From a virus, in IMG/VR virus record IMGVR_UViG_3300032241_001373, positions 1 through 32,551 of that record: a stretch of DNA of 32,551 nucleotides; one strand, 5' to 3'. Shown piece after piece: positions 1 through 32,551 of the stretch. Under the pieces are notes generated by a model, which ran no database searches, had not been told where the DNA came from, and saw only the letters and a list, made by a program, of their open reading frames with translations. A program made the position numbers and the translations under genes. Every line of letters begins with the position of its first letter. Position 1 is the first letter of the stretch.

Positions 1-252
1 ATACCAACGCCGAGGACGGATTCTATCATCTCCGCAATAGACATGGATGCCGCATTCCAAGACCTTTGCCGTCAGCTAGAACGAGAACTGACCGAGGAAA
101 CCAACGAGGTCGCAAGGCTCCGTGAGGAGAATGCCGCACTAAAACAAGGAAAAGTTTTTGTTGATCCCAAGTGGATCTACGACCTAGAAACTCAACTAGC
201 AAAAGCACACGAGGAACTTTGCCAAGCAGGACTCCGAGAATATGGAAACTGA
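1..252 (+). CDS. Small coiled-coil phage protein, 5' end outside window
   Basis: The frame is open from the first base of the window, so the gene probably starts to the left; an internal ATG at 43 gives a 69 aa minimum product. The part before that ATG reads IPTPRTDSIISAID, and the pattern TPRTD followed later by a (C/A)RQLEREL segment is common at the start of small phage hypothetical proteins, which favours an upstream start. The remainder is charged and heptad-like (QLERELTEETNEV, LREENAALKQ), consistent with a short coiled coil. It overlaps the next gene by 11 bases, as in a coupled operon. Function unknown. Confidence 0.7.
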   Translation: MPTPRTDSIISAIDMDAAFQDLCRQLERELTEETNEVARLREENAALKQGKVFVDPKWIYDLETQLAKAHEELCQAGLREYGN

Positions 253-469
253 CACCACACCAATGCCGCCAAAGGAGACAGCTATTCAAGATTCTCAAAT
301 AAATGAACCATTAACCGAATGCCAAGATTGCGGAGTTACTCTAGCAACAGCTGAACAGATTAACAAAAGATGCTATCCCTGTATGCTAGAAAGAAAATTT
401 GAAAAGATCAAAAGCACCGACCCAGTTCCGACCCAGTCACCGACCCAGTCTGCTATGCCAACAGAGTAA
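242..469 (+). CDS. Small putative zinc-finger protein
   Basis: Product of 75 aa with two CxxC pairs (Cys27/Cys30 and Cys44/Cys47), the spacing of a treble-clef or zinc-ribbon knuckle. The flanks are Pro/Thr-rich and probably disordered, ending in a PTQSPTQS repeat. The ATG at 242 overlaps the upstream gene by 11 bases; an internal ATG at 263, preceded by an A/C-rich stretch, is an alternative. The role is unknown; such small zinc proteins in phage early regions often bind nucleic acid or host proteins. It is the last gene before a non-coding stretch of about 310 bp. Confidence 0.6.
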   Translation: METDTTPMPPKETAIQDSQINEPLTECQDCGVTLATAEQINKRCYPCMLERKFEKIKSTDPVPTQSPTQSAMPTE

Positions 470-503
470 TCTGTTAATAAAACGGCTACATATTTTTAAC
501 ACT

Positions 504-521
504 TACCATTCAGCAATGGTA
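504..521. repeat. Inverted repeat TACCATT-CAGC-AATGGTA
   Basis: A perfect 7 bp inverted repeat around a 4 base spacer, 35 bases after the stop of the zinc-finger gene. There is no T-run after it, so it is more likely an operator or RNA hairpin than an intrinsic terminator. Confidence 0.6.
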
Positions 522-541
522 GATGACATCCACCATTCCTG

Positions 542-587
542 TGTAGTAATGCACGCTACAAAGAAGCATTGTAGTGAGCACGCTACA
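542..587. repeat. Tandem pair of TGTAG-N8/9-CTACA dyads
   Basis: Copies at 542-560 and 570-587 share TGTAG, then GCACGCTACA, and differ by one base of length and one or two substitutions between the arms. Each is itself an inverted repeat, as expected of paired binding sites for a dimeric protein or of short iterons. A half copy (TGTAGC) follows at 601. Confidence 0.6.
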
Positions 588-742
588 TATTCGCTAATTG
601 TGTAGCAGATCGAAGACATCTCTCAAATGTTCATGATCGTAGACACCTAATTACTCACCGCATTATACCTGATTGGGCATCATGTCGATAAATCCTTGTT
701 TTCTATACATGAGCGTATGGATATTTCGATATTGTGAACATT

Positions 743-758
743 CGCTTTACTTAAAGCG
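743..758. promoter_or_regulatory. 16 bp palindrome CGCTTTA-CT-TAAAGCG
   Basis: Perfect 7+7 inverted repeat with a 2 base centre, ending 23 bases before the ATG of the 38 aa gene at 782. Its compact symmetric form and position fit an operator over a promoter or leader. No clear -35/-10 pair was identified, so the assignment to that gene is inference. Confidence 0.45.
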
Positions 759-781
759 GAGAAAAAGTAAAGTTGGGTTTC

Positions 782-898
782 ATGAAAAAGCATATCTGCC
801 CATCTTGCAATAATCCCTGCGTTCCTCACAAATGTAAAGTCTGTCAGGACAAGGCCGCACAAGCATTCAAGAGGATGTCAAGCAAAAAAGAAAAATAA
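782..898 (+). CDS. 38 aa Cys-rich zinc-knuckle microprotein
   Basis: A short complete frame beginning MKKHICPSC. Cysteines at residues 6, 9, 13, 18 and 21 form CxxC-x3-C-x4-C-x2-C, resembling a minimal zinc ribbon, followed by a basic tail rich in Lys. The composition is strongly protein-like for its length, and it sits between a palindromic putative operator upstream and a hairpin downstream, like a single-gene transcript. Upstream GGAG at about 757-760 is too distant for a normal ribosome binding site. Function unknown; nucleic-acid or host-protein binding is a guess. Confidence 0.55.
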   Translation: MKKHICPSCNNPCVPHKCKVCQDKAAQAFKRMSSKKEK

Positions 899-903
899 AT
901 TTT

Positions 904-947
904 AGGCTATATCAAAATATTTTCTTGCTTTGATTAGGGCATAGCCT
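904..947 (+). terminator. Two-stage hairpin, possible terminator or leader structure
   Basis: AGGCTAT (904-910) pairs with ATAGCCT (941-947), and directly inside it ATCAAA (911-916) pairs with TTTGAT (929-934). This gives 13 base pairs with a 12 base loop and one 6 base bulge (TAGGGC) on the 3' side. The tail TATTTCTC is only partly T-rich, so it may be a weak terminator for the 38 aa gene or a structured 5' leader for the gene at 983. Confidence 0.45.
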
Positions 948-963
948 TATTTCTCACCTCGTC

Positions 964-982
964 AGCAACAACCAACAATACA
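964..982 (+). promoter_or_regulatory. CCAAC-type A/C-rich translation leader
   Basis: The 19 bases before the ATG at 983 contain only A and C apart from one G and one T, with CCAAC centred about 9 bases upstream. There is no Shine-Dalgarno sequence. It matches the leaders before 1372, 7710, 14804, 15275, 15581 and 16458. Confidence 0.5.
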
Positions 983-1228
983 ATGCCAACAACCAAAACA
1001 AAGAAAACCCCAGTAGTTAAGAACACCAAGAAGCCCTGTGCCCTTGAGAGTCGTCTGAACGTGATTCAGATCAATCAAACACACCTCGGAATTGCTCAGA
1101 CTGAGCTTCAAGAGGCAGTAGATATGTATGCTTCATGGAGCCATAATGCAATCTGGCTTGGCCTTGCCGCCACAGCAGTTGGAATCATTAACAGCCTTCT
1201 TATCATCACCTTGTTCCTCCGCAAATGA
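983..1228 (+). CDS. Small tail-anchored membrane protein
   Basis: Product of 81 aa: a Lys/Thr-rich basic N terminus (residues 2-17), an amphipathic middle (about 22-52), and one strong transmembrane segment near the C terminus (about 57-79, WLGLAATAVGIINSLL onward) ending in Arg-Lys. This suggests a C-terminally anchored inner-membrane protein with its bulk in the cytoplasm. Class III holins and superinfection-exclusion proteins can look like this, but no lysis gene is adjacent, so function is left open. The start follows an A/C-rich CCAAC leader, and the stop overlaps the next start (ATGA at 1225). Confidence 0.65.
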   Translation: MPTTKTKKTPVVKNTKKPCALESRLNVIQINQTHLGIAQTELQEAVDMYASWSHNAIWLGLAATAVGIINSLLIITLFLRK

Positions 1229-1353
1229 ACAAGAAAGAAGAATACACCGATCAAGAGAAGAACGATCTTCTCATCTCCACGCTATCCGCCATCCGTGATA
1301 GTCTTGATGAACTCATCTCCTACATTGATGACGTATCAGAGGAAGTGGAATAA
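1225..1353 (+). CDS. 42 aa acidic helical protein
   Basis: A complete frame starting in the ATGA overlap with the membrane-protein gene (ATG 1225, upstream stop 1226-1228) and ending just before the CCAACC leader of the ERF gene. The sequence is Asp/Glu-rich and heptad-like (LLISTLSAIRDSLDELISYI), so probably a single helix or short coiled coil. It is below the length normally called automatically, but the coupled start and tight packing support it. Function unknown; interaction with the neighbouring tail-anchored protein is possible. Confidence 0.6.
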   Translation: MNKKEEYTDQEKNDLLISTLSAIRDSLDELISYIDDVSEEVE

Positions 1354-1371
1354 CCAACCAAAATAAAACAC
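1354..1371 (+). promoter_or_regulatory. CCAACC leader of the ERF cassette
   Basis: CCAACCAAAATAAAACAC lies directly before the ATG at 1372 with no Shine-Dalgarno sequence. It heads a chain of ATGA-coupled genes running to 3903. Confidence 0.55.
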
Positions 1372-2097
1372 ATGGAAAATAAAGCACAAGCAGAATACTC
1401 CGCCGCATTAGTTGCGGCAATCGGAGAGCTATCAAACGTAGCTAAAACAGCCAACAATCCGTACTTCAAGAGCAAGTATGCTCCTCTGGATGCAATTGTT
1501 GATGCAACTCGTCCAGTATTGGCAAAGCATGGATTAGCAATTCAGCAGATGCCTGTATTCTCGGAAGGAAAGGCTGGAGTGGAGACTACAATTCTTCACA
1601 AGTCAGGCTTTTCCACCTCATCCACGCTTCTTCTTCCCCTCAAGGACATGAGTCCACCGGGAGTTGGAGGGGCTATCACTTACGCTCGACGTTATGCTCT
1701 TGCGGCTGTTTGTGGACTTGCTACAGAAGATGACTTGGATGGTAATGAGCATCTGGGAGTTAAGACCACGGAAGCCCCTCGTTCTGCTATTGCCAAGGTG
1801 CTTGACAAGGCATCAAGCATTAAGCCAACTGGATCTGCTTCTCAGATGCTGGAGGGAGTTCTTCCCACTCAGGCAAAGGTGGCGGCTAAGAGCAAGGAAG
1901 GATCTTCTAAGGTTTGGACTCTCTATAGCATTGAGTTTAATCACAACGGCAAGATTATTGAGACCCTCACGTTCGACGAGAAGTTCTTCAATCTCGCCAT
2001 TGAACTTGGAAAAGCTGGAACGCTAGTGAATGCTGGTATTGCCGCAGGAAAGAAAGACCCTACCAAGTGGGAGCTTGTCTCCCTTGAGCAAGCATGA
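1372..2097 (+). CDS. erf: ERF-family single-strand DNA annealing protein
   Basis: Product of 241 aa matching the ERF superfamily (P22 Erf type): NPYFKSKYAPLD at 29-40, ATRPVLAKHGLAI at 45-57, GGAITYARRYAL at 99-110 and the acidic EDDLDGN at 119-125. These recombinases form rings on single-stranded DNA and promote strand annealing, used for genome circularisation or recombination-dependent replication. The C-terminal part (about 140-241) is divergent, with a separate beta-rich segment around 175-235. It leads a coupled cassette; helicase and two PD-(D/E)XK nucleases lie about 10 kb downstream, and one of these could act as the partner exonuclease. Confidence 0.9.
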   Translation: MENKAQAEYSAALVAAIGELSNVAKTANNPYFKSKYAPLDAIVDATRPVLAKHGLAIQQMPVFSEGKAGVETTILHKSGFSTSSTLLLPLKDMSPPGVGGAITYARRYALAAVCGLATEDDLDGNEHLGVKTTEAPRSAIAKVLDKASSIKPTGSASQMLEGVLPTQAKVAAKSKEGSSKVWTLYSIEFNHNGKIIETLTFDEKFFNLAIELGKAGTLVNAGIAAGKKDPTKWELVSLEQA

Positions 2098-2846
2098 AAA
2101 AGAAGCCTATCTTCAACATAGGACAGAAATATGAACGCTTCCTTGCAGTATCTTGTAGCCACGGAAAATACGCAGACCCAACTGCTATTGATGCGGTTCT
2201 CACGATGCGAGACAAGTGGAAGCCTGAGATTGTTGTGCATTTGGGAGATTGGTGCGACACAACTGCGTTTAGGTCAGGTGCGTCTGGAAGTGCAGACGAA
2301 TCTGAACCTGTTGCCCCAGACATTGATGGCGGAATTGAGTTCCTTAGAAAGTATCGACCAACTCATGTGCTGGACGGAAACCATGAAGATAGAATACCCA
2401 GATTGCTCAATCACCCTAACGCCCTTGTATCATACGCCGCAAACAAAGCCTCGGAATATATTGACAACGCTTTCCTCAAGATTGGTTGCCGCCGTATTCC
2501 GTATAACGGAGTTTTTCAGACTTATGTGGTCGGTGATGTGACTTTCACTCATGGAACCATTTATAATGAAAACTCTGCTCGTGATATGGCTGAGATGTAT
2601 GGAGGCAAGGTAATCTTTGGACACACTCACCGATCATCTATTGGAGAAGGAAGAACCATCAAAGAATCAACAGGATATTGTGTTGGAACCCTTACCAGAA
2701 GGGGTGGAATGGATTATTCCAAATCCCGAAGGGCTACGCTGGGATGGAGACAAGGGATGGTGTATGGAGAGATAGGGCCAAAGGATTCTGCCGTGTGGCT
2801 AATCACTCGTGGAGAATTCAATGAAGAATGGAGGTTGCCACTATGA
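2094..2846 (+). CDS. Calcineurin-like metallophosphoesterase
   Basis: Product of 250 aa with most of the metallophosphoesterase motif set: GDWCD at 51-55, GNHEDR at 95-100, FTHG with a metal-ligand His at 153, and GHTHR at 176-180. The first motif, usually D-x-H, reads CSHG (21-24), so the canonical first Asp is replaced by Cys while the His is kept; this may alter metal site 1. Family members cleave phosphodiesters or phosphomonoesters using two metals. Position after ERF suggests a nucleic-acid or nucleotide substrate, but the family is too broad to say. It starts within the ATGA overlap with ERF. Confidence 0.85.
   Translation: MKKKPIFNIGQKYERFLAVSCSHGKYADPTAIDAVLTMRDKWKPEIVVHLGDWCDTTAFRSGASGSADESEPVAPDIDGGIEFLRKYRPTHVLDGNHEDRIPRLLNHPNALVSYAANKASEYIDNAFLKIGCRRIPYNGVFQTYVVGDVTFTHGTIYNENSARDMAEMYGGKVIFGHTHRSSIGEGRTIKESTGYCVGTLTRRGGMDYSKSRRATLGWRQGMVYGEIGPKDSAVWLITRGEFNEEWRLPL
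2830..2834 (+). promoter_or_regulatory. Shine-Dalgarno GGAGG deciding the start at 2843
   Basis: GGAGG lies 8 bases before the ATG at 2843 and inside the preceding gene. It supports 2843 over the in-frame ATG at 2828, which the ribosome binding site would overlap. It is one of the few good Shine-Dalgarno sites in the window. Confidence 0.7.
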
Positions 2847-3091
2847 ACATTAACGATGTTTTTGCGGCAGATGTGCTTAAATCCATTCAGATCAAAGGAA
2901 ATCCTCCAGATAAAATTGAAGAAGGATATTTTAATGAAACGGAATGGGCTGAAAAGCTTGGAGTTCCAAAGTCAACTCTAAGGCGAAAGCTTAGAATTGC
3001 GACACAGAAAGGAAACTTCCATTTAAAAAGGTTTAGGGTTAGATGCGGAACAAACATTAAAGCAATCAATTATTTCAAATTTATCAAATGA
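2843..3091 (+). CDS. Small helix-turn-helix protein
   Basis: Product of 82 aa from the ATG at 2843, chosen for its ATGA overlap with the upstream stop and the GGAGG 8 bases before it. Residues about 31-55 (FNETEWAEKLGVPKSTLRRKL) read as a helix-turn-helix with the typical A-x-x-LGVPKSTLRRKL pattern, followed by a basic, aromatic C terminus that could form a wing. It is likely a DNA-binding regulator or accessory replication protein. No target site can be assigned, though the dyads at 470-760 are candidates. Coupled to the next gene by another ATGA overlap. Confidence 0.65.
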   Translation: MNINDVFAADVLKSIQIKGNPPDKIEEGYFNETEWAEKLGVPKSTLRRKLRIATQKGNFHLKRFRVRCGTNIKAINYFKFIK

Positions 3092-3312
3092 CACTAGAAA
3101 ATCAACCAAAGCACATCCAAAATGAATACTACGTTGAGGAGGATTATTCAAAGCTGGCTGGCCCATACGACACTTCTATCAAGCGGCACAATCGTTATCT
3201 TGCCGCAGTTGTGGAAGATATGGAGAGAGGCAACATCGACTATCGGATTGTTGATGACTACTTGGGGAGGAAGTACGTTGAGAGGAAGGGCATGATCCTA
3301 CCAAAACGATGA
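3088..3312 (+). CDS. Hypothetical protein, 74 aa
   Basis: Coupled at both ends by ATGA overlaps (3088 and 3309). The sequence is charged and Tyr-rich (NEYYVEEDYSKLAGPYD, DYRIVDDYLGRKYVERKG) with no membrane segment, Cys cluster or recognisable motif. It is likely a soluble small phage protein. Its place between an HTH protein and a DUF3310-type protein puts it in the nucleotide and DNA metabolism cassette, but no function can be assigned. Confidence 0.6.
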   Translation: MTLENQPKHIQNEYYVEEDYSKLAGPYDTSIKRHNRYLAAVVEDMERGNIDYRIVDDYLGRKYVERKGMILPKR

Positions 3313-3539
3313 ATGATCCTGTAAATAGTCCCAAACACTATACAAACTCTCCATCTGGAATTGAGCTAGTGGATGTGATTGCCCATCTCAATTATTGCAG
3401 ATCCAATGCCATCAAATACATTTTTAGGGCTGGGTGCAAAGATCCTGCAAAGGAAATGGAAGACCTTAAAAAAGCCCAATGGTGCATTAATAAAGAGATC
3501 TCCATGCTTGAGCAAGGACGCATACTAAGACAACCATGA
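3309..3539 (+). CDS. DUF3310-type phage protein
   Basis: Product of 76 aa matching DUF3310: NSPKHYTNSPSGIELVDVI at 6-24, then LNYCRSNAIKYIFRAG and the KDPAKEMEDLKKAQWCI helix. The family is widespread in phages and is sometimes annotated as a nucleotide kinase-like protein (SaV-like), but its biochemical role is not established. This copy is close to the minimal domain length and complete. It is coupled by ATGA overlaps to both neighbours. Confidence 0.85.
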   Translation: MNDPVNSPKHYTNSPSGIELVDVIAHLNYCRSNAIKYIFRAGCKDPAKEMEDLKKAQWCINKEISMLEQGRILRQP

Positions 3540-3616
3540 CGCCGGAACAACAACTTCTCGTTGCCATAATTGCTTGCGTAGCATTCACTTACTTCATGCT
3601 ATCTCAAAGACGATGA
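3536..3616 (+). CDS. 26 aa putative membrane micropeptide
   Basis: A very short frame, MTPEQQLLVAIIACVAFTYF onward, whose ATG overlaps the previous stop and whose stop overlaps the next start, both as ATGA. Residues about 7-20 are hydrophobic and the end (SQRR) is positively charged, giving a single small transmembrane helix with a likely cytoplasmic C terminus. The double overlap is the main evidence that it is translated; if not, the metallopeptidase-like gene at 3613 would have no coupled start. Function unknown. Confidence 0.5.
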   Translation: MTPEQQLLVAIIACVAFTYFMLSQRR

Positions 3617-3903
3617 GCGCATTTACCAAAGTAGGAGAAATTAAAATATATGGAGACACATGGGAATATGGATGGGGGTATTGCGGGAAAACCCCCAACG
3701 GCCCTGCCATTGGCAAGTGCTACTACCATCTCAAGAGAATTGCGATTAACAAGCAATATCACAAACATTGCCCACTTTCAGACGTATTGGCACATGAGAT
3801 CCTCCACGCCTACCTTCCCATCGCAAAAGAAGAGTTCGTTGAGGAATTCGGCTTTAATGTGGGACAAGCTCAAAAACAAATGGAATACAATGTGTCTCCC
3901 TGA
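3613..3903 (+). CDS. HExxH zinc metallopeptidase-like protein
   Basis: Product of 96 aa from the ATG at 3613, which overlaps the stop of the 26 aa gene; the same frame extends to an ATG at 3574, but that ATG lies inside the preceding gene. The motif HEILH at 61-65 within DVLAHEILHAYLP is a gluzincin or SprT-like zinc site, with a downstream Glu-rich helix (EEFVEEFG, 73-80) that could give the third ligand. At 96 aa it is a minimal catalytic core. Similar phage proteins are annotated as SprT-like or ImmA/IrrE-like. Target unknown; host regulator cleavage and virion protein processing are both possible. Confidence 0.65.
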   Translation: MSAFTKVGEIKIYGDTWEYGWGYCGKTPNGPAIGKCYYHLKRIAINKQYHKHCPLSDVLAHEILHAYLPIAKEEFVEEFGFNVGQAQKQMEYNVSP

Positions 3904-3904
3904 T

Positions 3905-3952
3905 ATGGGAGATGATGACGAGTGGGACGAAGAAGAGGAAATATATAAATGA
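3905..3952 (+). other. Possible 15 aa acidic peptide
   Basis: The only frame bridging 3904-3948 reads MGDDDEWDEEEEIYK, starting 1 base after the metallopeptidase stop and overlapping the next ATG as ATGA. The chain of coupled starts on either side makes translation plausible, and an AGAGGA within it may serve as ribosome binding site for the gene at 3949. At this length coding status cannot be shown from sequence. Confidence 0.25.
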
Positions 3953-4146
3953 AATTCACAGACAAGCAATTTGACGAGTGGTACGACACAGAGGGAATTA
4001 GATTCTATTCTCAGAATCATGGGAATGCAGATGGTCACTATGACTATATGAAGAAAGCCTACCTAGACGGCTTTTATGCTGGACTTAATTCAGCCACTCA
4101 GATATTAAACGAAATCACTAATGACGATACGCCTCCAGTTGCTTAA
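3949..4146 (+). CDS. Hypothetical protein, 65 aa
   Basis: An acidic, aromatic small protein (DEWYDTEGIRFYSQ, DYMKKAYLDGFYAGL) probably folding as two or three helices; no Cys cluster or membrane segment. The general pattern (WY...KKAYLDGFYAG) recalls small phage proteins of the KAWEAG type, but no family can be named. AGAGGA about 9 bases before the ATG is a moderate Shine-Dalgarno site. Its 3' end overlaps the next gene by 26 bases. Confidence 0.6.
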   Translation: MKFTDKQFDEWYDTEGIRFYSQNHGNADGHYDYMKKAYLDGFYAGLNSATQILNEITNDDTPPVA

Positions 4147-4786
4147 TGGTAATAGCGTCCCAACAGGGATGTTTCGCTACACCGTTCCCGAAACTGGAGC
4201 GAAGTTCGGCAGCCAGCATACAATGGATGGCCTTTTGGGTCTTGTTGCTGCCCACTACCGGGACAACAACATTCCCATTCCCTCTGATTTAAAAGAGAGG
4301 GTTGAAGATCAAATGTGTCAGACTTTGCCGCAGGGCAATTGTCAATACACAGATGGAACGCCATATAAAGGGTATCAAAGTTCCCTCACGATGGAAAACT
4401 TGATGAAGGGGATTAGTTCATTGGCCTATATGATGAAGGAATCCATTCTGGGTAATGATGTGTTTGTTAGTCAGGAGGAGGCCGATCAAAGGGCTTTAAT
4501 CTGCACTCGTTGCTACCTCAATATGGGGAATGGAGTGTGTATGGGGTGCGGTGCTATGAAAGCTGTAACTGACTTAGCCTCAAATGTTAAAGGGGGGCGC
4601 ACTACCAAATACGATAGTCAGCTTCAGAACTGCGGAATATGCGGATGCAGGAATGATGCAATTGTCCATGTCAATAGAAAAGTGTTGCTTTCAAACGAAA
4701 AACCAGAGACAACAGAAGGTCGCCCATCTTGGTGTTGGGTTAAAAATCCAGACCTTAACCAAGCACAAGCCAATTTAACCACATGA
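4121..4786 (+). CDS. Cys-rich Zn-binding protein upstream of portal
   Basis: Product of 221 aa. The N-terminal third is an alpha/beta segment; the C-terminal half carries two metal-type clusters, Cys128/131/140/143 (CTRCYLNMGNGVCMGCG) and Cys171/174/176 (CGICGCRND), followed by HVNRKVL. The pattern A-x-x-RA-x-IC-x-x-C ... L-x-x-C-x-x-CxC ... VH resembles a phage protein family often found beside portal or terminase genes. I infer a structural zinc protein of the head or packaging cluster; function unknown. ATG 4121 overlaps the previous gene by 26 bases; ATG 4169 is a shorter alternative. ATGA overlap with the portal gene. Confidence 0.7.
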   Translation: MTIRLQLLNGNSVPTGMFRYTVPETGAKFGSQHTMDGLLGLVAAHYRDNNIPIPSDLKERVEDQMCQTLPQGNCQYTDGTPYKGYQSSLTMENLMKGISSLAYMMKESILGNDVFVSQEEADQRALICTRCYLNMGNGVCMGCGAMKAVTDLASNVKGGRTTKYDSQLQNCGICGCRNDAIVHVNRKVLLSNEKPETTEGRPSWCWVKNPDLNQAQANLTT

Positions 4787-7002
4787 TTACATTCGGACTT
4801 CAAGACCTAGATGACGATAACAAGCCTGTAAAAACTAGGATTGAGGATGCTGGCTCTGCTCGTTCCATGCTTTATGAGCTGATTGATGACGATCAGATTG
4901 CTTCTTATAGAAGGGCGCAGATTCAAGGGATCATTGATGGCAACCCCCCTTATAACGACCAGCAATTGCGTGAGGCCGGTCAGGGAGATCGAATCAATGT
5001 GAACTGGGGACACGCTGAAGCCAAAGTAGAATCCGCAGTTATTCCTTATTTTGACATCCTCACATCTGTTCCTTTTTATGCCAATTGTAAGACAAAGTAT
5101 GGCAAGGACATGGGAAAGAGAGAGGAATGGAGCCGCATCATCACTGAAGAGTTCCACAGGCTCCTTGCAGGATCTAATCCTAATTTCCTAGCCCAGCATC
5201 AAGTTTGCCATAAGGAGCTTGTCATTCATGGACAGGCTTGTATGTATTTCCCAGACCAAACGGATTGGAGAGCAAAAGCTATCGAGCCTTATGCTCTTGT
5301 AGTCCCTAAAGGCAGCAAAGTGGACTGGGATAATTGGGAGTTTTGCTTCATTCTGGATGATGTTTATTGCGAGCAGCTCTATTCTTATATTGAGAATGAG
5401 GAAGCCGCCACTCGTGGAGGATGGGACGTAGAGGAAGTTAAGAGTGCCATTATGAGTGCAAGGGTGGATGAGCAAGATCAACGCCGTCCTTGGGAGTGGT
5501 ATCAGAGGGAGCTTAAAAACAATTCTCTCTATTATTCCTACGCCAAGAGCAAGATCATCAAGATCGCCCACATGTATGTGAAGGAATACGATGGTCGCAT
5601 TTCCCACTACATCTTTGATCGCCTTAATTCCTCTGAATGGCTTTGCAAGAAAGTTGGACGCTATCAGAAGTTCAGCCAAGCCTTCACAGTATTCCTTAAT
5701 GGCGTGGGTAATGGATTCTATCATGGAGTCAGGGGACTAGGCCAGAAGGTGTTTAAGTATGCCGAGGCAATGAACAGGGTGAACAATGCCCTGCTGGAAG
5801 GAGTGATTGTTGGCTCTGCCGTGATGTTCCAACCCAATACCGCTGCTGATGCAGAGAAGATTAAGACCATCCAGATTGGGCCTTATAAGATTCTCCCTCC
5901 GGGTCTCAATCTCACTCAGGTCAATGTGGCTGCGAATCTATCTTCTGCCATGCAGACCGCCTCGTTCTTCCAAGGGCAGGAGAGTGATGACATTGGTTCT
6001 TTCATGCCTAGCGTTGCTGGCGGATCTCGCAAGAAGGGCAATAAGGAAATTGAGATGGAGATTGGCGAGAAGAGCCGTCTCACCAATACTAGGGCAGAAA
6101 TCTACCTTCAAGCACTGGACGTTCATTACGCAGAGGTTTATCGCAGGGCGGCTAACCCCAATCTCATTGAAGAGGATCATGGGGGATTTGAGGCTCTCCG
6201 TTTCCAGAAGGCTTGTATTGATAGGGGCGTTCCTGCCGCAGCTCTGCTTGATATGGATTATGTTAGGGCAACTCGCTCTATCGGTCAGGGAAGTTCTGCT
6301 GCTCGTATGCAAGCAATGGAACTCATCTCTGAATATCTTCCTCAACTGCCAGAGTCCAACCGGAAACGAGTAATTAACGCCAACATAGCGGCGATAGCGG
6401 GACAAACTGGAGTTGAGACCTTTGGCATCCCAGAAGAAGTGAAGCCAGAAGGAAATGATCTTTCTATTGCCTCCCTTGAAAACAATGCTTTACAGCAGGG
6501 TGGTCAAGTGTTAATTGATCCAGATCAAAACCACTTCACCCATCTTAACGTGCATCTTCAGTTTGCTGGAAGCCTTGTTAAGGCAGTGCAAGACAAGCAG
6601 ACAGATCCTCGTATGGCTGACAAAGCTCTACAAGCTGTCATTCCTCACCTCCTTGGGCATCTTCAGTTTCTTGAGGAAGATCCAACCCGGCAAGAGCAGT
6701 TTGATTCTCTTAACGAGCAGACTAGTGAGCTTATGAAGATTGCTGATCAAATGAGTTCTTACGCTCAGAAGATGCAAGAGCAGGAGAACGCCCAGCAGGA
6801 ACAGCAGGGGCAAGCTCAAGATCCTAAGCTTCTGGTGGCTCAGAATAAAATTCAATTAGATAGAATGAAGTTTGAGAATGATGCTCAGATTCGACAGGCA
6901 AAAGCCCAGCATCAAATGCAACTTCAAGACAGGAAAACGGCTCAACGATTAATGATTGATCGTGTGAAAACCGCACAGAAATACCCCACGCTAGGAGCAT
7001 AA
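4783..7002 (+). CDS. Portal protein
   Basis: Product of 739 aa, close in length to P22-type portals (about 725 aa). The order is typical: an acidic N terminus, a region on how the chain enters the head (INVNWGHAEAKVESAVIPYF about 67-86), a long alpha/beta body, the stem and wing region, and a Gln-rich coiled coil at about 650-735 (EQENAQQEQQGQAQ) like the barrel extension of podovirus portals. The portal dodecamer is the DNA channel that docks terminase and nucleates head assembly. The ATGA overlap couples it to the Zn-binding protein. Terminase lies downstream rather than upstream, which is not the usual order. Identification rests on length, composition and neighbours, as no short signature motif exists. 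Confidence 0.75.
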   Translation: MITFGLQDLDDDNKPVKTRIEDAGSARSMLYELIDDDQIASYRRAQIQGIIDGNPPYNDQQLREAGQGDRINVNWGHAEAKVESAVIPYFDILTSVPFYANCKTKYGKDMGKREEWSRIITEEFHRLLAGSNPNFLAQHQVCHKELVIHGQACMYFPDQTDWRAKAIEPYALVVPKGSKVDWDNWEFCFILDDVYCEQLYSYIENEEAATRGGWDVEEVKSAIMSARVDEQDQRRPWEWYQRELKNNSLYYSYAKSKIIKIAHMYVKEYDGRISHYIFDRLNSSEWLCKKVGRYQKFSQAFTVFLNGVGNGFYHGVRGLGQKVFKYAEAMNRVNNALLEGVIVGSAVMFQPNTAADAEKIKTIQIGPYKILPPGLNLTQVNVAANLSSAMQTASFFQGQESDDIGSFMPSVAGGSRKKGNKEIEMEIGEKSRLTNTRAEIYLQALDVHYAEVYRRAANPNLIEEDHGGFEALRFQKACIDRGVPAAALLDMDYVRATRSIGQGSSAARMQAMELISEYLPQLPESNRKRVINANIAAIAGQTGVETFGIPEEVKPEGNDLSIASLENNALQQGGQVLIDPDQNHFTHLNVHLQFAGSLVKAVQDKQTDPRMADKALQAVIPHLLGHLQFLEEDPTRQEQFDSLNEQTSELMKIADQMSSYAQKMQEQENAQQEQQGQAQDPKLLVAQNKIQLDRMKFENDAQIRQAKAQHQMQLQDRKTAQRLMIDRVKTAQKYPTLGA

Positions 7003-7003
7003 C

Positions 7004-7264
7004 ATGAGCGAGGCATGGACAAAAAAAGCTGGCAAGAATCCCAAGGGAGGATTGAACGCCAAGGGGAGGGCTTCTTATAATAAAGCACATGGTGGACACT
7101 TGAAGCCTCCTGCTCCTCATCCTAAGAATGAGAAGGATGCCGCAAGGAAGAAGAGCTTCTGTGCCAGAATGCAAGGAATGAAAAGCAAGATGACAAGCCC
7201 TGCAAAGAAGAAAGATCCTAACAGCAGGATTAACAAGTCCCTTCGGGCTTGGAACTGCCGATAA
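7004..7264 (+). CDS. DUF6321-like basic phage protein
   Basis: Product of 86 aa, very rich in Lys and Arg. It matches a small family seen in marine and other podoviruses: WTKKAGKNPKGGLNAKGRAS at 5-24, then GGHLKPPAP and RKKSFCARMQGM. The family role is unknown; the charge and conserved Gly/Asn/Lys segments suggest DNA or RNA binding, perhaps a virion or packaging-associated protein. AGGAG 6 bases before the ATG is a good Shine-Dalgarno site, and the gene starts 1 base after the portal stop, so it is in the head cluster. Confidence 0.7.
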   Translation: MSEAWTKKAGKNPKGGLNAKGRASYNKAHGGHLKPPAPHPKNEKDAARKKSFCARMQGMKSKMTSPAKKKDPNSRINKSLRAWNCR

Positions 7265-7268
7265 TTTT

Positions 7269-7682
7269 ATGGCGACTAAACCCAAAGGTGCAATTCAATC
7301 CATTAAAGAACAAATGAAGCCTTTTCAGTTGTCTGATTGGAAGCCTAATTTAAAAGATGTGAGACCAGATGGAACTTTAAAAGGGGCTGGATATTTCGGC
7401 ACATTGAAGCGTCCAGATGGAGGCGTTTCTGGTGAAATTAGCATTGGAACTGATTTTGGTCATGGCGAGATGGATATACCAACAATGGTTCCAACTCTAG
7501 CCGCACATGAACTGCATTATCTTCTAACAACCCCAGAGCATCAAATTGCAGAATCAGATCCAAAGATTTTCCAATCAATCAGAAAGAAGGCAGTTGAACA
7601 CGCCAAACAAAGAATGCTTTATGGAAAGCCAGTTTTTGCTGAAGAGCATGAAGAGGGAACTCATCCAACTCCTGTTTTTTAG
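7269..7682 (+). CDS. Small virion-cluster protein with GYFG...EIS...IPTMVPTL domain
   Basis: Product of 137 aa. Residues about 35-85 (RPDGTLKGAGYFG, RPDGGVSGEISIG, GEMDIPTMVPTLAAHEL) followed by a helix ending AVEHAKQRM match a small domain that I recall from phage internal and structural proteins, usually within larger polypeptides. Here it stands alone. The beta-strand-rich front and HAKQRM helix suggest a compact alpha/beta module. Role unknown; its location between portal and scaffold-like gene supports a head or ejection role. No Shine-Dalgarno sequence precedes the ATG. Confidence 0.55.
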   Translation: MATKPKGAIQSIKEQMKPFQLSDWKPNLKDVRPDGTLKGAGYFGTLKRPDGGVSGEISIGTDFGHGEMDIPTMVPTLAAHELHYLLTTPEHQIAESDPKIFQSIRKKAVEHAKQRMLYGKPVFAEEHEEGTHPTPVF

Positions 7683-7709
7683 CCAACCCACAAAACACAA
7701 CCAAATAAA
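7683..7709 (+). promoter_or_regulatory. CCAACC A/C-rich leader
   Basis: The whole 27 base gap between two genes contains only A and C apart from a single T. It includes CCAACCC at its start and CCAAAT 9 bases before the ATG at 7710, with no Shine-Dalgarno sequence. Same class as the leaders at 964, 1354, 14791, 15258, 15561 and 16431. Confidence 0.5.
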
Positions 7710-7913
7710 ATGAAAACCTCCGCCCAAGATGCGGCTAGGGATGAAATGCGGGAGCAGATTGTTGCTCTCATCTATCACAAGTACGTCTATTTTCGGACGT
7801 TCTTTGGCAAAGAAGACCAGACAGCACTTGCCCTCAAGGGGCTAATCCTTGACATAAGAGAAGACCAAGCAAAAGAAATAGAAACACAGAATGAGCAAAT
7901 GTTTAGTTATTGA
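7710..7913 (+). CDS. Hypothetical protein, 67 aa
   Basis: A soluble helical protein with a Tyr/Phe cluster in the middle (YHKYVYFRTFFGKE) and a charged C-terminal helix (LDIREDQAKEIETQNEQ). It leads a short cassette: it has the CCAACC leader, and its last 23 bases overlap the ATP-grasp gene, so the two are very likely translated together. Being directly coupled to a ligase makes it a candidate partner or substrate, but nothing in the sequence proves this. Confidence 0.6.
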   Translation: MKTSAQDAARDEMREQIVALIYHKYVYFRTFFGKEDQTALALKGLILDIREDQAKEIETQNEQMFSY

Positions 7914-9171
7914 TCATGGAATTTTCACGGCCTTTGCAAAAAGGCTGGCTGAAGATCACCAAGTATTCTATTTCGTTCCCTACGCTGATCGTTCCTTTCC
8001 TATTCATGGCCCAGCTATGATTGGGGAGGGAATTGAAGGCGTGGAGAGAGTTGAGGATATGTGGAGGTTGGTAGATGAGGTGGACTTCATCGTGTTCCCT
8101 GATGTGGGATTCTATCAACTACAAGAATATCTTCGCTCTAGGGGATACAAAGTCTGGGGAGCTGGATTAGGAGAGAAGCTAGAAGTGCAGAGGTGGAGGG
8201 CTAAAGAGACCATGAAGGCTCTTGATCTCCCAGTTGGCAAGTGTGCCTTGGTAACTGGCATGACTGAGCTTCGTGACTACATTAGCGATAATGAGGACGT
8301 ATATGTCAAGATAAGTGGCTTTAGAGGACTAGCGGAGACATTCCATGCCTACAATCTTTCAAGTGCCTCACAGAGGCTTAACGAGCTGGCATTAGCCCTT
8401 GGAGGGGCGGCTGAAGTGTTTCCATTCGTTATTGAGCATAAAGTGGAATCAGTGGTGGAAGCTGGCTATGATGGATATTGCATTGATGGTAAGTTCCCAT
8501 CCACTTGCTTAACTGGCGTGGAGATAAAGGACTCATCATACCTCGGATCCGTGAGGGACTATGACAAGCTCTCAGATCCAGTTAAGGAGGTGAATGATAA
8601 GCTGGCTCCTTTTCTTCAAGAGGCTGGCTATCGTCAGTTCTTTTCAACTGAGATTAGAGTCACGGAGGAAGGCACACCCTATCTGATTGATCTCACCACT
8701 CGATGCCCGGCTCCTCCCTCTGCCCTGTATTGGGAAATGATTGAGAACGTGGGGGAGATTATTGAGTCTGGAGCTAACGGAGAGCTTGTGGAGCCTGTCT
8801 GGAGGGCTAAATACGGAGCCTTGGCAGTGATCCATTCTGACTTTGCTGCCGAGCGTTGGTGTCCAGTGTGGAATGATCCTAAAGTGGATCAGTGGATCAA
8901 ATGGCGCAACTACTGCAATATTGACGGACAAGGCTATATCGTCCCCACGGATGGCGTGAAAATGATTGAAATAGGGGATTGCATTGGAATTGGCGACACT
9001 ATTGAAGAAGCTATTTCCGCTTGCCAAGAACACGCAGAAGGCGTAAAGGGAGACAAGGTGGTTGTAATGACGGATGCGTTATACGATGGCCTAGATGAAA
9101 TAACCAAAGCTGAAGAAAATGATATTATCTTCACTGAGGACGAACTACCAACCAAAAAAGAACTAATCTAA
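7891..9171 (+). CDS. ATP-grasp ligase, PurD-like
   Basis: Product of 426 aa with the ATP-grasp layout. Residues 1-90 resemble a pre-ATP-grasp domain (KCLVIDHG, then FIVFPDVG). GLGEKLEVQRWRAKETMKAL at 92-111 matches the K...K-x-x-(M/L) helix of PurD and carbamoyl-phosphate-synthase-like ligases. Lys140 (VYVKISG) is the likely ATP-binding lysine. TEIRVTEEGTPYLIDLTTR at 253-271 is the metal-binding strand, with D267-x-T269 where PurD usually has E-x-N. The enzymes activate a carboxylate as acyl-phosphate and join it to an amine. It is complete and sits among head genes rather than in a purine cassette, which argues against a metabolic PurD. The substrate is unknown. Confidence 0.75.
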   Translation: MSKCLVIDHGIFTAFAKRLAEDHQVFYFVPYADRSFPIHGPAMIGEGIEGVERVEDMWRLVDEVDFIVFPDVGFYQLQEYLRSRGYKVWGAGLGEKLEVQRWRAKETMKALDLPVGKCALVTGMTELRDYISDNEDVYVKISGFRGLAETFHAYNLSSASQRLNELALALGGAAEVFPFVIEHKVESVVEAGYDGYCIDGKFPSTCLTGVEIKDSSYLGSVRDYDKLSDPVKEVNDKLAPFLQEAGYRQFFSTEIRVTEEGTPYLIDLTTRCPAPPSALYWEMIENVGEIIESGANGELVEPVWRAKYGALAVIHSDFAAERWCPVWNDPKVDQWIKWRNYCNIDGQGYIVPTDGVKMIEIGDCIGIGDTIEEAISACQEHAEGVKGDKVVVMTDALYDGLDEITKAEENDIIFTEDELPTKKELI

Positions 9172-9447
9172 ATGACACATCAGGAATGGAGAGCCAACCC
9201 TCTCCTTGCTACGGAACTGAAGCAATTGCTACAGAACCCAACAATTAAGGCAGCATTGGAAATGTTAGAGAAGCAGACAATGGCTTCCACACTTGCCGGT
9301 AATGGCCTCCTTCAGTTGGCAGACAAAGCCAGCATTTTGTTTGGCTATGATGCAGGACGTTATAGCATATTGTCAGACCTTCAAAACCTAGCAACAGTTC
9401 CAGAACAGCATACCGAAGTTTTGCCATCTTACGATCCACAATTTTAA
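9172..9447 (+). CDS. Hypothetical protein, 91 aa
   Basis: Starts directly after the ATP-grasp stop with no spacer; a CCAACC lies 24 bases before the ATG but inside the ligase reading frame. The sequence is helical with a Leu-rich middle (ATELKQLLQNPTIKAALEML) and an aromatic tail ending SYDPQF. Small helical genes just before a scaffold gene can be head completion or scaffold-assisting proteins. No family recognised. Confidence 0.6.
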   Translation: MTHQEWRANPLLATELKQLLQNPTIKAALEMLEKQTMASTLAGNGLLQLADKASILFGYDAGRYSILSDLQNLATVPEQHTEVLPSYDPQF

Positions 9448-9450
9448 TTT

Positions 9451-10656
9451 ATGTCAGACCCACTACCAACAACAACTATGCCCACTACGCCTATGGCTAG
9501 CATGGCAAACCCACAGGCAGAAGAATCATTTGAATCCGTTCTTCAGCGTCAGCTTCAGAAGCCAAAAGTTGAGAAGTTCTCCATGAAGAGCCTTTCAGAT
9601 CTTCCAAATATAGAGACGGAAATTGGCGAGCCTCTTCCAGTGGGAGACTTCAATGCCGTTTCGGATGTGGACTCCGAAAACTATCTCAAGCTGATTGAAA
9701 CTCAAGCAGCTCCAGAGGAGCCAAAGGAAAAGAAATCCAAGAAGAAAGAGGAGCCAGTTAATGACTTCTCCCTAGATGATCTTGACCTCTCCAAAGACCC
9801 AGAGCCGGTTGCTGATCCAGTAGTGGAGAGCAAAGGCAAGAAGAGCAAGGAAGACAACATTGCAGAGCTTCGCAAAAAGGCTGAAGCTTATGAGGAGACC
9901 CTCAAGACCAAGGATACTGAAGTTCTCACATACAAAGAGAAGCTAGAGAAGCTTGAGGCCGAGCTTGAGCGTACTGCCTTTGAGCGTTCCCCCAAATTCA
10001 AAAACAAATATGAAACACCTTACAACGCTAGCATTGAGGCGGCTTCAGCATTCGCCAAGGAAATTGCAGATGATGCGTCGATTGCAGAGAAAGCTCTATC
10101 GCTCAAGGGGCGTGAACGGCTTGAGTTCATTGACGAATCTTTCGGGGGTGGTGCAGTTGCAAGTCAATTTTTGTCGCTTATCAACGATGCCGATAGCAAG
10201 CGCAACGCACTTGAAACAGCTCTTGCGGATTACCGATCAACTGCTGCCAATATACAAGCAGAAGAGCAAGCAGAGCATTCCGCAACAAGTGAAACGATTA
10301 ACAAGAACTTTGATCGAGTCAGTCAGCACTTTGCTAACAAAATAGAATGGTTTAGGAAGGGAGATGACGAAGATCACAATAAGGAAGTGGAGCGTCGCAT
10401 CTCTGCTGCTCGTAATATCATCCAAGGAAACGCAAGTCAGAATGAAATGATGGCTGCTCCTTTCCTTGCAGTCATTGCAAAGGAAGCAGTGGATGAGAAT
10501 GCCAAGCTGAAAGCGGAACTTGCCAAGTATAAGGCTAGGGCAAGAGAAGGCGCGGCTGTTGAGCCTCGCATTTCCAGAGGAACTTCTGAGACGGACACCG
10601 AAGTGAGGGGCAAGCCTAAGTCTGCCCTAGAATCAATTCGTAGCCAGCTTCGTTGA
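9451..10656 (+). CDS. Scaffold-like head assembly protein
   Basis: Product of 401 aa with the composition of a phage scaffold: a disordered Pro/Thr/Glu-rich N terminus (1-125, including KEKKSKKKEEP), a long coiled coil at about 135-175 (ELRKKAEAYEETLKTKDTEV), a helical body, and a basic C-terminal tail ending SALESIRSQLR, like the capsid-binding tails of scaffolds. It lies between portal and terminase genes, where a scaffold would be expected, but no major capsid gene follows. It could instead be another internal head protein. The stop overlaps the terminase TTG start. Confidence 0.55.
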   Translation: MSDPLPTTTMPTTPMASMANPQAEESFESVLQRQLQKPKVEKFSMKSLSDLPNIETEIGEPLPVGDFNAVSDVDSENYLKLIETQAAPEEPKEKKSKKKEEPVNDFSLDDLDLSKDPEPVADPVVESKGKKSKEDNIAELRKKAEAYEETLKTKDTEVLTYKEKLEKLEAELERTAFERSPKFKNKYETPYNASIEAASAFAKEIADDASIAEKALSLKGRERLEFIDESFGGGAVASQFLSLINDADSKRNALETALADYRSTAANIQAEEQAEHSATSETINKNFDRVSQHFANKIEWFRKGDDEDHNKEVERRISAARNIIQGNASQNEMMAAPFLAVIAKEAVDENAKLKAELAKYKARAREGAAVEPRISRGTSETDTEVRGKPKSALESIRSQLR

Positions 10657-12341
10657 AGCTCCAGACATACGGATTAGACTTCAGGAAATTCCCTGCCATA
10701 ACGCAACTTGAGATAGAGTTGCTTATGGTGGCGAATAAGGCTCCCGAATTGTGCGGTGGGTTAAGCAGGGGGCAGCATATCAAGCACGTTATCCAGATGC
10801 TTTGGCCTTGGGCTTACAAGGGCTGGAATGATTGGAGTGAGATGTGCTTGTGGGCTTGGACTAGCTTTGATGAGATTGGAACTACTGGATGTGCTGCCGC
10901 CGGAAAGACATTCACGTTCACGATGCTTGGATTGGTGGAGTATTTAGCCAAGCCTCACGCTACTCGATTGGCTTTGACAAGTACCACTGTTCCTTCATTG
11001 AGGGGACGAATCTGGGCGGAAGTGATGAACTTTACACAACCTACGATTGGATTGTTTGGACTGAATGTGGTGGACTCTGCTACAAAGATTCAATTCAAGA
11101 AAGGGGATGATAGGAACGCAGTGATTGCTCTTGCTGTGGATAGCGGATCTGTGGAGCAAGCAGTGGGAAAGCTCCAAGGCGTTCACCCAGATCGCATGGT
11201 GATTATCGTGGACGAAGCTGCCCAAACTCAACCGGCTATCTTCTCCGCACGAGCAAACTTGCAAGTGGGAACAAGCCTTTACCGATTTGTGGCGATTGCC
11301 AACGCCTCCTCTCAGTTTGATGCTCATGGGCAGTTCTGTCAGCCTAAAAACGGATGGTCAACTATTAGCGTGAATGATGAGCATTGGGAGACCAAGACCG
11401 GCGTTTGCTTGCACTTTGATGGACTCAAAAGCCCCAACATTAAAGCAGGAAAGACTCTATTCCCAAAACTATTTGCTCAGGAGAACATTGATGCAATTAG
11501 AAAGAATCATGGAGAGAACTCCCTAGAGTGGCATAGCTATGTGAGGGGCTTCTGGCCTCCTAGTGGCGTGAGAAACACCATTCTGGATGCCGCTACCATA
11601 CAGGAAGGAAAAGCTCAAGAAAAGGCAATCTGGAGAGGAGGAGATGTGTTTGCGATTGCTGGACTAGATCCTGCCTTCACCTCCGGTGGAGATGATTGTA
11701 TGCTTCGCATTGGGAAAGTGGGAACTTCACTTGATGGAGAGCTTTGCTTAATGAGCGTGGAGAAGATTAAGATCCATTTAGAGGACTCCGTGAGTAATCC
11801 CTTGTTTTACCAAGTTGCAGACAAGACGATTGATCTTTTGATTAAATATGGAGTGAAGCCGGAATGCTTTGGTTTGGACTCCACTGGAGCTGGAGCCGGT
11901 ATAGCAGACATCATTTCCCAACGCTGGGATAATGGATTTCACCGCATCTCATTCGCTGGTTCTGCCACGGAAGACAACGTGAGCGTGGAGGATGATCGAC
12001 CTGCAAACAAGGTGTATGGTAATCGAGTGAGTCAGCTATGGGGGCAAGTGGGCAAGCTTGTCATGAGTGGACGCATCAAGGGGCTGGACGATGAGACTGC
12101 ACAGCAATTCTGCACTCGCATCTATGGACTCAAGAACGAGCGTATCGTCATTGAGACAAAGAACGAGATGAAGAAACGCACGAACGGACAATCCCCAGAT
12201 GCGGCTGACGCATTTGCCATCATGTGTCAAGTGTATATCTCGCAAGTGGGTTTTGGAAATGCCACAGCAAGCGAATCGCAAAATTCTCAAGAATGGGAAA
12301 ATTTGGTTGTTGACTACGATTTGGAACCTGATTATCGGTAG
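10653..12341 (+). CDS. terL: Terminase large subunit
   Basis: Product of 562 aa with ATPase and nuclease domains in order. The Walker A is GCAAAGKT (79-86), Walker B is MVIIVDEA (182-189) with the catalytic Glu, and AIANASS (214-220) is the coupling motif. The RNase H-like nuclease acids are Asp339 (GLDPAF), Asp409 (GLDSTGAG), and Asp516/Asp519 (PDAADAF). It drives DNA into the prohead through the portal and cuts concatemers. The start is a TTG overlapping the upstream stop (TTGA); an in-frame ATG at 10725 would remove 24 residues. The likely small subunit is about 6.6 kb away. Confidence 0.93.
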   Translation: MKLQTYGLDFRKFPAITQLEIELLMVANKAPELCGGLSRGQHIKHVIQMLWPWAYKGWNDWSEMCLWAWTSFDEIGTTGCAAAGKTFTFTMLGLVEYLAKPHATRLALTSTTVPSLRGRIWAEVMNFTQPTIGLFGLNVVDSATKIQFKKGDDRNAVIALAVDSGSVEQAVGKLQGVHPDRMVIIVDEAAQTQPAIFSARANLQVGTSLYRFVAIANASSQFDAHGQFCQPKNGWSTISVNDEHWETKTGVCLHFDGLKSPNIKAGKTLFPKLFAQENIDAIRKNHGENSLEWHSYVRGFWPPSGVRNTILDAATIQEGKAQEKAIWRGGDVFAIAGLDPAFTSGGDDCMLRIGKVGTSLDGELCLMSVEKIKIHLEDSVSNPLFYQVADKTIDLLIKYGVKPECFGLDSTGAGAGIADIISQRWDNGFHRISFAGSATEDNVSVEDDRPANKVYGNRVSQLWGQVGKLVMSGRIKGLDDETAQQFCTRIYGLKNERIVIETKNEMKKRTNGQSPDAADAFAIMCQVYISQVGFGNATASESQNSQEWENLVVDYDLEPDYR

Positions 12342-12344
12342 TGG

Positions 12345-13034
12345 ATGGAAAAAACAAAACTGATAAAAGACGCACCGCACCAGAAATACTTTTCTGAGGA
12401 CGGAACACAACTAGCCGGTGGTTCAACCATCTGCAAAATCGGAGATGATCCAGCAGGACTTCTCTACTGGGCTTGGGATCTAGGCAAGCAAGGCAAAGAC
12501 TTCCGCAAGGAAAGAGGCAGAGCCGCAGATGTGGGGACAATCGCCCATTTTATGATTGAGTGTATGCTCAACAATCAAGTGGCGGATCTCTCAGACTTCA
12601 CGCAGAAGGACATTGATTCCGCCCTTATCTGTTATTCCAAGTTCCTTGATTGGTGGGAAGGGCAGAATCTGAAAGTTGTTGCAACTGAGATTCAACTTGT
12701 GAATGAGCTTTACAAGTACGGAGGGACGATTGATCTAATCGCAACAAACCCAGAGGGGGATTATGTGATACTCGATTTCAAGACTAGCAAGAAGATCAGT
12801 GAATCGTATTGGAGGCAACTGGCTGGCTATGCAGAACTCTGGAATTACAATAACTTGGGATGCAGGATTAAGAATCATTGCATCGTGAGGATTGGCAAGG
12901 AAGAAGAGGCAGACTTTGAGGCAGTGTGGAGGGATGATCTCTCTGGGTACTGGGCTACATTCCAAGCTCAGGTGAAAGTGTGGTGGGCTATCAAGAAAGA
13001 GAAGCCAGTTAAAGTTAAGAAAGCCAAGAAATGA
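12345..13034 (+). CDS. PD-(D/E)XK exonuclease, RecB/Cas4-like
   Basis: Product of 229 aa with the RecB-like nuclease signature: GTIAHFMIE at 64-72 (His68, Glu72), Glu115, GGTID at 126-130 (Asp130), ILDFKTSK at 142-149 (Asp144, Lys146), and QLAGYAEL at 158-165 (the QxxxY motif). Enzymes of this fold degrade or trim DNA ends using two metals. With ERF in the same genome it is a plausible exonuclease partner that makes the 3' tails ERF anneals. The basic tail (KKEKPVKVKKAKK) may bind DNA. The start lies 3 bases after the terminase stop. Confidence 0.85.
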   Translation: MEKTKLIKDAPHQKYFSEDGTQLAGGSTICKIGDDPAGLLYWAWDLGKQGKDFRKERGRAADVGTIAHFMIECMLNNQVADLSDFTQKDIDSALICYSKFLDWWEGQNLKVVATEIQLVNELYKYGGTIDLIATNPEGDYVILDFKTSKKISESYWRQLAGYAELWNYNNLGCRIKNHCIVRIGKEEEADFEAVWRDDLSGYWATFQAQVKVWWAIKKEKPVKVKKAKK

Positions 13035-13519
13035 GCTTGGACATACAAACAGAAAAGGGACAAGTTTCTCTTGAACAAGAGCAAACACTCATCAATTCTT
13101 TTGAAAGTAATTATCCAGATTATTTGATAATCCAAACACCAAAGGACGAACCATCAGATGTAGATGGTTTCATAGTGTCAAAATCAAAAAATGAAATCGT
13201 TTCTGTATTTGAAACAAAATGTAGGAACGCCACTCTTGATCAGATGCACAACTGGGGGAATGAATGGTTAGTCACTTACGAAAAAATAGTTAAGGGGGCT
13301 GAAGTTGCAAGGCGGCTTTGCGTTAACTTTACTGGACTTCTTTATTTAATAGATGAACCTATTGGATTAGTAGTTAAGATAGCAGATCGAAATGGAAACT
13401 TTTTGCCAAAAATAAGAATTGAAAAAACCCTCACTCAGCGCACCATTAATGGCGGAGAAGCACTTCGGAACAACGCTTTTATAGACATTTCAACATCAAG
13501 TAAATTTAGAATAGTATGA
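13031..13519 (+). CDS. Second PD-(D/E)XK-like nuclease domain protein
   Basis: Product of 162 aa. Residues 43-63 (DVDGFIVSK then VFETK) give D-x-D ... E61-x-K63, a restriction-endonuclease-fold active site, with a supporting Gln71 and a charged region after it. It differs clearly from its upstream neighbour and lacks the QxxxY motif, so it is a separate family, closer to small resolvase- or restriction-like phage nucleases. It could act as a Holliday-junction or flap nuclease, but that is inference. ATGA overlaps couple it to both the RecB-like nuclease and the helicase. Slightly more A/T-rich than its neighbours. Confidence 0.6.
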   Translation: MSLDIQTEKGQVSLEQEQTLINSFESNYPDYLIIQTPKDEPSDVDGFIVSKSKNEIVSVFETKCRNATLDQMHNWGNEWLVTYEKIVKGAEVARRLCVNFTGLLYLIDEPIGLVVKIADRNGNFLPKIRIEKTLTQRTINGGEALRNNAFIDISTSSKFRIV

Positions 13520-14766
13520 GCCTTCCTAATTCTCCAGAGGCGGAAAAGGCTTTCCTAGCCTCCTGCCTTAATCATAGTTCGATTCTTAATGAGGCTTCCG
13601 ATCTCATTAAGCCTCGTATGTTCTTCAATCCTTCAAACCAAAGGATATTTAATTCCATCATTGAACTCTGGAAAGAGGGCAGGGAATGTGATCTAATCAC
13701 GATCACTGACCACATGGATACAAACGGAACGCTTGAGCTTTCGGGTGGAGCCGCATACGTTACTGAAGTATTTTTAGCCCTCCCAACAGCTTCCAACTGG
13801 CGTGAATACCTAGACATAATTAGGGACAAACATTCAGCTCGTCTCTACATTTCAGTTGCGGAGAAGATTATCGCATCTGCCAAAGACCCAGCAAACAACC
13901 CTAATCTGGCTGACGAGGTTCAGAAGGCTCTAGTTCAAGTGGCGGCTGAATCGGAAACGGCAAGTTCAATCCAATCCTTAAAAGAAGTGGCCTTGGCAAG
14001 GCTTGCTGAATACGACCACATGGTTAAGAGCAGGGGAAAGCTTTTGGGGATCACGACAGGATTCGCCCCTCTGGATCGACTCACTGGGGGCTTCCGTAAA
14101 GGCCAGCTAATCGTCATAGGAGCACCTACAAAGGGGGGAAAGACTGCTATGGCTCTCAATATGGCTCTACGCACAGCTAAGGATAATAATCCAGTTGGAA
14201 TTATATCTTTGGAGATGGGGGCGGGAGAACTATTTGACAGGCTTATTGCATCTGAAACAAGTGCTGATGTGAGCCGCCTATCCAAGGAGGAGGGAAGTAA
14301 TCGCATCCTAATCGCAGAGATTAGAAAGGGAGTGGAGAGTTTATCATCCATGCCGGTATATATCCGAGACGAGAGCATGATGAATTGCCTACAGCTTCGT
14401 GCGGCGGCTAGGAGGCTCGTGGCAGTGCATGGAATTAGATTGCTAGTGGTGGACTACATCCAACTCCTTGAGCCTACAAACAAAACAGATTCAAGAGAGA
14501 GGCAAGTAGCGGAATGTTCTCGCACTCTCAAGAGTCTTACCAAGGAGCTTGGTATAACAATTATTGCGCTCACTCAGCTTAACGCTGATGGAGCATCCAG
14601 AGAGAGCAGGGCGATTGAACACGATTGCGATATGTTCTTGAAGATTGCTCAAGACCCAGAAGACTTAAAGAAGTGGAGCCTCAACATTGCCTTAGCTAGG
14701 TCATGCCCCAGAGCTTCAATTCCCCTTTCCTTCAGATCGGAATACCTTCGGTTTGAAGAAGAATGA
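13516..14766 (+). CDS. dnaB: DnaB-type replicative helicase
   Basis: Product of 416 aa with DnaB organisation: an N-terminal helical domain starting SPEAEKAFLASCL (6-18), a linker at about 145-175, then the RecA-like core. Walker A is GAPTKGGKT (202-210), SLEMGAGEL (231-239) is the helicase H1a-type motif with the catalytic Glu, Walker B is LLVVDYIQLL (309-318), and ALTQLN (351-356) is the sensor motif. It is shorter than cellular DnaB (about 470 aa), typical of phage versions. It should unwind DNA at the fork as a hexamer. No primase or loader is visible in the window. Confidence 0.92.
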   Translation: MSLPNSPEAEKAFLASCLNHSSILNEASDLIKPRMFFNPSNQRIFNSIIELWKEGRECDLITITDHMDTNGTLELSGGAAYVTEVFLALPTASNWREYLDIIRDKHSARLYISVAEKIIASAKDPANNPNLADEVQKALVQVAAESETASSIQSLKEVALARLAEYDHMVKSRGKLLGITTGFAPLDRLTGGFRKGQLIVIGAPTKGGKTAMALNMALRTAKDNNPVGIISLEMGAGELFDRLIASETSADVSRLSKEEGSNRILIAEIRKGVESLSSMPVYIRDESMMNCLQLRAAARRLVAVHGIRLLVVDYIQLLEPTNKTDSRERQVAECSRTLKSLTKELGITIIALTQLNADGASRESRAIEHDCDMFLKIAQDPEDLKKWSLNIALARSCPRASIPLSFRSEYLRFEEE

Positions 14767-14790
14767 CATGGAGGAAAAGACTCCAAATAA

Positions 14791-14803
14791 CCAACCAAAC
14801 AAA
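14791..14803 (+). promoter_or_regulatory. CCAACC leader deciding the start at 14804
   Basis: CCAACCAAACAAA immediately precedes the ATG at 14804. It supports this start over the in-frame ATGs at 14753 and 14768, which would translate the leader itself into a low-complexity stretch. Confidence 0.55.
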
Positions 14804-15013
14804 ATGCCAGACTACGACAACGAAAAACGATTCGTCTTGTTTCCCAAGAAGAATCAGACCAACCCCAAAGCACCCACTCACGAGGGAACCATCACGATTG
14901 ATGGCAAGGAATGGGAGATGAGTGCTTGGGCAAAGACGAGTAAGAATGGGAATGAATTCCTTTCTGGCTCGATCAAGGAGCCATTCAAGAAAAGCGAGGA
15001 GCCTCCTTTTTAA
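14804..15013 (+). CDS. Small DUF736-like protein, possibly OB-fold
   Basis: Product of 69 aa from the ATG at 14804. The pattern NEKRFVLFPKKN, then GTITIDGKEWEMSAWAKTSK, then GNEFLSGSIKEPF resembles small phage proteins related to DUF736 (strand, DGK, W-x-K-x-x-K-x-G-x-x-(F/Y)LS). These are five-stranded and found beside replication genes, suggesting single-stranded DNA binding, though this is not established. It ends in a short acidic-aromatic tail (SEEPPF), reminiscent of the acidic tails of single-strand binding proteins. It is last before a strong terminator. Confidence 0.6.
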   Translation: MPDYDNEKRFVLFPKKNQTNPKAPTHEGTITIDGKEWEMSAWAKTSKNGNEFLSGSIKEPFKKSEEPPF

Positions 15014-15031
15014 TTTGCATTAGTCCTGCGT

Positions 15032-15068
15032 CATGATGCGTGGGGAGATCCCACGATGGCCTATCATG
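15032..15068 (+). ncRNA. Two-stage hairpin in the intergenic region
   Basis: CATGAT (15032-15037) pairs with ATCATG (15063-15068), and CGTGGG (15039-15044) pairs with CCCACG (15050-15055) around a GAGAT loop. This leaves a 1 base bulge on one side and a 7 base bulge (ATGGCCT) on the 3' side. The layout is similar to the structure at 904-947. It is 33 bases upstream of an intrinsic terminator. It may be an mRNA 3' stabiliser, a small RNA or a protein binding site; none can be chosen from sequence. Confidence 0.4.
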
Positions 15069-15100
15069 TTGGCTTTTGAAACAACAAGGGACATTCATTG

Positions 15101-15138
15101 AAACCCTTTCTAGGAACTCAAACTAGGGAGGGTTTTTT
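15101..15138 (+). terminator. Strong intrinsic terminator
   Basis: AAACCCT (15101-15107) pairs with AGGGTTT (15129-15135), TT with GG as wobble pairs, and CTAG (15110-15113) with CTAG (15123-15126), around a 9 base loop. Six T's follow the stem. It ends the transcript that carries terminase, nucleases and helicase. Confidence 0.85.
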
Positions 15139-15139
15139 G

Positions 15140-15168
15140 TTGACAACCAGCTAGAGGTAGATTCTATC
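15140..15168 (+). promoter_or_regulatory. Possible promoter after the terminator
   Basis: A perfect -35 hexamer TTGACA (15140-15145) begins right after the terminator T-run. With a 17 base spacer the -10 would be TCTATC (15163-15168), matching TATAAT at only three positions. It would transcribe the small-gene cluster from 15275. GTTGACAAC is also a short dyad and could be an operator. Confidence 0.35.
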
Positions 15169-15257
15169 AGCCTCCTCAGACCATGAAAATAATTTATTTT
15201 TTTTCTTGATCCATGCAAAGATTCTGAAAGACTTCATCTATCGGCACAACGCTGATA

Positions 15258-15274
15258 CCAACCAAAAACAAAAA
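15258..15274 (+). promoter_or_regulatory. CCAACC leader deciding the start at 15275
   Basis: CCAACCAAAAACAAAAA directly precedes the ATG at 15275, favouring it over an in-frame ATG at 15206 that would read through the leader. Confidence 0.55.
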
Positions 15275-15547
15275 ATGAAAAAACAAAAAACAGAAAATCT
15301 AATAGATGTGACCCACGTTTGCAACAAACTCAAACGTGAAATGACGGAAGAGTTCGGGGAGGTGATTCAAGCATTCATTTCTAAATACACGGACAGGGAA
15401 AATCCAAATATGCCAGATCATATTCAAACTCTTATTTCTTATGACGTTTTAACAACACATGACATTGATGATACATTTGACCATGATCTTCTTTCAATCG
15501 CATGGGGGGCAGTCAGTGACGCAATCAATTCAGAAGAAACTTTTTAA
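15275..15547 (+). CDS. Hypothetical protein, 90 aa
   Basis: First gene after the terminator at 15101-15138, starting from the leader-supported ATG. It begins MKKQKTENLIDVTHVCNKLK and is acidic and helical, with a His/Asp-rich second half (TTHDIDDTFDHDLLSIAWG). No membrane segment, no Cys cluster and no recognised domain. It is likely an early soluble accessory protein. Confidence 0.6.
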   Translation: MKKQKTENLIDVTHVCNKLKREMTEEFGEVIQAFISKYTDRENPNMPDHIQTLISYDVLTTHDIDDTFDHDLLSIAWGAVSDAINSEETF

Positions 15548-15560
15548 TCGCAGTGAAAAC

Positions 15561-15580
15561 AACCAACCAACTATACAAAA
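15561..15580 (+). promoter_or_regulatory. CCAACC leader at 15581
   Basis: AACCAACCAACTATACAAAA directly precedes the ATG at 15581, with no Shine-Dalgarno sequence. It picks out this frame over an overlapping 68 aa frame (15553-15759) that would translate the leader. Confidence 0.5.
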
Positions 15581-15853
15581 ATGACAGCGTTAGTAATAAT
15601 TACAGGGTGTACTGGAATCATGATCGGGCTTGCTATGGCGTTCTGGCAGTACGGCAAAGCAGTGAGGGAATCACATCTCGATCTCTTAGCTCGCTGGATG
15701 CGAGACGACAAATCGAGCTTCGATCTGTTTATGTACCAGCAAGCAGTGAGAGTCACTAAGAAAGAAATCCAATTACAAAAACAAGAAGATGACAACGCAG
15801 GAATCAGCTTGGATGGATCAAATTCACAGCGAGATGGAGCAGGACAACATTAA
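15581..15853 (+). CDS. Small N-terminally anchored membrane protein
   Basis: Product of 90 aa with one transmembrane helix at about 3-23 (LVIITGCTGIMIGLAMAFW), then a charged cytoplasmic-type helix (SHLDLLARWMRDDKSSFDLF) and a Gln/Lys/Asp-rich tail. With few charges before the helix and Lys/Arg after it, an N-out orientation is likely. Its last 65 bases overlap the next gene in another frame. Function unknown; small membrane proteins in such clusters can act in superinfection exclusion or host takeover. Confidence 0.55.
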   Translation: MTALVIITGCTGIMIGLAMAFWQYGKAVRESHLDLLARWMRDDKSSFDLFMYQQAVRVTKKEIQLQKQEDDNAGISLDGSNSQRDGAGQH

Positions 15854-15974
15854 CCTAATCAATCAAGTGAGTGAACTTCGTGAGGCAATCAAGGAGATTA
15901 TGAAGCTTAATTGCCTTGGCAAAACCAAGAAGATCCACGATCTTGCAGAGATTGTTTTGGGATACCGCAAATGA
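15789..15974 (+). CDS. Small coiled-coil protein, 61 aa
   Basis: Helical and heptad-like (DNINLINQVSELREAIKEIM), with a basic C-terminal section (LGKTKKIHDLAEIVLGYRK). The ATG at 15789 follows an A/C-rich stretch and overlaps the membrane-protein gene by 65 bases; ATGs at 15813 and 15834 would shorten this. The ATGA overlap with the next gene at 15971 supports the frame. Function unknown. Confidence 0.5.
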   Translation: MTTQESAWMDQIHSEMEQDNINLINQVSELREAIKEIMKLNCLGKTKKIHDLAEIVLGYRK

Positions 15975-16192
15975 AATCATCAACAGACATATTGCTAGAG
16001 ATGGAGCCTTTGATTAACTTGTTAATCAAGACAAGCATCCGGCACAACGACGATCAAGTTCACTTCAGCCTCACACGAGCCAAGGAAATCCATTCGGATC
16101 TCATGGCTCTCAAGAAGGCTAAGCCCCCCACGCCTCAAAAATCTTATTCATCCACAGATAAGCATCTCGACAAGATGTTCAACATTAACTGA
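15971..16192 (+). CDS. Hypothetical protein, 73 aa
   Basis: The start at 15971 is chosen because it overlaps the upstream stop as ATGA; the same frame is open from 15911 but that part lies inside the previous gene. Residues 1-50 are helical (DILLEMEPLINLLIKTSIRH, then SLTRAKEIHSDLM), followed by a Pro/Lys/Ser-rich linker and a short end. No domain recognised. It resembles small helical phage early proteins in general terms only. Confidence 0.55.
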   Translation: MKSSTDILLEMEPLINLLIKTSIRHNDDQVHFSLTRAKEIHSDLMALKKAKPPTPQKSYSSTDKHLDKMFNIN

Positions 16193-16193
16193 A

Positions 16194-16430
16194 ATGAGCT
16201 GGAAAGAAGCCTATGATTGTCCTGAGTGTGGACTTGACTTTGAAATCACATTCACCCCATCCACGCCAAACAAATATATGAATGGCAGGATGGAAGACGC
16301 AGAGCAAGGAAGCGGAGCAGAATGCTCCCCATCTCGTTGCCCTGAGTGTGATAGTGAAATCGACGCGGAAAGGCTGGAGGAGGATTTAGCTCCCGATCCA
16401 GACGATTACCCAGAACCAGACTTTGAATAA
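16194..16430 (+). CDS. Zinc-ribbon protein with acidic tail
   Basis: Product of 78 aa with two CPEC knuckles, CPECGLDFEI (9-18) and CPECDSEID (49-57), the layout of a rubredoxin-like or zinc-ribbon fold. Its C terminus is strongly acidic (EEDLAPDPDDYPEPDFE). This combination is typical of phage DNA-mimic or transcription-interacting small proteins, but that is inference. It starts 1 base after the previous stop, and is followed by a CCAAC leader. Confidence 0.65.
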   Translation: MSWKEAYDCPECGLDFEITFTPSTPNKYMNGRMEDAEQGSGAECSPSRCPECDSEIDAERLEEDLAPDPDDYPEPDFE

Positions 16431-16457
16431 CCAACAACAACAACCAAACCAAACCAA
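16431..16457 (+). promoter_or_regulatory. CCAAC/CCAAACC leader at 16458
   Basis: The whole 27 base gap before the ATG at 16458 is made of A and C only, with CCAAC at its start and CCAAACC copies near its end. There is no Shine-Dalgarno sequence. This is the purest example of the leader type in the window. Confidence 0.6.
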
Positions 16458-16784
16458 ATGAGCATCATCATACCAGACGAAATAAAAGAAAAGCTAGTTC
16501 CCATCACGTTCCCTCTCCGAGCATTGGGGGACACCGTAGTGGACGCTAACGACAAGGAAGTGGCAGCAATCTCAGACAAGATTGATATTAAGCAGTCCCT
16601 CAACATTGCGAAGCTCTTTGCAGCCTCCCATACCATGTTTGAGCTAGTGAGAGATTACTATTCCCTCACCGTGGTTTTGGCGGCTTCTAATGGCCTCCCT
16701 CACGGAACTCCACAAGAGACAGAAGAAGAAAAGAAAGAATGCCTTCTCTGCAAAGCTGAAGCCCTCCTAGCTCGTTTATCATGA
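16458..16784 (+). CDS. Hypothetical phage protein of the ANAxLIAAAPELLE type
   Basis: Product of 108 aa. The pattern VVDANDKEVAAISD, then NIAKLFAASHTMFELVRDYY matches a very common but uncharacterised phage protein layout: a short beta hairpin with DANGxxVA followed by A-x-L-x-AASPxMFELL. The tail carries CLLC. It leads a chain of ATGA-coupled genes running to 17593. Role unknown. Confidence 0.65.
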   Translation: MSIIIPDEIKEKLVPITFPLRALGDTVVDANDKEVAAISDKIDIKQSLNIAKLFAASHTMFELVRDYYSLTVVLAASNGLPHGTPQETEEEKKECLLCKAEALLARLS

Positions 16785-16978
16785 TTGAGCCAGCCTACAA
16801 GCACAATGGCTCCGTGATGTTCATGCGGCCTTGTGATGACTCAGGAGCGCATCATTGGATTAGTTCCCAGATGAATAGGGCGATTGACAAGTTCTGGGAG
16901 CGCCGAGGGATTGACCCCAAGGCTGACAACTGGAGCTTCAACCGCAATCACCAGAAGGATCTGATTAAGAAGCCATGA
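16781..16978 (+). CDS. Hypothetical protein, 65 aa
   Basis: Coupled on both sides by ATGA overlaps (16781 and 16975). Contains RPCDDSGAHHWISSQMNRAI (16-35), with Cys, Asp and two His close together that could bind a metal, then a Trp/Arg-rich basic part (DKFWERRGIDPKADNWSFNR). No family recognised; nucleic-acid binding is possible from the charge. Confidence 0.55.
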   Translation: MIEPAYKHNGSVMFMRPCDDSGAHHWISSQMNRAIDKFWERRGIDPKADNWSFNRNHQKDLIKKP

Positions 16979-17160
16979 GCAACGATATTGAATGGCTAGA
17001 TTCCAATAAAAAAGTTCATCATTACGAGCCTGATCATAAAAAAGAGTTAGAAGACATAAGAAAAAAACTAGCAGAAGCAATAGATATACTAATAAAACAA
17101 AGGCTTTATATTGCTTCTATTAGAGAACAACTTGACATCCTCAAATCTGAAGTCAAATGA
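16975..17160 (+). CDS. Coiled-coil protein, 61 aa
   Basis: After a short start (MSNDIEWLDSNKKVHHYEPD) the rest is one long charged helix with regular hydrophobic spacing (LEDIRKKLAEAIDILIKQRL, then IASIREQLDILKSEV), so a dimeric coiled coil is likely. ATGA overlaps link it to both neighbours. Function unknown. Confidence 0.55.
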   Translation: MSNDIEWLDSNKKVHHYEPDHKKELEDIRKKLAEAIDILIKQRLYIASIREQLDILKSEVK

Positions 17161-17318
17161 GCAAGATTCCCTACTACGATGCCGGTAAGGGCGACACTCC
17201 CCGATCTTGCAACTCAAAAGCCTATTTAGAAAACTACCAACGAATCTTTAGGAAGAAAAAAAAGTCCTCTAAGTTGGAGAATAAGTCTCATGAAACGCCC
17301 CCGAATAAATGCAAATAG
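17157..17318 (+). CDS. 53 aa basic protein
   Basis: A frame starting in the ATGA overlap with the coiled-coil gene. It reads MSKIPYYDAGKGDTPRSCNS at the start, then AYLENYQRIFRKKKKSS and a polar end. The KGDTPR...F...Y...I pattern with a Lys-rich patch recalls small phage DNA-associated proteins with the phrase GKGD-x-PR. It is too short for automatic calling at 60 aa, but coupling at both ends supports it. Nucleic-acid binding is an inference from charge. Confidence 0.5.
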   Translation: MSKIPYYDAGKGDTPRSCNSKAYLENYQRIFRKKKKSSKLENKSHETPPNKCK

Positions 17319-17593
17319 AAGCAGAGGAAAAGCCAACGCCCGATCAGGCTTGGGAGACAACTAAATATCGATTGTCAGAAAAAAGGCCCGACAAAGTGGG
17401 CTGGCTTCGCCTCGGAATTCTTAAAAAGTTCCATGAAGGGCTGTTTATCGTTGAGTTTCCAGCTTCAGCTATGGACGATGCTAGGAAATTGTCTCATGAA
17501 ATGCTCGTGCAACTGAACCAAACTATAAATCGGGAGCTGACTAGGCAAATAGAAGAAGAGGCGGAAATCCTTACTCAGTTCTTAGCAGAATAA
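17309..17593 (+). CDS. Hypothetical protein, weakly DnaX C-terminus-like
   Basis: Product of 94 aa, overlapping the previous gene by 10 bases. The order AWETTKYRLSEKRPDKVGWL, a short loop, LFIVEFPASAM, then a long helix (LSHEMLVQLNQTINRELTRQ) gives a helix-strand-helix module with a central strand ending FP. This recalls the C-terminal segment of DNA polymerase III tau/gamma (DnaX) in some bacteria, which would make it a decoy or clamp-loader partner. The likeness is general and low confidence; otherwise it is an unknown soluble protein. Confidence 0.5.
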   Translation: MQIEAEEKPTPDQAWETTKYRLSEKRPDKVGWLRLGILKKFHEGLFIVEFPASAMDDARKLSHEMLVQLNQTINRELTRQIEEEAEILTQFLAE

Positions 17594-17632
17594 AAAAACG
17601 CCCTATTCGTTCGCCTTTCGATTGAACTTCAA

Positions 17633-17794
17633 ATGATTGCCATAGGTCACGCCTCCGTTTTGTTCTTCCTCATTGGCTTCCTTGTATTCTGTTGGATGAT
17701 CTACAAGAAGACCCGCAAAGTAGTGAGGCGAGCAATTAAGCAAAGCAGGAAAGAGAAAAGAGCCCGATTGAGTGGGAGGCGGTTCAGTAAATAA
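17633..17794 (+). CDS. 53 aa single-span membrane protein
   Basis: One transmembrane helix near the N terminus (about residues 4-24, IGHASVLFFLIGFLVFCWMI) followed by a long strongly basic tail (KKTRKVVRRAIKQSRKEKRA). By the positive-inside rule the tail is cytoplasmic. Size and layout fit small phage membrane proteins such as pinholin-like or exclusion proteins, but no endolysin is nearby. It is the last plus-strand gene before the convergent terminator at 17804-17825. Confidence 0.55.
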   Translation: MIAIGHASVLFFLIGFLVFCWMIYKKTRKVVRRAIKQSRKEKRARLSGRRFSK

Positions 17795-17803
17795 ACAAAG
17801 AAA

Positions 17804-17825
17804 AAGGGGGGATTGCTCCCCCCTT
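17804..17825. terminator. Bidirectional terminator between convergent clusters
   Basis: AAGGGGGG (17804-17811) and CCCCCCTT (17818-17825) form an 8 bp GC-rich stem with a 6 base loop. In the minus direction it is followed by a T-run (TTTTTC), in the plus direction by TTCTTGT. It sits between the stops of convergent genes, so it can end both transcripts, and better the leftward one. Confidence 0.8.
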
Positions 17826-17841
17826 CTTGTATCGTGAATGT

Positions 17842-18066
17842 TTAAGCTGTGGCTAGTTCTCCTTTCCAGACCTTGCCAAGCAAAACTAGTCTCTGGTGGA
17901 TCTTCCCGCCATGCTTCACTGATCTGCCCTCTAATTCTCTGGGCCTGATGATGCAACAATCTAAGAGGTTGCCTTCCTTATCGTACCAAGCGGAACAACG
18001 ACCATTGAAATCGCCAGTGATGCGGTGGAGAACAAACCCGCCTCCTTCAAATGATTTTTTTTGCAT
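17842..18066 (-). CDS. Hypothetical protein, 74 aa
   Basis: Last gene of the leftward operon, beginning MQKKSFEGGGFVLHRITGDF. The strand-rich middle (CSAWYDKEGNLLDCCII, then QRLVLLGKVWKG) suggests a small beta-barrel or SH3-like fold; GDFNGRCSAWYDKEGNLLD is a clear beta hairpin. There is no family match. The start lies 1 base after the stop of the upstream gene (18068-18193), and the gene ends 17 bases from the terminator hairpin. Confidence 0.6.
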   Translation of the reverse strand: MQKKSFEGGGFVLHRITGDFNGRCSAWYDKEGNLLDCCIIRPRELEGRSVKHGGKIHQRLVLLGKVWKGELATA

Positions 18067-18067
18067 G

Positions 18068-18193
18068 TTATTTAGTGGTTTTCTTTTGTATTTTGTGGAT
18101 AAGTTTCATTGTTCGATCAAATCTCTCATCTGAGAGACCGATTCCTTCTCTTACTGAAGTGCGCAGCCTGTCGTAGATTTTGGGATAGTTCAT
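18068..18193 (-). CDS. 41 aa basic helical protein
   Basis: A short complete frame on the minus strand, MNYPKIYDRLRTSVREGIGL and then SDERFDRTMKLIHKIQKKTTK. It is helical and basic. Its start overlaps the stop of the next upstream gene as ATGA (18190-18193), and its stop is 1 base from the next gene, so it is part of the leftward operon. Function unknown. Confidence 0.5.
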   Translation of the reverse strand: MNYPKIYDRLRTSVREGIGLSDERFDRTMKLIHKIQKKTTK

Positions 18194-18351
18194 GATTCAG
18201 GATGGCTTTTTTCAAATGATTCCTTGCCAAGCTGAACGAGCAACTTGGCTTCTTCAAGATGCAGTCCTCGATGCTCTGCAAACTTCTCCATGGTGAGGTA
18301 ATTATTTATGTAATCAAGATACTCTCTTGATAGTTGGTCTCGTGTTATCAT
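18190..18351 (-). CDS. 53 aa acidic helical protein
   Basis: Minus-strand frame, MITRDQLSREYLDYINNYLT followed by MEKFAEHRGLHLEEAKLLVQ and a polar tail. The second part looks like a helix-turn-helix-like hairpin (FAEHRGLHLEEAKLLV), but it is too short to say more. Its end overlaps the next gene as ATGA, and its start lies 1 base after the small membrane peptide. Function unknown. Confidence 0.5.
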   Translation of the reverse strand: MITRDQLSREYLDYINNYLTMEKFAEHRGLHLEEAKLLVQLGKESFEKSHPES

Positions 18352-18352
18352 A

Positions 18353-18439
18353 TCAGTTCCAGATTAGGCAAAGAATGATCCCAGCGACGAACGATCCGCC
18401 GATTAGGAGGGTGACGAGGTGGAAAAGGAAGTTTTTCAT
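18353..18439 (-). CDS. 28 aa putative membrane micropeptide
   Basis: A very short minus-strand frame, MKNFLFHLVTLLIGGSFVAG plus eight residues, almost entirely one hydrophobic helix with GG in the centre and Lys at the front. Tight packing between two coupled genes (1 and 2 base gaps) supports translation. It resembles the 26 aa peptide at 3536 in kind. Function unknown. Confidence 0.45.
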   Translation of the reverse strand: MKNFLFHLVTLLIGGSFVAGIILCLIWN

Positions 18440-18441
18440 GA

Positions 18442-18771
18442 TTAGAAATCTTGAATGATAATCCCACCTTCAAAGTCGATCACTGTCGTTCGATCTTGCA
18501 GCCAAATAAGGGACTGAACGTCCTTGTAATCATCGTGGTCATCTTCTTTGAAGTCCTCCCAGCCATATTGAAGAGCAGCATCTGTTGCATTCTTATACTC
18601 TGAGAAGTCGCAACGAATCCCCACAATGTCAAGTTCCGTGTCCTCGCCTAGATCCTCATCTAGATTGCAAAGATACTCAGAAAGAGCTTTTGCTCCTTGA
18701 TAACTCCATCCGGCGTTTTCCTCTCTTTTGAGGTAATCTGCAACCTGCCATTCTGTTAGTGTTATTTTCAT
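18442..18771 (-). CDS. Acidic hypothetical protein, 109 aa
   Basis: First gene of the leftward operon. I chose the ATG at 18771 (MKITLTEWQVADYLKREENA) because the sequence before it is A/C-rich like the other leaders here; the ATG at 18795 would add eight residues. The protein is acidic, with YGWEDFKEDDHDDYKDVQSL and a beta-rich end (TTVIDFEGGIIIQDF). The pattern, with a basic-helical front, central acidic part and GGxIIQDF end, recurs in phage accessory proteins, but I cannot name a family. Acidic DNA-mimic roles such as antirestriction are a possibility only. Confidence 0.55.
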   Translation of the reverse strand: MKITLTEWQVADYLKREENAGWSYQGAKALSEYLCNLDEDLGEDTELDIVGIRCDFSEYKNATDAALQYGWEDFKEDDHDDYKDVQSLIWLQDRTTVIDFEGGIIIQDF

Positions 18772-18854
18772 GTTTTGTTTTTTTATTTCATACAACCTTG
18801 ATTGATTGCATGGATGAACAATGACTCATCCTTGTCGCATTCTCAAGAAAAGAT

Positions 18855-18874
18855 TTGTTACAATTTTGTAACAA
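18855..18874. promoter_or_regulatory. 20 bp palindromic operator candidate
   Basis: TTGTTACAA and TTGTAACAA form a perfect 9+9 inverted repeat separated by TT. It lies in the divergent interval between the leftward operon (start 18771) and the plus-strand terminase-small-like gene (start 18956), so a regulator bound here could control both directions. No clear promoter elements were found near it. Confidence 0.6.
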
Positions 18875-18955
18875 TAAAAAGCTTGTCTCTTTGTAAAAAA
18901 CTGCTAATCCACTTTTCACTTGCGTTGTCACACACTGTCACGCTATCTTTTCAAC

Positions 18956-19450
18956 GTGCCATCTCCACTAGCAATCGACAAAGAACAAGTCAGGGCTACA
19001 TACCTCGCAACAGGCTGTCTTACAGAGACGGCGAAGGCCCATGGCATCAAGCCAGCGACAGTCCGCCAGTGGGCGAAGCGTGAAGACTGGCCCACGTCAA
19101 CGAATGCTCTTAAGGCTATCGAGAAAGGCAAGGCGATCATGGAGGTCAAAAGAGAAAACGGCCATCGAGATGCTGTCACGGTTTGTCACACCTCGGATGT
19201 TTTAGCGGATCACATCGAGAACAATAAGAAAGCATTTGTGACGAACATGGCAAGTGGTCTCTCTAAAGCTTCTCGTGCAATCTCGGAGATGGACGATCTA
19301 TCTACATTGGAGAACTCACGGCGCATCGTTGACCTTGCCACGGCTGGGAAGACAATCTTTCAGCTAGGCGGAGATGAGCAGGGGGCGAAGCTTCAGCTTA
19401 ATGTGCTGCAACTATCGGCGGAAGCGTTCCTTCCTTCTAGCGCTCTGTAG
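18956..19450 (+). CDS. terS: Terminase small subunit-like protein
   Basis: Product of 164 aa from a GTG at 18956; a TTG at 18920 would add 12 residues, and no ATG fits. Residues about 8-46 (KEQVRATYLATGCLTETAKA then HGIKPATVRQWAKREDW) match the N-terminal helix-turn-helix of phage small terminases that recognise the packaging site. The rest is helical with an oligomerisation-type part (SKASRAISEMDDLSTLENSR) as in those ring proteins. It lies alone on the plus strand inside a minus-strand island and about 6.6 kb from the large subunit. It could instead be a DNA-binding regulator with the same HTH. Confidence 0.6.
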   Translation: MPSPLAIDKEQVRATYLATGCLTETAKAHGIKPATVRQWAKREDWPTSTNALKAIEKGKAIMEVKRENGHRDAVTVCHTSDVLADHIENNKKAFVTNMASGLSKASRAISEMDDLSTLENSRRIVDLATAGKTIFQLGGDEQGAKLQLNVLQLSAEAFLPSSAL

Positions 19451-19791
19451 ATCGCCGGTATTTTGCACCTATGCCTACCCTTGCCGGTCAATAAAAGTGA
19501 CCACACGGGGCTTATAGGAAGCTCGTATACAATGTCTTACGTCAATTTCCTGCCATTATCCCCATTCGCTTACTTTTTCTTACACGTCGGCCATTAGCCA
19601 TCCATTCGCCTCTATCGTTCCCTTTGTCTCATCTTGTCCCACGTCTAGCTTGCCCTAGCCCCTGCAACTAACAATCCTTTTTTTGTGGGGAGAAGCTGGC
19701 GGGCACCACCCTAAGGGGAAGGAGGTTTGCCCACGATTTCTCGAGAAAGGTGCTTCCCAATTTTTCCTATTTTTCCCCTGTCACTTTTTCC
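19451..19791. other. Non-coding region, pyrimidine-rich on the plus strand
   Basis: No gene is visible in these 341 bases on either strand. The plus strand is strongly C/T-rich over about 19550-19680. It holds a small hairpin at 19486-19502 (GGTCA/TGACC) after the terminase-small-like gene, a 12 bp palindrome at 19737-19748, and the start of TTTTTCC repeats at 19761. A packaging (cos or pac) site or an origin could lie here, next to the terminase-small-like gene, but nothing in the sequence proves it. Confidence 0.4.
19737..19748. repeat. 12 bp perfect palindrome TTTCTCGAGAAA
   Basis: A perfect even palindrome in the region between the terminase-small-like gene and the HNH operon. It may be a binding site for a dimeric protein. 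It is short enough to be chance. Confidence 0.4.
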
Positions 19792-19806
19792 TTACTTTTT
19801 CCCCTG
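19761..19806. repeat. Four TTTTTCC repeats in two pairs
   Basis: TTTTTCC begins at 19761, 19770, 19785 and 19796; the second and fourth copies extend to an identical TTTTTCCCCTG 26 bases apart. The block covers the 3' end of the 82 aa minus-strand gene and the bases after it. It may be iteron-like or low-complexity slippage. Confidence 0.5.
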
Positions 19807-20040
19807 AGCTTTCTTTTGTTTTGCAGTTAGTGGGATATTAGCCGTCACTGCTCTTCCATAAATGGTTTTGTGAGCAATCTCACGAGGTAGGTTTTGAACA
19901 AAGATTTTTAGGCGGAGGGAGTATTCTGGATTGAGGATTTGAATTAGGTGGGAGAATTCCTCGCCGTAAGTGGCTAGTTTGGTTGCTTCACGATAAGCGT
20001 GGATCTGGAGTTCGTCGTAGGAAGGACGTTGGTTCATCAT
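19792..20040 (-). CDS. Hypothetical protein, 82 aa
   Basis: Starts with MMNQRPSYDELQIHAYREAT; the first or second Met may be used. It is helical with a basic end (LTAKQKKAQGKK) and no membrane segment. It follows the HNH gene by 3 bases on the same strand, so the two form a short leftward unit. Role unknown; a small partner of the HNH protein is possible. Confidence 0.5.
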   Translation of the reverse strand: MMNQRPSYDELQIHAYREATKLATYGEEFSHLIQILNPEYSLRLKIFVQNLPREIAHKTIYGRAVTANIPLTAKQKKAQGKK

Positions 20041-20043
20041 AAT

Positions 20044-20463
20044 TTATTTAAGCCAAGGGTGAATTTCTGCATGGCATTGATTGCACAAGCATATTAAGTT
20101 TTTATGAGAATTTAGTCCTCCGTGTTGGATTTGAATGATGTGGTGACGGCAATTGCTTGGTTTTATACAAGCGAAGCATTTAGAGTGCAATTTATCATTT
20201 AGATCAATGAACTCTTCTCTTGATTCTATAAATTGTTTTCTTTTTTTGGATTTATCAGTGTTAATTTTAATAATTATATCTGAGTACCATTTTAAGACTT
20301 TCAGTCTTTTTTTTGTTTCTTCTGGAGTTATAAAGGATAGAGAAGCAGAAAGTGAGAGTGCTTCCCCTCTAATACCGTCTCCCTTTCTGGTGGTAGAGGG
20401 ATTTGCGAATTGTTTCCAGAATTGAATGAGCAAAGCCTTTTGTTGTTCTAAAGGGAAAATCAT
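20044..20463 (-). CDS. HNH endonuclease-like protein
   Basis: Product of 139 aa from the ATG at 20463; the frame is open to a TTG at 20475. The N-terminal 90 residues are helical and basic (KRLKVLKWYSDIIIKINTDK). The C-terminal 45 carry the HNH module: Cys96-x2-Cys99, HH at 107-108, GGLNSHKNLICLCNQCH with Cys127-x2-Cys130 and His131, then IHPWL. These nucleases nick or cut DNA with one metal, with two CxxC holding a structural zinc. It may be a packaging-associated HNH protein, given the terminase-small-like gene 600 bases away, or a free-standing homing endonuclease. Confidence 0.75.
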   Translation of the reverse strand: MIFPLEQQKALLIQFWKQFANPSTTRKGDGIRGEALSLSASLSFITPEETKKRLKVLKWYSDIIIKINTDKSKKRKQFIESREEFIDLNDKLHSKCFACIKPSNCRHHIIQIQHGGLNSHKNLICLCNQCHAEIHPWLK

Positions 20464-20606
20464 TATATGATTCAATACTAGCTGGCTGTTTTAGTAAAGA
20501 ATTATTTAAAGGCATAAGAAGCCCTAGTGTAGTAGAGCTTCTGAATCCCCTCGGCTAAAGAACGACCTATGTAGCCTTACCTGACTTGGTGGGTTGGGAT
20601 TAGAAG

Positions 20607-20675
20607 GAGAGCGGCGATAGGCGGTACTAGGGAACGCTCTCTCATTATTAAAGCTGGACGGCGAGTACCCAGCTT
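20607..20675 (+). ncRNA. Pair of adjacent stem-loops
   Basis: Two perfect 7 bp stems, 20607-20613 with 20635-20641 (21 base loop) and 20651-20657 with 20669-20675 (11 base loop), lie only 9 bases apart. They may form a structured leader or small RNA; strand is uncertain, since the symmetric stems fold either way. Confidence 0.35.
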
Positions 20676-20763
20676 CTTTCCTTCACGAGTGGCCCGTCTC
20701 TTACGATCTCCAGTCGCTACACCAGAAGGGAAGTCTTGCTTCCGATCTATTGGTAATATGGGG

Positions 20764-20793
20764 TTGACTTGGAGTGGTGTCAAGCAATATTTA
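20764..20793 (+). promoter_or_regulatory. Possible promoter upstream of the fucosyltransferase-like gene
   Basis: TTGACT at 20764-20769 is a good -35 match; 17-18 bases later are A/T-rich bases (ATATTTA) that match the -10 consensus only partly. The TTGAC also pairs with GTCAA at 20779-20783, so a hairpin or operator is equally possible. The ATG at 20800 would be very close to the transcription start. Confidence 0.3.
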
Positions 20794-20799
20794 TTCCTG

Positions 20800-21588
20800 A
20801 TGAATGATGTGTTTGTATTTGGAGGGGGAAGTGGGATGGGGAGTGTGGTGGTGTTTCTTGTGAGGGCATTGGCATATAGAATGCTTCATAAGAAGGAAGA
20901 TATTCTCCATATAGATGACAGACAATGCTCCCCACTGGTTAAAAGGTTTTTTAGGCACTTCATTGATTTGGAGAAGATGGGAGAGGTGCATTTTGTTAGT
21001 GGGGATATTCCTGATAAGAATGAGGTGTTTAATAATGAGGCCGTCAATAGTTGGTGGTATGGGTTTAACAAGGAGGATAGATTGGCTGTTTGTCGCTCCG
21101 TATTTGCCCAGCGTTTGGCTTTTAAGCCTTGGGTGCGTGATTGTCTGGCTGGAATTGAAAAGGCAGAAATTGGGCTTTGTATTCGCAGGGGGGATAAGAA
21201 AACGCTTGAGGCTCATTTGCCCTTGTTGGAATTAGATCAGTATAGGGATTATGTGAATGAGAGGGGAGCAAAGCGAATCTATATTGCCACTGATGACTTC
21301 TCCACGATTGAGGAACTAAGAGAGCTGGAGCCTAGTTGGGAGATAAGTTTTGATGCTAGGCCGGATGATAAGGGGTTCTTTTTGGCTGATTCGTGGCATT
21401 GGAGTGAGGTGGAGATAGATGCCTATTGTTTAAAGTTTTGCAGGGAGTTGTATTCTCTTTCCGTTTCTGATCAGTGTGTGGCTGACTCCTCAACCAATGT
21501 TTATGGGATATTGTTATATATGAGAGATGATCACTATTCCAAGTTGACGAGTTTAACTAATAACTTTCAAGAATTGGCTTATTTCTAA
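20800..21588 (+). CDS. Fucosyltransferase-like glycosyltransferase
   Basis: Product of 262 aa from the ATG at 20800; the frame extends to 20689 but that part lies in the structured region. It has GGGSGMGSVVVFLVRALAYR (8-27), resembling the N-terminal donor-site helix; then GLCIRRGDKK (125-134), YIATDD (161-166), and VADSSTNVYGIL (227-238). These match the order H/IRR-D-K, (Y/F)xATDD, and SSNVxR of GT23/O-fucosyltransferase superfamily enzymes (NodZ/FUT8 fold). Such enzymes transfer fucose from GDP-fucose. A role in altering host surface glycans or phage virion glycosylation is inferred. It leads the late virion cluster. Confidence 0.55.
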   Translation: MNDVFVFGGGSGMGSVVVFLVRALAYRMLHKKEDILHIDDRQCSPLVKRFFRHFIDLEKMGEVHFVSGDIPDKNEVFNNEAVNSWWYGFNKEDRLAVCRSVFAQRLAFKPWVRDCLAGIEKAEIGLCIRRGDKKTLEAHLPLLELDQYRDYVNERGAKRIYIATDDFSTIEELRELEPSWEISFDARPDDKGFFLADSWHWSEVEIDAYCLKFCRELYSLSVSDQCVADSSTNVYGILLYMRDDHYSKLTSLTNNFQELAYF

Positions 21589-21605
21589 AAGGCGTTGCTT
21601 GGAGT

Positions 21606-21869
21606 TTGTTAGATGAGATACAAGGGGGCATGAGGAGCAAGCCCATTCCCAAAGACTCGCCTGAGTATCAAGAGATAGATGAGATTTTAAATAAGGTGAG
21701 GGCGTTGCTAGGGGAGCATTTTGAAGCTTTTGTTTTGATGTGTAGCAGGGAAAGCGAACTTGGTACTTCCTTCCACACTTTTGAGATGGGGAACAAATTC
21801 ACGATCAAAGGGATGATGGAAACATTTTTAGAAAGGCACGAAGAGCAGGACGAAGAGGATGCTTATTAA
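21606..21869 (+). CDS. Hypothetical protein, 87 aa
   Basis: The frame opens with a TTG at 21606; an ATG at 21630 would give 79 aa and is directly preceded by GGGGG. The protein has a helical, acidic composition (DEILNKVRALLGEHFEAFVL, ending RHEEQDEEDAY). Between a glycosyltransferase-like gene and the adaptor-like gene, it may be a small head-tail or regulatory protein. No family recognised. Confidence 0.5.
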   Translation: MLDEIQGGMRSKPIPKDSPEYQEIDEILNKVRALLGEHFEAFVLMCSRESELGTSFHTFEMGNKFTIKGMMETFLERHEEQDEEDAY

Positions 21870-21912
21870 ATCCATTGACTTTATTTACTCAGGTAAGTAA
21901 CAAGTAAAGTTT

Positions 21913-22857
21913 ATGGCTTCCCTCACCTATGCACAGGCTCAATCGCTTTTAGCTCCGTTTATTACGAGCCAAGGAAGCTCAGATCCTGCTGTTGGTAGTG
22001 CAATTAACTTTGTTAATGAGAGGTTTATCACTGGTGGGCAGTGGAGGGGAAATCGATTCATCTACACTTTCAATGGGCAAATCACGCTCAATAGCGTTGC
22101 TCTCACTTATTCTGGTACCACCATTACTGGCACTTATGCCAATCATGGGTTGTCTGTGGGGACTCTGATCACAATCAATTCAGTGACTCCATCGTCTCAA
22201 ACGGCCTATACTGGAACTTTCCAGCTCACGGCAGTTACGACCAACACATTCACTTTCACTTCCATCTATACCCCCACTGCCAATGCCACTGCCACGGTTA
22301 TTGCCAGTGCCTTCACTTCTGACTCCAATGGAACTTATATTGACACTCCTGTTGGCGTTGACGCTATACTTCGTATTATCGCTGTAGATACTTATCAAGC
22401 GGGAGAGATTGGAACAATCATGAATGATTGGTTCACTTTTGAAGAAGCGGGGCTTGGTTATCTTCAGCAGCAGTATTCTGGAGACTTCCAGCTTGTTAGG
22501 CAAGGGCCGTCTCCTGCTTCTGCCTTGCCGTCAGGAACGACTAGCGATAGCCAGAGATATAGGCTTATTGGAGCATATCCTGAGATCCGCACCATGTATT
22601 GTTTGGTGAAGAGGGCTTATGTGCCGCTAGTGAATCCTACGGATTTGCTCATTCCATCCAACATCAATGCGTATCGTTATGGCGTACAGGCTTACAACTA
22701 CGAGAATATTAACGAGCTAGAGAGGGCGCAAGTTTATTGGGAGCTTGCCTATAAGTGTCTTAATGATGCTCTTGAAGCTTATGAAGAGGGAGTGCAGGAT
22801 AGTGTGGAGATTCAATGGAACGCATTCCGTCCTAGCTTGGTTCAAAACTTGATTTAA
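21913..22857 (+). CDS. Head-tail adaptor-like protein with FCCH-like insert
   Basis: Product of 314 aa. The ends (1-40, SLLAPFITSQGSSDPAVGSA, and 230-300, EIRTMYCLVKRAYVPLVNPT and LERAQVYWELAYKCL) are helical as in tail-tubular or gp11-type adaptors that ring the portal. Between them, residues 58-135 form a beta module (HGLSVGTLITINSVTP, AYTGTFQLTAVTTNTFTF) of the kind often matched to the ubiquitin-activating-enzyme FCCH domain in phage proteins. A similar module appears in the 783 aa protein. Adaptor identity is inferred from size and context. Confidence 0.55.
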   Translation: MASLTYAQAQSLLAPFITSQGSSDPAVGSAINFVNERFITGGQWRGNRFIYTFNGQITLNSVALTYSGTTITGTYANHGLSVGTLITINSVTPSSQTAYTGTFQLTAVTTNTFTFTSIYTPTANATATVIASAFTSDSNGTYIDTPVGVDAILRIIAVDTYQAGEIGTIMNDWFTFEEAGLGYLQQQYSGDFQLVRQGPSPASALPSGTTSDSQRYRLIGAYPEIRTMYCLVKRAYVPLVNPTDLLIPSNINAYRYGVQAYNYENINELERAQVYWELAYKCLNDALEAYEEGVQDSVEIQWNAFRPSLVQNLI

Positions 22858-22858
22858 T

Positions 22859-23467
22859 ATGGCAATTAGCACACTAGGATCATCACCATTTGCATCAAGC
22901 TTTATTTTGCCATCTGGACAGACTCCAGAAGAGGCGCAACGTGAAAAGCTTGCTGGTCAAATCACGGCAGAAAAAGAAAAACAAAAATCCAGTGGGTTGC
23001 AAAAATTAATTATTGAACAGGGAAGCATGGGATTAAAGCCCATAACCCCCTTTTCATCTCTTTCCCAAACCGAGAAATTTGCCATACAGCCAATCACGGC
23101 TGAAGCATCAAACGTGATGTCTGGTGGAGAAACCACATTTGGGGGAGGCGGGGGCAGTGGAATATTTGCAAAGCAGTTTGCAATTGGAGAATCTGGCCCT
23201 TCTGCATTTGATACAAGGGCGGGAGCTGGCAAAGAAAATCCAATTCAAATGGGGTCTCCCTTTGCAGGAGCATTTGGCGCAAAGCAAGAAGCTAAAGACG
23301 CCATTGGAAAAGAAATTAAACAGCCTTCTGTAAATACATCATCATCATCTTCAATGCCCACTGATGAAGAGGGATTTGCTGATTTTCATAATTTTGCTAA
23401 AGGATTTTTTAGCGGAATGAACAATCCGAATAAAAACAAAGCACAATCACAATATGGCAACGATTAA
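22859..23467 (+). CDS. Gly/Ser-rich internal or virion protein
   Basis: Product of 202 aa, disordered and rich in Ser, Gly, Lys and Gln; a charged helix at about 20-55 (EEAQREKLAGQITAEKEKQK), a Gly-rich stretch (TTFGGGGGSGIF) and an acidic-aromatic end (EGFADFHNFAKGFFSG). It starts 1 base after the adaptor-like gene and overlaps the next gene by 14 bases. Small disordered proteins at this place in podovirus clusters are often internal core proteins; no family recognised. Confidence 0.5.
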   Translation: MAISTLGSSPFASSFILPSGQTPEEAQREKLAGQITAEKEKQKSSGLQKLIIEQGSMGLKPITPFSSLSQTEKFAIQPITAEASNVMSGGETTFGGGGGSGIFAKQFAIGESGPSAFDTRAGAGKENPIQMGSPFAGAFGAKQEAKDAIGKEIKQPSVNTSSSSSMPTDEEGFADFHNFAKGFFSGMNNPNKNKAQSQYGND

Positions 23468-24758
23468 AGACGCTTACTCTTCCCCAATGGATGCCACTCA
23501 AGTATTGGGGAATCCTGACGCCCAGAACACCGCACAGAGAAGCAAAAATATTTCTGATGGGCTTATGGATGATTACAAGGAAGCTGCTAATCCAGATTCT
23601 AATAAGATTCCCAGCTCCAAAGAGCTTTCTGGCGCAGTTGAAGTTTTGCCTCAGCCAGTAGGAAGAGAAATTCCTAGTGCTGGCTCGACGCCCACTGTTA
23701 GTGGCGTGAAGGCAGAAAGAGAACAGCTTGCAATACAAAAGCAAGCTAAAGACATAGAAGCTCAATATGGATTTAGTCCTGAGGACTCTAGGGCAATGGC
23801 TAGCCAGATGATGAATCTGTATAAAGAGTCTAAGAAGCAACAAGTGGCGGAAGCAATGGCTGCCCTTACTGCAAGACAAAGAGAAACGGCGGCAGCAACA
23901 ACTTATGCTAATTTAGAAGTAAGGAGGGCTAATTTAGATCCAATGTCCAAAACATATATTTCTGATTTGGCTAAAATCCACGCTGAGGCACTTCCTAGTT
24001 TAACAGGAACGGCTTATGCTGATAAGGCCGACAAGGGATATGAAGCGGCAAGAAAAGATTATGTTTCATTGCAAGGGGTTCAGCAAAAGTTCATGACTCA
24101 AACTCCAGAGTATCAAGGTAAGATTGAGGGAGCCAAACAAGAAGCAAAACTTCCTTATCAGAGAGCACTGGAACAAGAAAAGGATAGGGCGGCTCAAGAA
24201 AGAATTAGACTTGCTGCTTCATTAAAACCAATTAAAGAGCAAACCATTACTCAAGCTGGAAATCAATTTAAGAGTGAAACTGGATTTAGCCCAGCAATAT
24301 TAAATGCTCCAGAGTTTAATGATGCTAAAGAAATTACTGAAGGAATGGGCAAAGTCAGGGGGAATGTAGTAAATGGCGTTTTCCAACCAAACCCACAGGG
24401 AGATACTTACCATGTTGTTGATAACACTGGATTAACGCCTAAGATTGGAAACATTCCAGTGGAGATTCATGATCGTTATCTTCCCACTGCAACAACAGCA
24501 GGAAGAACAAAAGCAAAGGGGCAGACCATAACCCCTCCGACTGGAATTCAAATCACACCTGAGTTTGGCACTTCCACTGCGCCAATGGAAAAGCAATCTG
24601 CCGAGCCAGCTCAATCAGCTCCAGAACCAAAGCCAGAACCGGCTGCTGAATCTATGCGAGCATTAGATGAACAAACTGCTTTAGACTTTTTAAACAAAGC
24701 TGGAGGAGACGTAAATAAAGCCCGTGACTTGGCAAAGCAAGCAAAGTATAAATTCTAG
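23454..24758 (+). CDS. Probable internal virion protein
   Basis: Product of 434 aa with long coiled-coil segments (about 80-140 and 205-260, with Gln/Ala/Glu/Lys-rich helices), a beta-rich middle around 300-345 (VNGVFQPNPQGDTYHVVDNT), and a Pro-rich linker (PEPKPEPAAE) before a short C-terminal domain (TALDFLNKAGGDVNKARDLA). That C-terminal motif, LDFLNKAGGD-x-x-KA-x-x-LAKQAKY, recurs at the end of phage internal or ejection proteins. It would lie inside the capsid and travel with the DNA. It is read 14 bases before the upstream gene stops and lies directly before the giant gene. Confidence 0.5.
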   Translation: MATIKDAYSSPMDATQVLGNPDAQNTAQRSKNISDGLMDDYKEAANPDSNKIPSSKELSGAVEVLPQPVGREIPSAGSTPTVSGVKAEREQLAIQKQAKDIEAQYGFSPEDSRAMASQMMNLYKESKKQQVAEAMAALTARQRETAAATTYANLEVRRANLDPMSKTYISDLAKIHAEALPSLTGTAYADKADKGYEAARKDYVSLQGVQQKFMTQTPEYQGKIEGAKQEAKLPYQRALEQEKDRAAQERIRLAASLKPIKEQTITQAGNQFKSETGFSPAILNAPEFNDAKEITEGMGKVRGNVVNGVFQPNPQGDTYHVVDNTGLTPKIGNIPVEIHDRYLPTATTAGRTKAKGQTITPPTGIQITPEFGTSTAPMEKQSAEPAQSAPEPKPEPAAESMRALDEQTALDFLNKAGGDVNKARDLAKQAKYKF

Positions 24759-24764
24759 CCTGTT

Positions 24765-27700
24765 ATGGCTGACATCTTTGACAAGCTTACCGCACCAAAA
24801 CAAGATGCGCCAAAAGGCGACATTTTTGATTCTATTTTAGCTAACAAACAAGGAGGTGACAACAACAGTGAAAAAGACATCAATCAGCCAAAAGCCAACT
24901 CGGATCGCAATGCGCAACGAGAAGCCAACCAACAAGGCGGATCTTCCAATGAAGCCAAGTTATATGCCCCCCAACAACAACGTGAAGGGAACAGGCAAGA
25001 GCCTATCGGGAGTATCGACGCCAGTAAAGATGGAAGCCAACAAAATGAAGCTCTGCTAAGTCAGGGCGACATATTTGATCGGATTGCATCAAAAGGAGGT
25101 GAAGGAGTTGAAAAAAGGAAGCAAAATGCCCAAGCCCAAAATGGAAGCCAAGGGCAAGAAGATGGGCAAGGGCTACGAAGCCAAGTCAATGCGGGGGAGC
25201 AAGGGCAAGTAACCTCTCCTCTAAAAGTTGAAACGGCTTTCGGGGTTCCATCCCCCGAAGCTAAAAAAGAAGAAATCAAGGCGGCTCCAGTTAGAACAAT
25301 GTCTGAAAAGGCAAAGGATTTTGCTTTTGGAACATTAGCTAGATATGAAACTGGTATTAATCGTGGCATGGCTGGCGTTGCTAGAACTCTGGAAGCTGTT
25401 GGAATCCCTCATGGATTAACAGAACATTTTGCTAATGCGGCAGAAGACGCAGAAACAGATTGGCGTATCCTTGCTGGAGCAGAGCCATTAAAGCAAGGTT
25501 CTGCTGCTTCCACTGCGGCAGAGATTGTATCTGGACTAGCTAAATTGCCAGCGTATGCACTGGCCGGCCCTGTTGGAGTGGCGGCGGGCGTAATGGATGC
25601 CTATGGAAATGCAAAAGAGAATTTTAGGAATAAGCTTCTTGCAAAAGGAACCAGTGAAGAAGAAGCAAACAAACAAAGCACATTAAGGGCAACCATATCA
25701 ACCGTTGCCACAATTCCTCTTTATTTACTTGCTGGTGCGGCAAGTCAAAAAATTGCATCTAGGGTGATACCTAATCTTGAGAATGAGTTAATTAAAAAGG
25801 CATCAACAGGAGGAATTAACTTTGCTCTTAACTCTGTTGCTAGTGCTTCAGCTAGAGCCGTTGATGCAGGGCTATCTGGAGAAGATCCAGTGAAGGCTGC
25901 AAAAGAATTAAGTATTGGCGGAGCATTGCAAGATGCGTTCTTTGCCATTCATTCCACTGTTGAGAACTTTAAAAACAAAGCTGATAAAGGCGAGATCGAG
26001 GAAGCAATTAAAGAATTGCCAGATGCAACTCTAGCAATTATTGCAAATCATCCAAAGTCTCAATACAAGGATGTTGCAAATGCTGAGATTCAACAAAGAG
26101 AGCAAGTCAAGAAAACCCAAGACTTATCTCAAGAAGCTCAATCAACTGATGCGCCCATCACTGCTGAGGTGATCAAGCAAGGAGATGTATTTGAGAAGCC
26201 ATCTAAAATTATTTCATTTCCTGCCCTTTCGCAAGAAGAGGCAACCAAACAAGCAGAGGCTTTAGCCAAAGCACAACCAACAACACCAAGTGAAAAAGTC
26301 ACAACCAAAGCAGAAGAGCAAGGCGCAGGTGGGATACCTCCTGTCGAAGGGAAGCCCGCTATCGGGAAAGCAGAAGGAGAAGCTGAAGGGGGAACTCCAC
26401 AAGGGATCAGTGAAAGTAAAAAAGAAGTAAAGGGAACTCGCATTGCGGCGGCGGCATTTAAGCCAGAGGGATCAACCGAAGTTTTTACTGGCGCAAACCA
26501 CGATGAAGCTTTGGGCGAAGCCCTTAAAGCAAATGCCATCACGCAAGAGTATCATGATGCCCATGTGGGTTCTGCAAATGCAGAAAAAAGAAATGAGGCT
26601 GAGTTTGGATATACAACTGACGCAATAGATGAATCTGGAAATCCAGAAACAATTGATCGTGAGCAGGGCCATGATCTAGCCCAAGAATCAGGACAAGCTA
26701 TATACAAAACCCCAGAAGAGCATGAGTTCCCAACTGAAAATGGAGCGTTGATTCACAGCACGGAAGTGAGGGGGCTTCAAGCTGAGAGAGTTCCATTAAA
26801 GCCAGAAGAAAAAGAATTTGTTAAGGGACTTGCTGAAGAAGCAAGAAAAAATAAACCCGACATGGGAAGACCCGGAGCCGCTTCCACTGAAGAGTATATG
26901 CAGAGGTATCAATCTTCTGGTGCTTCCTATTTGGCTGATGGTATTTATGATTTTGGAAAGTGGTCAGTTGAAATGCTTAAAGAATACGGCGAGGGCGTTA
27001 GAGAGTATTTGCCAGAAGCTTTTGAGCGTTCTAAAATGCTGATTAATGATCTTGCCACGGCTAGTGCGCAAGCCGAACGCAAAACGCCAGAAACCAAGCA
27101 AGTAAAGGTTAATGAAAGGGCCGCATATCTTGATTCATTAAAGGCTCAACAAAAAGCAGGAGAGGCTGGATTTAAGCGTGGAACTAAAGAAGCAACTGAA
27201 GCAGTTAGGGCAAAGCTTCAGCCTACCATAGACACATTAAGGAATACCAATCGTTTGCTTAAAACCACTATTGCCAATTCTGTTTCTAAGGCTAAACAAC
27301 TTTCAGCTTACTTCAAAGGAATGGAAAGGGGATCTATTGCTAGTGCAAAGAATGCAAGGGCACAAGAGCAGATGGCTGTTAGATGGCACGAGGCAGACAA
27401 AAATACCATTTGGAAACAAGTTCATGATTATTTGTTTAAGGAGATTCCTCAATCTGGAGTAAGGCTTTCTCCTTCGGATGTAAAAACATTTTCAAATAAA
27501 CTTAATCGCATCCTTACCACTCCTTACAATCCAAGGGGAGGAAGAAAAGTTGGAGAAGACTTTGTATCCACTTCTGAAATGATGTGGCAAAACGTGAAGG
27601 ATCTTACTAACACAATTCAAGCAAAGGCAGAGGAAGTTCATCTTACTGCACTTAGGGAAGAGGTGAAGGACATGGTTAAAAAGTCCTTGGCATCAAAAAT

Positions 27701-30062
27701 TGTTAGCCCAGAGTTTAGGGCAGCAATTAGAGAGCGTATTTCTGGGATTGATCTTGCTCGGATTACTCCCAAGAGAGAAGCAAAGATTAGAGACATACAA
27801 GCCGCATTAGAAGCAGAGGGGAGGTCGTTGCCTTCTCGCTTGCTTGGCAAGCTGAATGATCTATCTAAGATTGATATTAAAGACTTATCGGCAGATGAAT
27901 TAAATGCGTTGAAAGCTGATGTGGAAGAGTTTGATCGCATGGGGCGTGATTACACCAAAACATTCAAACAAGCTCAAGATGAGGAGCATCAAGCATTGCT
28001 TTCTAAGCTTGCAGAAGACGCATACGCAAAACCAATTAATTCACTAGAAAAGATTATTAGGGATACTAAAGTTGGCGGCATTCAAGCGGTAAAAGACAAG
28101 GCGTGGAATATGATTGCATCAAGCCAAAAGGCTTTGTCTGTTTTTGAAAAGGCCTCCACCAACATTCCTGTATTGTTTCAACTATTAGACGGAAGAGCTG
28201 GCGGATTTTTAAACAAGACTGTGTATGGGCCAGTGTTGCTTGCTCATAGAATTTTTAGGAAAGAAATGGATTTATTTACCAAGGAGGCTTATGAAATTGC
28301 TCAAAAGCATAATCTTGATAGAAACAATTTTGTGAAGGTTGCGATTCACGCACAGTTGGAAGGAGGATACCCATTAGAAGAAATTACTAAGTTTTCTCAA
28401 GATCCAGAACTTCCAAAGATCATTAAAGACTATCAAGAGAACGGTTTGAATGCCGGAGAACAAGAGTTTTATAATTATGCTCGCTCTGTATTTGATGATC
28501 AGATTCCAGAGCTAACAAGGTTTTCAAACGATTATCTTAACAAAGAAGTTGAGCTTTATAAGAATTACTGGCCTCGTGCAGTTGATACAAGAAAGCTTGA
28601 TATTGGAAAAAGAGAGAACCAGCAAATCATGGAGGATCTTTTTGATTCCCTTGAATCTCCACGCAAGACCACAACTATTAAAAGCTCTGTAAGATATGGG
28701 CGTAAGGAAGGCGCAAGCATTCCTCTTAATCTTAATGCAATGGAGGTTTTCTTAAACCATCAAAAGCAGTGGCTTTATATGAAGAACTTGCAGCCTGTTC
28801 TTTCTAAAGTTAATAGAGTGGTTCAAGATTCATTATTTGAAGAAAAGTATGGACAAACAGGAAAACAATTTCTCAATGATTATATTGATGTGGTTGCAAG
28901 AGATGGAAAGTATTACAAGGCTGGATATGAAAAAGGACTGGACGCAGTTCGCAACATTGCAATGGTGGGATATATTGGGCTTTCCAAAAATCAATTTAAG
29001 CACGTTGCAAACTATCCACTTGGAATGGCCGAAGCTGGAGGTGCTAATTGGTGGGCTAGGGGGGTTATTGCGGCCTTCACCAAAGAAGGAAAAGAGTTTA
29101 TTGAAAAGTACATTTCAGAATTAAAAGAAAGAGCTGGAGGAGACATTACAATTCAAGAAGCGGCAGAAGGAAAGTTTTCAAAAGCAAGAAGAGTTTTGTT
29201 TGCGGTGGATAGGTCTCTTGATTATATTAACTCCGTTGGCATTTCTCTTGGTAAATACATGAGGGAAATGCACGAGTCTGGAGCAGATTGGGAAGAGTTT
29301 CACAATACCATTCCTTCTGGAGAGTCTTTAAATTCAATGCACGAATCTGTGGTTAAGACGGTTGGCAGCCCCGCTATTGTTGATCAACCTCTCATAACTT
29401 CCAAGGGAACTGGAGTTGGATCAAAGTCTGTGGCAAAAGCTATCATGGCGTATTCATCTCCAAAGTTGGTTAAATGGGGAAGAATTAGAACGCTGCTTTC
29501 TAAAAATGAAATGGGACAAAGGGAAGCTGGAAAGGCTTCGCTGGTTGCCACTGCATTATTAGCTTCTTCTTTAATCGAAGCTGGAGTGGTTGTTGGAAGC
29601 GGAAAAATACTTTTAGCCGCCACTCATTCTCTTTTAAATGCACTTGGGTTTAGAACATTTGATAGGAAGTATGAAGAAAATAAATTGAAGGCATATTTGC
29701 TAGATGCCATGTCTGATCTTGTTTCCGCTTTTCCGGGCGGGACTATTGGAAAATCTTTTATATCAGCTTATCGCTATCCTCAGCAAGCTGAGAAAATATT
29801 TACATCCACTGGCATTCCTCCGATTGATACCGCAACTCAATTTGCCTCAAGAGCATATCTTGCTCTTTTTAATCATGATAAAAAAAGCATCATTGCGCTT
29901 GGAGAAACGATTGCTCAAACCATGCTTCCTGTATCCACTCTGCTAACAATGGAAAGAGAAGGAGCTAAATTGCTAGATGCTAGGGCGCAGCAAAAAAGAG
30001 ATATATTGGAGATTAAAAAAGAGCGAGAAGAAAAATATGGCAAAAAGCCCAAAAGGAAATAA
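24765..30062 (+). CDS. Giant internal virion / DNA ejection-type protein
   Basis: Product of 1765 aa. The N-terminal 480 residues are low-complexity and carry repeated short motifs: DIFD at 3-6, 19-22 and 102-105, and DVFE at 474-477. A hydrophobic, Ala/Gly-rich region (about 255-375, including ATISTVATIPLYLLAGAA) follows. Residues about 790-1110 are helical and charged; about 1110-1500 is a mixed alpha/beta region; near 1590-1630 is another hydrophobic stretch (ATALLASSLIEAGVVVGSGK). This is the layout of large podovirus internal proteins that form an ejection channel. I see no polymerase or lytic motif, so an enzyme domain is not claimed. A large toxin-like or polyvalent protein is an alternative. 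Confidence 0.55.
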   Translation: MADIFDKLTAPKQDAPKGDIFDSILANKQGGDNNSEKDINQPKANSDRNAQREANQQGGSSNEAKLYAPQQQREGNRQEPIGSIDASKDGSQQNEALLSQGDIFDRIASKGGEGVEKRKQNAQAQNGSQGQEDGQGLRSQVNAGEQGQVTSPLKVETAFGVPSPEAKKEEIKAAPVRTMSEKAKDFAFGTLARYETGINRGMAGVARTLEAVGIPHGLTEHFANAAEDAETDWRILAGAEPLKQGSAASTAAEIVSGLAKLPAYALAGPVGVAAGVMDAYGNAKENFRNKLLAKGTSEEEANKQSTLRATISTVATIPLYLLAGAASQKIASRVIPNLENELIKKASTGGINFALNSVASASARAVDAGLSGEDPVKAAKELSIGGALQDAFFAIHSTVENFKNKADKGEIEEAIKELPDATLAIIANHPKSQYKDVANAEIQQREQVKKTQDLSQEAQSTDAPITAEVIKQGDVFEKPSKIISFPALSQEEATKQAEALAKAQPTTPSEKVTTKAEEQGAGGIPPVEGKPAIGKAEGEAEGGTPQGISESKKEVKGTRIAAAAFKPEGSTEVFTGANHDEALGEALKANAITQEYHDAHVGSANAEKRNEAEFGYTTDAIDESGNPETIDREQGHDLAQESGQAIYKTPEEHEFPTENGALIHSTEVRGLQAERVPLKPEEKEFVKGLAEEARKNKPDMGRPGAASTEEYMQRYQSSGASYLADGIYDFGKWSVEMLKEYGEGVREYLPEAFERSKMLINDLATASAQAERKTPETKQVKVNERAAYLDSLKAQQKAGEAGFKRGTKEATEAVRAKLQPTIDTLRNTNRLLKTTIANSVSKAKQLSAYFKGMERGSIASAKNARAQEQMAVRWHEADKNTIWKQVHDYLFKEIPQSGVRLSPSDVKTFSNKLNRILTTPYNPRGGRKVGEDFVSTSEMMWQNVKDLTNTIQAKAEEVHLTALREEVKDMVKKSLASKIVSPEFRAAIRERISGIDLARITPKREAKIRDIQAALEAEGRSLPSRLLGKLNDLSKIDIKDLSADELNALKADVEEFDRMGRDYTKTFKQAQDEEHQALLSKLAEDAYAKPINSLEKIIRDTKVGGIQAVKDKAWNMIASSQKALSVFEKASTNIPVLFQLLDGRAGGFLNKTVYGPVLLAHRIFRKEMDLFTKEAYEIAQKHNLDRNNFVKVAIHAQLEGGYPLEEITKFSQDPELPKIIKDYQENGLNAGEQEFYNYARSVFDDQIPELTRFSNDYLNKEVELYKNYWPRAVDTRKLDIGKRENQQIMEDLFDSLESPRKTTTIKSSVRYGRKEGASIPLNLNAMEVFLNHQKQWLYMKNLQPVLSKVNRVVQDSLFEEKYGQTGKQFLNDYIDVVARDGKYYKAGYEKGLDAVRNIAMVGYIGLSKNQFKHVANYPLGMAEAGGANWWARGVIAAFTKEGKEFIEKYISELKERAGGDITIQEAAEGKFSKARRVLFAVDRSLDYINSVGISLGKYMREMHESGADWEEFHNTIPSGESLNSMHESVVKTVGSPAIVDQPLITSKGTGVGSKSVAKAIMAYSSPKLVKWGRIRTLLSKNEMGQREAGKASLVATALLASSLIEAGVVVGSGKILLAATHSLLNALGFRTFDRKYEENKLKAYLLDAMSDLVSAFPGGTIGKSFISAYRYPQQAEKIFTSTGIPPIDTATQFASRAYLALFNHDKKSIIALGETIAQTMLPVSTLLTMEREGAKLLDARAQQKRDILEIKKEREEKYGKKPKRK

Positions 30063-30070
30063 GATACGTC

Positions 30071-32422
30071 ATGCCAACTTCCAAACAACCTAGATTTCCC
30101 CATCCTCCCTTAGAGCAGGGAGTGGCGCAGTATCCCACGCCGGTTATCCCAGATTTCATTACTCAGTCTGGGCATATAATCTTGGTGGAGAAGGTTAGTG
30201 CAGAGAAGGGCAATTACAATCCTCAGTCTCCTGCCGTTAGCGATACCAATCCTGTAATCTACACAGGAAGGGACGCAAAAAAATGGCCTTCCACTCTTTA
30301 CTTGGTTCACATAAGGCCAGATGAAACTGGAGAGTTTGTTTATCGCTATTGGGCAAATGATCGCACGTTGGCTTCTCAAGATCCTTGGAACTATGGAATT
30401 GCTTATTCTGGCGGAGATCCATCTTACCCAACTTATACGAGAGAGTATATTGTCCCCAGAAGTCAATACGCATCCGTTGCAGTGGGAGGACAAGATCCTG
30501 TTTTTGGAGCTGGTCAGGGAGTGACGTTAAATATTAGTGGCACAACTGCCACCATCACTGGAACCAATTTTAGTTATGCGGTGGGTGCAACGATTTACGT
30601 TTATACCCAAAGCACAACTACGCAGACCACTCAACAGAAATATGCGTTAGGTTCTTTCCCTCTCCTCACTGCTTCTGCAACTACGCTCACTTACGCAGTT
30701 CAGTCTGGAGCTACCAATCCAAGCATCCCTGTTTTCATTAACCCCACTGTTATTTCGGAACAACAGATGGAACCCCTTGGGGAAGACAATCCGCTTCGTT
30801 CTCGATATGTGAAGGTGAAGAGGGTTTATGAACCCATTCCTAGCACAGTATTGGTAACTAATGAAGTTAAGCCGGGGTTAATGGGGATTACAGCTAAGAA
30901 TGATCAGCTTGTTAATGCCACAGCAAATCCCAATCCATTAAGTGTTGCCAACCCCATCACCAATGGAAGTCAAAGCGTTTTGGCTTCAACTGTTGAGCAT
31001 ATCAGTGCCAACAAGTCAAATCTTACTACAGTCATTACTACCGGCCCGTATAGCCTCTCTGGGGACTCTTTAAACAAGTATGGAGTCACTGAGACCATAA
31101 CGGAATCAATCGTTGCCGCAGGAACTTCAGCTACAACAGGAAACTTATCTGGAAATATTGTTCCATTACTTGTAAGTGATGACATCAGTCCTATTGATTC
31201 AACAAAGTCCCAGAGGAAGCAAGTGGTCATGGACAATGTTCCCCCTGCTCTTGTTACTTACGAATCCACGGCAGACAATGCGATTGTTCAGAATGTGACT
31301 AGCCATCTGAGTCGCAACATATCTAGCGGAGTGGGAGCTTTCACTCAGCCTATCACTCCAGCTTCACAAGTTGTTTATTATCCAATTGCCGCCACATCGA
31401 GCAACGCTGGTGCATCTGGATACGCCACCCTCACTTTTTCTGCTCTTCCAAATATTGCGGTTGGTGACTTGGTGTCCATGTCTGGCGTGTTTGCAAGCGG
31501 GTGGGGTCTTCCCAATGTCACGGCAACTGGAGTTTTAAATGGATATGCCACCATTACTTTTCAAAGCTTGTCATCTACGGACGTAGTGGTTGGAGATCAA
31601 ATTAGGATTAGTGGTCAATCTAATAATGGTTGGGCGGCTGGAACATACACGGCAACAGCAGTCTATCTTTCCACAAAGGTTGTTGTGTTGAGCTTGCCAG
31701 TAACTGGAGCATCTGGCCCAACAGGATACGCACAAAACACCACCACTAAATATGCAGTCACGGCAGTTGACACTACGAATTTTATTATTACGTTAAGCTT
31801 GCCGGTGGTAAATGATTCACTCAATGCTGGAACTGGAAATTATACAATCACTCAAAACAATAGCAGATTGCTTCAAACATCTGATTCTGATATTGGATTT
31901 CCTTGGGTGAGGAGAATTAGCAAGTATCTTCCAACGGCCTACACTTCTGTTAATGGCTATGTTCAATTGCCTCCACCTCGCACTGAATACAAAACAGCTC
32001 AATTCAGTTTTCCGGGACTAATATACACTTGGGGTGACACTTCTAGCGGCACTACAGCAACTTTCACATACCCTCAAAACAGATTGCCTCTTGATATAAC
32101 TTGCACTCAAAAGCACGTTTATACATATTATGATTATCAGCCAAATGTTTCGTCATTGAAATTCTTCAAGGTTGTTGCGCAGCCTTGGGCAATTAAGTTC
32201 TTTGGTATTCCTAAAAATACAATCCATCCTGCCGCTCCTCTTTCATTTAAAAGCGACTCATCAACAGACAATGGAGTCACTTATGGAGTCTTTGGAGGGG
32301 CCGCATCCACACCAACAACTTATAAGATAGGTCAACAGATTCTCATTGGAGCTGATGTTCAGCTATGGCAAGGTGGAATCTATGTTCAGCGTCTCATCTA
32401 CACTCAAGAACCTTTAAGTTAA
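30071..32422 (+). CDS. Large beta-rich virion protein
   Basis: Product of 783 aa rich in Thr, Ser, Val and Gly. The front (1-130) has many Tyr and Pro (REYIVPRSQYASVAVG). Residues about 150-225 and 450-560 hold beta modules: a tandem pair starts GYATLTFSALPNIAVGD at 450 and GYATITFQSLSSTDVVVGD at 491, about 41 residues apart, resembling the FCCH-like insert in the 314 aa protein. The C-terminal part is Tyr/Phe-rich and strand-like. It fits a tail, appendage or head-decoration protein, with no enzyme motif seen. Confidence 0.55.
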   Translation: MPTSKQPRFPHPPLEQGVAQYPTPVIPDFITQSGHIILVEKVSAEKGNYNPQSPAVSDTNPVIYTGRDAKKWPSTLYLVHIRPDETGEFVYRYWANDRTLASQDPWNYGIAYSGGDPSYPTYTREYIVPRSQYASVAVGGQDPVFGAGQGVTLNISGTTATITGTNFSYAVGATIYVYTQSTTTQTTQQKYALGSFPLLTASATTLTYAVQSGATNPSIPVFINPTVISEQQMEPLGEDNPLRSRYVKVKRVYEPIPSTVLVTNEVKPGLMGITAKNDQLVNATANPNPLSVANPITNGSQSVLASTVEHISANKSNLTTVITTGPYSLSGDSLNKYGVTETITESIVAAGTSATTGNLSGNIVPLLVSDDISPIDSTKSQRKQVVMDNVPPALVTYESTADNAIVQNVTSHLSRNISSGVGAFTQPITPASQVVYYPIAATSSNAGASGYATLTFSALPNIAVGDLVSMSGVFASGWGLPNVTATGVLNGYATITFQSLSSTDVVVGDQIRISGQSNNGWAAGTYTATAVYLSTKVVVLSLPVTGASGPTGYAQNTTTKYAVTAVDTTNFIITLSLPVVNDSLNAGTGNYTITQNNSRLLQTSDSDIGFPWVRRISKYLPTAYTSVNGYVQLPPPRTEYKTAQFSFPGLIYTWGDTSSGTTATFTYPQNRLPLDITCTQKHVYTYYDYQPNVSSLKFFKVVAQPWAIKFFGIPKNTIHPAAPLSFKSDSSTDNGVTYGVFGGAASTPTTYKIGQQILIGADVQLWQGGIYVQRLIYTQEPLS

Positions 32423-32426
32423 TATT

Positions 32427-32551
32427 ATGTCATTTTCTACAGTAACGGCTAAATATTCAGAGTCCTCTGGAGCTGGAACATTAACAGTGCAAGCTGGAGG
32501 TGGTCCGGTTGGTACAGATACATTGTATTATGTTAATTTGGTTGGAGCTAC
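32427..32551 (+). CDS. Partial virion-type protein, runs off the right edge
   Basis: A frame begins 4 bases after the previous stop, MSFSTVTAKYSESSGAGTLT, and is still open at the window end (41 full codons). The Ser/Thr/Gly-rich, strand-like composition resembles the beta modules in the preceding gene. Full length and function are unknown. Confidence 0.5.
   Translation, partial: MSFSTVTAKYSESSGAGTLTVQAGGGPVGTDTLYYVNLVGA

Follow-up and report, generated by a model that had tools for sequence, protein, structure and literature searches.

The window, which is the whole stretch of 32,551 nucleotides analysed here (IMG/VR virus record IMGVR_UViG_3300032241_001373), carries in order a portal-like gene, two small genes, a 67-aa gene (g67), a ligase gene, a 91-aa gene (g91), a scaffold-like gene and a large-terminase-like (TerL-like) gene (Table 1). 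The ligase ORF starts with ATG and is uninterrupted, and g91 begins directly after its stop codon. The initial annotation described a 426-aa ORF between portal-like and scaffold-like genes, overlapped by the 67-aa gene and abutted by the 91-aa gene, and these coordinates were confirmed. By length, position in the gene order and phage-family homology, the portal-like gene is probably a portal; the same criteria, together with composition, suggest that the scaffold-like gene is probably a scaffold. The portal-like and TerL-like genes showed no curated profile match in Pfam or PHROGs, a search of PDB sequences for their identification returned 0 matches, and no major capsid gene was identified among the late window ORFs tested against PHROGs.

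Several other genes of the window were recorded. An HExxH (SprT-like) ORF of 109 aa (3574-3903) is located upstream of the portal-like gene and is kept in 39 loci, including the window. A Cys-rich 221-aa protein with possible zinc ribbons (4121-4786) is encoded directly before the portal-like gene, and its relatives were found near the portal at L102, L105, L123 and L124. A DUF6321 protein (7004-7264; PF19846, E = 1.4e-25) is encoded beside the portal-like gene, and only some relatives have DUF6321. Large late proteins of 434, 1765 and 783 aa, without convincing PHROG match, are encoded within 21913-32422.

Table 1. Positions in the window of the ligase gene, its neighbours and the candidate catalytic sites.
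Feature	Position	Strand	Basis
Portal-like gene, 739 aa	4783..7002	+	HHalign to phage family c3, E = 4e-45
g67, 67-aa gene	7710..7913	+	Overlaps ligase by 23 nt; in 51/51 testable close relatives
PurD-fold ATP-grasp ligase (predicted), 426 aa	7891..9171	+	ORF; AF2 pLDDT 84.7; PurD fold Z 27.8; 54 close relatives
K140 codon	8308..8310	+	Invariant; placed by HHalign near the PurD 'VKAD' ATP-binding lysine
E254 codon, candidate metal ligand	8650..8652	+	Invariant; putative role taken from ATP-grasp enzymes generally
D267-L-T269-T-R271, putative replacement of the PurD E-F-N-x-R metal-ligand loop	8689..8703	+	HHalign alignment
g91, 91-aa gene	9172..9447	+	Between ligase and scaffold-like gene; in 54/54 testable close relatives
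Scaffold-like gene, 401 aa	9451..10656	+	HHalign to family c4, E = 1.5e-35
TerL-like gene, 562 aa	10653..12341	+	Motifs GCAAAGKT and MVIIVDEA, seen on visual inspection

Two viral scans recovered close relatives of the window ligase, with 64-98% identity, at about 54-55 IMG/VR loci. Within the window clade, the dN/dS value of the ligase was 0.083, well below those of g67 (0.157), g91 (0.195) and the scaffold gene (0.205); the values of the portal-like and TerL-like genes were 0.072 and 0.059, respectively. These loci and this dN/dS value indicate that the ligase is a real gene. It is under strong purifying selection and is a core gene of the window phage clade. There, this family, which has no PHROG and no direct match in Pfam, shows a level of conservation close to that of portal and terminase. 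More distant relatives (33-45% identity) were found on viral contigs as long as 92 kb, and the family is common to more than 100 uncultured phage contigs. Searches of INPHARED and of plasmids with the ligase family proper gave 0 matches, as did the first scan of a prokaryote genome collection with the ligase. The second scan of that collection yielded one match, on a MAG contig with terminase, portal and capsid genes, and all other relatives found were in viral contigs.

Direct searches with the window ligase sequence against Pfam, PHROGs, INPHARED and PDB sequences gave no usable match, and the NCBIfam purD profile (TIGR00877) scored only 15.1 bits, as compared with a cut-off of 288. A match of 12 A1 members to phrog_11958 (E down to 6e-4) covered only 84 C-terminal positions and was set aside as chance-like. 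A model built by AlphaFold2 with 44 relatives as input (pLDDT 84.7, pTM 0.85) showed a full-length PurD (GARS) fold. In comparisons of this model with known structures PurD was at the top (Foldseek E = 1.2e-17; VIA-align Z = 27.8 with 368 aligned residues), and the 13 best matches were all PurD. Remote phage relatives, which were reached via a shared neighbour gene, matched Pfam GARS_A/GARS_C above cut-off. By HHalign, the window family was connected to phage intermediates with 99% probability (E = 5e-18), and the intermediates to PurD with 99.5% (E = 2e-22), both as pairwise values. The window ligase is thus predicted to have an ATP-grasp fold, and profile homology through the phage intermediates probably places it in the GARS-like superfamily. 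Structure prediction and structure comparison therefore agree with the proposal that the ORF encodes a PurD-like ATP-grasp enzyme, on which direct sequence search was silent.

The gene order in the window clade is portal-like, g67, ligase, g91, scaffold and TerL-like, and that in one distant clade is TerL, SpeD where present, ligase and portal. In many lineages, whose gene orders differ, a terminase, portal or scaffold gene is found near the ligase, and profile-confirmed portals adjoin it in lineages other than that of the window. No purine operon context was seen for any of the ligase relatives found. The initial annotation was right on both points of context: the place within the head gene cluster is a conserved site in the head/packaging module, and the gene does not look like a purine gene, since its relatives are in viral contigs (the single MAG contig has terminase and portal) and outside purine operons. 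A location among head genes does not itself prove a virion role. The explanation that we prefer, with a probability of roughly 0.4, is that the gene encodes a PurD-derived ATP-grasp carboxylate-amine ligase, which has moved out of purine metabolism and is now a core head/packaging gene in a broad set of uncultured phages.

The two small genes were proposed earlier as partners or substrates of the ligase. They were present in all testable close relatives (51/51 for g67 and 54/54 for g91), and g67, g91, the scaffold-like and the TerL-like genes have the same order wherever a window-clade contig extends far enough, but they were undetected in distant relatives. HMMs of g67 and g91 found no match at distant ligase loci, and the lone match, at L128, was in a 66%-identical close relative. 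The survey of gene neighbourhoods thus bears out the pairing for the window clade, and not for the distant relatives. The distance between g67 and the ligase exceeded 100 nt in 9 of 51 loci. A spacing of 15 nt or less separates g91 from the scaffold gene at 45 of 53 loci, and from the ligase at 47 of 54; being tied as tightly to the one as to the other, g91 could be no more than a head gene. Because of this equal linkage, and because both genes went undetected in the distant relatives, it is doubtful that they are dedicated substrates. Two further candidates were dropped: comparison gave no support for homology between g67 or g91 and the small neighbours seen in distant phages, and the Pfam matches of g91 to L27/EAD11 were at chance level.

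These observations bear on an alternative, in which the enzyme works as a peptide or protein ligase and attaches an amino acid or peptide to a protein of the virion, for instance the scaffold, portal or 91-aa protein. Addition of amino acids or peptides to proteins is carried out by enzymes in other branches of the ATP-grasp superfamily. This chemistry, together with the gene order inside the head module and the small genes in all testable close relatives, is consistent with such a role. However, the nearest fold is that of a small-molecule ligase, PurD, the distant relatives keep the ligase where g67 and g91 are undetected, and the recurrent partner in one clade is SpeD-like, and we consider a virion-protein ligase doubtful. 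The idea of a tailoring ligase, as raised in the initial annotation, stands as a reasonable class of function, but without the small genes as its specific partners or substrates.

In one distant clade, a homologue of SpeD (AdoMet decarboxylase) is encoded directly upstream of the ligase. Among 11 representatives, the two genes overlap by 4 nt in four, and the spacing is 5 nt or less in six overall. The SpeD carriers make up 11 of the 13 rows of one branch (support 97/92). A search with SpeD only gave 18 loci, nine of them on additional contigs; the ligase was present on eight of the nine, and the ninth contig ends after SpeD. The AdoMetDC fold of the SpeD-like gene product was confirmed by structure matches (2iii, 1vr7). 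Against PF02675, the copies of L106 (4.7e-17) and L130 (1.4e-8) were above cut-off, and some others were below. Equivalents of Ser63 and Cys83 are kept in the aligned representatives. His68 of the T. maritima enzyme, which is needed for self-processing (PMC10407285), corresponds to D or E in 10 of the 11 representatives and to H only in the L106 copy, so that most of these partners, in which the self-processing set of S63, H68 and C83 appears incomplete, may not decarboxylate (PMC10407285). The L106 copy (L106:7543-7968), a more canonical SpeD with His68 kept, occupies the site of its relatives' divergent SpeD-like gene, and a replacement within the clade is possible.

Some SpeD homologues of phages are known to act as decarboxylases of ornithine or arginine (PMC9992855, PMC10407285). 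The SpeD-like partner shares its fold, PF02675 and the Ser63/Cys83 equivalents with SpeD and these phage ODC/ADC derivatives, but differs from them in the D/E at the His68 position, in the pairing with an ATP-grasp enzyme and in its absence from the window clade. A full-text literature search with incomplete coverage found no report of SpeD paired with an ATP-grasp ligase. Spermidine synthase was rejected as a further partner, with 0 in 36 records, and the SpeD product is therefore not obviously for phage-made spermidine. The recurrent partner in this distant clade is thus a SpeD-like gene missing from the window, and not the small genes to which the role had been given.

It is also possible, though doubtful, that the ligase is a host-directed or defence-related metabolite enzyme, which would make or remove a small molecule, for example a polyamine conjugate or a nucleotide signal, to the benefit of infection, and whose place in the late module would serve timing only. 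Polyamines are manipulated by phages (PMC9992855), and a passage of PMC10580990 that cites Iyer 2009 gives modification of the host wall or of metabolites as a suggested role of phage amidoligases. However, the adjacency of the ligase to head genes is kept across differing gene orders, unlike that of typical mobile accessory genes.

Phage ATP-grasp enzymes are less rare than the initial annotation assumed, and the window ligase is no new category, as several other phage ATP-grasp and amidoligase families are already known (PMC3890496, PMC7824862). LUZ24-like and related phages have Amidoligase_2, GATase and COOH-NH2 ligase genes in early modules (PMC3890496). The amidoligase/ATP-grasp genes of LUZ24-like phages, of the type described by Iyer et al. 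(2009), are like the window ligase in belonging to a phage-borne amide ligase class, and differ from it in their early-module setting with those genes. The Amidoligase_2 profile had no match in 36 ligase-family records, and control genomes were silent as well. The R2K/CDC123-like phage enzymes, for which protein modification has been proposed (PMC7824862), are also phage-borne ATP-grasp enzymes, but belong to another branch of the superfamily, whereas the window protein matches PurD best.

The window ligase and PurD/GARS (TIGR00877, PF01071, PF02843) have in common the full-length fold, the domain order, the ATP-grasp core and a C-terminal 'GxTxxEAxxxA'. They differ in the profile score, in the head/packaging context and in two motifs: in the HHalign alignment, the N-terminal GGxGREHA of PurD becomes xDxGxF in the ligase family, and EFNxRFGDPE becomes DxTxR (ExNxR to DxTxR), with FGDPE gone and the metal-ligand Asn replaced by Thr in the window ligase. 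Across 32 diverged relatives, down to 33% identity, K140, R145, E190, E211, K213, E254, R256, D267 and R271 are invariant. They include a putative ATP-binding lysine (K140) and putative acidic metal ligands (E254 and D267), which were assigned from the profile alignment and not from a bound structure. The invariant residues and the lost PurD motifs argue for a ligase that is probably active, with a changed substrate. A catalytically dead structural or assembly factor on a PurD fold would suit the location, the change from Asn to Thr at the metal ligand and the altered glycine-rich loop, but is quite improbable, because even members with only 33% identity retain the putative ATP- and metal-binding K140, E254, D267 and R271 without change, and because the gene is genetically linked to an enzyme family (SpeD). 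It is very improbable that the gene is an auxiliary purine gene, encoding a divergent yet genuine PurD that raises host GAR synthesis, since in spite of the fold and the weak purD match the score of 15 bits is far below the cut-off of 288, the PRA-binding and RFGDPE motifs are missing and purine genes are not adjacent. By cut-off, motifs and operon context, the protein does not appear to be a PurD (GAR synthetase) equivalog, which cautions against labelling such ligase genes as purine 'auxiliary metabolic genes'.

In the preferred explanation, a PurD-derived ligase of the head/packaging module, the enzyme would be catalytically active and expressed together with the packaging genes. As expected of the fold, ATP would phosphorylate a carboxylate to an acyl phosphate, which would be held by K140 and a metal bound by E254/D267, and attack by an amine would give an amide. 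The amine may be a small decarboxylated amino acid or a polyamine-like compound, supplied by the SpeD-like partner where present and by the host in the window clade, and the product may serve particle assembly or DNA packaging. SpeD was found in 0 of 24 window-clade records, so the amine assignment is not directly transferable to this clade, for which the substrate is one that we infer. A more specific proposal is a packaging-module pathway of amine conjugation, in which the PurD-derived ligase, in one branch with a SpeD-derived decarboxylase, makes an amide-linked amine for the particle or DNA. We regard this pathway as rather unlikely; if true, it would add a novel type of chemistry for phage particles or for DNA condensation. 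The reciprocal link with SpeD provides a concrete and testable substrate hypothesis, and possibly leads to an assembly-linked modification that has yet to be described.

A more remote PurD-like ligase, unannotated, is present in a circular 'complete' phage genome (MW202796.1:42140-43456), with GNAT and stabilization protein genes nearby. The commonest neighbour of the remote phage PurD-like ligases is a small HExxE family (c8) of about 125-150 aa with the motif HExxE...PYHxEHxxA..IER and no Pfam/PHROG match in the members tested. It is adjacent to them on the same strand in 51 of 80 loci, and was found at L102, L105, L110, L113, L186, L191-L194, L216, L240, L248, L250 and L254 (for example, L254:4615-4995). 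It was rejected as an obligatory partner, as a PurD-like ATP-grasp gene occurs in 54 of the 80 c8 loci (51 adjacent) and the others are without one; in those, c8 lies beside other genes, several of them portal- or terminase-like. The HExxH 109-aa ORF of the window gave a weak HHalign match to this HExxE family (E = 0.046).
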